From Oligoflexia bacterium (GTDB lineage: Bacteria; Bdellovibrionota; Bdellovibrionia; JABDDW01): a stretch of 64,000 nucleotides of DNA. The stretch covers positions 1 through 64,000 of the forward strand of contig JAWXAT010000031.1 of NCBI GenBank assembly GCA_034439615.1. The letters are read 5' to 3'. Shown piece after piece: positions 1 to 64,000 of this stretch (the stretch's first letter is position 1; each line of letters opens with the position of its first letter). The translations under genes were made by a program, and so were the position numbers. The notes under the pieces were generated by a model. That model was not told the DNA's origin. It searched no databases and was given only the letters and a program-made list of their open reading frames with translations.

Positions 1-2
1 AC

Positions 3-638
3 TCAAGATACTCTTATGAAAATCCAGATTTGTTTCCTGACATTGATAGCGAGGCAGACACTTTATCTGAAGTGACACTTGCACCGCTAGCTGTGCCTCA
101 AGAAAATCCAATAATCGCAGAGTCAAACGGAATGGTTGTTGCGAGTAACGTTGGTACGGCAATTTATCTTACAGGTAAGCAAAGAAGAGCGTTGATTGGA
201 TATTCATTTAAGACTGCAAATAATGCGGTGGTATTACCAATTACAACACCACGCGCAGGCTTAATGATGATTGGGCGAGGTCTTTTTATGATCAAGATCA
301 ATCAAACTAATCCAAAATCACTTGCAGACACCATCTTAAGAACAAGTGTGCTCTTACATGAAGCCCGTCATAGTGATGGCAATGGTAAGTCCCTTGGATT
401 TGGCCATGCACTTTGCCCACAAGGACATTCTTACTTCGGTCAAGGTTATGCTTGTGATCGCAACATCAATGGTCCTTACAATGTTGAAGCGGCATACCTG
501 AAGCAGACCAGATCTGATTGTGTACTTAATAAAACATGTACAGCAGAAGAAGCAGAAGGCCTTGCTCTGATGGCTGAAGACGCTTATTCACGCGTTATTA
601 GCCAACGAGTTTTGGATGCGCGCCCTGAAGGACATTAA
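3..638 (+). CDS. Secreted HExxH-type putative metallopeptidase (5'-truncated)
   Basis: The reading frame is open to the left edge of the window, so the N-terminus and any signal peptide are missing; a TTG at 30 is in frame but unconvincing as a start. The visible part carries HEARHSDG (first His near base 358), an HExxH zincin-like motif, followed by a Cys-bearing stretch (CPQGH, YACDR, SDC, KTC) that suggests disulfides outside the cytoplasm. The family was not identified. Its 3' end overlaps the start of the next gene by 23 bases, implying translational coupling. Proteolytic activity is inferred from the motif only. Confidence 0.6.
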   Translation, partial: SRYSYENPDLFPDIDSEADTLSEVTLAPLAVPQENPIIAESNGMVVASNVGTAIYLTGKQRRALIGYSFKTANNAVVLPITTPRAGLMMIGRGLFMIKINQTNPKSLADTILRTSVLLHEARHSDGNGKSLGFGHALCPQGHSYFGQGYACDRNINGPYNVEAAYLKQTRSDCVLNKTCTAEEAEGLALMAEDAYSRVISQRVLDARPEGH

Positions 639-1260
639 GAAATTATTAAGTCTATTAATATTTGCCGTGCTCGTAGGTCTTGTATTCTACGCTTACGAGC
701 GCGGCTCTCGAACTTCAGCTGAATCATTGTCCACTAATGAACCAACTCAACTTACAAATGCTGCAAACTCAATGGATCCTTTACCAAGCGCGTCTACTCG
801 AACTCTCACTCAAGAAATCGGTACTCCAAAAGCTAACGCACAGGCGGTTCAACCAATTTCTATGGATGTCGTAAATAAATCTCCTACAACACTTCAAGCA
901 GAAGTTAAAAAAATGAGCATTCCTGAATTTAGGCAACTTGCAAAAGAATCATTAAGAACCTTACCGCGTACAAAAGATGTTAAAGGGCTTAAAGATAAAG
1001 ATGTTCATCATATGTCACCAGAAATTTTCACAATGAGCCGATCCCTCATGACTATCGCGGGGGCTGTAGAGTCCAATCCTGAACTTGAAAAAGATGCCAT
1101 CATTTATTATAAAAAATGTGTAGATACAAAATCAATTTTACTGACTGTGCGTGGGCGCTGTTTATCTAATTACAAACGCATAGGCGAAAAACACGGCATT
1201 ATAGTAAATCTTAGTGACTACCCACCTGAGTTAGCTCGTCTTGCGGAGTTTATTCCTTAA
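616..1260 (+). CDS. Membrane-anchored protein of unknown function
   Basis: 214 residues. An N-terminal hydrophobic segment (about residues 10-26) after a KDIKK basic stretch predicts a single-pass inner-membrane anchor or uncleaved signal. A Ser/Thr/Asn-rich linker (about 30-90) follows, then a helical C-terminal domain with two Cys (KKCVD, RGRCLS). No family was recognised. The ATG at 616 lies inside the end of the upstream HExxH gene, so the two are probably co-translated and may work as a pair. The 3' end overlaps the convergent HEAT-like gene by 11 bases. Confidence 0.6.
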   Translation: MRALKDIKKLLSLLIFAVLVGLVFYAYERGSRTSAESLSTNEPTQLTNAANSMDPLPSASTRTLTQEIGTPKANAQAVQPISMDVVNKSPTTLQAEVKKMSIPEFRQLAKESLRTLPRTKDVKGLKDKDVHHMSPEIFTMSRSLMTIAGAVESNPELEKDAIIYYKKCVDTKSILLTVRGRCLSNYKRIGEKHGIIVNLSDYPPELARLAEFIP

Positions 1261-2437
1261 TTTTAAAACCAATTGCTCGAAGGATTTCACGAGCTAAAGC
1301 CGCTGCTTGTACATTTGAAGAATTAAGCAAAGACTTAAGCTCTTCAATAACTAATGGGCTTTGGGGTTTAATTTTAAGTAGCGCAAGCTTTGCTTTTTTT
1401 GCCACCGATTCATATTTATTTACAGTGGTAAAAGTATTTTCTTCATCCAATTGTTTTTCTTTTGGTAAAGAAAGATCATTCGCACCCGGGGCATCAACCT
1501 CAGAATCAAAAAGCTTTCTAACAAGTAAAACAACCAGATCGTCGGGAAGCTGCTTTTGATTACCCAAAGCCATCACCACAGTAGCTCGAATTATTTTTCG
1601 TTCATCTTCAAGGCCTAATGCCAATGTTCTAAAAATTAATTCTTTATTTTCATTTTTTTCTGAAAGTGGATTCCAAAAAGCACGGGCGGCAAGATATCTA
1701 AGAGTATCGTCTTGTTCTGAAGCTACTGTCTGCGCAAAAGTCATGGCGACATCAAAGGTGACCAACTTAGAATAAAGTGCACCGTGAGCTGCTTGACGCA
1801 CATCTAAACGTGGGCCTCTCAAACTTTCACTGATAGCTGAATAAAACATTGAGGAAAGTGGTTTATTTTTATTTACGATATTACTCTGAATTGAAAGTAT
1901 CGTTTCAAGTTTTATTATTGGATCTGCATCTTGCAATAAATTATATATATCTATATCGAATGTTTCAAAAGTTTTATCATCAAAAATAAATCTTAAACAA
2001 GCGACTCGCTTAATTAATGGATTAAGCCTGGTATTGGCACAATTGAGAGCGGCGTTTCCCAACCAATAAATATGTTCGGGGTCGGTAAAATAATTTTCAA
2101 TTTTGAGATAATGACCAATTCGAGAAATAATTTTATTTCTTTGAAGTTTAGTTAAATTTTTAATTATAAAATATTCGTCAGACTCTGAAGGCTCTGATCG
2201 CATCAAATTTATTATTTGAAGCCTACAAAGATACTGCACTTCCTCCAGCGAGGCTTTTTCGTCTTTTCGTTTTTCTTGTTGCATGCAAAGAATTGCAAAA
2301 CGCTCAACCGCGTCGTGGTCACCACCCGTGAGATCTTCAACAGTATCTTGAGTTTTAAGACTTGGTTGAAGCGCAAGTGCCGCAGGGCTAAACACATAAC
2401 TTGAAATAAATATGAGTACTAAAAACAATACTTTCAT
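1250..2437 (-). CDS. Secreted HEAT-repeat-like protein
   Basis: 395 residues from the ATG at 2437, which gives a clean signal peptide ending ALALQ; a GTG three codons upstream (2446) is the alternative. The rest is almost entirely alpha-helical. Repeats of about 30-35 residues resemble HEAT/armadillo units, for example YLAARAFWNPL, IRATVVMALGNQ and AALAREILRAIG. Such solenoids are protein-binding scaffolds. A periplasmic location is predicted from the signal peptide. No catalytic motif is visible and the partner is unknown. It stands alone on this strand and ends convergently with its neighbour. Confidence 0.6.
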   Translation of the reverse strand: MKVLFLVLIFISSYVFSPAALALQPSLKTQDTVEDLTGGDHDAVERFAILCMQQEKRKDEKASLEEVQYLCRLQIINLMRSEPSESDEYFIIKNLTKLQRNKIISRIGHYLKIENYFTDPEHIYWLGNAALNCANTRLNPLIKRVACLRFIFDDKTFETFDIDIYNLLQDADPIIKLETILSIQSNIVNKNKPLSSMFYSAISESLRGPRLDVRQAAHGALYSKLVTFDVAMTFAQTVASEQDDTLRYLAARAFWNPLSEKNENKELIFRTLALGLEDERKIIRATVVMALGNQKQLPDDLVVLLVRKLFDSEVDAPGANDLSLPKEKQLDEENTFTTVNKYESVAKKAKLALLKIKPQSPLVIEELKSLLNSSNVQAAALAREILRAIGFKIKE

Positions 2438-2636
2438 AGTAACCACAACTACTTACAAATATTATGCCCATCTATTAAGCTAAAAATTACTGACTGCACC
2501 TAGCATATTGGCTTTAACGGCTGTGACAAACACATTGAGATTAGGCTTATGAAGAACTTCTCGTCAAAAGTAACCAATAACGGCCCAGCAAAAATCAATT
2601 GTGGTATACGCGCACTGACGCGCTGCTAACGAAAAA

Positions 2637-2663
2637 GGTACCGGGTACCGATCAACCGATCAA
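2637..2663. repeat. Tandem GGTACC palindromes and CCGATCAA direct repeat
   Basis: Two GGTACC palindromes (2637-2642 and 2644-2649) are followed by two adjacent copies of CCGATCAA (2648-2655 and 2656-2663). The second copy contains the mltG stop codon. Read on the minus strand, the palindromes are followed by a run of five T, so the site could be a weak intrinsic terminator for the ast-mltG operon. The remaining roughly 200 bases up to the HEAT-like gene start show no gene. Confidence 0.4.
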
Positions 2664-3715
2664 ATCGCTTGTTTGGAGTTTTTCTTTAAACGATCGCGCC
2701 AACTTTTGCCTGCGCGTGCGCGGACATCCATTTGAAATTTTTTGACAGCGTTATTGTGCTCACCGTACGTCACGCTAAATTGATGGGTGCCGTTATTCTT
2801 GCTCACAAAATATATGTATTTTGATTCTGCAGGCTCTATGACAGCGAGCATGCTTTCTTTACCAGGGTTTGAAATGGGTCCAACGGGTAAACCTTTTCGG
2901 GTATAGGTATTATAAGGTGTTTTTGCGCGAATATCTTCTTTAGTAATGTTTTTTCTCTCAAGGGTGTGTTTGCCATACAGAATTGTTGGATCACTTTGAA
3001 GCATCATATTAATTTTTAATCGATTATGAAAAACACTGGCAATAAGTGGTCGCTCTTCAGGGGCACCCGTTTCTTTTTCTACAATGCTCGCAAGAGTTAC
3101 TACAAAGTGCATTGAGTAGCCCAACTTTTCAGCGCCAAATTTAATTTCACGATTATAAACTTCTTTAAATTTATCCACCATGGTTTTAATAATTACTCTT
3201 TCACCAGTGAAATGTTCAAAGCTGTAAGTTTCAGGGTATAAATACCCCTCGAGTGTCGGCTCATCTATACCAAGAAGCATTGCCATACGTGGGTCACGCG
3301 CTAACTTAATAAATTCATTTCTATCTACAAGATTACGACGGGCAAGATCATCAGCGATTTGATCGATGTTAAACCCCTCAGGAATATGAACCGCATGTAA
3401 AACACTTTTACCTGATGTAATAACTTTTAAAAGTTCATGGGGAGACATATTTAATTTAACTTCGTATTCACCGGCTTTTACTTTTCCCGTTTTTCTTAAC
3501 AACCTTGCCATTAATACAAATCTTTTTGCATCTTTTATTAAACCTTCTTTATAAAGTAGATCAGAGGTTTTACTAAATGACCCGGGTGAAATGAGAATAA
3601 CCTTAAAGGCTGGATCATCTGAATTTTTTGAAAACCAAAAATTTATATCTCGCACAACCTCAAAAGTTAATGCAAATCCGGCTAAGCAAAAAATAACAAT
3701 GAATAGTTTTTTCAC
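2660..3715 (-). CDS. mltG: Endolytic murein transglycosylase MltG
   Basis: 351 residues, YceG/MltG family. The enzyme cleaves nascent glycan strands next to the inner membrane and helps set strand length. Visible features are an N-terminal transmembrane segment (about 3-20), a LysM-like subdomain (about 35-100) and the catalytic core with ASIVEKETG (Glu about 213), SDPTILYG and LPVGPISNPG. The start is GTG with an AGGGA ribosome-binding site. It is the last gene of the ast-like operon, 16 bases after astD, an unusual partner for a peptidoglycan enzyme. Confidence in the family is high. Confidence 0.95.
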   Translation of the reverse strand: MKKLFIVIFCLAGFALTFEVVRDINFWFSKNSDDPAFKVILISPGSFSKTSDLLYKEGLIKDAKRFVLMARLLRKTGKVKAGEYEVKLNMSPHELLKVITSGKSVLHAVHIPEGFNIDQIADDLARRNLVDRNEFIKLARDPRMAMLLGIDEPTLEGYLYPETYSFEHFTGERVIIKTMVDKFKEVYNREIKFGAEKLGYSMHFVVTLASIVEKETGAPEERPLIASVFHNRLKINMMLQSDPTILYGKHTLERKNITKEDIRAKTPYNTYTRKGLPVGPISNPGKESMLAVIEPAESKYIYFVSKNNGTHQFSVTYGEHNNAVKKFQMDVRARAGKSWRDRLKKNSKQAI

Positions 3716-3731
3716 AAGTTATCCCTAATGG

Positions 3732-5261
3732 TCATACCGGTTCTTTTGGATCAAAATTCATACCTGGTAAAGCCTTACTTGCATTAAAAGGTAGTTCGTC
3801 TTCAAGGCTCGCAACAGGGTATGTTACAGAATAGATGGCGAACGTTCCAGCAGGTTGGCTATTACCCGATTTACCCATTCCACCAAACGGCAAACGTGAA
3901 CTTGCGCCCACTGTGGCGCGATTCCAGTTTACAAGACCCACACGTGAATACCGCAAACATTCTTCATAAAGTTTTCTATCGTTTGAAAAAACTGACAAAG
4001 CCAAGCCATAACTTGAACTGTTTACGATCTTAATTGCCGATTCAATTTCTTCAACCATGTAAATGGCAACGTTGGGGCCAAACACTTCTGTTTTTTGATA
4101 AATGCTTTCTTCATCGAGTTTTGGTACAAGATTTATACTAGGAGTGACATAGTACCCTTCACGCTTAAGCTCTAAAATTTTTCCGCGCATGATCGGTTCA
4201 CAATTTTCACGTTTTGCAATTCCTTGAAAGCGTAAATATTTATCTACACTGGCGCTGTTAATCAATGGGCCTGAAAATGGATTCTCTGTGAAATAATTAA
4301 TGCTGAGTTTTTTTGCATTATTATGAAAGTGCGAGATGAATTTATCAGCTATGGATTTACGCACAACAATACGACTTGTAGCACTGCAGCGTTGGCCAGT
4401 GGTAACAAAAGCTCCCACAAGATTTTCGTAAACGGCCTTGGTGATATCACAATCATCCCAAACGATAGATGCGTTTTTTCCACCCATTTCAAGTGCGCAT
4501 ATTTTCCAAAAATGAGGAAGTGTGTCTTGCTTTATTCGATACCCAGTTTCGTATGAACCTGTGAAGAGTATTCCCTCAACGGTTTCATGCATCGCAAGTC
4601 GTTTACCGACTTCACCGTTGCCCTGAATAAGGTTAAAAACACCTTTTGGAAAATCAGCTTTATCAAAAAGTTCAGCCATATATTGGCCAACAGCAGGCGT
4701 AATTTCACTGGGCTTAAAAACAACTGTATTGCCCGTAATTAAAGCGGGAACAATATGCCCATTGGGTAAATGACCTGGAAAATTAAAAGGCCCAATCACG
4801 GCCATAACACCACGGGGTTTAAAACGTAAATACCCCGGTGTGACGCCCACAGCATTTTCAATTTTTTTATCTTCAACAAGTAATAGCGCTTCATTTAAAG
4901 TGACATCAATTTTATTAATCATCGTTTGAACTTCTTGTTGGGCTTCCCACAATGGTTTTCCAACTTCACGACTAATAATTGTGGCCAATTCTTCAGCGCC
5001 AGAAATATAGGCTTCTTTAAGACGAAGCATATGATTTTTACGCTTATCTAAACCAAGTTCTGCCCACGGACGAAACGCGCGGCGAGCCGCTTCACAGGCT
5101 CTATCAACACTGTCGAATTGAAATGTGCAGGTTATGATTTCTTTTTTAATATCACCTGGATCATGTTTTTGAAACTCACCTTGAGGGTGAGTTGCCTTTA
5201 TGAATTCGCCATTAATATAATCACCAAGAAATGGAATGGTTTCAAAAATTTTCTGGCTCAT
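3732..5261 (-). CDS. astD: N-succinylglutamate 5-semialdehyde dehydrogenase (AstD-like)
   Basis: 509 residues, NAD(P)-dependent aldehyde dehydrogenase superfamily. AstD oxidises N-succinylglutamate semialdehyde to N-succinylglutamate. The cofactor-binding and catalytic landmarks are all present: GPFNFPGHLPNGH, FKPSE, FTGSYETG, the general-base Glu in ALEMGGKN and the nucleophilic Cys in GQRCSATSR. The ATGA overlap with the astA stop indicates translational coupling, and the neighbouring AstA and aminotransferase support the assignment over a generic aldehyde dehydrogenase. Confidence 0.88.
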   Translation of the reverse strand: MSQKIFETIPFLGDYINGEFIKATHPQGEFQKHDPGDIKKEIITCTFQFDSVDRACEAARRAFRPWAELGLDKRKNHMLRLKEAYISGAEELATIISREVGKPLWEAQQEVQTMINKIDVTLNEALLLVEDKKIENAVGVTPGYLRFKPRGVMAVIGPFNFPGHLPNGHIVPALITGNTVVFKPSEITPAVGQYMAELFDKADFPKGVFNLIQGNGEVGKRLAMHETVEGILFTGSYETGYRIKQDTLPHFWKICALEMGGKNASIVWDDCDITKAVYENLVGAFVTTGQRCSATSRIVVRKSIADKFISHFHNNAKKLSINYFTENPFSGPLINSASVDKYLRFQGIAKRENCEPIMRGKILELKREGYYVTPSINLVPKLDEESIYQKTEVFGPNVAIYMVEEIESAIKIVNSSSYGLALSVFSNDRKLYEECLRYSRVGLVNWNRATVGASSRLPFGGMGKSGNSQPAGTFAIYSVTYPVASLEDELPFNASKALPGMNFDPKEPV

Positions 5262-6289
5262 AATGTACCTTCAGACAGTGGAGTGAGATATATTTTATCA
5301 TTAGCAGTCACATCCAATAGAACTTTTGTTGTGTCTGGCAAAATTACTTTTTTCTCTTTAATACTAAAATAAGATAATACAGCCCTAAAACCCTCCGGAT
5401 GATCATGACCAACGAGAGCAAGAGTGGTAAAGGCTGCAACTTTGCCATCTAATACTTCAAAATGTTTTGCTTTTTTAACGAGAGTAATTTCATCAAGCTG
5501 AGCACCGTAATGAGGGCCGCCATCAAAAGGGTCAATTTGATTGAGATATTTAAATCCAATTGATTCTAGCAAATGTTTCGCGGGCATCGTGGATAAACCT
5601 ACTCGACCAATAACGAAACGAGCGCGTGCATCTAAAATACAAGTATAGATATCTTCTTCAGGAAATAAGTTTTTTATAAACTCTTTGTTTTGCCCTGAAA
5701 GATAATCCGCTTCCATATAAGGTAGACCTGTAAATTTTCGCCCCAGAGCTTCCCAAAATTCGCTGCGTCCATCAGCACTTAGAGGGGGCGTGAGTTCACA
5801 AAGAATTCTGCTTTCAAAACGTTGACGATGCATGGCCATATAGAGAAAACGAATCAGACTAATTTGTTTTCCTAATTTTTCAGGACGCCTGCGGTATTGA
5901 TCATTGATAAGTAACCCACCGATTTCTGTGGGGCCGTCTGTATCGTAACAAAGTTTTAAAACCTGATGGATGAATCCAATTCCCAATTCTTTTGAATATT
6001 TTTCTTTTTTCGTCACATCAAAATATGTATGAGGAGATTCTTCAGTACCGTGTTTTGCTAAAATAAGTGATGTTCCAATAACTTTCTTTTTTTCAACATC
6101 TTCTATAACGAAAAAATATTCACTCTCATCAAGGGCTGTGGTTTCTCCACGAAATGATTTTTGACTGCGTTCAATTTTTTCTGAAACAATACGCTCATCT
6201 GCGGGCAAATTTAAAAGAGAAAAACTTTCGGCAAGATCCATGATTGACTTAAAATCACCACGCTTTACTTCTCTGATTAAAAAACTCAT
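5258..6289 (-). CDS. astA: Arginine/ornithine N-succinyltransferase (AstA-like)
   Basis: 343 residues, AstA family with a GNAT-like fold. It transfers succinyl from succinyl-CoA to the alpha-amino group of arginine or, in some relatives, ornithine. Diagnostic segments are FLIREVKRGD at the N-terminus, IGTSLILAKHG, GLLINDQYRRRPEK, FWEALGRKF and DPFDGGPHYGA. The ATG at 6289 overlaps the stop of the upstream M20 gene (ATGA); an upstream TTG at 6295 is less likely. A single gene is present rather than the paired AruF/AruG form of Pseudomonas. No astB lies nearby, so ornithine may be the true substrate. Confidence 0.9.
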   Translation of the reverse strand: MSFLIREVKRGDFKSIMDLAESFSLLNLPADERIVSEKIERSQKSFRGETTALDESEYFFVIEDVEKKKVIGTSLILAKHGTEESPHTYFDVTKKEKYSKELGIGFIHQVLKLCYDTDGPTEIGGLLINDQYRRRPEKLGKQISLIRFLYMAMHRQRFESRILCELTPPLSADGRSEFWEALGRKFTGLPYMEADYLSGQNKEFIKNLFPEEDIYTCILDARARFVIGRVGLSTMPAKHLLESIGFKYLNQIDPFDGGPHYGAQLDEITLVKKAKHFEVLDGKVAAFTTLALVGHDHPEGFRAVLSYFSIKEKKVILPDTTKVLLDVTANDKIYLTPLSEGTL

Positions 6290-7629
6290 ATACAAAACCT
6301 CTTAACCGCGCCGGCATAAAACTCTGTGGCCTGATCCAGTTGTTTTAAAATGTTATATTCATTAGCAGTATGACTATTACCAATGCTTACGCCTGGGCCA
6401 AAAACGATGCATTCAATACCATATTTTCTATAAACGCTGCATTCTGTACCTGATGCCTTCGTGATCGGTTTAACAGAAAGCTTTAATGACTTTGCAATTT
6501 CGATTGCGCCGCGCACAAGATCACTCTCAAGTGGGGTCAATGCTGATGGAGAAAATCTTTCAGGTTTAAACTCTGTTTTATTAGCAGTGGAAAAATTTTT
6601 CATTTGAGTTATCCACTTTTCCACTTCCGCTTCGCTGATCTGTGGAGTGATACGAAAACTCACTTTAAGATCTACTCCCTCAGTCGTGGTATTAAGAATT
6701 CCTGTATTTACTGTCGGGTGTGATGGCGAAAACTGCTCATCATTAAAACTCATAAAATCGCGTTCCATCTTCTGCAAATACTTAACGACTTTAATTAACC
6801 GAGAACCTGTTGAATTATTAAACGTCGTGCTGCCGTCTACTTCAACATGCGCATCAGCCGGAACTGTATTCACAGCCGAGCCCCCTCTGGCAGCAAGTAC
6901 TGCGATACCCTCAGGCATTTTTTCTAAGTACGAAATAAGTTTATAAATGGCATTATCACCTAAATGCGGTGTGCTTGAATGTGCTGCTTTTCCATGAAAT
7001 ATTTTTTCTTGTGACATAATTGTGTCACCACCATTATGGCGAACAAGAAAGTTTTTCTCTTCTTGCGTAAACGGAACATGAAAATCAACTACCAAATAAC
7101 CATTATTTGCATAAACAATTTGAAGTTCACTTGGTTCGCCAATAATAGCCTTTGATGCATCAATAGCCTTTGTAGTCATTAGATGTTGCGCTCCATGCAT
7201 ACCAACTTCTTCACCAAAGGTACCAACTAAAACAAATGGTGATTTCATCTGAGTTTGTGCAAATTCTTTAACGGCTCGAAGTTTACATAAAAAATCTAAT
7301 TTAACATCAGCAGTTCCTAAACCATAGATCTTGCCATCTTCAATATGCGCCTCAAATGGGTTCAACCCCGTTTTTGTCCAATTCCCCATTGGGCCTGGCT
7401 CGACAGTGTCAAGATGGGTTTGAAAAAGAATTTCCCTTTTCTTCGACGATGACTTTGGCCTGGCCAATAAATTATATTGTTTTTTACCTGAAAGTTGCCC
7501 CTCTTGAAGAGTGACTTCAAGGCCCACCTCTTTACAAAGCTCTGCACAAAACAATGCCACAGCTTCATTACCTTCAGTGGGAGAAGAATCAATTCTAATT
7601 ATTTTTTTACAAAGATCGGTAAATTCCAA
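6286..7629 (-). CDS. M20-family deacylase, candidate succinylglutamate/succinylornithine desuccinylase
   Basis: 447 residues, M20/ArgE/DapE zinc aminoacylase family. All metal and catalytic positions are visible: FQTHLDT (His72, Asp74), GTADVK (Asp107), FGEE (Glu140, Glu141), GEPSE, GKAAHSS in the lid domain and GNSHTANEY at the end. M20 enzymes remove N-acyl groups from amino acids. In this operon it sits between the aminotransferase and AstA, where a desuccinylase is needed, and no AstE-type gene (M14-like family) is seen. That substrate is an inference. The TTG start is supported by alignment of the family N-terminus (IRIDSSPTEG). Confidence 0.85.
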   Translation of the reverse strand: MEFTDLCKKIIRIDSSPTEGNEAVALFCAELCKEVGLEVTLQEGQLSGKKQYNLLARPKSSSKKREILFQTHLDTVEPGPMGNWTKTGLNPFEAHIEDGKIYGLGTADVKLDFLCKLRAVKEFAQTQMKSPFVLVGTFGEEVGMHGAQHLMTTKAIDASKAIIGEPSELQIVYANNGYLVVDFHVPFTQEEKNFLVRHNGGDTIMSQEKIFHGKAAHSSTPHLGDNAIYKLISYLEKMPEGIAVLAARGGSAVNTVPADAHVEVDGSTTFNNSTGSRLIKVVKYLQKMERDFMSFNDEQFSPSHPTVNTGILNTTTEGVDLKVSFRITPQISEAEVEKWITQMKNFSTANKTEFKPERFSPSALTPLESDLVRGAIEIAKSLKLSVKPITKASGTECSVYRKYGIECIVFGPGVSIGNSHTANEYNILKQLDQATEFYAGAVKRFCI

Positions 7630-7633
7630 ATGA

Positions 7634-9022
7634 CTAAGCCTCAGCGTTTTGTTTAAGTGATTTTTCTAAAATCCCCTTGATTTCACCAATGTGCTTGGGC
7701 TCAAGAATCGCGGGTAGTAAAAATCGCAATTTATAAGGGCCATGACCACAACTAAAAGAAATCAATCCATTTTGAAACAATGTTTGAAGCAGCTTCATTA
7801 CTTTATCTTTACTGCCATCATAGGGGGTCAAAGACATCATTAGCCCAATGCCACCAAAATCTTGAATAAGACCTTTACACGAACCGTGTTGTAAATCTTG
7901 AAGCATTGACGCAAATTCATAGTGAATTTTATGAACCCGTCCATCATTACCAAGCATTTTAGGATTATCAGCCATCATCATCTGAAGTACTTTTGTGCCG
8001 GTAGCGAGTGAAACCGTACTTGCTGTAAATGTTCCCGCAATTAAACCTGGCTTGGGATTATACTCTTCTGTGTATAAAACGGCGCCACACTGCGCTGTTT
8101 TTGCAAGTGTGACAATGTCAATATACTCACCCAACCCTAATGTTTGAAACGCAAAAAGTTCACCCGTCCGGCAAAACGTTTGAATTTCATCAGCCCACAC
8201 GGCAATTTTATTTTCTTTGCATATATTAAATAGTGCTTTGAAAAATTCAGGTGGAGCAGTGTTAAATCCACCTTCTCCTTGAACAAGTTCAAACATAAAA
8301 CACGCAATATTTTCTGGGTTAGCGGCAATATGTTTTTTAAGTTCAGTTACTGTTTTTTCAGTCGAAGCCGGATCTTTTTTATCATAAAAAGGAAGATACA
8401 AAACTTCATTATACACCGGCAAACCAACACGATACTCAGGGTTGTCAGTAATCTCAGCCATTAAAGTTGATCGGCCTGCAAAACAATCTTTAAACGCTAG
8501 AATTTTTCGAGCAGGTGAGTTTTTTTGCCGACAAATTTTCAGTGCATTTTCGTTAGCGATAGTGCCGCAAGTTCCGATCCAACCTCGTTTTATGCGTGAA
8601 CCCTTACTCGCACCCGCAAGTAAAATATTAAGAAGCTCACCGTACTCGCGATTGGGCTGCAGATTTCCCTGCATGATCACATCTTGCATAGATGCTTGAA
8701 TGGCAACTTCAGTAAGTTCAGTGTGACAGTGACCAAAAAGTTGAATACCGATTCCGTTAATCAAATCGATTTTCACTGAACCATCGTGAAGTTCCACATA
8801 CGGGCCATGACCCATTCCACTTCCAACATATGGATAAAAAAGATTGCGCCCACGAATCGTGTTGAGTTGATCAAGATAAGATTTGTAATTTTGCACACGC
8901 TCAGGATCAGGCGGCTTCACACCGTTTATTTTTTTTTGTGTAACTTGTAGCTCCGCTTTCAAATCTGATATGAGTTTTTGAATGCGCGATGAGCCATAAA
9001 ATTCTTCAGCATGTGTTGTCAT
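7634..9022 (-). CDS. astC: Class III aminotransferase, succinylornithine aminotransferase-like
   Basis: 462 residues, PLP-dependent fold type I, class III (ArgD/AstC/lysine-aminotransferase group). Visible elements are a GTCGTIANENALK phosphate-binding loop, VQGEGGF, WADEIQTFCRTG with the PLP-ring Asp, and TLAKTAQ with the Schiff-base Lys. A 50-residue N-terminal extension makes it longer than usual ArgD/AstC (about 400). As first gene of the operon (AAGGA ribosome-binding site, divergent from the 9.1 kb gene), it would convert N-succinylornithine and 2-oxoglutarate into succinylglutamate semialdehyde and glutamate. The exact substrate is inferred from AstA and AstD. Confidence 0.8.
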   Translation of the reverse strand: MTTHAEEFYGSSRIQKLISDLKAELQVTQKKINGVKPPDPERVQNYKSYLDQLNTIRGRNLFYPYVGSGMGHGPYVELHDGSVKIDLINGIGIQLFGHCHTELTEVAIQASMQDVIMQGNLQPNREYGELLNILLAGASKGSRIKRGWIGTCGTIANENALKICRQKNSPARKILAFKDCFAGRSTLMAEITDNPEYRVGLPVYNEVLYLPFYDKKDPASTEKTVTELKKHIAANPENIACFMFELVQGEGGFNTAPPEFFKALFNICKENKIAVWADEIQTFCRTGELFAFQTLGLGEYIDIVTLAKTAQCGAVLYTEEYNPKPGLIAGTFTASTVSLATGTKVLQMMMADNPKMLGNDGRVHKIHYEFASMLQDLQHGSCKGLIQDFGGIGLMMSLTPYDGSKDKVMKLLQTLFQNGLISFSCGHGPYKLRFLLPAILEPKHIGEIKGILEKSLKQNAEA

Positions 9023-9099
9023 ATAAGTCCTTATTATTTAATGATATCCTGGCTTATGACGATTGCCAATCCTGCCTGTGTAAGTTTAGACTTTCTACT

Positions 9100-9906
9100 A
9101 TGTTTAGCAAAAAGCAAACAGCCTTAAAATTTCTCATTTTTGCCACTATTCTGTTTTCCACGACCATGGCAAAAGCTGAGCCTCGCGTGCTTTTAAATGA
9201 GGGCATTAACGCCTATCAACAAGGCCAGTGGGATCTCGCCCGTGAAAAATTTAGCCAACTCCTCGGTGATAAGCGTTGGGAATTTGTGGGGCTCTACAAT
9301 TTGGGCAATGTCGCAACGCGACAAAAACATTTTGGTGAAGCACTCGGGTATTTCCGTCGAGCCCTCGCACTTAAACCCCAAGATAAAGACACCTGGTTTA
9401 ACTATCGTTTTGTTTTAAATAATACTCCCAATCAACTAGCCCTTGGTCGAAACCTTAGTAACTATGAGTTTATCAGAAATGAATATCTTAATCGGTTTTC
9501 GTTTACCCAGTCTTTGATCGTGCTTTTTTTTGCATCACTCTTCATGCTTTGGAATTTGTACAAGTACATTCGAAATTATAAATTCAAAGGAGAAGAAGAC
9601 AAAAGCCTCGGTGTTCCGCCACTACTACTTATTATTTGGGGAATTCTATTTTTGGTTTCTATTTCCAGCTCTACTCTTAAACTCATTGACACCTTCACAG
9701 AACGCGGAACAATTGTTGTAGCAAAGGTTGATTTGCGAAGTGGACCCAGCGAAACCAACGCCTCTATGTCAGAACTCACCGAGGGACTCGAAGTACTCGT
9801 TCAGTCTGATGAGAAAGATTGGAAGCAAGTGACACATCCTAATGGACTCACGGGTTGGGTGCCAAAAAATTCTATTATGACCACGACAGGCTGGGGGCCT
9901 TGGTGA
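9100..9906 (+). CDS. BatE-like TPR and SH3 membrane protein
   Basis: 268 residues from the ATG at 9100, chosen because it gives a good signal peptide (cleavage after AKA); the frame is open further upstream into the divergent gene. Next come TPR units (about 28-105, including YNLGNVATRQKHFGEALGYF), two transmembrane segments (about 130-150 and 170-190) and a C-terminal bacterial SH3 domain (VDLRSGPS to GWVPKNSI). This order matches BatE of the Bat aerotolerance cluster, but no MoxR, BatA or BatD gene is present. It probably acts in envelope assembly or stress. The stop overlaps the next start. Confidence 0.7.
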   Translation: MFSKKQTALKFLIFATILFSTTMAKAEPRVLLNEGINAYQQGQWDLAREKFSQLLGDKRWEFVGLYNLGNVATRQKHFGEALGYFRRALALKPQDKDTWFNYRFVLNNTPNQLALGRNLSNYEFIRNEYLNRFSFTQSLIVLFFASLFMLWNLYKYIRNYKFKGEEDKSLGVPPLLLIIWGILFLVSISSSTLKLIDTFTERGTIVVAKVDLRSGPSETNASMSELTEGLEVLVQSDEKDWKQVTHPNGLTGWVPKNSIMTTTGWGPW

Positions 9907-10487
9907 ATTTTCTTTGGGATAATATTTTTAAGCGTTTAGAAAGAGAACAAGATATTGGCGCCATCTTGGCCAACAATATTCTTTTTAGAAATCTTTCTAA
10001 AAGTGAATTGAAATTCATCGAAAAAATTATTCACATCAGAAAATACCGAGCAGGTGAAACCATTTTTCGCCAAAATGAAAATGGCGTGGGAATGTATATC
10101 GTCGTTAAAGGTCGCGTGGATATCAGCATCATCGACGAAATTTTACTCGAGCCAAACACAGAAAAAGAAGTGGTTGTCACTCGTCTTGAGCCTGGTGATT
10201 TTTTTGGTGAACTTTCCCTTGTTGAAGAAATAAGTCGCCGCTCTGCAACCGCAATTTCTAGTGAAGACACCGTACTTATTGGTTTTTTCAAACCTGATTT
10301 ATTAGAAATTTTAGAGAGAAGCCCCTCTATTGGAGTAAAAGTTGTATTTCGCCTCGCAGAAGTCTTAGGAAGAAGACTTAAAGAAACCACGGAAAAAATC
10401 TCCCAACTGAAGAAGGAAATTCGACTTCTCGGGGAGCTTCATGAGGTTCAACATGACACCCGATCAGCAACGCCAGAAAATCGTTAA
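9903..10487 (+). CDS. Cyclic-nucleotide-binding-domain protein without HTH
   Basis: 194 residues from the GTG at 9903, which overlaps the previous stop (GTGA) and has a GGGGG ribosome-binding site. The centre is a cNMP-binding beta-roll: FRNLSKSELKFI, GETIFRQNENG, MYIVVKGRVDI and the phosphate-binding-cassette region PGDFFGELSLVEE with RRSAT. The C-terminus is a helix/coiled coil, not a Crp-type helix-turn-helix, so this is a binding or tethering protein rather than a classical transcription factor. The last 47 bases overlap the permease gene, so both are probably made together. The ligand is unknown. Confidence 0.8.
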   Translation: MNFLWDNIFKRLEREQDIGAILANNILFRNLSKSELKFIEKIIHIRKYRAGETIFRQNENGVGMYIVVKGRVDISIIDEILLEPNTEKEVVVTRLEPGDFFGELSLVEEISRRSATAISSEDTVLIGFFKPDLLEILERSPSIGVKVVFRLAEVLGRRLKETTEKISQLKKEIRLLGELHEVQHDTRSATPENR

Positions 10488-11517
10488 ACGCGAACGCTGG
10501 ATAAAACTCACTATCGTCGCTGTTATTCTCATCAGTGCGCTGGTTGTTCTCTTGGCAATCCCAGGCATGTTGGTTTCTTTTCTCATCGCCTTTGTCATCA
10601 CTTATTTATTTAAACCGCCAGTAAATTATCTTGAGCGTATGGGAGTCGGCCGAACTATTGCGATATTAATTCCCTTTATTGTTTTGGGCGGAATCATCGC
10701 CACCTCTTCAAGCATTCTTATTCCTAAAGCGGCTGATCAAATTTCAGCTCTTCAACTCGAACTTCCAAAATACATCAAAGGTGTGAGTGACATTACGATT
10801 AGGCATACGAAAAAATTCAACTCCGCATTGTCACAATTTTCTAGCGTGAATTTATCTGAAAAAATAGAACTCTGGCTCCAAGGTGCATCTGGGTCATTAC
10901 TCATAAGCATTCCAAATTGGGTCACTCAACTCTTTACGACCATGATACTGGCTCCATTTTTTGCTTTTTTTATGCTTCGTGATGGGCGAGAGATCAGCCG
11001 CCAACTCTTAGGCTTTGTACCGAATCATCTATTTGAGCTGTCGTTAAATCTCATGTACCAAATCAATCAACAACTTGGGGGGTTTATTCGCGCCCGCCTT
11101 TTAGAATCAGTTATCGTTGGCGTAGTTGTGTGGCTGGGTTTATCTATCATGGGCTTTCCCTACAGTGCTATTTTGGCAGTATTTGCCGGCTTAACAAATC
11201 TCATTCCTTATATTGGCCCCATCATCGGAGCAGTTCCGGCCATCATCGTAGCCATGGTTAATCAAGAGGGGGGTACTTCCACCATAGCCCTCGTGGGCTT
11301 GGTTTACCTCATAGCTCAAATTGTCGATATGCTCGTAATTATTCCACTTGTTATTGCTAAGATCGTCGATCTTCACCCTGTAACGGTCGTTATCGTTATT
11401 ATTACTGGGGGGCAATTTATGGGGGTTTTAGGAATGATTATTTCCATACCCGTCGCCAGTATTATCAAACTAACCTTTACGGTCTTCTATAACCATGTTG
11501 TAGACTTTCGCAGCTAA
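10441..11517 (+). CDS. AI-2E family transporter (YdiK/PerM-like)
   Basis: 358 residues, AI-2 exporter superfamily. About eight hydrophobic segments fall in the usual pattern: two near the N-terminus (about 24-60 and 75-95), a soluble loop (about 100-160), then a helical bundle. The signature GLTNLIPYIGPIIGAVPA is visible, followed by PVASIIKL. The ATG at 10441 has a GGGGAG site; a second ATG lies four codons on. Family members carry out signals, polyamines or ions, and the substrate here cannot be told from sequence. Overlap with the cyclic-nucleotide-binding gene suggests functional linkage. Confidence 0.85.
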   Translation: MRFNMTPDQQRQKIVKRERWIKLTIVAVILISALVVLLAIPGMLVSFLIAFVITYLFKPPVNYLERMGVGRTIAILIPFIVLGGIIATSSSILIPKAADQISALQLELPKYIKGVSDITIRHTKKFNSALSQFSSVNLSEKIELWLQGASGSLLISIPNWVTQLFTTMILAPFFAFFMLRDGREISRQLLGFVPNHLFELSLNLMYQINQQLGGFIRARLLESVIVGVVVWLGLSIMGFPYSAILAVFAGLTNLIPYIGPIIGAVPAIIVAMVNQEGGTSTIALVGLVYLIAQIVDMLVIIPLVIAKIVDLHPVTVVIVIITGGQFMGVLGMIISIPVASIIKLTFTVFYNHVVDFRS

Positions 11518-11538
11518 TTTGCTATAGACTCTGGCCAT

Positions 11539-12309
11539 ATGTTTAACCGCGTCAAAAAAACCTATGTTATCGCTTTTTGTGTAATGAGTCTCATGGCTTC
11601 TGTCATGGGCTGTTCATCTGGCGATCTCTCTGAAAGCGCCACACCCGAAGGTGCATTTAAAGCAGCTGAAGAATTTGAAAAAGACGAACGATACGAAGAA
11701 GCCATCACTAAATTTAATGAAGTTAAAAACAAACATCCTTACAGTCGCTATGCTGTTGAGGCTGAACTCCATGTAGCCGACATTCATTATAAAAAAGAAT
11801 CCTATCTAGAAGCTCAAAATGCTTATCAATTATTTAAAGATTTTCATCCCAAAAATCCAAAGATTGATTATGTCACTTATAGATTGGCCATGAGTTACTA
11901 TTTGCAATTGCCCGACACAACTGACAGAGATTTATCTCCGGCGTACAAAGCTGTTCAGTTTTTTGATGAAGTTATAAATTCGTATAGCACTTCACAATAT
12001 GTGAAAGAATCTACAGATAAAAAAAATGAAGCCCTTCGAATGCTTGCTGAAAAAGAAGCATATATCGGAAACTTCTATTACATACGCAACATCTATGACT
12101 CAGCAATGAAACGCTATGATGAATTAGTTAAAAAATACCCCGATCGAGGTTTTGATGAAGAAGCCCTTTATCGTGCAGGTGTTAGTGCTTTTGAAACAGG
12201 CAATAAAGATTTAGGCAAACAATACATTCAACAGTTATTGGCGAAATATCCCAATGGCAGTTACGCCAGCAATGGAAAGAGCGCTCTCGAAAAATATGGC
12301 AATCGTTGA
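11539..12309 (+). CDS. bamD: Outer membrane assembly lipoprotein BamD
   Basis: 256 residues. A lipoprotein signal ends MGC-SSG, so the mature protein is anchored by Cys25. About five TPR units follow, beginning FKAAEEFEKDERYEEAITKF and PYSRYAVEAELHVADIHY, the arrangement typical of BamD/YfiO. It is an essential partner of BamA in inserting beta-barrel proteins into the outer membrane. The PYSRYA-type motif and length (E. coli 245) make the identification firm. Its 3' end overlaps the following TPR gene by 14 bases. Confidence 0.92.
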   Translation: MFNRVKKTYVIAFCVMSLMASVMGCSSGDLSESATPEGAFKAAEEFEKDERYEEAITKFNEVKNKHPYSRYAVEAELHVADIHYKKESYLEAQNAYQLFKDFHPKNPKIDYVTYRLAMSYYLQLPDTTDRDLSPAYKAVQFFDEVINSYSTSQYVKESTDKKNEALRMLAEKEAYIGNFYYIRNIYDSAMKRYDELVKKYPDRGFDEEALYRAGVSAFETGNKDLGKQYIQQLLAKYPNGSYASNGKSALEKYGNR

Positions 12310-13015
12310 CGAACGTGAACTCCTAGAAACAGCCCGAGAGAAGTTTCGCAATGGTCAAATGGCCGTCGCCGAAAGACTCTTGCAACAACTCATATTGCTT
12401 AATAATAAAATTCCTGAAGTTTATCATATGCTCGCCACCATTTATTATGATCAAGGCAAGTTCACACGCGCCATTCAAACATTTAAACGCGCCCTAGAAA
12501 TTGATCCTGGATACACCGACGCAAGTGTAGGTCTCTCAATTATTTATAATGACCTTGGAAAATACGAAGAAGGTAAAGCTGTGTTTTTAGAAGCACAGCG
12601 CGTACTCGCTCAAACAAAAACTAAAGGTGATCCCTATATTGAAGAGCGATTATCAGCAAAACATCTTGAGCTTGGTGATTTGTACTATCAATATCATCGC
12701 TATGATGAGGCACTCGAGCAGTACTACAAAGCCGCCACACTCACTTCACGAAAACCAGATGTGCAAATGAAGGTGGTGGAAGTTTACCTACGTAAAAACC
12801 AAGGTAGTAAAGCCGTAAAAGAACTTAAAAAAATTGTTGAAACATATCCAACCTATTTGCCAGGTAAATTAAAATTAGGCGTAGTGTATTACAATTCAAA
12901 TCGTGTTGTTGAGGCCATTCAAGAATGGGAAACTGTTCTTATGCGCGATCCGATGCACGCTGATGCACTCAATTATATCAAGCTCGCACAAGAAGTCGGC
13001 GTTACGAGTCTTTGA
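12296..13015 (+). CDS. Cytoplasmic TPR protein
   Basis: 239 residues from the ATG at 12296, which overlaps the bamD stop region. There is no signal peptide. Clear TPR repeats include YHMLATIYYDQGKFTRAIQT, ASVGLSIIYNDLGKYEEGKA, LELGDLYYQYHRYDEALEQY and KLGVVYYNSNRVVEAIQEW, so essentially the whole protein is a TPR solenoid for protein contacts. Its stop overlaps the hpt start (TGATG). The partner is unknown; linkage to bamD may reflect operon history more than joint function. Confidence 0.8.
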   Translation: MAIVDERELLETAREKFRNGQMAVAERLLQQLILLNNKIPEVYHMLATIYYDQGKFTRAIQTFKRALEIDPGYTDASVGLSIIYNDLGKYEEGKAVFLEAQRVLAQTKTKGDPYIEERLSAKHLELGDLYYQYHRYDEALEQYYKAATLTSRKPDVQMKVVEVYLRKNQGSKAVKELKKIVETYPTYLPGKLKLGVVYYNSNRVVEAIQEWETVLMRDPMHADALNYIKLAQEVGVTSL

Positions 13016-13539
13016 TGTTTAAAGAAAAAGCACTCCCCTATATCTCTGCCTCTGAAATTTCAGAAATCTGCAATCGCCTCGGCAAACAAATTGAAAAAGA
13101 CTATACCGGCAAAGAACTTGTGGTTATTTGCATTCTCAAAGGTAGCATTATTTTTACCGCTGATCTTATTAGATGCATTAATCTCCCCATGAAAATTGAA
13201 TTTGTAAGGCTCTCAAGTTATGGCAACTCAACTGAGAGTTCAGGTCATGTACGAATTTTAAAAGATGTTACTTCAGATATTCGAGACAAAGACGTTTTAG
13301 TTGTAGAAGATATTTTAGATACAGGTCACACACTTAGCTTTTTTAAAAACCATCTCGCCGCCTCAAAACCTCGTTCACTCAAAATCTGCACACTTCTTGA
13401 TAAACCCGCAAGGCGTTTGGCAGAAATTGAAGCCGACTACTGTGGCAAGGCCATTGAAGACCGATTTGTTGTAGGATACGGATTGGATTATTCTGAGAAA
13501 TGTCGCAATTACCCTGATATTCTATACGTCAAAACTTAA
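13015..13539 (+). CDS. hpt: Hypoxanthine phosphoribosyltransferase
   Basis: 174 residues. It converts hypoxanthine or guanine and PRPP to IMP or GMP. The PRPP-binding loop VLVVEDILDTGHT is intact, as are ILKGSIIF near the N-terminus, the flexible-loop segment RLSSYGNST and the C-terminal DRFVVGYGLDY that holds the purine. The ATG overlaps the upstream stop (TGATG), so an in-frame TTG at 13012 is not needed. Purine salvage here complements the nucleoside phosphorylase genes at 27-30 kb. Confidence 0.93.
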   Translation: MFKEKALPYISASEISEICNRLGKQIEKDYTGKELVVICILKGSIIFTADLIRCINLPMKIEFVRLSSYGNSTESSGHVRILKDVTSDIRDKDVLVVEDILDTGHTLSFFKNHLAASKPRSLKICTLLDKPARRLAEIEADYCGKAIEDRFVVGYGLDYSEKCRNYPDILYVKT

Positions 13540-13552
13540 TTAGCCCCCAATC

Positions 13553-14104
13553 ATGCAAATCGAAACTAAAAGATTAATTTTACGCGATCAAGTTTTTGAA
13601 GATTGGCGTGATATTCACGAATACGCTAAAGACTCTGAATTTTCTAAATACGAGCACTGGGGCCCAAACACTGAAGAAGACACAAAGAATTTTGTTCTCA
13701 GTAATATTGAAAGAGCAAAGGGTACTCGGAGATATAAATTTGATTTCTCAGTGGTAGATAAAAAAACTTCAAAAGTTATCGGAGGAGTTGGCCTTAGGCG
13801 AGAGAGCGAAACAAGCTCAGTGGGTAGTATTGGCTATGCTATACACCCGCTTTATCAAAACCTAGGTTTTGCAACTGAAGCTGTAAACGCATTATATGAA
13901 TTTGGTTTTAACGCTTTAAAACTTCAAGTGCTTTGGGCAACTGCTGACGTTTTAAACAATGCCTCTTATAAAGTCATGGAAAAATCAGGGATGAAGCGTG
14001 TAGGTCTTATTCTTAGACATAAAGAATTTAAAATGGCCTGGCATGATAGTTATCGTTATGAAATCACATCGGTAGATTATTTTAAATTAGCGGGTGTAAT
14101 TTAA
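13553..14104 (+). CDS. GNAT N-acetyltransferase (RimJ/RimL type)
   Basis: 183 residues. The N-terminal ETKRLILRD is typical of the RimJ/RimL branch, with the acetyl-CoA-binding segment IGYAIHPLYQNLGFATEAV and the conserved C-terminal VLNNASYKVMEKSGMKRVG. It probably acetylates a protein N-terminus or a small amine; the acceptor cannot be predicted. It follows hpt after 13 bases. Its last four bases overlap the stop of the convergent microprotein gene. Confidence 0.85.
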   Translation: MQIETKRLILRDQVFEDWRDIHEYAKDSEFSKYEHWGPNTEEDTKNFVLSNIERAKGTRRYKFDFSVVDKKTSKVIGGVGLRRESETSSVGSIGYAIHPLYQNLGFATEAVNALYEFGFNALKLQVLWATADVLNNASYKVMEKSGMKRVGLILRHKEFKMAWHDSYRYEITSVDYFKLAGVI

Positions 14105-14175
14105 TGTACCAAAACGTTCATTACAAAAAATGCTATTGCTGACAAAATAAATGCTACAACTAAATTTCCACTCAT
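14101..14175 (-). CDS. 24-residue single-pass membrane microprotein
   Basis: An ATG at 14175, preceded by AAGGAAGC as ribosome-binding site, opens 24 codons ending in TAA at 14101. The product starts MSGN, has a hydrophobic core from about residue 5 to 23 with no charged residue, and ends VLVH, so it should be one transmembrane helix. Small size puts it below common gene-calling limits. It lies downstream of rimO on the same strand and could be part of that transcript. Similar microproteins often bind and modulate larger membrane complexes; no partner is evident. Confidence 0.5.
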   Translation of the reverse strand: MSGNLVVAFILSAIAFFVMNVLVH

Positions 14176-14233
14176 GCTTCCTTGCCTCTTTCTTATGTTG
14201 CTAAATCTGTGCTGTTTTTGCTTATGAAGCTGC

Positions 14234-14256
14234 GTCATTTGCCTAAAACAAATGAC
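14234..14256. other. Hairpin between rimO and the microprotein gene
   Basis: GTCATTTG and CAAATGAC form a perfect 8-bp stem with a 7-base loop (CCTAAAA). It can be extended by GCTG/CAGC across a short bulge. No T-run follows on either strand, so it is not a standard intrinsic terminator. It may be an mRNA-processing or stabilising structure in the rimO transcript. The rest of the region between 14176 and 14287 holds no gene. Confidence 0.45.
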
Positions 14257-14287
14257 AGCACTATTAGATCGAAACTATTCGAAACCG

Positions 14288-15664
14288 TCAACCTACGATT
14301 TCACCAACTAGATCATAGTCGTGACTATCAGTAATTTTCACATTTACGATTTCACCAATTTTAGCATCACCAGAAGTGATAAGTACAATCCCGTCAATCT
14401 CGGGAGCTTGTTCTTGAGTTCGACCTTTTAAGAGTAAATCTGTCTCTTCAGAAAGACCTTCAATCAAAACCGGAACAATGCGCCCAACTTGCTTTTGATG
14501 TTGTTCTCTACTGATATCAGCTTGCATTCGCATGAGTTCATCTTTGCGACGATTTTTGGTCGCCTCATCAATCTGATCAGGCATCTTACCCGCGGCAGTT
14601 ATGTCTTCTGGACTATATTCAAAACATCCTACGCGGTCAAAGCGTTGTTCTTTTACAAAAGCCTTGAGTTCTTGAAAATCTTCTTCAGTTTCACCAGGAA
14701 ATCCTACGATAAATTGAGTTCTAATGATGGCCTCGGGAATTTCTTTTCGAATCATTGCAAGAATCTCAACGATCTCTTCTTTGGTCATCTTACGATTCAT
14801 ACGTTTAAGTACTGAGTTTGAGATGTGCTGTAAGGGCATATCAAAGTACTTAGCAAGATTTGCACGCTCTTTAATGAGCCCAACCATCTCAGGCGTGATT
14901 CCATCAGGGTACAGATACAAAACTCTGATCCAATCTAAGCCCTTAACCTTTGAAAGCTCATCAAGAAGTGTAACGGGAGATTCTTTCGCATTTACGTCTT
15001 TACGTCGTAAATCCCAACCAAAATCAGTGAAGTCATGGGAAACAACGTTGATCTCACGCACACCTGTTGAAACGAGGCGCTCAGCTTCTTTAATAATATT
15101 AGGAAGCGTTCGTGATTGAAGATTGCCACGGATCTTTGGAATAGCACAAAAAGCACATCGCTTAAGACAACCCTCAGCAATTTTTAAATAGGATGTATAA
15201 AATGGCTGAGTATTAATACGCGGAGCATTTTCTTCTTGAAGATAAGTCGGAAGATTAAAAAATGATTTTTGAGCCTTTAGTTTATCCGCCTCATCCAAAA
15301 TTTCAGTGATCTTGTGAAATTCACCTGTTCCGATAAAAAGATCAGCCTCTGGAAGGCTTTCAATCAACTCATCTTTGTAACGCTGAGTAAGACAACCAGC
15401 AACAACCAGCTTCATATGCTCTTTGCCTTTGGTTTTATATTCCGCCATTTCAAGAATGGTACTGATTGACTCTTGTTTTGCTGAGTCAATAAAACCACAG
15501 GTATTAACAATAATCGCGTCTGCTTGTTCAGGTTTTTGGGTGATTTTGTATTCAGCACCCACCAAGTGACCCAACATGATTTCGCTATCTACAAGGTTTT
15601 TAGGGCAACCAAGACTTACGAAATGAACAAATTTTTGCTTTTGATTTATTATAGGCTCTAACAT
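14288..15664 (-). CDS. rimO: Ribosomal protein S12 methylthiotransferase RimO
   Basis: 458 residues. It uses radical SAM chemistry to add a methylthio group to an Asp of ribosomal protein S12. Domain order is the N-terminal MTTase domain (SLGCPKNLVDSE, VNTCGFID, AGCLTQRY), the radical SAM core with GCLKRCAFCAIPKIRG holding the CxxxCxxC iron-sulfur triad, and a C-terminal TRAM domain (about 395-458). The first-domain Cys residues of the second cluster are present. The SLGCPKNLVDSE form separates RimO from MiaB. It lies four bases after yajQ. Confidence 0.96.
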   Translation of the reverse strand: MLEPIINQKQKFVHFVSLGCPKNLVDSEIMLGHLVGAEYKITQKPEQADAIIVNTCGFIDSAKQESISTILEMAEYKTKGKEHMKLVVAGCLTQRYKDELIESLPEADLFIGTGEFHKITEILDEADKLKAQKSFFNLPTYLQEENAPRINTQPFYTSYLKIAEGCLKRCAFCAIPKIRGNLQSRTLPNIIKEAERLVSTGVREINVVSHDFTDFGWDLRRKDVNAKESPVTLLDELSKVKGLDWIRVLYLYPDGITPEMVGLIKERANLAKYFDMPLQHISNSVLKRMNRKMTKEEIVEILAMIRKEIPEAIIRTQFIVGFPGETEEDFQELKAFVKEQRFDRVGCFEYSPEDITAAGKMPDQIDEATKNRRKDELMRMQADISREQHQKQVGRIVPVLIEGLSEETDLLLKGRTQEQAPEIDGIVLITSGDAKIGEIVNVKITDSHDYDLVGEIVG

Positions 15665-15668
15665 TTAA

Positions 15669-16154
15669 TTACGACCTCATATTTACAAATTGCAGAGGAA
15701 CACCAACATCTTTAGTTTTTAAAACCTGCATCACTGTTTGCAACTCATCAATGCTTTTGCTCGTAACGCGAACTAGATCATCTTGAATAGCGGGGTTAGC
15801 TTTATACTTACCCTCTTTAATAACAGCACATACTTCTTTTGCTTTTTCTTTAGTGAGCCCATTAATGAGTTTTACCTCTTGACGAAGAGCACCCATTGAA
15901 GCCTCTACTTCTTTTTGATAATCAAGCGCCCGTAGACTTACTCCACGCTTGATAAGTTTTGACTCAAGAATTTCCTTTAGCGCTTTAAGTTTGTAATCGT
16001 CATCCGCCAAAAGTTTGATTAAATCTTTTTCCAATTGTATTTCAGTTTTTGATCCACGAAAATCATAACGCGTTGAAATTTCTTTACGCGTTTGGTTGAT
16101 GGCGTTATCTACCTCTTGTAGATCTAACTTTGAAACAACATCAAATGATGGCAT
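15669..16154 (-). CDS. yajQ: YajQ-family nucleotide-binding protein
   Basis: 161 residues, DUF520/YajQ family. Strong family markers are [20 protein letters not shown] at the start, [11 protein letters not shown], and the C-terminal [14 protein letters not shown] with VPLQFVNMR. Relatives bind cyclic di-GMP or RNA and act as regulators, partly by contact with transcription factors. It sits between lolA and rimO in a tight minus-strand run (14 and 4 base gaps), probably one transcript. Confidence 0.95.
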
Positions 16155-16168
16155 CTAACAAACCTCTA

Positions 16169-16852
16169 TTAGTCAATAAGTGTAACGTCGGAATTCTTGG
16201 GTGGAATAAATTTAAAAAGTTCATCTTCCATAGGAAGATCAAATTTAATATCAGAAAATTCAAGAGTCGTTGTGTTACTGATAGTGTCTTCAAACATTAT
16301 AGTTTCGATAGTTTTTGTTTTTTTATTTACAACCACGGTTAGCCAAATTACTTGGGCTTGTTTATCTTTTGGTTTTAGGTTGTATGAAACACTATCCCCA
16401 TTTGTAGTTTCACTTTTACTTACAAAGTCACTGGTAATGTGGCCCTGCCCCATTAAAAAAGCAACCAACGCTTGGGGCTGACTTTTCTTTGGTTGTTGCG
16501 CTTTTAATACTGCGATTTTTTCATCTTTTTCTGTCGGGAAATCTACAAGCCATACCGCATCTTTATTTACAACGATAAGTGAATGATCAGGCTCTGTGGT
16601 TTCCCAACGAAGTCTGCCACCTTTTTTAACTTGAATTTCACCTTGAGAAGTTTTTACTTTATCTAAGAGTTGTGATTTTACCGTTTTGGAGACATGCATT
16701 TTAACAGTTTGAGTATTGCGATAGCGATCTTCAACTTCACGCAAGTGTTTTGATGTTTTTGCCTGAGCATTGGAGAAAAACAGAACAGTCATAACAACAG
16801 TTGCAATGATGATCGTTAATTTTTTTGCAATAAATATGGAGAGGCTTTTCAT
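16169..16852 (-). CDS. lolA: Outer-membrane lipoprotein carrier LolA-like
   Basis: 227 residues with a signal peptide ending NAQA. The mature part matches the LolA/LolB half-barrel, with VKKGGRLRWETTEPDHSLIVV, DAVWLVDF and VWLTVVVNKKTKTIETIMFED. LolA ferries lipoproteins from the inner-membrane LolCDE complex across the periplasm. The window encodes many lipoproteins that need such a carrier. Distant LolA homologues with other lipid cargo exist, so symbol confidence is below family confidence. Confidence 0.85.
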   Translation of the reverse strand: MKSLSIFIAKKLTIIIATVVMTVLFFSNAQAKTSKHLREVEDRYRNTQTVKMHVSKTVKSQLLDKVKTSQGEIQVKKGGRLRWETTEPDHSLIVVNKDAVWLVDFPTEKDEKIAVLKAQQPKKSQPQALVAFLMGQGHITSDFVSKSETTNGDSVSYNLKPKDKQAQVIWLTVVVNKKTKTIETIMFEDTISNTTTLEFSDIKFDLPMEDELFKFIPPKNSDVTLID

Positions 16853-16861
16853 TCATTATAT

Positions 16862-17518
16862 CTACCAGATTTTAGGCATATTTTCAACCAAGCGAGGGGT
16901 AGATGACAGAGTAACCCCTAACGCTCTAGGTCTACCTAACGCATGCCAGGCTTGAAGAAGCGTCGAACCTGTTGTTATTACATCATCGACCAAAAGTAGT
17001 ACTCCCGATTGATGGCGTTCTTTCGATCCAGCGATCGTCCCACCAGAAAATGCAGTGCGCATATGAATTTCAACGCTCTGCCTTGCTTCAAGGGGCTTGA
17101 GTTTTTGAGCCTCAAAACCTTTGCGCTCAAGATGTTGGTCAAAGTATGGGGCACGAAAATAGTTGGCTAAATGTCTACCGATCCTCGCAGCATGATCAAG
17201 CTCACCCCAGTTTTGCGCAGGAACAGGAATTACACAGCCCACATGCTCAAACAATTGAGGACTAACTTTTTGAGCAAGACATTCAGTCAGAACAGCTGTG
17301 AGATTTTTTAAGTTCCCACCCTTTAAACTTCGAACAAGGCGCCCAGCTTCACCTATGTATTGAAAAAGCGAAACCACTGGCAGTATTTCACCGTTTTTAT
17401 CAGTTAATTCACGATAAATGAGATCACTTTGCAGAAAACTCTCTTGGCACTTAACACACAAAGAATCATGAAGGCGCCAAAGAATTTTATGACAAAGATG
17501 ACAAGAGTCGATGAGCAT
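16862..17518 (-). CDS. comF: ComF-family phosphoribosyltransferase-like protein
   Basis: 218 residues. An N-terminal zinc-ribbon (CHLCHK then CVKC) precedes a phosphoribosyltransferase fold with the PRPP motif LLVDDVITTGST. The order and length match ComF/GntX, needed for DNA uptake during transformation or, in GntX, for use of extracellular DNA. The link to DNA import fits the PilT and nucleoside-catabolic genes in the window, but no other competence gene is here. The product of the reaction is unknown for the family. Confidence 0.88.
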   Translation of the reverse strand: MLIDSCHLCHKILWRLHDSLCVKCQESFLQSDLIYRELTDKNGEILPVVSLFQYIGEAGRLVRSLKGGNLKNLTAVLTECLAQKVSPQLFEHVGCVIPVPAQNWGELDHAARIGRHLANYFRAPYFDQHLERKGFEAQKLKPLEARQSVEIHMRTAFSGGTIAGSKERHQSGVLLLVDDVITTGSTLLQAWHALGRPRALGVTLSSTPRLVENMPKIW

Positions 17519-17718
17519 GAAAGAGAGGTCTGCAAGATGCGCCTCAGGGCAGGTTTGATTTTATTAAACACCCGCTAAACAAAAACGGCTGTGCGTTCAT
17601 ATGCCGGACAATATCAAGCTCAAACCCTTCTGAGTTTCTTCTGGCACGGATCAACGTTATGCTTTGAAAATTACTAAAGAAAATGTTAAATTCTTCTTAA
17701 AGAAATGGAAGCTCTGGC

Positions 17719-17959
17719 ATGAATCAAATGGCTAAAAATATTAATTCTCATCAAATTGCAATTTTGAAAATTACTATTGAAAATAATAAAATTACTGCTG
17801 ATTTGAATGACGGAAGAATAGTGTCTATTCCCATCGCTTGGTTTCCCCGACTTGTTCAAGCAAGCGCTCACCACCTTCAAAATTTCACCCTCGGGTTATG
17901 GAGTTCATTGGCCTGACATTGATGAAGATATCAGTATTAAATCTTTTCTCGCGCCCTAA
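17719..17959 (+). pseudogene. DUF2442-family gene broken by a +1 frameshift
   Basis: The frame from ATG 17719 (GGAAG ribosome-binding site) reads ITADLNDGRIVSIPIAWFPR, the N-terminal and middle part of DUF2442, up to QNFTLG. It then runs out of frame to a stop. Starting at 17897 in the next frame, the DNA encodes YGVHWPDIDEDISIKSFLAP and a stop at 17957, exactly the expected DUF2442 C-terminus (GIHWPDxDEDxS). One extra T in GGGTTAT (17896-17897) explains the break. It could be a real pseudogene, a sequencing error or, less likely, frameshifting. It abuts the gpmI stop tail to tail. Bases 17519-17718 hold no intact gene. Confidence 0.8.
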
Positions 17960-19501
17960 TCACGTTATCAACGAATGCCCCGTCATTTCCTTAGGCTGTT
18001 CCCACCCATATATTTTTAAAATTGTTGGGGCAATATCGGCAAGAATTCCATTTTTAAGTGTTTGTTTTGTAGGTGTTTTTGACACCCATACTAATGGAAC
18101 CGGATTTGTCGTATGCGCTGTGTGGGGCTCACCAGTTTTAGGATCAACCATCATTTCTGAATTTCCATGATCTGCAGTTATTAAAACATCATAACCATTC
18201 TTAAGTGCAGCCTCACATACCCGGCCCACACACTCATCAATAACTTCAATTGCTTTAACAGCTGCGGGAATAATACCTGAATGCCCCACCATGTCGCTAT
18301 TGGCAAAATTTAAGACGATAAGTTTGTAATTGGTAGAATCCATTTTTTTAATCAACTCATCGGTTAATTTACGAGCCGACATTTCTGGTTTTAAATCATA
18401 CGTGGGTACATCTTTTGGCGAAGGTACAAGAACTCTATCTTCACCTGGATAAATTTTTTCTTCTCCACCGTTAAAAAAATATGTCACATGCGCATATTTT
18501 TCAGTCTCAGCAATGCGCAATTGTTTTTCTCCCCGACCAGAAACAAGCTCACCTAATAAACTTGTATATTGCACGGGATGAAACAAGACGGGAAACTTAA
18601 ACGCCTCTTCATAACTTGTGAAGGTCACATAGTTTTGAGTTTCAATTTTCACATGTGACTTAAATTCTTTAAAATCTGAAACAGCAAGTGCCCTTGAGAT
18701 TTGGCGCGCACGATCGGCTCTATAGTTAAAAAATAAAACAGAATCACCATTTTGAATACGTGCCCCACCTTTAATAAGGCGTGGCTTTATAAATTCATCA
18801 TTTTCATTTTTCAAATAAGCATCGTTAATAGCCACGGTTAAACCGTCAAACTCACAAAGAGCTTCACCCCCAGGAGTTTTTCCTAAAGCCAGCGCATCAT
18901 AGGCGATTTGTGTTCGCTCCCAACGCTTGTCGCGATCCATCATGTAGTAACGACCACCTAATGTGGCGATTGTTCCGACACCCGTTTTTTTAATCACCAG
19001 CTCTAATTCTTTTGCATATTGAAGTGCACTTTTTGGTGGAGTGTCACGACCATCAGCAAAAAAATGAATGTAGATCGGCCGCTTTGAATTTACTCTGGCA
19101 GCTGCTTCAAGAAGTAAAAACAAATGCACTTGATGTGAATGTACACCACCATCGCTGATTAAACCCATCAGATGAAGTGCACCGGTGGTCTCGGTAAGTA
19201 ATCGTTTTACGTCAGGTAGACCTTCAAAACCTTTTTGTTTTGCAAACTCTTCGATCTTTGTAAGCTCTTGTTTAATAACACGGCCACCACCAATATTAAG
19301 ATGTCCGACCTCGCTATTTCCCATTATACCATCGGGCAATCCCACCGCATGCCCGGAAGTTTCTAATTGCGAATGCGGACATGTTTTAAATAGACGATCA
19401 AGATTAGGTTTTTTTGCAAGGTAGATGGCATTATTCTCAGTGTTCTCACTGCAACCATAACCATCAAGAATCATAAGCAAAACCCGTGAATCTTTACCCA
19501 T
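17960..19501 (-). CDS. gpmI: 2,3-bisphosphoglycerate-independent phosphoglycerate mutase
   Basis: 513 residues, alkaline phosphatase superfamily. It interconverts 3- and 2-phosphoglycerate in glycolysis. The phosphorylated Ser is in GNSEVGHLNIGGGR, the metal sites are in LMILDGYG, NFANSDMVGHSG and TADHGNSE, and the substrate-loop FFADGRDTPP is present. Length is standard (about 510). It is the third gene of the nadD-rlmH-gpmI chain, overlapping rlmH by 8 bases. Confidence 0.97.
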   Translation of the reverse strand: MGKDSRVLLMILDGYGCSENTENNAIYLAKKPNLDRLFKTCPHSQLETSGHAVGLPDGIMGNSEVGHLNIGGGRVIKQELTKIEEFAKQKGFEGLPDVKRLLTETTGALHLMGLISDGGVHSHQVHLFLLLEAAARVNSKRPIYIHFFADGRDTPPKSALQYAKELELVIKKTGVGTIATLGGRYYMMDRDKRWERTQIAYDALALGKTPGGEALCEFDGLTVAINDAYLKNENDEFIKPRLIKGGARIQNGDSVLFFNYRADRARQISRALAVSDFKEFKSHVKIETQNYVTFTSYEEAFKFPVLFHPVQYTSLLGELVSGRGEKQLRIAETEKYAHVTYFFNGGEEKIYPGEDRVLVPSPKDVPTYDLKPEMSARKLTDELIKKMDSTNYKLIVLNFANSDMVGHSGIIPAAVKAIEVIDECVGRVCEAALKNGYDVLITADHGNSEMMVDPKTGEPHTAHTTNPVPLVWVSKTPTKQTLKNGILADIAPTILKIYGWEQPKEMTGHSLIT

Positions 19502-19964
19502 TATGATAACTTGTTCCTTTCAAAATCGTCATGGCTCGATAAGTTTGCTCACAAGCAACGGCTAAAGCCAAATGATGAGTTATTGTGAATTCAGAAAGAC
19601 ATAATTGCAAGTCTGCTCGTTTTTTTACTTCATCATTTACACCATAAGCGCCGCCTATAACCACAATGATTCTTTTCTTACCTCCGCCCAAGATACGCTC
19701 TAATCGCTTTGAAAATGCTTTGGTATCTAGACGCTGTCCTTTTTCGTCGCAGAGCAGTACGAAGTCATCTGGTTTTAAATAATTAAGAATTATTTCTGAT
19801 TCAGATTTAATTTTCTTATCTTGGGCATCTCGATCATGAGATGGAGAATTAAGAACAATACATTCTGTTTCGATCCAAAATGATATTTTCTTTTTATAAT
19901 CAAGAGTGAGCTGTTCAAGCCAAGGGGGAAGTCGTGAACTTATTCCTACAAAACAGAACTTCAA
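19494..19964 (-). CDS. rlmH: 23S rRNA pseudouridine-1915 N3-methyltransferase RlmH
   Basis: 156 residues, SPOUT methyltransferase with a trefoil knot. It methylates pseudouridine 1915 in helix 69 of 23S rRNA. The SAM-binding segments IIVVIGGAYGVNDEV and LCLSEFTITHHLALAVACEQ, and the end YRAMTILKGTSYH, match the family. The ATG overlaps the nadD-rsfS stop (ATGA). RsfS (ribosome silencing), RlmH and Obg in one operon make this a ribosome-maturation cluster. Confidence 0.95.
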   Translation of the reverse strand: MKFCFVGISSRLPPWLEQLTLDYKKKISFWIETECIVLNSPSHDRDAQDKKIKSESEIILNYLKPDDFVLLCDEKGQRLDTKAFSKRLERILGGGKKRIIVVIGGAYGVNDEVKKRADLQLCLSEFTITHHLALAVACEQTYRAMTILKGTSYHNG

Positions 19965-21280
19965 ACGGGTAAAGAAACGCCCTTTTCACGGGGGGCATTT
20001 GTTTTTAGTTCGCCTTGGATTTGTTCACAATCTTGCCAGAGGCCCTCGATATTATACTGACCACGAACTGCGTCTTCAAAAATATGAATAACAACCGCAC
20101 CGTAATCAATCAAAACCCAATGACCTTCGCGCAAGCCCTCAATACTGATTGGCGCAAGACCGAATTCTTCTTTAACTGAACTCATAATGTTATCTGCCAA
20201 TGAACTTGCATGTTTTGTACTAGTTGCACTGCAAATAATTGAGTAATCAGCATAGGCATTTTTAGGAACCATGTCGTAAATTTTTAAAGCTAGTCCCTTT
20301 TTTTCTAGAGCTTGCATTGCACAATAAAGCGAGAACTTACGGTAATCGTCAACTAAAGGGGATTTTCGTTTATAAAGCCCTTTATCGTTAATGTACTCAA
20401 GCACTGATGGAACTAAAAATTTCTGAGCATTGTGGCTATTACGCAAAAGTTTTCTAATTTCAGTAGAAGATGTATCGACATCTTCAATCTCTACAAGATT
20501 AATGGTGCGTCCGCTTGAGAGAATAACAATGTTCGTATCAGACGCCTTAACATAGTTTTCAAGCCCGGATGGTAAATCAACAGCACCCAAAGTCACTGTA
20601 GACCCAGGTCTTGTTGTGACTACAAAATTACTAAGAGTTAATAATTTTGAAAAATCTTTCCAGTGCGGAAAATCTAAAAAATTATCAGCACCCATAATAA
20701 AATAGAGATTTTCTGATTTATACATCTGAGAAAGTTCTTTGAGTGTGTCGACAGTATAACTTACACCGCCACGACGAATTTCTCTATCATCACAAACAAG
20801 ATCGTTTGAGTAATTTTTAATAGCTAGTTTGATCATCGCCACTCGATCATCGGGATTTTGCGCACTCGATGTGCGATGTGGGGGTGTGAAATTGGGGATA
20901 ATCAAAACTTTATCTAAACCCAAACGTTGTTTCACGCTTAATGCGGCATTGAGATGCCCAACATGTATGGGGTTAAAAACACCGCCTAAAATACCGATAC
21001 GCTCATCAGATGTAGGTTGAACTTTACGAGCTACAGATTGCTTTGATGATTGCTTAACAGCTTTTGCAGCTTTAACTGCCTTAGCTGCTCTTACAGTTTT
21101 AACAGCTGATTTAACTGCACGCTTAACTGTTTTCTTAACAGCTTTTTTGCTTTTTACTTTTTTAGCTAAGGTTAACGCCTTGGCCTTCACCTTTGTTTTT
21201 AGCTTTGCCAATGACTTTGCTAGTTTTTTTAGCTTTGCTGGCTTTTTCAACTTCGATTTGGACTTTTTCATTTTCTTCAC
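19961..21280 (-). CDS. nadD: Fusion: basic tail - nicotinate-nucleotide adenylyltransferase (NadD) - ribosomal silencing factor (RsfS)
   Basis: 439 residues. Residues 1-90 are a Lys/Ala-rich, histone-H1-like tail (KKAVKKTVKRAVKSAVK). The NadD domain follows (about 92-300), with GGVFNPIHVGHL and SSTEIRKLL; it makes nicotinate adenine dinucleotide for NAD synthesis. Residues about 310-425 are RsfS (DUF143), with CSATSTKHASSLADN, WVLIDYGAVVIHIFED and YNIEGLW, which binds L14 and blocks subunit joining. The two are normally separate adjacent genes. The start is GTG at 21280 with GAGG upstream, or ATG at 21271. Both lie inside obg, so the first 40 codons are overprinted on the obg 3' end. Confidence 0.92.
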   Translation of the reverse strand: MKKMKKSKSKLKKPAKLKKLAKSLAKLKTKVKAKALTLAKKVKSKKAVKKTVKRAVKSAVKTVRAAKAVKAAKAVKQSSKQSVARKVQPTSDERIGILGGVFNPIHVGHLNAALSVKQRLGLDKVLIIPNFTPPHRTSSAQNPDDRVAMIKLAIKNYSNDLVCDDREIRRGGVSYTVDTLKELSQMYKSENLYFIMGADNFLDFPHWKDFSKLLTLSNFVVTTRPGSTVTLGAVDLPSGLENYVKASDTNIVILSSGRTINLVEIEDVDTSSTEIRKLLRNSHNAQKFLVPSVLEYINDKGLYKRKSPLVDDYRKFSLYCAMQALEKKGLALKIYDMVPKNAYADYSIICSATSTKHASSLADNIMSSVKEEFGLAPISIEGLREGHWVLIDYGAVVIHIFEDAVRGQYNIEGLWQDCEQIQGELKTNAPREKGVSLPV

Positions 21281-22292
21281 TGAGTAACCTCGTCATTTTA
21301 TCAATAAGTTCGCGGATACCTAAGCCGGTAACAGCTGAAATTAAATGTACGTTCACGCGTTTTTTGCGAAATTTCAATACTAATTCTTGTCGTGTTTTTT
21401 CATCGAGAAGTTCAACCTTATTTAATACTACAATTTGGGGCCGTGTGCCGAGCTCAAAGAAACCCTCTTCTTCATTGCGATCTTTGTCATAATATTCAAG
21501 CTCACGGTTAATATCTTCATAATCTTCAACTGGATCACGCCCTGAAAATGCCGAAGCATCAACGACGTGCAGAAAAAACCTTGTTCGTTCGATATGACGC
21601 AAAAACTTTATACCTAATCCTGCACCTTTGTGAGCGTCTTTAATAAGACCGGGTATATCTGCCACAACAAAACTTTTAAAGTCTTTCGCCTGAACAACGC
21701 CCAAATTTGGAACCAAAGTTGTAAACGGATAATCTGCAATTTTTGGCTTTGCTGCTGAGATACGTGAGATCAAAGTAGATTTTCCTGCATTTGGAAAACC
21801 GATAATACCAACATCAGCTAAAAGTTTTAATTCTAAAACAACTTGTGCTTCTTGACTATCTTCACCAGGTTGAGCAAATTTTGGAGCTTGATTTACACTG
21901 TTTTTAAAAAATTGATTACCTTTGCCCCCGCGTCCACCCCTTAAATAAACGAAACGCGAATTTTCACCACTCATGTCACAAATAACTTCACCATCGGGTG
22001 ATTTAATTAAAGTCCCCTCAGGAACTTGAATGACCATGTCGTTTCCTGCGTGCCCCGTCATATTCTGACGCTCACCAGGTTTACCGTCTTCTGCTAAAAA
22101 TTTTCGGACGAATTTTAAATCAAGGAGAGTTCCTAATTGGCGACTCACTTCAAAAATAACATCGCCACCTTTGCCGCCATCACCACCGTCAGGACCACCG
22201 CGAGGTACAGATTTTTCACGGCGCCAAGATATGATTCCGGGGCCTCCATGGCCTGACTTTACTAATATTTTAGCTTCATCTACGAACTTCAT
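21162..22292 (-). CDS. obg: GTPase Obg/CgtA
   Basis: 376 residues. The N-terminal Gly-rich Obg fold (MKFVDEAKILVKSGHGGPG, GGDGGKGGDV) precedes a GTPase domain with GFPNAGKSTL (P-loop), DIPGLI (G3) and NKVEL (G4). It acts in 50S assembly and stress signalling. There is no OCT domain; instead a short charged C-terminal tail rich in Lys/Glu. Its last 119 bases overlap the following nadD-rsfS gene in another frame. A terminator hairpin lies just upstream, between rpmA and obg. Confidence 0.96.
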   Translation of the reverse strand: MKFVDEAKILVKSGHGGPGIISWRREKSVPRGGPDGGDGGKGGDVIFEVSRQLGTLLDLKFVRKFLAEDGKPGERQNMTGHAGNDMVIQVPEGTLIKSPDGEVICDMSGENSRFVYLRGGRGGKGNQFFKNSVNQAPKFAQPGEDSQEAQVVLELKLLADVGIIGFPNAGKSTLISRISAAKPKIADYPFTTLVPNLGVVQAKDFKSFVVADIPGLIKDAHKGAGLGIKFLRHIERTRFFLHVVDASAFSGRDPVEDYEDINRELEYYDKDRNEEEGFFELGTRPQIVVLNKVELLDEKTRQELVLKFRKKRVNVHLISAVTGLGIRELIDKMTRLLSEENEKVQIEVEKASKAKKTSKVIGKAKNKGEGQGVNLS

Positions 22293-22307
22293 GAACGCAT
22301 TACCTAC

Positions 22308-22340
22308 AAAAAAACAGGGTGAGGAAATCGCTCCTCACCC
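22308..22340 (-). terminator. Intrinsic terminator between rpmA and obg
   Basis: On the minus strand GGGTGAGGA and TCCTCACCC (22317-22325 and 22332-22340) form a perfect 9-bp stem with a 6-base loop, followed by a T-rich tract (complement of the A-run at 22308-22314). It lies 29 bases after the rpmA stop and just before the obg start. It should end or attenuate the rplU-rpmA transcript, so obg would be expressed at a lower level or from its own promoter. Confidence 0.85.
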
Positions 22341-22368
22341 CAGGAACCTTATAATAATTCAAATCAAA

Positions 22369-22623
22369 TTAAGCGGGATACACGCTCACAGCTAAACGAG
22401 TTCTGCTTTTACGCTCAAACTCAACTTTACCATCTACTAAAGAGTAGATTGTGTGATCGCGGCCCATTCCAACGCCGGAGCCCAAATGAAATTTGGTTCC
22501 ACGTTGACGAACAATAATGGTTCCCGGTTGAACAACTTCGCCTGCAAATCTCTTAACGCCTAAGCGTTTACCTGCAGAATCTCGACCGTTTCTAGTACTA
22601 CCACCAGCTTTTTTTGTTGCCAT
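22369..22623 (-). CDS. rpmA: 50S ribosomal protein L27
   Basis: 84 residues, full family length. The N-terminus [20 protein letters not shown] carries the flexible arm that reaches the peptidyl-transferase centre without a cleavable extension of the Firmicute type. [19 protein letters not shown] is the conserved core. It has a GAGGG ribosome-binding site and follows rplU after 14 bases, the usual L21-L27 pairing. Confidence 0.98.
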
Positions 22624-22637
22624 TTTCTAACCCTCAA

Positions 22638-23165
22638 TTACTTTTTTGATTTCGCTTTGGTTGTCTTTTTCACGCTAGATTTTTTCTTAGCAGATGAAGA
22701 CTTTTTCTTAGCCGTATCTTTTGACCCGGCTCCCTTTGCTACTTTTTTAGTTTGTTTTTCTTCCACACCTTCAACTGAAGCTTTGCGCTCAACTACTTTC
22801 TTTTCGCGATTTGCGAGAAGAACATGGGGCTTGGTTTCAGCTTTTGCACTTCCAGATGAAGTTAAAATCTCAGTTACAAAAAGGCGTGTTAACTCTGATC
22901 TGTGGCCTCTCATGTTGCGGTATTTCTTACGACGCTTTTTCTTGAAAACTAATATTTTTGAGCCACGATATTGTTGTTCAATAACAACTGTGACTTTTGC
23001 GCCTGATACTGTCGGAGAACCAATTACAGTTTGATCTCCTCCGATCATAAGAACTTCTGTTAAATCTAATGTTGCTCCTGGTTCACCTTCAAGCTTTTCA
23101 ACGGTGAAAGAGAGACCTGGCGTAACGCGATACTGTCTACCGCTTGTCTTTACAACTGCGTACAT
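22638..23165 (-). CDS. rplU: 50S ribosomal protein L21 with long basic C-terminal extension
   Basis: 175 residues. The first 103 or so are a normal L21 (MYAVVKTSGRQYRVTPG, VFKKKRRKKYRNMRGHRSEL). The remaining roughly 70 residues form a Lys/Ser/Ala-rich tail ending in repeated KKSS and KAKSKK units, absent from most L21 proteins. The tail is probably disordered and RNA-binding. It parallels the basic tails on Obg and NadD-RsfS encoded next door. Ribosome-binding site AGGAG. Confidence 0.96.
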   Translation of the reverse strand: MYAVVKTSGRQYRVTPGLSFTVEKLEGEPGATLDLTEVLMIGGDQTVIGSPTVSGAKVTVVIEQQYRGSKILVFKKKRRKKYRNMRGHRSELTRLFVTEILTSSGSAKAETKPHVLLANREKKVVERKASVEGVEEKQTKKVAKGAGSKDTAKKKSSSAKKKSSVKKTTKAKSKK

Positions 23166-23246
23166 TTTAGGAACTCCTCTGAACTTAATCGTGTTGCGCC
23201 TTTTTCAAGCGCATCAATTAGAATTTTGCTTAAATTAAGAGTCTTT

Positions 23247-23275
23247 AAATGCCATAAAAGACAGGGTTTTGTCAA
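23247..23275 (-). promoter_or_regulatory. Candidate promoter of rplU-rpmA
   Basis: A perfect TTGACA -35 box lies at 23275-23270 on the minus strand, about 105 bases upstream of the L21 start. The -10 region is poor (GCATTT at 17 bases, or TATGGC closer in). The leader between here and the rplU start shows no obvious L21 autoregulatory structure. Bases 23276-23457, towards rng, hold no convincing gene. Confidence 0.35.
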
Positions 23276-23457
23276 GATAAGCGCTTATGCAATCGCTGTT
23301 GGGAGAGGTTTTGGTGGAGAAACGTCAAAGCTTAGCCAAAAATCACAAGGGGTTGTTTAATTTTCATGGTGCATACGACGGCTGCCACCCGCTAAATCAC
23401 GCTCCGAATGCCATTCACACTCTTAATGCTTAAAAAGCAATGACCCGGCTTGTTTTG

Positions 23458-24957
23458 TTAATGTTTGGAAAATACCTCGAACTGCTCTAAATGAAAGGCT
23501 TCTTCAGTTTTAATAACAATACGACGACCCAATGATTCTTCTGTCTGTTCAAGCATTTCGCGCTCTTCATCATATAGCCAGTCCGCCAAATCAGGATGTA
23601 CGTGAATTTGTGTGACTTGAGCCTCTTTATCGCGACCCTCTCGCTGAAGTTCGCGAAAAATTTCATAACAAATCGTCGTTTTACTCTTAATAAAGCCTTT
23701 TCCGTCGCAGTAGGAGCAGGGTTCGCAAAGTGTCTTCACTATGCTTTCACGCGTGCGCTTGCGGGTCATTTCTACAAGACCTAATGCGCTCATGTTTAGA
23801 ACATTTGTTTTTGCTCTGTCTTTTAGCAGTTCATCTTTGAGTGCAACGAGAACTTTTTCGCGATTAGCTTCTTTCTCCATATCAATAAAATCTAAAATTA
23901 TAATACCGCCGCAATTTCTAAGGCGCATTTGATAAGTGATCTCTTTTACGGCCTCAAGATTTGTTTTAATAATCGTATCTTCGAGATTTCTTTTTCCCAC
24001 ATAGCGACCTGTGTTCACATCAATCGCCACGAGGGCTTCTGCCTCATCTATAATGATATAACCACCGCTCTTGAGCCAAACTTTTCGGCCAAGGGCTCTA
24101 GAAATTTCAAGTTCAATTCCAAAATGATCAAAGATCGGGTCTTCACCAGTGTAGATTTCAACATGTGCTTTAAGCTTCGGCATAAATTGATTTACGAATT
24201 TTAAAACTTTTTTATGGGCTTTTGCGTCGTCGATTACCAATCGTTTTACGTCTTCAGTGAAAAGATCACGCACAGCTCTGAGTTCAACATCTAGATCGGC
24301 GTGGACTATTCCACTGCCAGATTGTTTTTCATAATTACGCTGAACTTCTTTCCAAAGTTTGGTCAAAAAATCCATGTCACTTTTAATATTTTTTTGGCTT
24401 GCTCCCTCGCACGCCGTACGCACAATGAACCCCCCCTCAGGTGGTCGCGCGGTTTTAACAATTTCTTTAAGTCTTTTTCTTTCTTCTTCTTTTTCAATGC
24501 GCCGAGAAATTCCGATATGTGAAACAGTAGGCATATAGACAAGGTTTCTACCGGGAAGACTGATATGCATCGTGATGCGGGCACCTTTTGTTCCGATAGA
24601 GTCTTTTGCCACCTGAACCAAAATTTCTTGGCCCTCTTTTACAAGATCTTGAATTTGAGCTTTTGGTGCTGGTGGGCGGGTGATTTCTTCATTTTCATCG
24701 TCGATAATAATATCTTCCGTAGAAACTGAATCATCGCGAATATCGCCAACATATAAAAACGCTGCGCGATCAAGACCGATATCAACAAAGCAAGCTTGCA
24801 TGCCGGGTAATACCCGTAAAATACGGCCTTTATAAATACTACCCACGAGACCTTTGTCACGCTCACGCTCAATGAGTAAATCGCTGATCACGCCATTATC
24901 TAATAGCGCCACGCGGGTCTCTGCTGAGGTCGAGTTTATGATGAGTTCTGAGGCCAC
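23458..24957 (-). CDS. rng: Ribonuclease G (RNase E/G family)
   Basis: 499 residues. This is an endonuclease for 5' maturation of 16S rRNA and mRNA decay. Features are an N-terminal S1 domain starting with YKGRILRVLPGMQACFVDIG, the 5' sensor/RNase H-like region, the catalytic Asp residues in VAIDVNTGR and IILDFIDME, and a Zn-link CEPCSYC. Length matches RNase G; the long RNase E scaffold tail is absent. The start is GTG. It is divergent from pilT with 60 bases between the two starts. Confidence 0.95.
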   Translation of the reverse strand: MASELIINSTSAETRVALLDNGVISDLLIERERDKGLVGSIYKGRILRVLPGMQACFVDIGLDRAAFLYVGDIRDDSVSTEDIIIDDENEEITRPPAPKAQIQDLVKEGQEILVQVAKDSIGTKGARITMHISLPGRNLVYMPTVSHIGISRRIEKEEERKRLKEIVKTARPPEGGFIVRTACEGASQKNIKSDMDFLTKLWKEVQRNYEKQSGSGIVHADLDVELRAVRDLFTEDVKRLVIDDAKAHKKVLKFVNQFMPKLKAHVEIYTGEDPIFDHFGIELEISRALGRKVWLKSGGYIIIDEAEALVAIDVNTGRYVGKRNLEDTIIKTNLEAVKEITYQMRLRNCGGIIILDFIDMEKEANREKVLVALKDELLKDRAKTNVLNMSALGLVEMTRKRTRESIVKTLCEPCSYCDGKGFIKSKTTICYEIFRELQREGRDKEAQVTQIHVHPDLADWLYDEEREMLEQTEESLGRRIVIKTEEAFHLEQFEVFSKH

Positions 24958-25017
24958 TTTCTAATTTCCTTACGACTTTTCAAGTATCTGCCGATAAATA
25001 TTCTGAAGGAAGTGTCT

Positions 25018-26157
25018 ATGGCGAAACTTGATCAACTATTTGTATTGATGAAGCAACAAAATGCTTCCGATCTTCATTTGACGACCGGTTCGCCACCGTT
25101 TTTCCGCCTTCATGGTGAGATGGTGAAATTGAACTATCACAACCTCACGCCAGAAGAAACACAAGCTCTTATTTTTGAACTATTAACTGAAAAACAAAAG
25201 CGCCAATTCATTGAAAACTGGGAACTTGATTGCAGCTACACCCTTGAAGGCACGGGGCGATTTCGCTGTAACGTGTTTATGCAAAGGCGCGGTATTGCAG
25301 CGGTTTTTAGAATAATTCCTGAAAAAATATTAACCGTTACTGATCTTGGGCTTCCCGATTCACTTTTAGATTTAATCAATGTGCATAAAGGCTTAGTGCT
25401 CGTGGTTGGGCCAACGGGTTCTGGTAAATCAACAACCCTTGCTTCATTAATTCACCACATCAACTCAACTCAACAATCGCATATTATCACCATTGAAGAC
25501 CCGATTGAGTTTGTGCATGCGAATTTAAAATCACTCATCAATCAAAGAGAAGTTTCAAGTCATACAAAATCATTTGGCAATGCTTTAAGAGCAGCACTTC
25601 GCGAGGACCCAGATATTATTCTAGTGGGTGAGATGCGCGATCTTGAGACAATCAGTCTTGCCATGACTGCTGCAGAAACAGGTCACTTGGTGTTTGGAAC
25701 TCTTCATACAAACAGTGCACATAAAACTATTGATCGAATCATTGATGCCTTTCCACAAGAACAACAATCTCAAATTAGAGTTATGCTTTCTGAAAGTTTA
25801 AGAGGTGTTATTGCTCAATCACTTTTGCCTAAGGCCGATGGCCAAGGTCGAATTGCCTGCTTAGAAATGCTTATCAACACGAGTGCCGTTTCAAATTTAA
25901 TTCGAGAAGGAAAAACGTTTCAGATTCCGAGCGCTATGCAGACGGGTCGAAATGAAGGAATGATTACCTTTGAGTCTTATGTACAAGATTTATTGAAACG
26001 CGGAATGGTCACACAAAAAGAGGCCAATGAATTTGTGGGTAAAAAACCTTTACTCAGCACGAATTCCTCATTTGCTGGTGGCGGAGCTGGTGCTGGTGCT
26101 GGCTCAGTACCGAGTCCTAATCCCGCAATAAAACCACCCATCAAAAAGTCTTCATAA
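25018..26157 (+). CDS. pilT: Type IV pilus retraction ATPase PilT
   Basis: 379 residues from the ATG at 25018, seven bases after AAGGA; an in-frame GTG six bases upstream is too close to that site. The hexameric ATPase powers pilus retraction, twitching and DNA uptake. Visible elements are the N-terminal ASDLHLTTGSPP, Walker A GPTGSGKST, the Asp box ITIEDPIEF, Walker B ILVGEMRD and the His box GHLVFGTLHT. The C-terminus bears an unusual Gly/Ala/Pro-rich tail (GGGAGAGAGS) that may be disordered. No other pil gene is adjacent. Confidence 0.96.
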   Translation: MAKLDQLFVLMKQQNASDLHLTTGSPPFFRLHGEMVKLNYHNLTPEETQALIFELLTEKQKRQFIENWELDCSYTLEGTGRFRCNVFMQRRGIAAVFRIIPEKILTVTDLGLPDSLLDLINVHKGLVLVVGPTGSGKSTTLASLIHHINSTQQSHIITIEDPIEFVHANLKSLINQREVSSHTKSFGNALRAALREDPDIILVGEMRDLETISLAMTAAETGHLVFGTLHTNSAHKTIDRIIDAFPQEQQSQIRVMLSESLRGVIAQSLLPKADGQGRIACLEMLINTSAVSNLIREGKTFQIPSAMQTGRNEGMITFESYVQDLLKRGMVTQKEANEFVGKKPLLSTNSSFAGGGAGAGAGSVPSPNPAIKPPIKKSS

Positions 26158-26169
26158 ATTTTATAATTA

Positions 26170-26637
26170 TTAAAACTGAATGGCTATTTGGCCACCTAGA
26201 GATGTGGCGGTGTTGTCTGCTGACTTTTGGATAAGTGGCCCCCATAGAAGTTTAGGTTCTTTGATTTCAACGTTGAGATCAGTTGAAATTTCGGGTGCTA
26301 ATTTTTTCTGATCTAAAAACACACCGCGAGGGGAACCGTCAGAATTAGTAACCGGGCCTTCATAATATTCACGAGTAGTGGCTGAACGAAACGTAACATA
26401 GACAGTTCCAACGATTACACCTACGGCAAAACCAATAGCAATATTTGAAAGCTGTTCTTGGGGGCGTCCGTAAAAACTTAATGTTGAAAGACCCATGATT
26501 GCACCACCAAGACCTGCGAACACAATGGTTGCAAGTTGTCTGCGTGGGCCGCTTGGTTTTTTGCGCATAGCTTGTTGGCCAAAGGCGCTGCTCCCAACAA
26601 AAATCATGATCAATAATGTAGCGATAAATTTTTTCAA
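26170..26637 (-). CDS. Small secreted/membrane protein of unknown function
   Basis: 155 residues from a TTG start behind GGGGGG. A signal peptide ends SSAFGQQ. Two Gly-rich hydrophobic segments follow (about 38-55 and 68-84: FAGLGGAIMGLS and IAIGFAVGVIVGTVY), resembling a glycine-zipper-like membrane hairpin, then a polar C-terminal domain. No family was recognised. It is co-oriented with acyP, 13 bases downstream of it, and convergent with pilT, whose stop is 12 bases away. Confidence 0.6.
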   Translation of the reverse strand: MKKFIATLLIMIFVGSSAFGQQAMRKKPSGPRRQLATIVFAGLGGAIMGLSTLSFYGRPQEQLSNIAIGFAVGVIVGTVYVTFRSATTREYYEGPVTNSDGSPRGVFLDQKKLAPEISTDLNVEIKEPKLLWGPLIQKSADNTATSLGGQIAIQF

Positions 26638-26650
26638 AATTTAATCCCCC

Positions 26651-26935
26651 CTATTTCGTACTTTCACGGCGAATGAAAAACAACTCCTTGGGAATACCCT
26701 CTTTTACATCGTGTATTTCAACATCCTTCACTTCGGCAGTAGCGGGGCCTTTACGCGCCCATTTAATCATTGTGTCGACGTGCGCCTCTGTTCCAGCGAC
26801 GAGTATTTCTACTCGTCCATCGGGCAAGTTTCTCACCCATCCGTTAAGCGCTAATTTTGTACCCATTTCATGAGCATGAAAACGAAAACTCACGCCTTGA
26901 ACTTTCCCTGATAAAAACACGCGTTTACAAACCAT
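26651..26935 (-). CDS. acyP: Acylphosphatase
   Basis: 94 residues, standard family size. It hydrolyses acyl phosphates such as carbamoyl or acetyl phosphate. The catalytic Arg is in GKVQGVSFRF and the catalytic Asn in GWVRNLPDGRVEI. It is divergent from deoC and shares that 90-base intergenic region. Confidence 0.93.
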   Translation of the reverse strand: MVCKRVFLSGKVQGVSFRFHAHEMGTKLALNGWVRNLPDGRVEILVAGTEAHVDTMIKWARKGPATAEVKDVEIHDVKEGIPKELFFIRRESTK

Positions 26936-26976
26936 GAATCGATGTTACACCCTTCTAAAGTAGATAATCGTATACT

Positions 26977-27005
26977 TTGACAATAACGGTACGCGTTGCT
27001 ATTTT
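26977..27005 (+). promoter_or_regulatory. Sigma-70-type promoter of the deo operon
   Basis: TTGACA at 26977-26982, a 17-base spacer and TATTTT at 27000-27005 make a good housekeeping promoter. The likely transcript starts near 27012, about 17 bases before the deoC ATG. No clear DeoR/CytR-type operator was recognised beside it. Confidence 0.6.
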
Positions 27006-27028
27006 ATAGTGTTTTCTTAGGAGCCCCC

Positions 27029-27850
27029 ATGAAACAAGCCCAAAAACATGACTTGGAACGCCTGGTCGAAATTGTGACATCAGAAGTATATCGAAGGCTA
27101 GATCCTTCAGCGCCTGCTAACACAACCGTTGAGCCAAAACGCGACACGCAAAATACTACTGAAGTCAAATCACCACCTACTCGTCAGCAAATTGCCTCAA
27201 TGATTGACCATACGATGCTAAAACCAGATGTTTCTCATGAACAAATCAAAAAACTTTGTGAAGAAGCAGCTCAATATAAATTTGCTACCGTTTGCGTGAA
27301 TTCAAGTAACGTTGGTCTCGCAGCAAAACTTTTAGAAGGCTCAGGTGTAAAAGCCATCGCCGTTGTTGGATTTCCATTAGGGGCCAGTGCCCCTAGAGCG
27401 AAAGCATTTGAAACATTAGAGGCCATTCGCGCAGGTGCTGGTGAAATCGATATGGTTATTAATATCGGCTCTCTCAAAAGCAAAGACTACAAACTAGTTT
27501 ATGACGACATTCGCGGCGTAGTTGATGCCGCGGGAAGTATTCCGGTAAAAGTCATTCTTGAAACTTCAAACTTAAATACAGAAGAAAAAATAATTGCATG
27601 CGGACTTTCTAAAGCAGCGGGAGCAGCGTTTGTAAAAACAAGCACTGGTTTTGGAGGCGGCGGCGCTACAGTTGAAGATATTAAACTTATGCGAAAAATC
27701 GTTGGCCCAGATATGGGAGTAAAAGCCAGTGGCGGTGTGCGCACTTATGAAGATGCTTTAAAAATAATTAAAGCTGGTGCAAATCGCGTTGGAGCATCTT
27801 CAAGTGTTGAAATTGTCACGGGCCAAAAAACAGAATCAAAAGGTTACTAA
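27029..27850 (+). CDS. deoC: Deoxyribose-phosphate aldolase with N-terminal helix-linker extension
   Basis: 273 residues from the ATG at 27029 (AGGAG site). The aldolase barrel begins near residue 53 ([14 protein letters not shown]) and carries [16 protein letters not shown], the Schiff-base Lys in [14 protein letters not shown] and VKASGGVRT. It cleaves deoxyribose-5-phosphate to acetaldehyde and glyceraldehyde-3-phosphate. The extra N-terminus is an amphipathic helix ([16 protein letters not shown]) joined by a Pro/Thr-rich linker, unlike plain DeoC and reminiscent of microcompartment encapsulation peptides. First gene of deoC-deoA-punA-cdd. Confidence 0.95.
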
Positions 27851-27858
27851 AAACTCTC

Positions 27859-29169
27859 ATGATTCCAGCAGAGATAATCAAATTAAAACGAAACGGTTTT
27901 GAACTTTCAGAAAAAGTAATCCAAGAATTTATTAAAGGTTATGTTGAAGATTCAATTGCTGATTACCAAATGTCAGCACTTCTCATGGCCATTTACTTTC
28001 AAGGTATGACAAAAAAAGAAACCTTCGCTTTAACTTCAGCCATGCTTCACACGGGCCTTGTTATTGATCTTTCTGATATTTCAGGAATGAAAATTGATAA
28101 ACACTCAACCGGTGGCGTTGGCGATAAAACCAGTATTGTTATTGGCCCTATCGTCGCAGCAGCGGGTGTGAAAGTGCCCATGATTTCTGGGCGTGGCCTT
28201 GGTCATACAGGCGGAACACTTGATAAGCTTGAAAGTATACCTGGTTTTAATACTCAGCTTTCACTATCAGAGTTTAAAAAACTCGTTAATGAACACGGGG
28301 TTTGTTTTATAGGGCAAACAAAAGAAATCTGCCCCGCTGATAAAAAAATGTATTCGCTAAGAGATGTCACAGGCACCGTTGAATGCATTCCATTGATTTG
28401 CGCTAGTATCATGTCAAAAAAATTAGCGGAAGGAATCGATGGTCTTGTACTGGATGTAAAAGTTGGCCAAGGCGCTTTCATGAAAAATAAAAATGAAGCG
28501 CAAAAACTTGCTCAAGGGCTCATTGAAATTGCAAAACTTGGGGGAAAATCTGTAACAGCCCTTTTAACAGATATGAATCAGCCCCTAGGGTACGCAGTTG
28601 GCAATGCATTAGAAGTTAAAGAATGCCTTGAAGTTCTTGATAATAAAGGGCCTGATGATTTACGCGAACTTTGCCTTGAGCTTTCTGCTCATATGATTTT
28701 ACTTGGAAAAAAAGCTAAGAATATTTCTCAGGCAAAAAAAATTGCTGAAGAACTTTTGGTTTCCGGTCGAGCAAAGAAGGTTTTTGTTGATATCGTGAAA
28801 GCACAGGGCGGAAGATTTACTCTGCCCACTGCTGATAAAACACAAACACTTAACTCACTTAAAAACGGTGTCGTTAAAAAATTAGACGCCGGCAAAGTTG
28901 GTCTTGCCAGTTTAACACTTGGTGCAGGAAGAAAAAGATCTGAAGATACTATCGACATGGCTGCAGGAATAATTCTGCATAAAAAAATAGGCGATAAAGT
29001 TAAAAAAGGAGAGCCCCTTGCGACTCTTCATTACAGCAATAAACTTCCAACTACTTCTCTCAACGAGTCACTCAACTATCTTAAAGACGCCTACGAGTTT
29101 AGCTTGCAAAAAAGCAGTCCTCCCCGTCTTATTATTAAGGTGATGACCACTCAAGGATCTAAAAAATGA
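27859..29169 (+). CDS. deoA: Thymidine/pyrimidine-nucleoside phosphorylase
   Basis: 436 residues, glycosyltransferase family 3 fold. It releases the base and (deoxy)ribose-1-phosphate from thymidine, deoxyuridine or uridine. Signature segments are MKIDKHSTGGVGDKTS (phosphate loop), MISGRGLGHTGGTLDKLE and SLRDVTGTVECIPL. The length suits DeoA/Pdp; the thymidine-only versus broader pyrimidine specificity is not resolved. It starts nine bases after the deoC stop and overlaps punA by four bases. Confidence 0.93.
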   Translation: MIPAEIIKLKRNGFELSEKVIQEFIKGYVEDSIADYQMSALLMAIYFQGMTKKETFALTSAMLHTGLVIDLSDISGMKIDKHSTGGVGDKTSIVIGPIVAAAGVKVPMISGRGLGHTGGTLDKLESIPGFNTQLSLSEFKKLVNEHGVCFIGQTKEICPADKKMYSLRDVTGTVECIPLICASIMSKKLAEGIDGLVLDVKVGQGAFMKNKNEAQKLAQGLIEIAKLGGKSVTALLTDMNQPLGYAVGNALEVKECLEVLDNKGPDDLRELCLELSAHMILLGKKAKNISQAKKIAEELLVSGRAKKVFVDIVKAQGGRFTLPTADKTQTLNSLKNGVVKKLDAGKVGLASLTLGAGRKRSEDTIDMAAGIILHKKIGDKVKKGEPLATLHYSNKLPTTSLNESLNYLKDAYEFSLQKSSPPRLIIKVMTTQGSKK

Positions 29170-30014
29170 CCAACATCCCAGATCAGCTCAACGATGCTGT
29201 TTCATATATAAGATCGCAATGTCAGATGAAGCCTCGAATAGGTCTTATTTTAGGAAGTGGCCTGGGTAATTATGTTGATACAATCAAAGCTGAATGGAGT
29301 AGCGAGTATTCGCTGATTCCTCATTTCGGTACAACCTCAGTTGAAGGTCATCGCGGAAGACTTGTTTTGGGTCACATAGAAGATGTTCCCGTCGCTGTCC
29401 TTCAAGGTCGTCTTCATTTGTATGAAGGGTATTCAATTTCTGAGGTGGTGTTTCCAACGCGCACCCTTGCCATGCTTGGAATTGAAGTGCTTTTAGTTAC
29501 AAACGCAGCTGGGGGTTTAAGTAAACGTATGGTGGCTGGTGATTTTATGGCCATTAATGATCACATAAATCTCATGGGCGATAATCCACTTAAAGGGCGT
29601 CAAATGGAGCGCCTTGGCCCGCGCTTTCCAGATATGACTGAAGCTTATGATAAAAAACTTATTAAAATTTCTTTAAATGCGGCAAAGAAAAATAAACTGC
29701 ATATGCGTGAAGGTGTTTACATCGGACTTCCTGGCCCCACATACGAAACTCCGGCCGAAGTTCGTTATCTTCAAAAAATTGGTGGCAATGCTGTCGGAAT
29801 GAGTACGGTTCCTGAGGTTATAGCTGCAAATCACTTGGGTCTTCGTGTTTGTGGCGTGAGCTGCATAACAAATCTCGCTGCGGGATTATCTAAAAACAAA
29901 TTAACACATACTGAAGTGACTGAGACCGGCAAGCGCGTTGAAGGTAAATTTCAAAACTATGTGACTATGCTTGTGAAACAAATTGCGGAGCATCTTGATG
30001 GAACCACTCGATAA
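29166..30014 (+). CDS. punA: Purine-nucleoside phosphorylase (trimeric class)
   Basis: 282 residues. It phosphorolyses inosine and guanosine (ribo- or deoxyribo-). Markers are GLILGSGLGNYVD, the phosphate-site segment SVEGHRGRLV, LQGRLHLYEGY, VTNAAGG, the PGPTYETPAEVR loop, GMSTVPEVIAA and CITNLAAG with the purine-binding Asn. This is the PunA/mammalian type, not the hexameric DeoD type. It overlaps deoA by four bases and cdd by 17. Confidence 0.93.
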   Translation: MTNIPDQLNDAVSYIRSQCQMKPRIGLILGSGLGNYVDTIKAEWSSEYSLIPHFGTTSVEGHRGRLVLGHIEDVPVAVLQGRLHLYEGYSISEVVFPTRTLAMLGIEVLLVTNAAGGLSKRMVAGDFMAINDHINLMGDNPLKGRQMERLGPRFPDMTEAYDKKLIKISLNAAKKNKLHMREGVYIGLPGPTYETPAEVRYLQKIGGNAVGMSTVPEVIAANHLGLRVCGVSCITNLAAGLSKNKLTHTEVTETGKRVEGKFQNYVTMLVKQIAEHLDGTTR

Positions 30015-30396
30015 AGCTTCAAGGGCAATGAAAAAAGCCTACGCCCCCTACTCTGAGTTTCAAGTTGGCTGTGTTGTTGTTGGTAACTCAGGTCAAGAAT
30101 ACATCGGTTGCAATATAGAAAATGCAAGTTATGGAGCGACAATTTGTGCCGAACGCATTGCCATTGGCCAGGCTATTGCCCACGGTGAAAAAAAGATTAG
30201 TAAAATTTATCTTATTAATAGTTCAAAAATGCCCGTCACCCCGTGTGGAGTTTGTCTTCAGGTGATGTCAGAATTCGGAAAAGACTTTGAAATTACCTCA
30301 GCCTCTAAAGATCAAAAAATAGTACGTGAGATGCATTTTAAAGATCTATTTCCCATAGCATTTGATAAAAAATCTCTTCCTAAAAAAACTCGTTAG
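29998..30396 (+). CDS. cdd: Cytidine deaminase
   Basis: 132 residues from the ATG at 29998 with GCGGAG seven bases upstream; a frame-extending TTG at 29983 is unlikely. It deaminates (deoxy)cytidine to (deoxy)uridine, feeding DeoA. Zinc-binding and catalytic motifs are intact: NIENASYGATICAERIAI (Cys and catalytic Glu) and TPCGVCLQVMSEF (two Cys). Small homotetrameric class. Last gene of the nucleoside operon. Confidence 0.95.
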   Translation: MEPLDKASRAMKKAYAPYSEFQVGCVVVGNSGQEYIGCNIENASYGATICAERIAIGQAIAHGEKKISKIYLINSSKMPVTPCGVCLQVMSEFGKDFEITSASKDQKIVREMHFKDLFPIAFDKKSLPKKTR

Positions 30397-30482
30397 ATTT
30401 AGACCTCTTTTAACCTATAAAACTAAGGCTCAATTTGCTATATTACTCCCCAGAGTTAGATTTTTTTACTCAGGAGTAGTTC

Positions 30483-31886
30483 ATGCAGTACCGTATTTTT
30501 TCTTTTTTGCTTGTTGTCCTGTTTAGTCAATTAGCTCAAGCTCAATTTTATCACAAAGATCCCGCTCGAGGTCTTAATGTTAATATGATTACATCACCAA
30601 GTGGAATTGTTGAAGAGTGTATTTTGCCTAAAAGATTTCCAGGAATCGAATATTCTGACCGAGATCTTAAAATGGAGCAAAAACTCTGTGGCCTTGATTT
30701 TTACAATCACCCTCAGCTTGCAGTTTGTCCAAAACTAAAGAGCACAAATCCTGGCATCGAATTACATGTTGTTCCTGAAGGTTCTACAAAAGCAGCGATT
30801 GAATCAGCCAACTGCCAAGTCCCCCAATTAGGTAAAAAAATTGCAAAATATAAAAACACCATCACGTGTAGCTACACACCTGCGGCGCTTGGTTATTATC
30901 ATGTGTCTCGCATTTTAGGTGGTGTCGGAAATGTGCCACAATCTGTAGTTCGCACAATGAGTAAAGAAAACCACTTAGACGTAGTTAAAAAAGCAATTGC
31001 AGTCACTCGCGCTAAACACACACCCGGAACAATTATAAGAATCGCTTGGGAAAGACTCTGGCCTGCGGCACATGGGGCTCCCGCAAAATTTCCTAAAATT
31101 TTTGATGTCGATTTAACCTCAATTTATGGCGCACTCTCTGTAAACGTGACCGATGAAGAAAAGTATTCTGAACTTAATGGGAAGGGTTCTTACGAATCTC
31201 GTTATGTTCGCTTTAAAAATTCATCTGCCTATAATGAGGTGCAATCACTTAAACCTATTTCAGAAATGGTTGGCCCCAGCCTTCAAGAATCAGCTCAGCA
31301 AATCATTCGCATGAAAGATGTGAGTGATATGATCTTGTTAGATTATTTACTCAATCAACTAGACCGAATTGGAAATATTCATTTAAAATATTTTTGGGTT
31401 TATGTTTATCAAAACCAGTTGATCAAAGTTTCGCTTAAAGGAACACCCGCACTGCCCGACCCGGAACAAAAAACACAAATGAATTCTGTTGGCGCAGTTT
31501 TAGTTAAACAAATGATTTTGCGAGATAATGACTGTGGTGTTGCAAAAGATAATATGGCCAAACTCTCAGGCCTTTTAGACGGGGTTCATCATTTAAGCCC
31601 ACAAACATACAGACGGTTTTTATGGTTTACTTCTCAACTTCAAAATCCTGAATCACAAGAGTTTTTCAAACGTGAAACCCTTTTTACTGATAATGATCTC
31701 AAGGGTGTTGGCCGAGGACTCATAACAAATGCGCTTTTAGTAGCAAAAACCTTACAAAATCGCTGCAAACAAGGGCAATTACATTTGGATTTAGATCTAA
31801 AAGCTCACGTACAAAGCCAAAACATTCGTGATAGTCGCGAACATTGCGATTTACCCGCTAATTATAATCCCAATTTAGATAATTGA
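30483..31886 (+). CDS. Secreted protein with FAM20/PI-kinase-like catalytic signature
   Basis: 467 residues with a signal peptide ending AQA (about residue 20) and several Cys in the mature N-terminal half. No family is assigned outright. Residues 287-295 read DYLLNQLDR and 347-352 read RDNDCG. This pair resembles the catalytic loop (D-x5-N-x-D-R) and the metal-binding DNG motif of secreted FAM20C/CotH/HipA-like atypical kinases. Such enzymes phosphorylate proteins or sugars outside the cytosol. A kinase role is inferred from motifs only; no glycine loop is certain. Ribosome-binding site CAGGAG, single-gene unit, 86 bases after cdd. Confidence 0.6.
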   Translation: MQYRIFSFLLVVLFSQLAQAQFYHKDPARGLNVNMITSPSGIVEECILPKRFPGIEYSDRDLKMEQKLCGLDFYNHPQLAVCPKLKSTNPGIELHVVPEGSTKAAIESANCQVPQLGKKIAKYKNTITCSYTPAALGYYHVSRILGGVGNVPQSVVRTMSKENHLDVVKKAIAVTRAKHTPGTIIRIAWERLWPAAHGAPAKFPKIFDVDLTSIYGALSVNVTDEEKYSELNGKGSYESRYVRFKNSSAYNEVQSLKPISEMVGPSLQESAQQIIRMKDVSDMILLDYLLNQLDRIGNIHLKYFWVYVYQNQLIKVSLKGTPALPDPEQKTQMNSVGAVLVKQMILRDNDCGVAKDNMAKLSGLLDGVHHLSPQTYRRFLWFTSQLQNPESQEFFKRETLFTDNDLKGVGRGLITNALLVAKTLQNRCKQGQLHLDLDLKAHVQSQNIRDSREHCDLPANYNPNLDN

Positions 31887-32072
31887 ATTATCTGATTACA
31901 TTCTTTACCTGGTAGCGGATAACCCGCTTCCGGTACCGTGTATTTCCACGACCTAAGCCCATGTCAAAAGATAATCGCTGACGGTACTAACCCTAGACCC
32001 ACCCTCAAGTGTTATTCTTTATAAGAAGAAGCAAACGTTCGGGGGAACGCGCTTTTTCTAACTAATGGGGGA

Positions 32073-32088
32073 GTTGCATGGATGCAAC
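32073..32088 (+). promoter_or_regulatory. Inverted repeat across the subtilase start codon
   Basis: GTTGCATGGATGCAAC has arms GTTGCAT/ATGCAAC around GG. The ATG at 32078 lies within the left arm. In mRNA it can fold as a 6-bp stem with a four-base loop that hides the start codon, next to the GGGGGAG ribosome-binding site. As DNA it could be a small operator. The upstream 31887-32072 region has no gene; AGCGG-ATAAC-CCGCT near 31917 is a short hairpin without a T-run. Confidence 0.45.
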
Positions 32089-33361
32089 CACACGGGGCTT
32101 TTTTCTTTTTTTCACCATTCTCTATCTCACAGCTTGCGGCCAAGAAAATGCAGGAAAAGTAAACACGACAAGCTTTGATTGTGCGGGACAGGCGATTTCT
32201 GACAGCTTTCTCATTCAATGGAAAGATGACGTTCCACCTGAATTTGCAGCCTATAAACTAAGTCCCGACTCAAAAGTGACCCGCTTTACTGGCGTTAACA
32301 AAACACAAATTGAAAATGAAATTCTCCATAAACATCGCAATAACTATAAAACGGCTGAACATGAATTCACTTTAGACGTTGAGGATATTCAACCCCATGC
32401 GGCCGCATGTAATACCAATCTTTCAGAACTGCCCGATTCTTGGGGCCCCATTGATATAAATGCCAGCCAAGCGTGGACAACTCTTGGCAAACAAGGCGAA
32501 GACATTATCGTAGGCATTGTAGATTCAGGGGTGGATACCCGGCATCCTCTTTTACAAGATAATATCTGGATCAATACTGGTGAAATTGCTGGAAACGGAA
32601 TTGACGATGATCAAAATGGCTACATTGATGACCACAAAGGCTTTAATTTTGCTGGAATGAATTCTGATGTCATTAGCGGTTCTACCCACGGCACCCATGT
32701 GGCAGGAATTGTCGCAGGTAAAACATCTGCTTCAACGAATAACTTCACCGGTGTTGCGCCAAAGGCGAAGATTATGCCGCTTAAATTTATCCATGCTAAT
32801 TCTGGGTCGGTAGGTGATGCCATAAAAGCGATGGAATATGCCCGACGCCATGGCGCTAAGATTATTAATGCTAGTTGGGGTGGGGATTTATGCAGTGATG
32901 TTTTAAAAGACGCCATTGTGGCCGCAACTGTATCCGGTACCGTGTTTGTTAATGCCTCCGGAAATGCTGGTAAAGATTTAGTTCGTGCACCTGAATGGCC
33001 CGCTGTTTATCAGCTAGCAGGTAAAATTACAGTAGGGGCTTATAATCTGAATCAACGCTTATCTGGTTTTTCAAACTACGGGGATTTAGTAGATCTTGCG
33101 GCACCAGGGGAGAGCATCTTAAGTACTGTGCCCCCTCAAGTAGGTACAGCACAAGGTAAGATGTGCGCCATGAGTGGAACAAGTATGGCCACCCCATTTG
33201 TCGCAGGTGTATCAGCACTCTTATTTTCTTATAAACCTTCAGCCACACCCACTGAAATTGCAACAGCCATCAGCGCAAGTGTTGTAACTGGCCAGTATGG
33301 CGTTAGAACCAAAGGCAAGCTCAATGCACTGGGTGCAGCCCAATACTTAATGAGCCATTAA
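32078..33361 (+). CDS. Subtilisin-family (S8) serine protease lipoprotein
   Basis: 427 residues. A hydrophobic leader ends LTAC-GQE, a lipobox, so a lipid-anchored envelope protease is predicted. A propeptide-like region spans about 25-125. The catalytic triad is complete: Asp in GIVDSGVDTRHP, His in THGTHVAGIVAG and Ser in MSGTSMATPFVAG, with oxyanion Asn in NASGNAG. Sequence around DDDQNGYIDDHKGFN is typical of bacterial S8 lipoproteins with calcium sites. It is convergent with the next gene, four bases away. Confidence 0.93.
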   Translation: MDATTRGFFLFFTILYLTACGQENAGKVNTTSFDCAGQAISDSFLIQWKDDVPPEFAAYKLSPDSKVTRFTGVNKTQIENEILHKHRNNYKTAEHEFTLDVEDIQPHAAACNTNLSELPDSWGPIDINASQAWTTLGKQGEDIIVGIVDSGVDTRHPLLQDNIWINTGEIAGNGIDDDQNGYIDDHKGFNFAGMNSDVISGSTHGTHVAGIVAGKTSASTNNFTGVAPKAKIMPLKFIHANSGSVGDAIKAMEYARRHGAKIINASWGGDLCSDVLKDAIVAATVSGTVFVNASGNAGKDLVRAPEWPAVYQLAGKITVGAYNLNQRLSGFSNYGDLVDLAAPGESILSTVPPQVGTAQGKMCAMSGTSMATPFVAGVSALLFSYKPSATPTEIATAISASVVTGQYGVRTKGKLNALGAAQYLMSH

Positions 33362-33365
33362 TTTT

Positions 33366-34886
33366 TTAGTGGTTTTTAAACCAAGGGGTTTGAACTATGG
33401 CGGAAAGATCTTCGCAGTAAACCTTTTCATCTACTGCGGCATTACACATTCCCTTATTATTTCGAACAGCCTCTAAAGTCGAGCGTGCCACGTGGAACTC
33501 GTGGCGACGATAATTATCTGATTCAAGTCGCAACAACAAAGGACCCTGTGGATCACGCCTTAAATAGTTAACTAGCTGACGCATGCGAAAGAGATCTTCA
33601 GATATAGAATCAAAATAATAAAACTGCGCTAGAGAGCTCCACGTAACTTCGCCGCCCTCGGGTAATTCGATAAAACCCAAAAGATTTGAATTAGCAGCTT
33701 GTTGAAAATATGTTCTTGAACAGTACTTATCGCCCATTTTTAAACAAAGCGTGCCGAGCATAAAGGCCTTTTCACCTTGCGACCAACCCCATTTTTCAAC
33801 AGCCTCTTCTTTAATTTTTCTAAATAGAAAAATTCTTGTTCCAACTTGAAAGTCATTCATAAAACCTTCACCTGGATTTTCATAATTTAATTTTGCTGGC
33901 GAACTTTCACACGATTCGCTTTGAACCCGAGCTTTGTCTAATAACTCGGTGTTTTCAGGAATTCCCGCTAAATGAAACGTCTCGTGCAAAAGTGTGTCAC
34001 CAAGTTCACTTCCGCAGCGACTTAAAGCTAAATTTATACGAGGTTGAGTTACAAAAAAACCCTCATTAAATGGCAATGACGACATTGCACACGCATCGGC
34101 ATTCATTGATGGGCGTGCTCTACAATCAATAATGGGTTGTTGTAATAGCGCTACTAATAATCTTGAAGCTTGGGTTTTATTTTGCTCCATCCAACAAGTC
34201 AGTTTGGGTTCAATTTCAGCCAATGCATCTTCAATTTTCACTCGTTCATTAAAGCTGCAATTGGTTGCATATTTAAAATTAAGAGCACTTCCGTTAAAAT
34301 CTGAGATTTGAGCAACAGATGAAAGATCTCGCGGCGTAATTTTTGATTCTAATCCCTTTGATAACTTTTCAAGCAACGTAGAAATCCCCTCAACACTCCA
34401 CGCGGGAACTTCACGCAACTTTAAACCTGCGGCGGGAATTGCGATTTTTCCAAAATTTATTTTCATAGGCTTTGAACTTCGACTACGCCTTCGCTTCTTT
34501 TTAAATTCTACGATCTTTTGAATGGAACCATCACTCCAGGTGATTTTTTCGCCATCTTGTATGACACCCGTGCGCGCTTTTTCTCCGTCAAAATCTACGA
34601 TACGCCTATCGGCTAAAACCAAAATAGCTCGTGTTGGCTTACCTAAGCGATCGGCTTTGAACCCCGCCCAGCGAGCACCAACTGAGCGTTCTAGGATTCC
34701 TGTGGGGGCTTCATCAAAATCGTCGTCTGATCTTTCCCAAATTTCTACCCAATGACCGGTTTCGTCTTCTTCGGTCTCATGGGGAAGTTCTAATGATGAT
34801 TCAGGCAAAAACCACCAACTTAAAGTGGCGGGTTCTGCCGTGGCAACGCTGGGTGTCAATATGAGTAAGAAAATAAAATGAATCAT
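33366..34886 (-). CDS. Secreted protein with HExxH metal-binding motif
   Basis: 506 residues from the ATG at 34886, which gives a signal peptide ending ATAEP; a TTG 13 codons upstream (34925) keeps the frame but adds a non-signal stretch. Residues about 310-320 contain [10 protein letters not shown], an HExxH zinc-protease motif, with Cys pairs around it (SFNERVK, CRARP, CAMSS). The C-terminal part is helical and TPR-like ([10 protein letters not shown]-type). No family was recognised. Peptidase activity is inferred from the motif. It ends four bases from the subtilase, so the two envelope proteases are tail to tail. Confidence 0.6.
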
Positions 34887-34964
34887 GTAATGAACAACTA
34901 CATCAGGGGAAGTACTTAGTTTCAAGTCGTAATCGAAAAAATGTTGGAAATAAGAGGGGATACC

Positions 34965-34979
34965 ATGCTACGCAAGTGA
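34965..34979 (+). CDS. Four-codon leader peptide MLRK upstream of asnS
   Basis: ATG CTA CGC AAG TGA begins five bases after a strong AGAGGGG ribosome-binding site. Its TGA overlaps the GTG that can start asnS (GTGA), and the alternative asnS ATG is two bases beyond it. asnS has no other good ribosome-binding site, so ribosomes probably load here and re-initiate. Confidence 0.5.
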
Positions 34980-36286
34980 ATATGCCTAGTGAAATTAAAC
35001 GTACCTATATCAACGATCTGTCGCAACATGTCGGTCAAACCGTAGAACTTCGCGGTTGGGTTTACAACAAACGTTCAAGCGGCAAAATCAAATTCCTATT
35101 ACTTCGTGATGGCACGGGCCTTTGTCAGTGTGTTTATTTTAAAGGCGAGTGTGAGGAAAGTTCATTTGTTGAATTTGAAAACCTCACCCAAGAATCCTGC
35201 GTTTATGTCACAGGCGTTGTTAAAGAAGAAAAACGTAGTCCTGGTGGTTTTGAACTTTCTGCTAGAACTTTACATATTCATTCAGGTGCTGTTGATTACC
35301 CCATCGGTCCAAAAGAACATGGCACTGATTTTTTAATGAACAACCGCCATCTTTGGTTGCGCTCAAATCAACAACACGCAGCTTTAAGAATTCGTGCTGA
35401 GATTGTAAAAGCCATTAGAGATTTTTTTGATGGCCGTGGATTTACCTTAGTTGATGCGCCGATTTTTACACCCAGCGCTTGCGAAGGAACATCAACACTT
35501 TTTGAAACAAAATATTTTGATGAAAAAGCTTATCTCAGTCAAAGCGGTCAACTCTACATGGAGGCCGGTGCTGCAGCTTTTGGCAAAGTTTATTGTTTTG
35601 GGCCAACCTTTCGAGCAGAAAAATCAAAAACACGCAGACATCTCATTGAATTTTGGATGGTAGAACCCGAAGTTGCCTTTAATGACCTTTATGACAACAT
35701 GGAACTTGCAGAACAATTTGTTGAGTACATTGTTCAACGTGTAATTAAAAACAAAGAAGCTGAGCTTAAAGTACTTGAGAGAAACACCGAGCAACTTGCA
35801 AAAGTGAAAGCTCCGTTTCCAAGACTTCACTATACAGAAGCTGCTGATATTATTTTAAAAGAAAATCCTGCCTTTATTAAGGGGGATGATTTTGGCGGAA
35901 CTGACGAAACAATCATTTCATCAAAGTTTGAAAAACCCGTTTTTGTTCACCATTATCCACAAGCCATCAAAGCATTTTACATGAAAGAAGATTCTAGCGA
36001 GCCCGGCTCAAGTATGAGTTGTGATCTTTTGGCAACGGAAGGCTACGGAGAAATCATTGGTGGTGGGCAAAGAGAAGATGATCTTAATAAACTCTTGAAA
36101 AAAATTGAAGAACATAAATTAAATGAAGAAGATTTTAACTGGTTTTTGGATTTACGTCGTTATGGCTCGTTTCCCCACGCTGGCTTCGGACTCGGTGTTG
36201 AAAGAACCGTTAGCTGGATTTGTGGACTCAGTCATGTTCGTGAAACAATACCTTTTCCACGACTCTATGGTCGCTTAAGACCATAA
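34976..36286 (+). CDS. asnS: Asparaginyl-tRNA synthetase
   Basis: 436 residues, class IIb. It charges tRNA-Asn with asparagine. An N-terminal OB-fold anticodon-binding domain ([16 protein letters not shown]) precedes the catalytic domain. Motif 2 is [17 protein letters not shown] and motif 3 is GFGLGVERT, with the AsnRS-type [18 protein letters not shown]. Start: GTG at 34976 overlapping the MLRK leader stop, or ATG at 34982. Four genes of a propionyl-CoA pathway follow on the same strand, 13 bases downstream, but are functionally unrelated. Confidence 0.95.
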
Positions 36287-36299
36287 TAGGGGATCAATC

Positions 36300-37859
36300 A
36301 TGCCAGAAATGACAACCCACGAACGCTTACAAGATTTAGAAGCGCGCAACGATAAAGCCATGCTGGGCGGTGGTAAAGAACGTTTACAAAAACATAAAGA
36401 ATCAGGCCGGCTTTCTGCGCGCGAACGCTTAGAGATTCTTTTAGATCCACAATCGTTTGTTGAATTCGATAGATTTGTTACACATCGCTGTAGCGATTTT
36501 GGAATGAAAGATAAAAAAATTCCTGGTGATGGCGTTATCACTGGCTACGGTCGCATCAACGGAAAACTCGTTTATGTTTATAGCCAAGACTTCACAGTTT
36601 TTGGCGGAAGCTTAAGCGCAACTAATTCTCGAAAAATTTGCAAAATACTCACAATGGCAATGAAAAATGGCGCACCCATCATCGGTCTTAATGATTCCGG
36701 GGGTGCCCGCATTCAAGAGGGCGTTGAAAGTCTTGGCGGTTATGCTGATATATTTTTACGAAATACTTTAGCAAGTGGTGTGATCCCACAAATTTCTGCC
36801 ATCATGGGACCCTGCGCCGGTGGAGCCGTTTACAGCCCCGCGATCACTGATTTTATTTTCATGGTTAAAGACACAAGCTACATGTTTGTTACTGGGCCAG
36901 ATGTTATTAAAACTGTAACTCACGAAGAAGTGACGAAAAAAGATTTAGGCGGTGCACTCACGCACAGTTCAAAATCTGGTGTCGCTCACTTTGCTTGTGA
37001 AGATGACAAACATTGTCTTTTGATGATTAGAGAGCTTTTAAACTTTTTACCTTCAAACAATGTTGATGACCCACCTGTTTTACCCGCAAAAGATGCGCAA
37101 GATCGCTTAGAAGAAAAATTAAACTCACTTATTCCTGATAGCTCAAAAAAACCTTACGACATGAAAGATCTCATTAAGATTATCGTTGATGAAGGTTATT
37201 TTTTAGAAGTGCAGCAACATTACGCGCCCAATATTCTCATTGGCTTTTCAAGATTTAATGGTCGAAGTGTGGGCATTGTCGCAAATCAGCCGACACATCT
37301 TGCTGGTTGTCTCGACATTAAAGCCTCGGTAAAAGCTGCGCGCTTTGTTAGATTTTGTGACGCATTTAATATTCCACTTGTAACAATTGTAGATGTTCCT
37401 GGTTTTTTACCAGGAACAGAACAAGAATACGGCGGCATTATTAAACACGGCGCAAAACTTTTATATGCTTATGCTGAAGCAACTGTTCCAAAGATTACTC
37501 TCATCACTAGAAAAGCTTACGGTGGCGCTTATGACGTTATGTCTTCAAAACATCTTCGTGGTGATTTGAATTTGGCTTATCCAACGGCTGAAATCGCAGT
37601 TATGGGTCCTGATGGTGCTGTTAGTATTATTTTTAGAGAGCAAATTCTAAAATCTGGCGGCGATCAAAAAATAAAAGATCAACTCACCGAAGATTATAGA
37701 TCTACATTTGCTAATCCGTATAAAGCAGCAGAGCTTGGTTATATCGATGAGGTCATTGAACCCTCACAAACACGCCGACGAATTATTGACGGCCTTGAGA
37801 GTTTAAAAAACAAGCGCGACTCAAACCCACCCCGTAAGCACGGGAATATTCCACTCTAA
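36300..37859 (+). CDS. pccB: Acyl-CoA (propionyl-CoA) carboxylase, carboxyltransferase subunit
   Basis: 519 residues, the beta-type carboxyltransferase of acyl-CoA carboxylases. It moves carboxyl from carboxybiotin to propionyl-CoA, giving methylmalonyl-CoA. Markers are [16 protein letters not shown], the acyl-CoA oxyanion loops [18 protein letters not shown] and [13 protein letters not shown], and [21 protein letters not shown] in the biotin-side half. The following biotin carboxylase, carrier and methylmalonyl-CoA mutase genes support propionyl-CoA as substrate over acetyl-CoA. GGGG ribosome-binding site. Confidence 0.92.
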
Positions 37860-37873
37860 GGGAGGCTAGGAAA

Positions 37874-39364
37874 ATGTTTAAAAAAATTCTAATAGCCAAC
37901 CGAGGTGAAATAGCAATTCGAGTACACCGCGCGTGTAAAGAGTTGGGAATCAAAACTGTAGCGGTATTTAGCGAAGCTGATCGTAATAGTTTACATGTGC
38001 TTTTGGCTGACGAAGCTTACTGCATTGGCCCAGCACCGAGTCGTGAAAGTTATCTTAATATTCCAAAAATTATTGATGTGGCTAAAAAATCTGGCGCCCA
38101 AGCGATTCACCCTGGATATGGATTTTTATCTGAGAATGAAGACTTCGCTGAAGCCTGTACAAAATCTGACATTGTTTTTATTGGCCCCACACCCCACGCG
38201 ATTAGTAGCATGGGTGATAAAATTTCTGCCCGCAATCTTATGGAAAAAGCCGGGGTTCCGATTGTACCCGGAACAAAAGGAGCGGTAACTGACCCCGTTG
38301 AGATTAGAGAGTTTGCTAAAAAAGTAGGCTTTCCTGTTTTGATTAAAGCCGCAGCAGGTGGTGGTGGAAAAGGAATGCGCCTTGTTCACACAGAAGCAGA
38401 ACTAGAGAGCGCTGTTAGAGGTGCCAAATCTGAGGCTCTCAATTATTTTGGTGATGAGAGCGTATATATTGAGAAATATATTACCAACCCTAAACATATT
38501 GAAATTCAAGTTTTCGGCGATAATCACGGCAACGTTGTTCATCTTTTTGAACGAGAGTGTTCCATTCAACGAAGACATCAAAAAGTTATTGAAGAATCCC
38601 CCTCGCCAGCGTTGAATCCAAAAACGCGAGCCGCAATGGGTGAAATCGCAGTGCGCGCAGCAAAATCAGTTAATTACACAGGCGCTGGTACAATCGAATT
38701 TATTTTTGATATTGATTCAGGAGCATTTTATTTTCTTGAAATGAACACACGTCTTCAAGTTGAGCATCCGGTTACTGAACTTGTGACAGGCGTAGACCTT
38801 GTTCAAGAACAAATTCTCGTAGCCTTTGGCAATAAGCTTACTTTTAAACAAGAAGATCTCTCTCAAAGAGGATGGGCTATAGAAGCTCGAATTTGCGCAG
38901 AAGATCCGATCACCTTTATGCCAAGCCCAGGGAAAATTGTCAGATGCCGACATCCTCAAGGGCCTTTCACACGAATTGATAGCTATGTTTACCCTGGCTA
39001 TGAAGTTCCCATGCATTATGATCCATTGATTGCAAAACTAAGTACTTGGGGGCCAGATCGTAGCACCGCAATTGCTAGATGCTTGAGAGCACTGGAAGAA
39101 TTTATTCTCACAGGAATAAAAACAAACATTCCTTTGCACAAAAGAATTCTACAGCATGAGAAATTTCTCAAAGGTGATTTTTCAACTCACTTTATTGAAA
39201 AAGACTTTGATGGTTTTGATAAACTATTCACAACAATCGATGATCGCGTTTACTTAATTACCGCCGCAATTGAAGCGTTTAATGAACACAAGAGCCAGGG
39301 CGTTTGGGATCTCAATCTTGTCAGCCACTGGAAACGCTATGGTCGAAAAATGTCTTTGAGGTAA
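37874..39364 (+). CDS. Biotin carboxylase subunit of acyl-CoA carboxylase
   Basis: 496 residues, ATP-grasp biotin carboxylase (AccC/PccA N-terminal part). It carboxylates biotin with bicarbonate and ATP. Features are KKILIANRGEIAIRV, AIHPGYGFLSEN, the ATP-lid loop KAAAGGGGKGMR, catalytic HLFERECSIQRRHQK and EMNTRLQVEHPVTE. Unlike PccA-type alpha subunits, it ends after the BC domain and a short tail; the biotin carrier is the next gene. GGAGG ribosome-binding site, 14 bases after pccB. Confidence 0.93.
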   Translation: MFKKILIANRGEIAIRVHRACKELGIKTVAVFSEADRNSLHVLLADEAYCIGPAPSRESYLNIPKIIDVAKKSGAQAIHPGYGFLSENEDFAEACTKSDIVFIGPTPHAISSMGDKISARNLMEKAGVPIVPGTKGAVTDPVEIREFAKKVGFPVLIKAAAGGGGKGMRLVHTEAELESAVRGAKSEALNYFGDESVYIEKYITNPKHIEIQVFGDNHGNVVHLFERECSIQRRHQKVIEESPSPALNPKTRAAMGEIAVRAAKSVNYTGAGTIEFIFDIDSGAFYFLEMNTRLQVEHPVTELVTGVDLVQEQILVAFGNKLTFKQEDLSQRGWAIEARICAEDPITFMPSPGKIVRCRHPQGPFTRIDSYVYPGYEVPMHYDPLIAKLSTWGPDRSTAIARCLRALEEFILTGIKTNIPLHKRILQHEKFLKGDFSTHFIEKDFDGFDKLFTTIDDRVYLITAAIEAFNEHKSQGVWDLNLVSHWKRYGRKMSLR

Positions 39365-39367
39365 GAA

Positions 39368-39895
39368 ATGTATTTTGAAGCAGAGATTAAAAGAAAAAAA
39401 TACAAGGTTGAGGTTAAAGAAACCAAAACCCATTGGCAGGTAAATGTTCAACAAGTTGGGGAACAACCCGAGCTTATTGAAATTTCAAAAGTTGATTATA
39501 CAAAATTTGATGATGCCATTTCTTTTTTATTCGGCGGCAAATCATACATGCTTGATCTTGTTCCCACCAAAGAAGGGTGCACGATCTTTACCGGAAATAG
39601 TTATCGCAATGTCACTATCCACAATGACGAAAGTCTTTTGCATGAATCTTTGAAAGGTTCAGGTGGAATGGGAAGTTCAGACCAACTTGCAGCTGGTATG
39701 CCCGGTAAAATTGCTAAGATTTTTGTCAAAACAGGGCAAAGACTAGTTGCGGGTGCTCCAATTTTAATTATGGAAGCTATGAAAATGGAAAATGAAATGC
39801 GCGCCTCACATGACTGCGTAGTTAAAAATGTGCATATCGCCGAAGGCGCCTCCGTAGACACAGGGGCTGTTCTTGTCTCCTTTGAAACCAACTGA
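39368..39895 (+). CDS. Biotin carboxyl carrier protein of the acyl-CoA carboxylase
   Basis: 175 residues. The C-terminal half is a biotinyl domain with the modified Lys in [11 protein letters not shown] and the hairpin [15 protein letters not shown]. The first 95 residues resemble the BT linker domain of PccA-type subunits that docks on the carboxyltransferase. So this organism has a split alpha subunit. It begins four bases after the biotin carboxylase stop. The mutase TTG start lies 23 bases inside its 3' end. Confidence 0.9.
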
Positions 39896-41450
39896 ATTTT
39901 TTTTTAGTCCTAAAGATTCCATAACACATGAAGATTATGGAAAGTTTTTGGGCGCACCCGGCGAATTTCCATACACGCGGGGAATTCAAAAAGACATGTA
40001 TCGCGGAAGACTCTGGACCATGCGGCAATACGCTGGTTTTGGTACCGCTGAAGAAAGTAACAAGCGTTATAAATTATTATTAAAAAAAGGCCAAACTGGT
40101 TTAAGTGTGGCTTTTGATCTCCCCACTCAAATGGGTTATGACTCTGACGACGTTATGGCAAAAGGTGAAGTCGGCAAAGTAGGGGTGGCCATTTCTTCTC
40201 TTGAAGACATGGAGATTTTACTTAAAGACATCCCGCTAGATAAAGTTTCAACAAGCATGACCATAAACGCAACTGCCGGAATTTTACTGGCCCTTTATAT
40301 TTGCGTAGCTAAAAAACAAAATGTTTCGCTCAAAGATATTAAAGGCACCATACAAAATGATTTACTCAAAGAATATATAGCGCGGGGCACGTATATTTAT
40401 CCTCCGCGCCCCAGCATGAGAATCATCACCGATATTTTTTCATATTGTAAGGACAACGTTCCTCAGTGGAATACCGTGAGCATTAGTGGCTATCATATTC
40501 GTGAGGCTGGCTCTACTGCAATTCAAGAAGTTGCTTTTACTTTAGCAAATGGCATTACTTACGTTCAAGCAGCCCTAGATGCCGGGCTTGATGTAGATGA
40601 TTTTGCTTCTCGATTGAGTTTCTTTTTTAATGTGCATAATAACTTCTTTGAAGAAGTTGCAAAATTTAGAGCGGCCCGAAGGCTTTGGGCAGAAATTATG
40701 CGCGATCGCTTTAAAGCAAAAAATCCAAAAAGCTGGCTCCTTCGTTTTCACTCTCAAACTGCAGGAGTCACTCTTACTGCCCAGCAACCTGAAAACAATG
40801 TCGTACGCGTAACCCTTCAAGCCTTGGCAGCAGTTTTAGGCGGAACTCAAAGTCTTCACACAAACTCGAAAGATGAAGCCCTGGGTTTACCAACTGAAGA
40901 GGCCGTAACACTAGCACTTCGCACACAACAAATAATTGCCAACGAATCAGGTGCACCTAATATCGTAGACCCACTTGGTGGGAGTTATTATATTGAAAAT
41001 CTCACCTCTAAAATTGAAGCCGGTGCTAAAGATTATATTAAACGTATCGAAGATTCGGGCGGTGTTATTCGCTGTATTGAAACTGGATTTATCCAAAAAG
41101 AAATTCAAAACGCCAGTTATGAATTTCAACGTCACGTAGAAAAAGGCGAAGAAATCATTGTCGGGGTTAATGCCTACGTGGATGAGAAAAACACTACGAA
41201 AAAATTAAAAATACTAAGCGTGCCGCCAGCACTTGAGAAAAAACAAGTTGCTAGGCTAAAAAAGTACAAAACCTCTCGCAATCAAAAAAATGTTAAGGTT
41301 TCGTTAGAACACATTCTCAACGCTGCAAAAACAAATGACAATCTGATACCTTTATTTGTAAAGGCCCTAGAGAATAAAGTTACATTGGGTGAAATTAGCC
41401 ACACACTTCGTCAAGTTTTTGGAGTTCATAAAGAAAATGTTGTCGTTTAA
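39873..41450 (+). CDS. Methylmalonyl-CoA mutase large subunit, no B12-binding domain
   Basis: 525 residues covering only the catalytic barrel of the mutase family. It converts methylmalonyl-CoA to succinyl-CoA. Diagnostic segments are [13 protein letters not shown] (Tyr as in MCM, where isobutyryl-CoA mutase has Phe), [35 protein letters not shown] (Arg as in MCM) and [11 protein letters not shown]. The C-terminal cobalamin domain (DxHxxG) is missing, so a separate small subunit must be encoded elsewhere. Start TTG at 39873, behind AGGGG and overlapping the carrier gene. Confidence 0.88.
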
Positions 41451-42669
41451 AAATTCTTTTCTTTTAACTCTGGTTTTAATAGTCGTAATCACTACTAGTG
41501 TTAACGCCAACACCAAAGCACTTAACCCGACAGTTATCCCCAATTACACACAAACTAAAAATTTAACAACTTGGAGAGCTAAACTTGCGACATACAATGT
41601 TTGGGGTTTAATGCTCTTTAGTAAGTTTAAAAACGATAGAATGCCAAAAATTGGTGAGGCACTCAGAGAACAAGATCTTGACTATGCATTGTTACAGGAA
41701 GCCTGGACAACACGAAGTCGCCAAGAAATTTATAGTTCAGCTGGCCTACCATTTATCACGTACTCAGATGTGAATAACACGGTTGGTTCAGGTTTATTTT
41801 CACTTTCAAAGCATCCCTATAAACGCCACACCTTTATGCCCTTCACCTTAAACGGTGGATTTGGTCGTCTGTGGGAGGGCGAAGTATTTGCCGGCAAGGG
41901 TGTTTCGATGGCGACACTTGATATTAATGGCCTACCCATTTCATTTTTTAATCTACATACAGTGGCTCGACACGGATTAACCGCCACTGACGCAATTGAA
42001 GATCGCTACACACCAGAACGCTTAGCTCAACTTTTTGAAATATTTCAGCATATTGTTGAAAACGTAGATTCAGACGCATTTGTTGTCGCTGGTGATTTTA
42101 ACATGCGCTGGTTTCATACCGAATATAAATTCTGGAAAACCTTAACCTCACTCAGCGGCAACACACTAGAAGAATTCGATAAGACCACTTGCACTTCATG
42201 TAAAGACAATATGTTTAATATTAACCCCAGTGGTCAGGTGGACTATGTTTTTGTTTCTCCGAAATTAAAAATTATTGAAAACAAACTTTCTTATACAGAG
42301 CGTTTTGTAAATAAACTTGGGGTCTCATTAAATCTCTCAGATCATTACGGTTGGGTTTCAAAAATTGCAATGAATTCATCTAAGAATGAATTTAACAGTG
42401 TAGTCGCAAAACAAAACACAATGGATGCGCTCAACTTTCTTGAACTCAGGCTTTATAGATATTTAAATAAAAAGGGCTCATTAGATGACGAAGATTTTCC
42501 TGACCCCTTTAATGGCATACAAGACAGAATATGCATTAGCTGTCGCGTGCGTGATTGCATTCGCAAAGTAAATATTTATCAAAAAGTGCTCACTCCAGAC
42601 GCACAACTCACAGTTAACCAAAAAGCACTTAAATTACGCTTGGAATCTTATTTTAAACTCTTCGATTAA
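41437..42669 (+). CDS. Secreted sphingomyelinase-like phosphohydrolase
   Basis: 410 residues from the ATG at 41437, which gives a signal peptide ending SVNA; it overlaps the mutase 3' end by 14 bases. The fold is the endonuclease/exonuclease/phosphatase (DNase I-like) superfamily, with ATYNVWGL, metal-binding Glu in [17 protein letters not shown] and catalytic LSDHYGW. Secretion and the NLHTVARHG segment favour a neutral sphingomyelinase or phospholipase C acting on foreign lipids over a nuclease. A Cys-rich C-terminal tail (CISCRVRDC) is specific to this protein. Confidence 0.8.
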
Positions 42670-42720
42670 TCGTTTTTCGTCTAACAAATATACAGCTCAA
42701 AAATATATATCCAACACACT

Positions 42721-42749
42721 TTGACCTTCTGTTCGATGATCTGTAAAAT
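42721..42749 (+). promoter_or_regulatory. Sigma-70 promoter of the vWA lipoprotein gene
   Basis: TTGACC at 42721-42726, an exact 17-base spacer and TAAAAT at 42744-42749 place the transcription start near 42756, about 17 bases before the ATG at 42773. The short leader contains only the GGGGGAG ribosome-binding site. Confidence 0.75.
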
Positions 42750-42772
42750 CAAACAATGGAGTGGGGGAGTAT

Positions 42773-43897
42773 ATGAACACCACATCAATATCAATGTGTT
42801 TGTTTTTAATGCTTACATTAAGTGCTTGTGGGCCAGGTAGTCCTAGTTTTAGCATAATGCCCACCAATCAAGTTTTTAAACAAGCACCTGGTTTTTTTAA
42901 TAATCAACTCGATATTCTTTTTGTAATTGATAGCTCGGGCTCTATGGGTGAGGAGCAAGTAAACCTTGCAAGTAATTTTTCAGCTTTTATTAACGACTTT
43001 CAAACGAAGGGTTATGATTTTAAAATTGCGGTGATTGGTACTGACGCTTACCTAGCCAATTCACAATTAAGTGGTTATAACTCAGCAAATTCTTCAGTTG
43101 CAAAATTTCGTGATCGCGCCATTAAAACTTCAAGTGGCGTTTATCAAGCAATCAGTAATGATAGTATCTGCGGAAACCCCGCCGCACCATTTACAAATGT
43201 TTTTGTAATCACCCCATCAACGCCAAATCTAAGTAGTGTTTTTTCAATAAATGCAAAACAATGTATTCGCGGCAATGGTGATGAAAGAGCATTTTCAAGC
43301 TTTATGACAGCCCTTAATAGTCCATTAAACGCAGGGTTTTTAAGACCACAGTCTTTTTTAGCCGTAATTATTGTTTCAGATGAAGATGATTTTAGCGGTT
43401 ATAATCGACCAGCCGAACCAGGCGGAGACAATCCACATGATTATTCACACCCAGATATTGATCCAGTAAATAACTATGTAACTCAACTCGATACACTGAC
43501 TAATTCAACATCAAGCTTTAAGCGCTATAACGTTTCAAATATTTCAAGACTTGATGAGAATTGTGGAGGTCATCGAGAAATTCAGTATCCGAGCCGCTAC
43601 ATGCAGCTAAGCACATTAACAAATGGAATTTCTGGAAGCATTTGTGATCCAAATTTTTCAACATCTCTAAATCTCATACAAAAAAATATCGCAGAACTTA
43701 GCACACAGTTTTATCTTGATCGCACACCTCAGGTAGACACCATCGTGGTCACTGTAAATGGAGTTAAGATTGCTCAAGATCCAGTAAATGGCTGGACTCA
43801 TAATGCAACTATTAACTCAATAGTTTTTCACGGGGCTTCAATACCCCCACAAGGCGCAGCGATTTCAATTTCATTTGTTCCGGCAACTGTTAAGTAG
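42773..43897 (+). CDS. Lipoprotein with von Willebrand factor A domain
   Basis: 374 residues from the ATG at 42773 (GGGGGAG site; an in-frame GTG at 42761 overlaps that site). The leader ends LTLSAC-GPG, a lipobox. A vWA domain follows with an intact MIDAS start, FVIDSSGSMGEEQ, and SDEDDF later, so metal-dependent binding of another protein is expected. Cys residues (SICGN, KQCIRG, ENCGGH, SICDP) suggest disulfides. The C-terminal about 60 residues resemble a small beta-domain. The partner is unknown; it is probably outer-membrane located. Convergent with tatC, overlapping by 8 bases. Confidence 0.8.
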   Translation: MNTTSISMCLFLMLTLSACGPGSPSFSIMPTNQVFKQAPGFFNNQLDILFVIDSSGSMGEEQVNLASNFSAFINDFQTKGYDFKIAVIGTDAYLANSQLSGYNSANSSVAKFRDRAIKTSSGVYQAISNDSICGNPAAPFTNVFVITPSTPNLSSVFSINAKQCIRGNGDERAFSSFMTALNSPLNAGFLRPQSFLAVIIVSDEDDFSGYNRPAEPGGDNPHDYSHPDIDPVNNYVTQLDTLTNSTSSFKRYNVSNISRLDENCGGHREIQYPSRYMQLSTLTNGISGSICDPNFSTSLNLIQKNIAELSTQFYLDRTPQVDTIVVTVNGVKIAQDPVNGWTHNATINSIVFHGASIPPQGAAISISFVPATVK

Positions 43898-44639
43898 TTT
43901 TTCTAGTTAAAACTCGAACAAGAACCACACTGATTTCATAAAGAATCACTAGCGGAATTAAAAGTGCGAGCATACTCAGCGCATCGGGTGGTGTTACAAC
44001 CGCAGAAATTACGGCCAACACAACAATGGCATAACGTCTGTTTTTGATTAAGAATTGATGATCAATAACACCCATGATACCTAAAAATACAAGAATCACA
44101 GGAAGTTCAAAAGTAATACCGAAGGCTAAGAAAAATTTTAGAATAAAATCTATATATTCACTAATGGTGATCATCGGCGTATCGGTTGTGCCACCAAAGC
44201 CTAATAAAAATTTAAAAGCGAAAGGTAAAACCACATAATAGGCAAATGCAGATCCACCTACAAAAAGTGAAATTCCTGAGAATACAAAACCTGCTGCATA
44301 TTTTTTTTCTTTTAAATAAAGACCTGGAGCAATAAATTTCCAAATTTGATAAAGCCAAAGTGGACTTGTTAAAATCACACCCGCTAAAAAGCTCACCTTC
44401 ATATGCGCCATAAATTTTTCAAACGGACCCGTAAAATGCAAACCCTTATCAGCCGCTGGCAGGTACGGAACAATTGGGTCACGCAAAAAATTAAAAATGT
44501 ACTCACTAAATCCGTAGCAAAGAGCAAAGCCGCCCAGAAGAATATATGCCGTTGTAATAAGCCTCACGCGCAGATCAGAGAGATGTTCGGCAATTGTCAT
44601 AACTTGAGACTGAGTTTGTGGCCCCTCACTATCAATCAT
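43890..44639 (-). CDS. tatC: Sec-independent translocase TatC
   Basis: 249 residues, six transmembrane segments. It recognises twin-arginine signal peptides at the inner membrane. Family markers are EHLSDLRVRLI near the N-terminus, SPLWLYQIWKFIAPGLY, FGITFELPVILVFLG and VISAVVTPPDALSM. The ATG overlaps the tatA stop by four bases. No separate tatB lies beside it. Confidence 0.96.
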   Translation of the reverse strand: MIDSEGPQTQSQVMTIAEHLSDLRVRLITTAYILLGGFALCYGFSEYIFNFLRDPIVPYLPAADKGLHFTGPFEKFMAHMKVSFLAGVILTSPLWLYQIWKFIAPGLYLKEKKYAAGFVFSGISLFVGGSAFAYYVVLPFAFKFLLGFGGTTDTPMITISEYIDFILKFFLAFGITFELPVILVFLGIMGVIDHQFLIKNRRYAIVVLAVISAVVTPPDALSMLALLIPLVILYEISVVLVRVLTRKTT

Positions 44640-44875
44640 GTGGAGCTCTTATTTTTATCATCTGTTTTTGTTAACTCATTGCTTGTTTTTTTATTTTTAA
44701 TTTCATCATCTACAACATTGCTTGTCATAGAAACTGTAACGTCTGACATGGCTTTTTTTAATTCACCAATTGTTCGCCCCAAAACTTTTGCAAGTTGTGG
44801 CAATTGCTTTGGACCAATGAAAATTAACGCTATGGCCGCCAAGAGCAGCATTTCGCTAAATCCGAGATTAAACAT
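44636..44875 (-). CDS. tatA: Twin-arginine translocase TatA/TatB-type subunit
   Basis: 79 residues. An N-terminal membrane helix (GFSEMLLLAAIALIFIGPKQ) with the conserved FGPKxLP-like hinge IGPKQLPQLAK is followed by an amphipathic helix and a Lys/Asp-rich tail. It forms the pore-like part of the Tat system with TatC. Glu in SEML at position 8 leans towards TatB rather than TatA, so it may serve both roles. GGAGA ribosome-binding site. Confidence 0.9.
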   Translation of the reverse strand: MFNLGFSEMLLLAAIALIFIGPKQLPQLAKVLGRTIGELKKAMSDVTVSMTSNVVDDEIKNKKTSNELTKTDDKNKSST

Positions 44876-44892
44876 TAAAGAATCTCTCCTAT

Positions 44893-45516
44893 TTAATTTT
44901 TTGAATTGCGCTCAGTAGATTGTCCGAAAGGAACAGTCGTGGGGAGTCCCTTTTCTTGCAACTGCTTACGCGCAAGCTCACTCCCCGTTCGAACATAGAC
45001 TTCATAAAGTCGCAAGAGATTTTGATTGTTTTGAACAAATACCTCTTGGCTTACCTCTGTGAGTACATTTACAAAACCTGAAAATTTATTATGTAGTTCA
45101 CCGTAGAGCTCTTGAAATGAATCTTCTTTAATTGCCCCCGAGAGACTTCGATAGGCGATTGCTCCCATTTCACGATAATAATCTAAATCAATAACCTTGC
45201 GATTAAGTGAATCTGCAAAAAACCCGCTGATATAGAGTGAAGTATCGCCAAGTTTTTTAAGTATTTTTACCTTTGCACTATCATCTAATTCTGAAGATTG
45301 CGCTTTCAAAAGTAGAACCGCCAAAGGCTCAGTGTCATTTGTATTTTCGTGAGTTTTATCAAATAGATTTGTAGTGATCATGTATCGAGCAAGCAGGTCT
45401 ACAATGTAGTATTCTGCCACTTTTGACGCTTCAAAGCCTTGATGTGACATCGCCTCTGTCACACGTTCTTGAAAGTATTCCGAAGGTGCCGTGCACAAGG
45501 AAATCTTATTGGTCAT
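44893..45516 (-). CDS. Conserved-looking cytoplasmic helical protein, function unknown
   Basis: 207 residues from the ATG at 45516, directly after GGGGAAGG. No signal peptide or membrane segment is present and the sequence is rich in helix formers (YYIVDLLARYM, ISGFFADSLNRKVIDLDYYREMGAIAY). No known family can be named. It is the first gene of an operon with tatA and tatC, 17 bases before tatA, and could be a Tat-related chaperone or just a neighbour. The operon has an extended -10 promoter upstream. Confidence 0.6.
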   Translation of the reverse strand: MTNKISLCTAPSEYFQERVTEAMSHQGFEASKVAEYYIVDLLARYMITTNLFDKTHENTNDTEPLAVLLLKAQSSELDDSAKVKILKKLGDTSLYISGFFADSLNRKVIDLDYYREMGAIAYRSLSGAIKEDSFQELYGELHNKFSGFVNVLTEVSQEVFVQNNQNLLRLYEVYVRTGSELARKQLQEKGLPTTVPFGQSTERNSKN

Positions 45517-45534
45517 GCCTTCCCCTCTACCTCT

Positions 45535-45543
45535 ATTATACCA
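45535..45543 (-). promoter_or_regulatory. Extended -10 promoter of the 207-residue protein-tat operon
   Basis: Minus strand TGGTATAAT: a perfect TATAAT with the TGn extension, and no good -35 box. The -10 box lies 18 bases before the ATG at 45516, so the leader is very short (about 12 bases). Confidence 0.5.
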
Positions 45544-45611
45544 AGGGTTAAGGAGTAAAGTAAGCACCTTATATAGCTGAAAGCACTAGCCTTTTGTCTA
45601 AATTTTAATAC

Positions 45612-48230
45612 TCACCAAGGTTGCTCTGGCCCCACGGCTACAGTGACATAGGGAGCATTAAAGAGGCGCTGGGCAACTCGCTGAACGTCTTGAGCTTTGA
45701 GCTCTTTAAGATGCTCTGCAAATCGAAATGTGTCCATGCAGTCAATTCCATAAAGTTCATCAAATAATATGGAAGAAGCCTGTGAACCATTGCGCTGAAG
45801 TCCTATGTGATTTTGACCAACAAGATAACGTTTTGCGCGCTCAACCTCATCATCACTGGGTGCTTTTTGCGTAATAAGATCTAATTCTTGATGAATCATC
45901 TTAATCGCTGTTTTACCTTTTTCAGGAGAACAACCAATATACACACCAAAATATCCGGTTTCGATTCCGTCCATGTGAACAGGTGAAACGGTGTAGGCAA
46001 GTGATGCTTTATCTCGAAGCTCTAAGAATAGACGCCCACCTTGCCCCGCCAAAATGGCTTGCAAGACTTGAAGTGCATAGCGATCGGGATCTTTAAAAGA
46101 AATTCCGCGATAACCAACAATAATATGGCTTTGTTCTTTTTCAGATCGTGAATAGGCGTGAATATTTTCTGTGAGTGGTGCGATATCAAAACGAGATTCT
46201 TGTTTTTGACCACGACCAATGCCCTTGCACATTTCTTGAAAAAATTTAAGTTGTTTATCTTCGTCAAAATCACCAACTGCTACAAAAACCGCGTTGTCTG
46301 AAGAAACTATTTTTTTCCAATGTTCTAAAATAGAATCTGTTCCGAGTTTTGAAATAGATTCGTTTGTGCCCAAGAGATCACGTCCATAGGGATGATCTTT
46401 AAATATTTTATCCATGAATATTTGTCCGGCAACACTTGAAGGGTGATCACCGCGCGTACGCAAATGTTCTTTTTGTATCGAAGCTTCTCTTAAAACAGCT
46501 TCTTGTGGAAATATTGGATTACTCAACACATCTTCAAAAAGTGTTAAGGCGCGCTCTTCATGAATCTTTAAAGATTCAAGAGTCATTCCAATACTATTAC
46601 GTCCGCCAAAAGCTGAAATGCTTCCCGCGCAATCTTCTATGATTGAGGCGGTTTCACTTTCTGTGTAGCGGCGAGAACCAGATGTCCAGGTGTTTGAAAG
46701 GAGTGTTGTTACTCCCTGATTATGATCTTTCTCAAGTCTTACGCCTCCTAAAAACCCAGCTTTAATATGCACGATTGGAACTTCGGGGTTTCTTTTTAAA
46801 ACCACAAGTGCGCCATTTGGTAGTCTGTGTTTTACAATTTTACTGTGATGAACAGACATTTTTAAAGGCACTTTAAGTGTTTGGCTTTTTTGTACTTTTT
46901 CTTTATCAACAGAAACTTTTTGTTTTTGCGAAGTCTTTAACTGTTTTAATAAGGCCTTTACCTGTTCTTGAAATTTCTTTTTTGGAAGTACCGATGTTTC
47001 TTTTTTATGAATCATCAAGGTCACGCTGCTTCTCTCAGGCGAAAGATACTTACGAGCAACGCGCAATATGTCTTTAGGTGTGAGTGCTTGAACTTGCTTA
47101 AGATATCGCTGAATATACTCTGGATCATTCAGTAACGTTTGAAACATACCTACTTTTCGAGCAAGGCCGTCTACTGTCTCCAGAGAAAAAATCTCTTCGG
47201 CCTCTAAATTAAGTCTGGCGCGACTAAGCTCGCCTTGGGAAATAGTGTGAGATAAAATGTATCCTAATTCTTGGGTAATAATATCCATTGTTTCAGAAAT
47301 ATTTTCGGCTTTTGCATTTACCCCAATAACAAAAAGGCCTTCGTCTAAGGGGTTAAAACTCCCGGCACTTACGCCCATGACCAAAGATCTTTCAAGGCGT
47401 AATCTTTTAACAAGACGTGAACTATCGCCTTGACCCAAAATACACCCAAGCACATCAAGTGCTGCAACATCTGCATTTTTAGCAGCAGGTACACGAAAAG
47501 CAATATTAAGTGCGGCCTCTTGAAATTCAGTGGTGAGATAATCAACGCGGGGCTGCTTTTGCGGTGATTCTTTTTTACGTGCGATTTTTTTCAGTGAATG
47601 AGCTTTAAACGCACCATAGTATTTTTCAATTTGTTTTTTAATTTCAGTCTTATCAAAATCCCCCGTTACAACCAAAGTCATGTTTGTAGGCACGTAACGT
47701 GATTGATAATATTTCACAAGCGTCTTAGGTTTTACTTTTTTAATATTTTTTGCGTACCCAATAACAGGAATTCCGTAGGGATGTTTTTTAAACACCGTTG
47801 AAAATAATCTTTGCATCGAAATGCTATGTGGATTGTCAAAGGATCGTTTAATTTCTTCTAATACAACTTCTCGCTCTTTATCTATTTCAACTGGATCAAA
47901 TTTTGGGAAACCCATCATTTCAGCAATACAATCAAGCCCTACATCAAGCTCTTCTTTTGACATAGTAACGTGAAAAACTGTGTGATCAAAAGTAGTGTAC
48001 GCGTTTAGTTCACCACCTGAGCTTTCAACGGTTTTTGCAACTTCTCCAACTCCAAATTTACTTGTTCCTTTAAAAACCAGATGCTCAATGAAATGACTAA
48101 TACCTTCTTCGTCTTTTTTTTCATCAGCACTGCCAGTTTTTACCCACATTTGCACAGCGACTACGGGTGCTTTATGAGATTCAACAAGTAAAACTTTCAA
48201 CCTATTCTTCAATTGAAATCGTGTGAGCAT
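45612..48230 (-). CDS. M16-family zinc peptidase, two modules in one chain
   Basis: 872 residues. The N-terminal module carries the inverted zinc site HFIEHLVFKGT (HxxEH) and a later Glu helix. Residues about 455-872 are a second M16 module without HxxEH but with the substrate-binding RLFLELRDKASLAYTV (Arg/Tyr pair). Two-gene M16B pairs normally encode these halves apart; here they are fused through a Lys-rich linker (about 420-450). No signal peptide is seen, so a cytosolic or membrane-associated oligopeptidase is likely. It is monocistronic, divergent from hemW. Confidence 0.9.
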   Translation of the reverse strand: MLTRFQLKNRLKVLLVESHKAPVVAVQMWVKTGSADEKKDEEGISHFIEHLVFKGTSKFGVGEVAKTVESSGGELNAYTTFDHTVFHVTMSKEELDVGLDCIAEMMGFPKFDPVEIDKEREVVLEEIKRSFDNPHSISMQRLFSTVFKKHPYGIPVIGYAKNIKKVKPKTLVKYYQSRYVPTNMTLVVTGDFDKTEIKKQIEKYYGAFKAHSLKKIARKKESPQKQPRVDYLTTEFQEAALNIAFRVPAAKNADVAALDVLGCILGQGDSSRLVKRLRLERSLVMGVSAGSFNPLDEGLFVIGVNAKAENISETMDIITQELGYILSHTISQGELSRARLNLEAEEIFSLETVDGLARKVGMFQTLLNDPEYIQRYLKQVQALTPKDILRVARKYLSPERSSVTLMIHKKETSVLPKKKFQEQVKALLKQLKTSQKQKVSVDKEKVQKSQTLKVPLKMSVHHSKIVKHRLPNGALVVLKRNPEVPIVHIKAGFLGGVRLEKDHNQGVTTLLSNTWTSGSRRYTESETASIIEDCAGSISAFGGRNSIGMTLESLKIHEERALTLFEDVLSNPIFPQEAVLREASIQKEHLRTRGDHPSSVAGQIFMDKIFKDHPYGRDLLGTNESISKLGTDSILEHWKKIVSSDNAVFVAVGDFDEDKQLKFFQEMCKGIGRGQKQESRFDIAPLTENIHAYSRSEKEQSHIIVGYRGISFKDPDRYALQVLQAILAGQGGRLFLELRDKASLAYTVSPVHMDGIETGYFGVYIGCSPEKGKTAIKMIHQELDLITQKAPSDDEVERAKRYLVGQNHIGLQRNGSQASSILFDELYGIDCMDTFRFAEHLKELKAQDVQRVAQRLFNAPYVTVAVGPEQPW

Positions 48231-48269
48231 TGCAGTGGATATCCCTTCATGTTGCTAGTATAACAGGCC

Positions 48270-49439
48270 ATGGCTTTTGGTGTTTACGTCCATATACCCT
48301 ATTGTCTTCAACGTTGCGTCTACTGTGACTTTGCTACTTACGAGTTTTCTCAAATTCTCGAGCCCCAATCTTATGTTGAACTCGTGAAAAAAGAAATCAC
48401 TTCGCGCGCCTCAGTTATTCATCCACGAAAACTCGATACACTTTATTTTGGTGGAGGAACACCATCACTTCTTGAGCCTTCTCAGCTTATCGAAATAATC
48501 AACACATTGAAAGAAAACGGTTTTGAACTCTCAAAATCGTCTGAAGTAACTATTGAGATCAATCCGGCAACTCTGACGCAGAAAAAACTCGAAGCACTGA
48601 TTAAAGGTGGATTCAATCGCTTTTCAGTTGGAGCGCAATCCTTCAATGATCGGCTTTTAAAGATTGCTCACCGCAAGCATTCTGCACAAGACACGCGTGA
48701 CACGTTGAGTCTTTTAAATTCTTATAAATTAAATTTTTCAGTGGATGTTCTTTTTGCGCTTCCGACTCAAACCTTAGACGATCTCGCCCATGATTTAGAT
48801 GAGATCCAGCATTTTAATCCACCGCATGTTAGCCCCTATTGTTTAACAGTTCCTGAATCAAATCCAATGGCAAAAAACCGCCCGCAAGATGAAGTTCAAA
48901 TCGAAATGTTTTCACTTATTGAAACTAGACTTCTAAAGCATGGTCTTAATCGCTACGAAATAAGTAATTTCGCAAAACCGGGTTTTGAGAGCCGGCATAA
49001 TCTACTTTATTGGAATGACGACGAGTACTGGGGCATTGGTCTTTCAAGTCATAGTTATCTCCACCGCTTTGAATGGGGCAGTAGATTTTGGAACCCACGC
49101 TCAATCAATGACTATGTAAAACAAATTGAACAGCAAGATTCAAAACCGTGGACATTAGACGGTTTACCTAACGAAAGTGGCGAAAGGCTTAAGGAACATC
49201 AAGCCTTGACTGATTTTTTTCATATTTCATTACGTCGCGCTGAGGGTTTTAAGCCAGAAAATTTTGAGCGTAAGTTTAGCCGCCCACTTCAGAGCATTGC
49301 AGCAAAACCCTTAGAAAAGCTTTTAAACAAGCGACTCCTCATTGAGAATGATAACGGTTATGCACTGAGCCCTGAGGGAATTCTTCTTTCAAATCATGTC
49401 TTTGAAGAACTCACCTTTTTACAGCCTTTAATCAGATAA
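48270..49439 (+). CDS. hemW: Radical SAM heme chaperone HemW-like
   Basis: 389 residues, coproporphyrinogen-oxidase-like radical SAM family. The 4Fe-4S site is CLQRCVYC directly after GVYVHIPY, the HemW pattern. Further markers are YFGGGTPSLL, EVTIEINPAT, RFSVGAQSFND and HNLLYWNDDEYWGIG. The C-terminal HemN-like domain is present (about 310-389). HemW transfers heme; the older label oxygen-independent coproporphyrinogen oxidase is less likely, since HemN has an extra N-terminal part. No ribosome-binding site is obvious. Confidence 0.92.
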   Translation: MAFGVYVHIPYCLQRCVYCDFATYEFSQILEPQSYVELVKKEITSRASVIHPRKLDTLYFGGGTPSLLEPSQLIEIINTLKENGFELSKSSEVTIEINPATLTQKKLEALIKGGFNRFSVGAQSFNDRLLKIAHRKHSAQDTRDTLSLLNSYKLNFSVDVLFALPTQTLDDLAHDLDEIQHFNPPHVSPYCLTVPESNPMAKNRPQDEVQIEMFSLIETRLLKHGLNRYEISNFAKPGFESRHNLLYWNDDEYWGIGLSSHSYLHRFEWGSRFWNPRSINDYVKQIEQQDSKPWTLDGLPNESGERLKEHQALTDFFHISLRRAEGFKPENFERKFSRPLQSIAAKPLEKLLNKRLLIENDNGYALSPEGILLSNHVFEELTFLQPLIR

Positions 49440-49454
49440 TTAAGCCTCGCGGCA

Positions 49455-49490
49455 TTGACAAAATTCCCTCCTGAAATCATATTGATATGA
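49455..49490 (+). promoter_or_regulatory. grpE-dnaJ promoter with overlapping palindrome
   Basis: TTGACA (49455-49460), a 17-base spacer and CATATT (49478-49483) form a plausible promoter 20 to 55 bases before grpE. TCATAT-TG-ATATGA (49477-49490) is an inverted repeat lying on the -10 box, a suitable operator position. It is not a CIRCE element (TTAGCACTC-N9-GAGTGCTAA), so HrcA control in the usual form is not supported. Confidence 0.5.
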
Positions 49491-49509
49491 GTTTAAGAAA
49501 TGAGGTTTT

Positions 49510-50034
49510 ATGAGTGATCCCAAGGATGACGCAAACGATAACGTGACCGCTTTGCCTGTTAAAGACATACCTACTGAAAGCGATCCGGCAAAAAATGAGC
49601 TTGAAGAGTTAAAAAAGCAAAACCTCTATTTAAGAGCTGATTTTGATAATTATCGAAAGCAAATGATTAAAGAACGCTCTGATCTTATTAAGTTTGGTTC
49701 TGAGCCCGTTATCAGAGAGTTTTTAAACGTATTAGACAATCTTGAACTTGCGGCAAACACAGAACTTACAACTGAGAGTCTTGAAAAATATAAAAGTGGT
49801 ATTCAAATGATCATTGCTCAATTTAGTAAATCTTTAGAGCGCTTTGGAGTTGAAGCCGTCGATGCAAAAGGACAAATATTTGACCCTACAATGCATGAGG
49901 CTCTAACTTCATCAAACAACCCGGATCTCCCGCCCAATGTAGTTACACAAGTCTTTAAAAAAGCTTACAAGCTCAACGGAAAAATTATTCGCCCCGCACA
50001 AGTCGTTGTTAACACTCCCCAGAAAGAAGGGTAA
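49510..50034 (+). CDS. grpE: Nucleotide exchange factor GrpE
   Basis: 174 residues. It releases ADP from DnaK. An acidic disordered N-terminus (1-30) is followed by the long helix [20 protein letters not shown] and the beta-domain with [11 protein letters not shown] and [20 protein letters not shown]. All match GrpE. GAGG ribosome-binding site. dnaJ follows after five bases; dnaK is not between them as in many genomes. Confidence 0.95.
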
Positions 50035-50039
50035 TTACT

Positions 50040-51164
50040 TTGGCCAAGCGAGATTATTACGACGTACTTGGAGTCCAACGCACGTCCGGTGCTGACGAAC
50101 TTAAAAAGGCGTATCGCAAACTTGCACTTCAATTTCATCCTGATAAAAATCCAGACGACAAAGGTGCAGAAGAAAAATTTAAAGAAGTTTCTGAGGCCTA
50201 TGACGTCTTAAGTGACGCTAAAAAAAGACAGATGTATGATCAGTTTGGCCATGCAGCTAGTGGTGCCGGAGGTTTCGGCGGCGGTGGTGGCTATGAATAC
50301 AACTCCGGTGGTTTTCAAGACCTCTTTAACGATGTCTTCGGAGATTTTTTTGGCGGCCAAAGAGGCGGACGCTCACGAGATCCTCGCAAACAAAGAGGAG
50401 CTGATCTTCGATATACTCTTACTGTAAGTTTTGAAGATGCTGGAGTTGGTTGTGAAAAACAAATCAGCTTTATGAGAAATCGTTCATGCACAACATGTAA
50501 AGGTTCGGGAAGTAAATCTGGGGAAACACCTACACCGTGTGTACAATGCGGTGGAGCCGGTGAGGTCAGATTTCAACAAGGTTTTTTTGCTGTGTCACGC
50601 CCATGCCCACAATGTCATGGCGAGGGAACGGTAATTAAAAACCCTTGTAATACTTGTCGTGGAGCACGTGTTGTTCAAACTCCAACAAAATTAGCAGTGA
50701 GTGTCCCCGCAGGTGTTAACACGGGTCAGCGCTTAAAACTAAAAAGCGAGGGTGATGAAGGCCCACAAGGCGGACCTCCTGGAGATTTATATGTCGTGAT
50801 TCAATTGGCCCAGCATGTATTGTTTGAAAGACAAGATGATGAAATTATGTGTGAAGTTCCATTAAGTTATTCTGAGGCAGCACTTGGAACCGAAATAAGC
50901 GTTCCAACTCTCAATGGTCAAGTTTCACTTAAGATTCCTCACGGCACTCCAAGTGGGAAAACATTCCGCGTTAAAGGAAAAGGGTTTCCTCACCTAGGTG
51001 GCTACGGCGCAGGAGATCTTTTTGTTAGAGTTGTAGTAGATGTTCCTGCTAGCCTTAATAGTGAGCAAAAGGATCTCTTGAAAAAACTTGAAACTGCTAC
51101 TCAAGAAACTCCAATGAAAAAAGAGTATAAAGAAAAAATCAGGAGCTTAAAAAAAACCCCATGA
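50040..51164 (+). CDS. dnaJ: Chaperone DnaJ
   Basis: 374 residues. J-domain (1-70) with [16 protein letters not shown], including the HPD triad that stimulates DnaK. The Gly-rich linker (about 75-110, [15 protein letters not shown]) precedes four CxxCxGxG-type zinc repeats ([32 protein letters not shown]) and the C-terminal peptide-binding domains. The start is TTG, seven bases after AAGGG, unusual for a highly expressed chaperone. It overlaps the next lipoprotein start (ATGA). Confidence 0.97.
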
Positions 51165-53155
51165 AAACAAAATCAACTTTTATCTTATTGAATTTTTTTG
51201 CACTTATATTCATAAGTGGTTGTTCCACCACACCTGAAGTTAAAAAAGTAGCACCCGAGCAAGCCACAGCCCTTCAAGCCAAAGAATTTAATGAAGCTGA
51301 GCAACTTTATAAAAAAAAGAAAACACCACTTGCTAGTAAAAAGTTACAAACTTTTATTCAGAATTATCCAAATACCGAATACACAGATGATGCAGCTTAC
51401 TACTTAGCAATCATTTACTACGACCAAGGTGACTATTTCAAAGCTGCAAGATATTGGCTTTCAATTGTTGATGGTACTCGTGCAAGTCAATATTACGATC
51501 AATCAATTGTTGGTGCCGCCAATGCTCAAACTCAGTTGGCTCGCTACGATGAAGCGCTTGAGCTTCTTAAAAAATTTCGCATAAAAGACAACACTGACAA
51601 CGCCTTAGCCATTCAAGCTCTTGAACTTTCTTCTCGCCTAAAACTTCAAAAAGGAAACAGTCCGGGGGCGGCTCTTGATCTCATGTCTGTGGCTGATTTG
51701 AAGGAAAACCAACAAGACAAACAACTTCTTTGGACAAAGGTCGCCGATATTATCAACGGCAATATGTCGCAAAAACAATTAGATGAAATCATTGGAAATG
51801 AAAAATTCTCACGCCTCGAGCCACAAGCCCGTTATCGACTAGCAACTTTGCACTTTGATCAAAAAAATTGGTCTACAGCGAGAAAACAATTTGTTGTGGT
51901 GGCAGAAAAATTTCCCAACACAGAATTTTCTAAACGCGCTCAGCAATACTTAAGTACGATTGATGCTTTAGAGCGTACTGATGCCACAAGCGTAGGAGTT
52001 GTATTGCCATTGAGTGGAAAACATTCACAAATGGGTTACAAGACTCTTCGTGGAATACAAATGGGAATGGGTCTTTTTAATAAATCGAGTGATTCACCAA
52101 TAAAATTAGCCATAATTGATAGCGAGGGTAACGCTGACGTTGCAAGACGTGGTGTTGAAAAACTAGTGAGCCAAGATCATGTTGTTGCTATCTTGGGTGA
52201 TATTGTAAGTAAAACAGCTCAAGCTGTGGCGATTAAAGCTCAAGAGTTAGGTGTGCCTTGTATTACTCTCACACAAAAACAAGGCATCACAGAGATTGGT
52301 AATTTTATTTTTAGAAGCACCCTCACACCCGACGCACAAATGCAGTCACTTGTTGATGTGGCTATGACTCAACGTGGTTACAAACGTTTTGCGATTATTT
52401 TTCCTAACGATTCTTACGGTACAGAATACGCGACCGCTTTTTGGGATCATGTCCTTATTCGAGGCGGACAAGTAATGGCGGCGCAAACCTATCGTCCTGA
52501 AGAAAAAGATTTTCGAGACGTCATTCAGCGCCTAGTTGGCACTTACTACGCTGAAGATGATCGCGGAAAAGAACTTTCTCTACGACTTGCGGCTTGGCAA
52601 AAAGAACAAACAAGTAAATCAGCGCGAGAAAAACCTCCAAAAGATTTACTACCTCCTGCAATTGATTTCGATGCGATTTTTATTCCTGATAGCCCAAAAA
52701 CAGTTGGTCAAGTGGCTGCCATGCTTGCCTATAATGATGTAAATAAAATTCCTTTATTGGGTACAAATCTGTGGAATTCACCTCAATTCATCGAGCGCGG
52801 TGGTAAATTTATTGAAAATTCTTTATTTATTGATGATTATTTTCAAGCCGATTTAAGTCCGTTTATGAAGCGTTTCACCACTGATTTTAATTCTCAATTT
52901 GGATACAAACCTGATGTCTTCGAAGCACAAGGTTATGATGCGGCTTCACTGCTTGATAACGTTCTCAAAGGCATGGGGTACTCAACGACAAGAGTGGCTC
53001 TGAGAGATCGTTTGCTGTCAGCAACAGGTGTGAACGGAGCCACGGGTCCTCTCAAAATGTCTTACCTTCGCGAAGTGGAAAAATCTTTGATTCCACTAAC
53101 CGTCATCAAGGGTCAAATAGTCAAATCAGATAACACGGTAGGGGCGGCGCAATAA
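51161..53155 (+). CDS. TPR plus periplasmic-binding-fold lipoprotein (LpoA-like)
   Basis: 664 residues. The leader ends FISGC-STT, a lipobox. Residues about 35-265 are TPR units ([40 protein letters not shown]). About 275-650 is a type I periplasmic-binding fold ([55 protein letters not shown]). This pairing is that of LpoA, the outer-membrane activator of PBP1A, and of some branched amino-acid receptors; the lipid anchor and TPR favour the former. Coupled to dnaJ by ATGA. Confidence 0.85.
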
Positions 53156-53238
53156 ACGCACCGCAACAATAAATCCGTTGGAAAATTATATAGTTACGCA
53201 TTATTTGCGTGACAAAAATACTCCTCGCGACTACAAAT

Positions 53239-53268
53239 CTTACAAAGTCTGTTTTGTATATTTGTAAG
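53239..53268 (+). promoter_or_regulatory. Inverted repeat in the dksA leader
   Basis: CTTACAAA (53239-53246) and TTTGTAAG (53261-53268) are perfect inverted arms around 14 bases, about 80 bases before the dksA ATG. It could be an operator or a leader hairpin. The remaining leader (53156-53348) holds no gene. Confidence 0.45.
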
Positions 53269-53348
53269 CAATACAGTCTTCGGGGGATAAGCAGTACAAG
53301 GATGTAGCAGTAGAAGTTTCCATATTTTCGCTTCGGGGAGGGGATACC

Positions 53349-53714
53349 ATGCGTGCGAAAGAGCTGGAACGTTTTAAGAAGTTGCTTCTGACTCAAAAAG
53401 CAGAGCTGCTAAATAACAGCAGAAAACTTTTGAAAGAAGAAGCTCAACACAACCAGGATGATCTTGCTGATGAGACGGATCTTGCAGCTAGTGAAGTCCA
53501 CCAAAATCTGACGCTTCGTCTTCGAGACAGAGAACGTCTTTTAATTCAAAAAATTGAAAGCGCTCTTGGAAAAATCGAAGTCGGATCGTACGGCGTTTGC
53601 GAGGAATGTGAAGAGCCAATCGAGCCGAAGCGCTTAGAAGCGCGTCCAGTAGCCACTTTGTGCATTGCCTGTAAAGAGGTTGAAGAACACAAAGAAAGAG
53701 TTTTTGCTTATTAA
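53349..53714 (+). CDS. dksA: DksA/TraR-family zinc-finger regulator
   Basis: 121 residues. A long N-terminal coiled coil (about 1-80) precedes the C4 zinc finger YGVCEECEEPI and LCIACKEV. The coiled-coil tip contains DETDLAA rather than the DxxDxA form of E. coli DksA (DETDLAA keeps both Asp). Such proteins reach into the RNA polymerase secondary channel and, with ppGpp, retune transcription. GGGGAGGGG ribosome-binding site and an intrinsic terminator just downstream make it a single-gene unit. Confidence 0.88.
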   Translation: MRAKELERFKKLLLTQKAELLNNSRKLLKEEAQHNQDDLADETDLAASEVHQNLTLRLRDRERLLIQKIESALGKIEVGSYGVCEECEEPIEPKRLEARPVATLCIACKEVEEHKERVFAY

Positions 53715-53744
53715 TTAATAACTAGGCTTATATCCTAGGCAAAT

Positions 53745-53782
53745 AAAAAAACCAGACTTTCGATATGAAGGTCTGGTTTTTT
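53745..53782 (+). terminator. Intrinsic terminator after dksA
   Basis: AAAAAACCAGAC and GTCTGGTTTTTT form a 12-bp stem around 13 to 14 bases, with a T-rich tail continuing to about 53788. It is active in the plus direction; the A-run on the other arm makes a bidirectional role possible. Confidence 0.9.
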
Positions 53783-53877
53783 TATTTTCATCAATGCTTT
53801 CATACATGAAATACTCTGACACACTGATCGCGAGTTCAAATACCTCGTTTGTTAAAAATTATTTTCAGCCAAGCCCT

Positions 53878-53883
53878 TATAAT
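53878..53883 (+). promoter_or_regulatory. -10 box of a lon promoter
   Basis: A perfect TATAAT lies 80 bases upstream of the lon ATG. The nearest -35-like hexamer, TTGTTA (53849-53854), is 23 bases away, too far for a standard promoter, so an activator or another -35 is needed. No classical heat-shock promoter pattern is clear. A TCATC-TCC-GATGA hairpin lies in the leader near 53913. Confidence 0.4.
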
Positions 53884-53963
53884 CTGAATTATTTTCTAAA
53901 GATTCGAACTTTCATCTCCGATGAGTTTAATGAGACAACTTTACTCTCCTCGGAGGCTAGACA

Positions 53964-56399
53964 ATGACGTTCGACGATAAAGCGCTTGAGATTCCAGAAA
54001 CAATGCCAATGCTTCCTGTTAGGGATATTGTAGTTTTCCCTTACATGATCTTGCCACTATTTGTGGGTCGTGAACCTTCTATCAAAGCGGTCGAAGATGC
54101 ATTAGCAAAAAACAGGCTAATCTTTCTGGCTTCACAAAAAGAGCTCACTGAAGAAAATCCTTCACCTGAGTCAATTTATGAAGTCGGAACAATCGCAATG
54201 ATCATGAGAATGCGAAAGCTCGCAGACGGGCGCGTAAAAATTCTCATTCAAGGTGTTGCAAAAGGTAGAGTTGAAAAATTCACTCAGACCGCACCAAGTT
54301 TTATAGTAAAAGTTAAAAAAATCGATGAAAACGCACTCTCTGCTCCTTCAATCGAAATTGAAGCGATGATCAGAAATGTAAAAGAGCATCTTGAAAAAAT
54401 CATCTCCCTTGGAAAAATGCTTTCACCTGACATCCTCATGGTACTTGATGATGTAGGTGATCCCGGAAGACTTGCTGACCTTGTCGCAAGTAATCTAGGT
54501 CTTAAAGTTCAAGAAGCTCAAGCGATCCTTGAAACACTTGATCACAAAGAGCGTCTCCGTCGTGTGAATGATCTCTTAGTAAAAGAACTTGAATTATTGG
54601 CAATGCAAGCGCGCATCCGCTCACAAGCAAAAGATGAAATGACTCGCTCGCAAAAAGAATACTTCTTACGCGAGCAAATCAGAGCCATCAAATCTGAACT
54701 TGGTGAACAAGATACAAAGTCTGAAGAAATCGATGAATTACGTGAAAAAGTTGAAGCTTGTCACATGCCTGAGCACGCCGAAAAGGAAGCTCTTAAGCAA
54801 TTGTCACGTTTAGAGAGAATGCACCCTGATGCTTCTGAAGCAACAATGGTACGTACTTACATAGACTGGCTCGTGGATCTTCCTTGGTCAAAAAACACTG
54901 CAGATAATTTTGATCTCCAACGTGCCAAAGAAATTCTAGACGAAGATCATTTTGATCTAAGAAAGATTAAAGATCGCATCTTGGAATTTATGGCTGTTAG
55001 AAAATTAAAATCCCGCATGAAGGGTCCGATTCTTTGTTTCGTAGGCCCCCCAGGTGTAGGTAAAACTTCTCTTGGCAAAAGTATTGCTCGCTCCATGGGT
55101 CGTGAATTCGTTCGCATCTCCCTTGGCGGAGTAAAAGATGAAGCTGAGATTCGCGGTCACAGACGTACATACGTAGGTGCCATGCCCGGTCGGATTGTTC
55201 AGGGTTTAAAGCAAGCTCAAACAAACAATCCTATTTTCATACTCGATGAAATTGACAAACTCGGAAGTGATTTTAGAGGCGACCCCTCATCAGCAATGCT
55301 TGAGGTTTTAGACCCCGAACAAAATCATTCATTTCGCGATCATTATATAAATATTGATTTTGATCTTAGCAACGTAATGTTTCTCGCAACTGCTAACGTT
55401 TTAGAAACCATTCCTCAAGCTTTACGCGATAGAATGGAAATCATCCAACTATCTGGTTACAGCGAAGAAGAAAAATTGATCATCGCACGCAAGTACTTGA
55501 TCAAGAAACAGATGGAAGAAAACGGCGTTACAGATAAAAACATTGAATTCAAAGATGAAGGCACAAAACGCATCATCGGCGGATACACACGAGAAGCTGG
55601 TTTGAGAAATCTCGAACGCGAAATTGGAAGCGTTTGCAGAAAGATCGCCCGCGGAGTTGCCGAAGGCAGCACCGAGAAAACCATCATCAACCAAAAATCT
55701 GTTGAGAAACTCTTGGGTCCTCCAAAATACATCCGCGAAGATGAATTGGAGAGAAACGAGATTGGCGTTACAACGGGTCTTGCCTGGACTCAATTTGGCG
55801 GAGAAATCCTCTACATTGAAGCTTCAAAAATGAAGGGCAAAGGCGGACTTACATTAACAGGTCAGCTTGGCGATGTAATGAAAGAATCAGCAACAGCCGC
55901 AATGAGTTTTGCACGAGCTCACGCTAAAGATCTTGGCATCTCAGAAGATTATTTTGCAGAGCATGATATCCACGTACATATTCCCGCAGGTGCTATTCCC
56001 AAAGATGGTCCTTCGGCTGGTATCACACTTGCCACTTCGATCATTAGTTTACTTACAGATAATCCTGTAAGAAAAGATGTTGCAATGACAGGTGAACTTA
56101 CACTTTTAGGAAAAGTACTTCCTATCGGTGGGTTAAAAGAAAAATCTCTCGCGGCAATGCGACAAGGCGTAAAAGACGTAATTATTCCTTTTCGCAATGT
56201 GAAGGACTTGGAAGAAATTCCCGAGGAATTCAGAAAGAAACTGAATTTTATTCCGGTGAAAAATCTTTCTGAGGTTTTGGCAGTAGCTCTTGAAAAGAAG
56301 ATCACTTCATTAAAGACTGCTGGTCAAGATCCTGGTTCAACAATTGGCTCACGCGGTGCTAAGCAACGCAAAGGTCGATTAGTTGCGGGTGCGGCTTAA
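53964..56399 (+). CDS. lon: ATP-dependent protease Lon
   Basis: 811 residues. The N-terminal LON substrate domain (LPVRDIVVFPYMILPLFVGR) precedes the AAA+ module with GPPGVGKTS (Walker A), IFILDEIDKLGSDF (Walker B) and GHRRTYVGAMPG. The proteolytic domain has the Ser in PKDGPSAGITLAT and the Lys in PVRKDVAMTGE. It degrades damaged and regulatory proteins. The C-terminal 25 residues are a basic tail (GSRGAKQRKGR). GGAGG ribosome-binding site. It overlaps the convergent HTH gene by four bases. Confidence 0.97.
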   Translation: MTFDDKALEIPETMPMLPVRDIVVFPYMILPLFVGREPSIKAVEDALAKNRLIFLASQKELTEENPSPESIYEVGTIAMIMRMRKLADGRVKILIQGVAKGRVEKFTQTAPSFIVKVKKIDENALSAPSIEIEAMIRNVKEHLEKIISLGKMLSPDILMVLDDVGDPGRLADLVASNLGLKVQEAQAILETLDHKERLRRVNDLLVKELELLAMQARIRSQAKDEMTRSQKEYFLREQIRAIKSELGEQDTKSEEIDELREKVEACHMPEHAEKEALKQLSRLERMHPDASEATMVRTYIDWLVDLPWSKNTADNFDLQRAKEILDEDHFDLRKIKDRILEFMAVRKLKSRMKGPILCFVGPPGVGKTSLGKSIARSMGREFVRISLGGVKDEAEIRGHRRTYVGAMPGRIVQGLKQAQTNNPIFILDEIDKLGSDFRGDPSSAMLEVLDPEQNHSFRDHYINIDFDLSNVMFLATANVLETIPQALRDRMEIIQLSGYSEEEKLIIARKYLIKKQMEENGVTDKNIEFKDEGTKRIIGGYTREAGLRNLEREIGSVCRKIARGVAEGSTEKTIINQKSVEKLLGPPKYIREDELERNEIGVTTGLAWTQFGGEILYIEASKMKGKGGLTLTGQLGDVMKESATAAMSFARAHAKDLGISEDYFAEHDIHVHIPAGAIPKDGPSAGITLATSIISLLTDNPVRKDVAMTGELTLLGKVLPIGGLKEKSLAAMRQGVKDVIIPFRNVKDLEEIPEEFRKKLNFIPVKNLSEVLAVALEKKITSLKTAGQDPGSTIGSRGAKQRKGRLVAGAA

Positions 56400-56872
56400 C
56401 CGCCGAAAAAAATATCATCCGGTGAGGGTAACTGTGTACGTGGTGCTTCGGCGCCACGTGTTCTATTTACTTGGTCTTCTAAAATTCGAACAAGCATGCG
56501 TAAATCAACGACTTCTTCTTTGAGAAGAGAAATTTGCTCTTCTTTTTCTTGCAAAATTTTTGCGTAAGCTGCTTTGAGTTCTTCAACGAGTCGGTTTGCA
56601 GAAGTTAAGACTGACGCTTCAACGAACGTAGATGTTTGCAAAGAGGCAGATTGTGTTTCTTGGTGAAAATTTTGTGTAGATTGAGACGTGGGTTTAGATT
56701 GTTGTTGAGGTTGAGTCACACGCACATCGTCAATTTCATCAGCTATTAAATATTTACCATTTTCTTGCTTAAAATTAATGGTACTAGACTTGATGCGCCG
56801 CCTTAAAGTCGACAAACTTATGCCATACTTTGCTGAGTAACTGAGTAACGGTAACCATTGAGTAGATGCCAT
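56396..56872 (-). CDS. HTH plus coiled-coil DNA-binding protein
   Basis: 158 residues. Residues about 8-32 (LPLLSYSAKYGISLSTLRRR) form a MerR/excisionase-like helix-turn-helix followed by a wing-like KQENGKYLIADE. A Gln/Ser-rich linker (50-85) leads to a coiled coil (about 88-140: LVEELKAAYAKILQEKEEQI), likely for dimer or oligomer formation, and a C-terminal DDIFFGG. No family was named. GGAGG ribosome-binding site. The short repeats upstream suggest autoregulation. It sits next to lon, converging on it. Confidence 0.7.
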   Translation of the reverse strand: MASTQWLPLLSYSAKYGISLSTLRRRIKSSTINFKQENGKYLIADEIDDVRVTQPQQQSKPTSQSTQNFHQETQSASLQTSTFVEASVLTSANRLVEELKAAYAKILQEKEEQISLLKEEVVDLRMLVRILEDQVNRTRGAEAPRTQLPSPDDIFFGG

Positions 56873-56886
56873 AACACCCTCCGACT

Positions 56887-56964
56887 ACTCAAGCTTAACA
56901 TGTGAAAAACCTTTGTAAACTCAAAATTGAGTATTCACTAGACCAGACCATGGTGGGTACTCAA
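56887..56964 (-). promoter_or_regulatory. ACTCAA repeat cluster upstream of the HTH gene
   Basis: Three copies of ACTCAA (56887-56892, 56919-56924, 56959-56964). The middle one forms an inverted repeat with TTGAGT (ACTCAAAATTGAGT, 56919-56932). The cluster lies between the HTH gene and the patatin gene and could be an operator for either. More GAGT/TTGAGT copies occur within the first codons of the HTH gene (near 56840-56863). Confidence 0.5.
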
Positions 56965-57048
56965 TAAATATGGATTATGGTGGTACTTTAGAAAAATACA
57001 CGGATAAAATATATAACTGCGGTGTGATTTACTCTAACTTGAGGCCTT

Positions 57049-58245
57049 ATGCTGAAGCTTAAGAATAAAAAGAAAATTGCTCTAGTCTTAAGCGGTGGTG
57101 GCGTGAAAGCCGCGGCATTTCATATTGGGGTTTGTTTAGCACTTCAAGAAAAAGGATTTAAATTTATTGGTGGCACCCACGAACGCGTGGAAGAAAGCCC
57201 TCACCTCCATGATCCCCTAGCCATTAAAACTTATGTTGGTTCAAGTGCAGGGGCTTTTATATCTTCTATTTTAGCATCTGGTCATTCAATTGAAAATATT
57301 ATTGAAAGTTTTCAAATGGGTGCTGGGCTCATAAAAAAACCTGTGCGTAAAACAAAATTTAAAGCCATGTCTTATTTCGACATGTTTTCACTAAACGCCC
57401 CTTCATTTGGCGGAATGTATAACTACCTCTTTAAAAATAAATCTCTAATCACCGGTGGCATTGAAACGATTTTAAAAAACAAACTAAAACTTGATGGTAT
57501 TTTTACTGCACGAGGCATTGAAAAATACATGCGTAAATATGTACTCCCCACAAATTCATTTAGTGAATTGGGTGTTGAGTTTTTTGCCATTGCCACACAT
57601 TTAAATCATTCACGAAAAGCTGTGTTTGGGCCTCTACCAACACAGACAAAAGATCCCGAAGTTAGTTATATCAACTATGCTCCCATTAGTGATGCGGTAG
57701 CCGCATCGATTAGCTTACCTCCCGTATTTACTCCGTATCCCATTAAAGATCTGACGGGTGACCCGATTTATTATTTTGACGGAGAAATTAGAGACACTCT
57801 TTCAACACATGTTGCAAGTGATGTGGGTGCTGATCTTGTTATTTCAAGTTATTCTATTCAACCTTATCACTACACACCTGAAGTCGGCTCACTGAGTAAT
57901 TTTGGTCTTCCGATTATTATCAACCAAGCATTGTATCAAGTCGTAGAGCAAAAAATAATTAAGAGCATCCAGGCTCGTGAAAATGTGCGCAGCATGATTA
58001 ATACTGTTGCAGGGTATTTTAAAGAAAATGGGTTGCCGCCAGAACATGCTGAGCGTTTAGTTGAAATACTTGCTAAAAAAGCCAACTTTCGTAGAGAGGT
58101 GGATTATATTTATATTCATCCTCAATCACAAAACTACGAAATGTTTTTTGTAGATCATTTCTCACTTAACCCAGAGATATTAAGTCGTATCGTAAAAATT
58201 GGCTTTAAAAGCGCTATAAACGCCCTTCGCAAATACGATGTATAA
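57049..58245 (+). CDS. Patatin-like phospholipase
   Basis: 398 residues. It has a patatin fold with oxyanion loop SGGGVKAAAFHIG, nucleophile elbow GSSAGAF (GxSxG) and catalytic Asp in FDGEIRD. Together these make a Ser-Asp dyad lipid acyl hydrolase. There is no signal peptide, so it acts in the cytosol or is exported by another system. Patatins are common effectors and lipid-remodelling enzymes in bacteria. GAGG ribosome-binding site. It is a single gene followed by 174 non-coding bases. Confidence 0.88.
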   Translation: MLKLKNKKKIALVLSGGGVKAAAFHIGVCLALQEKGFKFIGGTHERVEESPHLHDPLAIKTYVGSSAGAFISSILASGHSIENIIESFQMGAGLIKKPVRKTKFKAMSYFDMFSLNAPSFGGMYNYLFKNKSLITGGIETILKNKLKLDGIFTARGIEKYMRKYVLPTNSFSELGVEFFAIATHLNHSRKAVFGPLPTQTKDPEVSYINYAPISDAVAASISLPPVFTPYPIKDLTGDPIYYFDGEIRDTLSTHVASDVGADLVISSYSIQPYHYTPEVGSLSNFGLPIIINQALYQVVEQKIIKSIQARENVRSMINTVAGYFKENGLPPEHAERLVEILAKKANFRREVDYIYIHPQSQNYEMFFVDHFSLNPEILSRIVKIGFKSAINALRKYDV

Positions 58246-58356
58246 ACCCCTATATTTGAATTAGCCCCTAAATCCACCTCAATTGACCGACCAGAAAGTT
58301 CCGTACAAGCGTCTATTTCTTAGACGGTTTTAATACCGTTCAAACTAATTAAGTAT

Positions 58357-58384
58357 TTGTAATTGCTGTGTATTTTATTATAAC
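58357..58384 (+). promoter_or_regulatory. Candidate promoter of the MltD-like gene
   Basis: TTGTAA (58357-58362), a 16-base spacer and TATAAC (58379-58384), about 35 bases before the ATG. ACGGT-TTTAAT-ACCGT (near 58324-58339) is a short hairpin just upstream. The rest of the gap from 58246 shows no gene. Confidence 0.4.
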
Positions 58385-58419
58385 CAATGGCACTGCCCTT
58401 GCTCTAATAGGGGGTAACA

Positions 58420-59916
58420 ATGGGGAGTGATTTAATGAGAATTATAAGAGAGTTATTAACAGGTATAATCCTCTACATAGCGATTCCAGCAACCATTCTT
58501 TATGGCGCTTTTGTTGTTAGCGATAAAGAGGGTGATCGTATTGCAAATGCATTCACTTTTTTGCAGAGTGATCTCGTTAAGCCCGCACTAGAAAGCGCTC
58601 CTATTGCTGAAGCACAAATTGACGCTCGTGAAGTTAAAATTGTTGAGACTGTAAATAAAATTGATATTCAAAAGAAGCTTGATCTTGAAGATGACATTAA
58701 TAAAATTCCTCTTGAATTTGTTGATCACGCTTTAAATACTGATGACGTTTTAAGTGATAGACTTAATCGCTTATCCCCAGAATTTAAAGTGCCCGCTGTA
58801 TTACGCGATCGCGTTAAATTCTGGTTTGATATTTACACAAAATATTCTTCAAGATTTTCAGTAATCCATCATCAACAATATCCATGGATCATCTTCGCCG
58901 TTGTTGATGCGCGCAATATCTACGCACAACCCACAAGCAGATTCACCAAAGACGCAAACGAAAGAAATTCAATAGCAAACGCAAAAAATAATATTAGAAA
59001 TCTTTTAACAAACTTAGCGAGCAAAAAGAAATACACAAAACTCTCAGCAGAAGAATTTCGACTTTATAAACTCTTAGAAAGTGTTCCTGGAAAAAGACAA
59101 CAAGTGTTTAAAACCGCAGCTTATAATGTGCGTGATCAACGTGGTCAGAAAAATTATTACAGAAGTGGCATTGTCCACAGCTCTAAATATATAAATGAAA
59201 TGGAAGAAATATTTGCCCGCTACGATCTTCCCGTTGAACTCGTTAGATTACCACTTGTTGAGTCAAGCTTTAATGAAGCAGCACAAAGCAAAGTTGGAGC
59301 AAGTGGAATTTGGCAATTTATGGTGGGCACTGGCACTTATTACTTAAAAGTTGGCGATCAAATTGATGAAAGAAACTCACCCATTAAAGCAACCGAAGCT
59401 GCCGCAAAATTAATGCTCAGTAACTTTAAAATTCTTCGATCCTGGCCGCTCGCCGTTACAGCTTATAACCATGGCCCCGGTGGACTCTTTCGCGCTAAGA
59501 AACAACTTCGCACCACAGCGCTCTCTGAGATCATTAAAAAATATAAATCTCCTTCATTTGGCTTTGCATCAATGAATTTTTATTGCGAATTTTTAGCAGC
59601 ACTTCATGGCGAAAAGTATCAAGATGAAATTTTTGGAACAATGGATAAACATCTCCCCTTAGAGGCAGATACAATTGATCTTAAATACAGCATGCGTGCG
59701 CGCACTTTGACAGACATCGTAGGCATCACAATGGAAGAGCTTAAGCTTTATAATCCTGATCTTAAGAACAAAACAATAGCCGCCAATACTTATTTGCCAG
59801 TGGGTTACCATATTCGATTACCTGTTGGCCGAAAAGCGCGAATGGAATTGTTTCATCAACAAGCTGAAGACGCACACAGTATTGTTAATGATTTGGATCG
59901 CAAGAACCGAAGCTAA
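58420..59916 (+). CDS. Membrane-bound lytic transglycosylase (MltD-like)
   Basis: 498 residues. An N-terminal transmembrane segment (about 15-32) precedes a helical region and the SLT domain (about 270-410). The SLT domain has the catalytic Glu in RLPLVESSFNEAA, GASGIWQFMVGTG and AVTAYNHGPGG, the MltD/Slt35-like arrangement. The C-terminal part (about 420-480) resembles a single degraded LysM repeat (YSMRARTLTDIVGITMEEL). It cleaves peptidoglycan with 1,6-anhydro product. Starts at 58420 and 58435 each have a ribosome-binding site; the first is shown. Confidence 0.88.
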   Translation: MGSDLMRIIRELLTGIILYIAIPATILYGAFVVSDKEGDRIANAFTFLQSDLVKPALESAPIAEAQIDAREVKIVETVNKIDIQKKLDLEDDINKIPLEFVDHALNTDDVLSDRLNRLSPEFKVPAVLRDRVKFWFDIYTKYSSRFSVIHHQQYPWIIFAVVDARNIYAQPTSRFTKDANERNSIANAKNNIRNLLTNLASKKKYTKLSAEEFRLYKLLESVPGKRQQVFKTAAYNVRDQRGQKNYYRSGIVHSSKYINEMEEIFARYDLPVELVRLPLVESSFNEAAQSKVGASGIWQFMVGTGTYYLKVGDQIDERNSPIKATEAAAKLMLSNFKILRSWPLAVTAYNHGPGGLFRAKKQLRTTALSEIIKKYKSPSFGFASMNFYCEFLAALHGEKYQDEIFGTMDKHLPLEADTIDLKYSMRARTLTDIVGITMEELKLYNPDLKNKTIAANTYLPVGYHIRLPVGRKARMELFHQQAEDAHSIVNDLDRKNRS

Positions 59917-59942
59917 GATCTATTTGAATCGCAAAACAGCAA

Positions 59943-62381
59943 TTAAGGTCTAAGCGGCATAGATAGTACGTTTAAAACTCCAGCCTCAGATACAAATATA
60001 CGTGAAGCGACTATTTCACCTTCAGCTGACGTGATCACCAAGGTGTGAACTCCAGGCTTTAGATTCGTGATGATGAATCCACCACCGCCAGCAACACCCT
60101 CAATACTATCAGGTTGAATTTTACCTGTATTATCAAAGTAGAGCGTATTTTCATTTACAGAGTCACTGCTCTTGCTATCTAAGGCGACATGAAATGCCGG
60201 GCCATTTACATAGCCAAGGATTATACCTTTTTGTTCATCATATTTTAAACCCATATTTCTAAACTGATCTGAGAGCCAAGATTTTTTAAACATGTACATA
60301 TCGATTTTTTTACTTTGGGTGCGCGCCACGGCTTCTCGTGAAATAAAATATTCAGGTCCCGCATTAGCATCTACAAATAAAACCGGATCTGTACTTGGAA
60401 TCTTTAAATTAAATCCATTTTGACCTGAAACCGCTGTCTTTGAAGTACCAACGACACTTACCTGGGCTTGAACTGTTTGTTGTTTTACGGGGTCATAAAC
60501 ACGTCCCTGAATTTGCATTACCTTCATATTTATTTCAGCATACGAAACCATCGTTGGCGCAACACTCACCACTGTTGATGGTAACTCTTGATTTTGAATT
60601 TGTGACATCACAACGTGAAGACCAGGTTTTACCTTTATGAATGCATAAAGTCCGTTATCGGATGTTGCTCTCATGTTTTTATCAGGAATGTGTAATGCAT
60701 TAAAATATATTGGACCAATGGCATCAGGCGATGACAATCCCACTGAAACACCGGCGATTGGTTTGCCCTTACGCTTAACCTTGCCCCAGATTACACCAAG
60801 CTCTGTGTTATTTGCTGAATGGCCGGTAATATCAAAAAAGCTTTGAAGCATTTTTTCTGAAAATACAGGAACTCGTGGTTTTTGGTTTCCTTCAACCATG
60901 ACTCTTGTTCCCCAATGGTCTGGCGCATATCCATCAAGAAAGAATGTCGAATCAGAGCTGAGTCCACCGAGCCTGAAGTTTCCTTTAGCGTCTGCAACTT
61001 CTCTTACAGCCGCTGGGGCAAAAAGTTCTGCCTCTTTTACCGGAATGAAATTCTCATCAACACTATACGCGCTAAAGATTTGGCCCTTAATGAGTGAGTT
61101 TTGCGGTTCAATGATAATTTTTACGCCCTCAAGCATTCTCTGCCCAGGCTGACCAACATCTGTTAAATCAAAATCACCCCGACCCAAAACTCGCGTTGTA
61201 TCATCTATTAATGTGGCAATAATTTTACCGGCCTGAAGAGTGGGGGTTTCAATAACGAACTCGCCCGTTGAATAGTCAACCAATGCAGGTCTGGTATGAT
61301 TACCAGTTTTCCATTGAATATCCAGTTTTGTGCTATTACCAGTTGCCGCTAATCCACCCATAAGTTCTACGCGTCCAACAATTTTATGACTAATCTCTTG
61401 AGTAGTCTCTACAGCGGGGGTTGGGGCCTCATCTACTTTTTTTGCGAAGAGTTGGTCATTAACCTTTTCATCGGTTAAAAAACTTGTGTCAGATTTTTTT
61501 CCACCATCATTTGATGACGCATCATTTGTTTTATGAATTTCAGGGGCTTTGGGCTGGTTTAACGCTGCAATCCTCCAAACATCTTTTTTGCTAGGCCCAT
61601 CTATAATGATTTGATCGCTAGAACTTTCAGGTTCTGAAACTTTTGATTTTTTAGTATCAGCGATCTTCTCTGATGTTGTATTTGGAATAATTACTTTAAG
61701 TTGTGGATCCACAATCTTCGGTGGCGCCTCTTCACCTGTGGGCAGTGAACGCATCACTGCTGGTGCTTTAAGAGGTTCTTCAACTTCATCGCGAATGGTA
61801 CGCACTGAGTTTTGTGCATCATTCACAATAGTGGGATTTGCTTGCGCCAATTGAATCTTCTTAATGTCAGCTTTTGGCTCAGACATAATTTCTGTTAAGG
61901 CTCTTACTTGCAATAATCTCATTGGCCCCTTAGGCCTAACAACCAATTCTTTTTGTGCAGGTACTGCAACAACCAGTTTGGTGAGATCATTGATGCTTGT
62001 GATATTTGTGTCATTAGCGTTTGCTGAATAAGATTTATGGGAAATAGATTTTTGAGAGATGTGCGCAAAAAATCTCGCATAGCGCTTAAGCTTCGGCCAA
62101 GCAGCATTTACTCCGGCTATGAGCGCAATGGATCCTTTTTCTACAATAAACTCTTGTGTTGGTTCTGTTTGTACAACGGGGAGTCTTTCATCTTCAAGTG
62201 CAGCTAGTGGAGGTGCACTCTTTGAAAATGAAATAGTGAGGCCTTCATCAACATTGAAATGTCTAAAATCATAATTTGCAGTTTTAACAGGAATAGAAAG
62301 AAGAACAGAAATGCTCAAGCCAAGCAAAACCGCTGAGCTGTTAAAAGATTTACTTCTTTGATGTACGAGCACTGTTTGCAA
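59943..62381 (-). CDS. Large surface protein with carboxypeptidase-regulatory-like repeats
   Basis: 812 residues from a TTG behind GGAAGG. A hydrophobic segment (about 18-32) is a signal or anchor. About 70-320 is a low-complexity Pro/Lys/Thr-rich spacer. From about 325 on there are repeated beta-sandwich units of the carboxypeptidase-regulatory-like or Cna-B-like type: LMGGLAATGNSTKL, GNFRLGGLSSDSTFFL, NGLYAFIKVKPGLHVV, GRVYDPVKQQTV and FIITNLKPGVHTLVI. Such repeats form surface stalks or binding modules. A long spacer behind an inner-membrane anchor resembles TonB-like architecture. Function unknown. Confidence 0.65.
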   Translation of the reverse strand: MQTVLVHQRSKSFNSSAVLLGLSISVLLSIPVKTANYDFRHFNVDEGLTISFSKSAPPLAALEDERLPVVQTEPTQEFIVEKGSIALIAGVNAAWPKLKRYARFFAHISQKSISHKSYSANANDTNITSINDLTKLVVAVPAQKELVVRPKGPMRLLQVRALTEIMSEPKADIKKIQLAQANPTIVNDAQNSVRTIRDEVEEPLKAPAVMRSLPTGEEAPPKIVDPQLKVIIPNTTSEKIADTKKSKVSEPESSSDQIIIDGPSKKDVWRIAALNQPKAPEIHKTNDASSNDGGKKSDTSFLTDEKVNDQLFAKKVDEAPTPAVETTQEISHKIVGRVELMGGLAATGNSTKLDIQWKTGNHTRPALVDYSTGEFVIETPTLQAGKIIATLIDDTTRVLGRGDFDLTDVGQPGQRMLEGVKIIIEPQNSLIKGQIFSAYSVDENFIPVKEAELFAPAAVREVADAKGNFRLGGLSSDSTFFLDGYAPDHWGTRVMVEGNQKPRVPVFSEKMLQSFFDITGHSANNTELGVIWGKVKRKGKPIAGVSVGLSSPDAIGPIYFNALHIPDKNMRATSDNGLYAFIKVKPGLHVVMSQIQNQELPSTVVSVAPTMVSYAEINMKVMQIQGRVYDPVKQQTVQAQVSVVGTSKTAVSGQNGFNLKIPSTDPVLFVDANAGPEYFISREAVARTQSKKIDMYMFKKSWLSDQFRNMGLKYDEQKGIILGYVNGPAFHVALDSKSSDSVNENTLYFDNTGKIQPDSIEGVAGGGGFIITNLKPGVHTLVITSAEGEIVASRIFVSEAGVLNVLSMPLRP

Positions 62382-62436
62382 TCTCTTAACCTTCCATAGT
62401 CAGAGAGAAGCTTTGAATATCTATCTATTAATCTTG

Positions 62437-62895
62437 CTAGAAAGGACGGAAATCGTCAATGAAGTTTTTGTATTGTCCGCGACGTTCAAGAGTAGCCGAG
62501 ATATTACTTAATAGCTTTTTGGCTAGTCCATTGTCAGAACGAATTCTTGAATAGTCACTATCACTAGGTTGTTCTTTTCCAACTACCTGAGCGCCCTCAA
62601 TGTCCACAGACACATCTATAGTATAAGGCCTACGATCACCGGAAACCTCGACTTTAGCGCGACCACGCTGACGCACAATATTCCCATCAGATTCATTTTC
62701 TTGCTTAACCACAAATGGTCGAGAAAAAAATGTTCGTCCATTTTCACTTTTACGCTGAATACCCATAGTTAATTGCGACTCAACAGCACTATTTATAGCC
62801 GCCAAAGAATAGTCTAGTTCTGCTTTTTGTGAAGAGCTACAGGCACATAAGACCAGCATGAACACTGGAGCGAAAAACCTTAAGGTTTTTAACAT
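62437..62895 (-). CDS. Small lipoprotein of unknown function
   Basis: 152 residues. The leader ends VLCAC-SSS, a lipobox. The mature part is rich in Arg, Ser and Asp with VKQENESDGN and VSVDIEGAQVV, suggesting a beta-rich outer-membrane-associated protein. No family was recognised. It follows the transaldolase gene by a single base and precedes the large surface protein on the same strand, perhaps one transcription unit. Confidence 0.65.
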   Translation of the reverse strand: MLKTLRFFAPVFMLVLCACSSSQKAELDYSLAAINSAVESQLTMGIQRKSENGRTFFSRPFVVKQENESDGNIVRQRGRAKVEVSGDRRPYTIDVSVDIEGAQVVGKEQPSDSDYSRIRSDNGLAKKLLSNISATLERRGQYKNFIDDFRPF

Positions 62896-62896
62896 T

Positions 62897-63541
62897 TTAC
62901 TTAGGAACCTTTTCCCAATCTTTTAAGAATAATTGAATGCCTTTGTCAGTTAATGGATGACTTGAAAGTGATTTAATTACAGAGAGAGGCATGGTGGCAA
63001 TATCTGCTCCTGTGAGAGCTGCATCAAGCACATGAATAGGGCCGCGAACACTGGCAACGAGGATCTCTGTTGAATAGTCATAATTATCAAAAATCTTTCT
63101 AATTTGACTAATCAACTGCATACCCACAGCGCCAACATCATCTAATCTGCCAACGAATGGACTTACATAGCTTGCACCCGCTTTTGCACAAAGAAGCGCT
63201 TGAAGTGGGCTAAATATCAAGGTGACGTTAGTCTTTATACGATCAGCCGCAAATTGCTTTACCGCTTTTACGCCCTCAATACCCATGGGAATTTTAACTA
63301 CAATATTGTCATGAATTTTTGCGAGCTCACGGCCTTCGGCTATAATTTTATCTGCTTCAAGACTAATTACTTCCGCAGAAATGGGGCCATTTACCGCATT
63401 GCAAATATCTTTAAGCACTTCACGAAAGTCGCGTCCTGTTTTTGCTACAAGTGTAGGATTTGTTGTAACCCCATCACATAGCCCCATGGATAGAGCTTCT
63501 TTAATGTCTTTAATGTCTGCACTGTCTATATAGATTTTCAT
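62897..63541 (-). CDS. Transaldolase / fructose-6-phosphate aldolase family (Tal3B, TalC)
   Basis: 214 residues, the short transaldolase type. It forms a Schiff base with sugar phosphates in the pentose phosphate pathway. Features are [30 protein letters not shown], the catalytic Lys in NIVVKIPMG and [20 protein letters not shown] with SPFVGRLDD. Transaldolase (Tal) and fructose-6-phosphate aldolase (Fsa) share this size. The Phe in IFSPLQA is usual for transaldolase, where Fsa has Tyr. GGAGG ribosome-binding site. Confidence 0.9.
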
Positions 63542-63591
63542 GGCGCCTCCGGCTCAAGCTTTTCGAAGACTTAGATGTAGATTGGCTGGGC

Positions 63592-63999
63592 TTAAAAATC
63601 AAGTAGGGTCTTGCCGTGAGCAAAGAAAGTTCCCCATCCTGGCCAATAAACATCATGAGCTAGGTCTTTGGCATTTTTATTCAAAATCGGGTGATTCCAA
63701 TCGGGTTTAATTTCAGACAGTGGAATCATAACAAAAGCCCGACTATAAGCGTCGGGGTGGGGGAGAGTTAGTTGGGGCGTCATGATGACCTCTAATTCAA
63801 AAGCAATAAGGTCACAATCAATGGAGCTATAGTTAAACCGTTCATTATCTTGGGTATCGGTAAGTTGTCTTTCCGTCTCTTTTAAAAACTGCATAAGCTG
63901 AAAGCTATTCATGTCGGTTTCAAGTTCGATGCAACAATTAAGATACGGGTCTCGGCCATCGCCGGCACGTGGATAAGTCTCATAGATTTCACTGATTGA
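63592..63999 (-). CDS. folK: HPPK: 2-amino-4-hydroxy-6-hydroxymethyldihydropteridine pyrophosphokinase (5'-truncated)
   Basis: The frame is open to the right edge of the window: upstream of an internal ATG at 63912 it still reads IYETYPRAGDGRDPYLNCC, a conserved HPPK stretch, so the true start is outside. The visible part includes the catalytic acidic pair in SSIDCDLIAFE and LTLPHPDAYSRAFVMIPLSE. The enzyme transfers pyrophosphate from ATP to the pterin in folate synthesis. The usual Arg-rich RxGxR before the Asp pair is replaced by ERFNYSS, which may weaken ATP contacts. The gene ends 50 bases before the transaldolase gene. Confidence 0.85.
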   Translation of the reverse strand, partial: SISEIYETYPRAGDGRDPYLNCCIELETDMNSFQLMQFLKETERQLTDTQDNERFNYSSIDCDLIAFELEVIMTPQLTLPHPDAYSRAFVMIPLSEIKPDWNHPILNKNAKDLAHDVYWPGWGTFFAHGKTLLDF

Positions 64000-64000
64000 T

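Follow-up and report, generated by a model that had tools for sequence, protein, structure and literature searches.

A probably secreted protein with a FAM20-like kinase fold from an Oligoflexia bacterium, and its bacterial relatives with linked phosphatase-like genes

The window, the whole 64,000-nucleotide stretch of Oligoflexia bacterium DNA that was analysed, carries an uninterrupted 467-aa open reading frame encoding a FAM20-like kinase-fold protein, whose parts are collected in Table 1. Read by eye from the translation, its N-terminus, MQYRIFSFLLVVLFSQLAQA followed by Q, is a typical Sec signal peptide of the AxA type, which supports the secretion proposed in the first-pass annotation of this DNA; the N-termini of most relatives are hydrophobic too. 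That annotation had assigned the protein to no clear family, and indeed no Pfam or NCBIfam match was obtained at E<=10, nor did a single-sequence phmmer search of the PDB return a match. The gene is flanked by a nucleoside-catabolism cluster upstream and a subtilase downstream, both of which were rejected as kinase partners because they are missing from the recurrent neighbour clusters described below. The subtilase (window 32078-33361, +; Peptidase_S8, E 7e-54) lies directly downstream of the kinase gene and has a lipoprotein-like N-terminus. At 33366-34925 (-), the window also encodes a 519-aa secreted protein that contains HETFHLAG, a zinc-peptidase-like HExxH motif, and has no Pfam or NCBIfam match.

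Table 1. Coordinates of the kinase-fold gene and its proposed parts, in positions of the window
Feature	Position	Strand	Basis
FAM20-like kinase-fold protein gene, 467 aa	30483..31886	+	ORF, relatives, AlphaFold2 model, Foldseek
Putative ribosome-binding site aggag, 6 bases 5' of ATG	30472..30476	+	read from sequence
Putative Sec signal peptide, residues 1-20 (AQA, then Q)	30483..30542	+	read from translation
K124, proposed ATP-phosphate Lys, end of beta strand 119-124	30852..30854	+	invariant in A1 and A2; strand from model; role inferred
C129, proposed disulfide partner of C351	30867..30869	+	Cys co-occurrence
alphaC-like helix and next strand, AALGYYHVSRILGGVGNVPQSVVR, matched to a FAM20C stretch (22 residues)	30882..30953	+	hhalign
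Catalytic-loop motif D287-YLLNQL-D294-R295-IG-N298	31341..31376	+	invariance in 30 + 50 sequences
Metal-binding (DFG-equivalent) motif D348-N349-D350-C351-G352	31524..31538	+	invariance; G352 in 49/50
C351, within the DNDCG motif	31533-31535	+	proposed disulfide with C129

Relatives show 25-46% identity. A genome search, confirmed by profile search, recovered them in 27 of 60 related genomes. A wider scan of one genome per species over 84,980 species yielded 114 candidate relatives, 80 of which were retained, from Bdellovibrionota, Bradyrhizobium, Rhodobacteraceae, Gammaproteobacteria, Desulfobulbaceae/Desulfocapsa (Desulfobulbales) and Acidobacteriota. Across two alignments, A1 (30 sequences) and A2 (50 sequences), K124, D287, Q292, D294, R295, N298, D348, N349, D350 and H370 are invariant. 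All of these except K124 and H370 belong to the catalytic-loop and metal-binding motifs, which the first-pass annotation had recognised as DYLLNQLDR (residues 287-295) and, 52 residues on (R295 to R347), RDNDCG (347-352); their retention in 30/30 and 50/50 homologues argues that the two Asp motifs are not chance occurrences. Six cysteines are near-invariant (46, 69, 82, 111, 428 and 455), as expected for an exported, disulfide-bonded protein, and one clade has an extra pair, C129 and C351, whose presence is perfectly correlated (A1: both in 22, neither in 8; A2: both in 14, neither in 36; no discordant sequence), a correlation that is partly owed to shared ancestry.

The kinase tree comprises two large groups: one, in which DNDCG or DNDGG predominates, holds the window protein, Bdellovibrio and Bradyrhizobium, and the other, with DNDAG, holds Rhodobacteraceae, Gammaproteobacteria, Desulfobulbales and some Bdellovibrionota. 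The Bradyrhizobium copies (loci L032, L035, L036 and L037, each a kinase plus a DSP-like gene) nest within Bdellovibrionota, which suggests horizontal transfer. The bacterial secreted FAM20-like kinase family is widespread and hitherto undescribed in the literature searched: no description of it was found in that literature or in the libraries searched, with subscription papers and preprints lying outside their coverage.

The AlphaFold2 model, built from the 50-sequence alignment, reached a pLDDT of 92.0 and a pTM of 0.92. When compared with the PDB by Foldseek, it gave just three matches with E<1e-3, all to Fam20C, namely 5yh0 (7.0e-5 and 1.0e-4) and 4kqa (3.9e-4), with probability 1.00 and modest TM-scores of 0.34-0.42; the next match was PI3K, at E 0.34. 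Structure prediction had been named beforehand as a check on the proposed kinase, and a kinase-type fold with Fam20C matches is what it returned. Neither of the two outcomes named in advance as refuting the proposal, a fold unlike protein kinases and Asp motifs that vary among homologues, was observed. HMMER profile searches of the PDB with the family alignments found nothing, and the Pfam Fam20C profile (PF06702) matched none of the 30 A1 or 50 A2 members and was over its cut-off in 0 of 99 genomes of the class. Given the modest TM-scores and the lack of a Pfam Fam20C match, the protein is a distant relative of FAM20 rather than a member.

Profile-profile comparison (hhalign) of the family profile with a profile from five FAM20 sequences aligned YYHVSRILGGVGNVPQSVVR with a 19-residue stretch of FAM20C, forming an alphaC-like block that scored 29.6 against a mean of 14.8 (sd 2.8, maximum 24.3) in 60 column shuffles; the significance is confined to this block, the global score against FAM20 being no higher than the shuffled level. 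The hhalign P values were 8e-4 to 4e-3 for FAM20, 0.03-0.06 for CotH and 0.1-0.5 for HipA, and a gap-free manual alignment sets MKDVSDMILLDYLLNQLDR against FAM20C ILDVMDMTIFDFLMGNMDR. The remote homology to FAM20 is visible only through profile-profile comparison and fold, and sequence similarity to any kinase falls below HMMER detection, as would be expected if the fold likeness were coincidental and the protein not kinase-like. We consider such a coincidence highly improbable, however, as the high-confidence model matches FAM20 alone, the profile score exceeds all 60 shuffles, and invariant catalytic residues stand in kinase order. The protein is very probably secreted, with a FAM20-like fold.

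Like the FAM20C/FAM20 secretory-pathway kinases (PF06702; 4kqa, 5yh0, 5xom), it combines this fold and secretion with a Cys-rich sequence, C-terminal helices, an alphaC-like helix followed by VP...R, a D-x6-D-R catalytic motif and a D-N-x-x-G metal motif. Unlike them, it is bacterial, belongs to a family whose genes are linked to phosphatase genes, and lacks the four FAM20 disulfides; its Cys positions differ, and 4 of the 6 conserved cysteines precede the FAM20-core-aligned stretch. The first-pass annotation had grouped the protein with HipA and CotH kinases as well. Its FAM20-like character is borne out by Fam20C being alone significant in the PDB and giving the best profile score, whereas the wider grouping was not upheld: the CotH (PF08757) and HipA_C (PF07804) profiles matched neither the window protein nor any A1 or A2 member, and no CotH or HipA structure appeared among the best 50 PDB fold matches listed. 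HipA_C kinases share a kinase-like fold and the same order of Asp motifs, but HipA is cytosolic. CotH proteins, which gave a weaker profile-profile score than FAM20, are bacterial too, and their atypical kinase fold is a distant relative of that of FAM20C (PMC7821199). A search of the window genome with HipA_C found none, but a CotH-family gene there passes the Pfam cut-off (G000:C30:1497-2348, L128; E 4.8e-22), which gives this genome at least two FAM20-related kinase-fold proteins. The expectation that such a kinase would be new in a predator-type bacterium therefore holds for the present family, as unreported in the literature searched, but is weakened by this CotH-family protein. In Bdellovibrio-like genomes, proteins of ~750-770 aa (L111, L112, L114 and L115) match the Pfam Fam20C model weakly around its catalytic motif, without reaching the cut-off (E 4e-4 to 3e-3), and may represent a further kinase-fold family.

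Turning to the active site, we infer from sequence that D294 is the probable counterpart of human FAM20C D458 and D348 that of D478, the DFG Asp of FAM20C (PMC5413348). The motifs thus stand in the order of FAM20C, as had been claimed, but not at its spacing: 54 residues separate D294 from D348, compared with 20 between D458 and D478, because a beta-hairpin and a helix are inserted between the two Asp. Asp350, initially named as the metal Asp, is invariant, but a D-N-G-x-G alignment assigns that role to Asp348, which is invariant as well. In FAM20C the Kbeta3-Kalpha3 loop before alphaC ends in an essential metal-binding Glu (ceFam20 E213), which is replaced by Gln258 in the pseudokinase FAM20A (PMC5413348). 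This Glu is not conserved in the present family: the counterpart positions 129-131 are C/G/A, S/T and Y/F in A1 and A2, the E213-equivalent place being taken by Ser or Thr in almost every sequence with no acidic substitute close by, and for this reason the candidate counts only as a putative enzyme. A further difference from FAM20 is the invariant Asn at position +4 from the catalytic Asp (N298). In ordinary kinases the catalytic-loop Asn holds metal, and by analogy N298 may take the metal in place of the Glu. K124, a candidate counterpart of the ATP-phosphate-binding Lys of FAM20C (K271), is placed by the AlphaFold2 model at a strand end ahead of the alphaC-like helix. The beta3-alphaC loop and the DFG-equivalent motif lie together in kinases, and the occurrence of C129, which adjoins the E213-equivalent place, and C351 only ever together supports the predicted closeness of this loop and the DND motif.

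We then examined the neighbourhoods of 80 distant loci by clustering flanking genes, followed by profile searches. In 60 of the 80, a set that includes many near-identical Ruegeria and some contigs ending near the kinase, the kinase gene has a DSP-like and/or a calcineurin-like phosphoesterase gene nearby (DSP-like in 50, phosphoesterase alone in 10 more, neither in 20). The first partner is a previously undescribed secreted DSP-fold family with the P-loop HCxxGxH[SA]SG (for example L031 6823-7629, -; L053 7331-7975, +; L037 7103-7780, +), and the second is a secreted calcineurin-like phosphoesterase over the Pfam cut-off. Their order and orientation vary: in Rhodobacteraceae the DSP-like gene precedes the kinase on the same strand, in Bdellovibrio it is divergent, and in Bradyrhizobium erythrophlei it lies downstream, and the linkage recurs with different gene orders in Bdellovibrionota. 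Two kinase paralogues are present in several Bdellovibrio-genus genomes: a long one of 558-583 aa, whose gene stood with that of the phosphoesterase in 6/6 genomes checked, and another that is often paired with the DSP-like gene. Strong DSP-like matches occur in 16 of the 60 related genomes, all 16 kinase-positive and 14 with the genes adjacent, a co-occurrence with a hypergeometric P of 8.7e-8 across the 60 genomes when phylogeny is ignored.

The DSP-like model (pLDDT 78.4) matches TpbA best in the PDB, along with Cdc14, PFA-DSP1 and Siw14 (E about 3e-4 to 1e-3). TpbA is a periplasmic phosphatase whose targets are phosphotyrosines in a periplasmic domain (PMC4409338). The partner resembles TpbA-type periplasmic DSPs in its fold, in export and in the invariant HC and G of its P-loop, but it departs from the HCx5R motif in that the catalytic Arg is replaced by Ser or Ala in all aligned members; His at C+5, one position before the lost Arg, and Ser at C+7 are invariant in these members. 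Loss of this Arg and, as in FAM20A, of the FAM20C metal Glu would suit a pseudokinase or a protein of other chemistry (a nucleotide-binding scaffold, AMPylation or similar) like FAM20A or SelO, accompanied by phosphatase-like proteins that are non-canonical too. We regard this as unlikely, since K124, D294, N298, D348 and D350 are invariant across phyla, a conservation that a pure scaffold would seldom show; N298 could act as a canonical metal ligand, and the calcineurin-like phosphoesterase that forms the second partner is over the Pfam cut-off. We prefer to view the gene product as probably an exported, disulfide-stabilised enzyme with a protein-kinase-like fold in its FAM20 form.

In Celeribacter (L094 7224-12017), genes for the DSP-like protein, the kinase, the phosphoesterase, a DUF4956-like membrane protein and a phytase-like/SdiA-regulated propeller lie in a row on one strand, and at L086 (5334-9347 and downstream) such genes are found again, arranged differently. 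The L094 membrane protein has no Pfam match, whereas its homologues at L086 and L061 gave weak matches to DUF4956 that fall short of the cut-off. Next to pel polysaccharide clusters of Gram-positives, DUF4956 and CotH genes stand together (PMC7112168), and a DUF4956 neighbourhood is in this respect common to CotH and the present family, both related to FAM20. In Rhodobacteraceae and Gammaproteobacteria, genes for secreted proteins that combine bacterial SH3 with PPC or META domains turn up repeatedly at distances of a few kb from the kinase (L046 11324-12310, L051 6443-7648, L048 3688-4905), and their products are possible kinase substrates. The propeller and DUF4956-like protein of these roseobacter operons, together with the pel association, raise the question of whether a sugar, polysaccharide or inositol phosphate, and not a protein, is the substrate; FAM20B, of the same fold, phosphorylates xylose, and the DSP-like model matches PFA-DSP1 and the inositol-pyrophosphate phosphatase Siw14. 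No glycan or inositol gene consistently adjoins the kinase, however, and none lies beside the window copy, and we hold a substrate of this kind to be rather unlikely.

The window genome contains one member of the kinase family. Searches found no DSP-like gene in the window or in its genome, an informative result because one of them detects DSP-like genes in 16 relatives, and with this partner missing the window copy is solitary. At the nearest relative locus, L050, a phosphoesterase gene (2512-3435) lies divergently upstream of the kinase; no copy of it was detectable in the window genome, in a search that had no positive control.

Sequence, model and gene linkage together lead us to favour, with somewhat better than even confidence, an active phosphotransferase acting on an extracytoplasmic substrate. 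Phosphate from metal-ATP would go to an acceptor, either protein or glycan, located in the periplasm or outside the cell, with K124 holding the phosphates, D294 serving as base, and N298 and D348 holding metal in place of the Glu of FAM20C. In most relatives the adjoining phosphatases would reverse or limit this phosphorylation, while in the window genome the kinase would work alone, with no DSP-like partner. We advance such reversible phosphorylation outside the cytoplasm by linked kinase and phosphatases, in most relatives, only tentatively. Little ATP is expected in the periplasm, and this scarcity, the missing Glu, the modest TM-scores, the lack of a Pfam Fam20C match and the Arg-less DSP-like partner all count against an active enzyme with linked phosphatases. 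So do the two partners not found in the window genome and the 20 of 80 loci that have neither phosphatase, although contig ends cut some of these loci short. The ATP problem would be solved if the protein were not a periplasmic enzyme but an effector delivered by predators into prey, where ATP is available, and many family members do come from Bdellovibrionota. Yet non-predatory Rhodobacteraceae, Thiotrichaceae and Desulfobulbaceae also commonly carry the family, in many cases beside similar partners, so that a role in predation only cannot explain it, and we judge delivery into prey to be quite improbable.

Returning to the phosphotransferase, it may belong, as a possibility we put at less than even, to a widespread bacterial system in which a secreted FAM20-like kinase, unusual in its metal site, is joined to two further secreted proteins, a calcineurin-like phosphatase and a DSP-like protein whose active-site signature is new; to these roseobacters add the DUF4956-like protein and the phytase-like propeller. 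To our knowledge, hardly any kinases are known to work outside the cytoplasm of bacteria. The family puts names to candidate kinases and to their phosphatase partners in bacteria that can be cultured (roseobacters, Bradyrhizobium and Bdellovibrio), and thereby makes reversible extracytoplasmic phosphorylation in bacteria a directly testable question; it also allows the origin of the FAM20 kinases of animals to be viewed against a bacterial relative.
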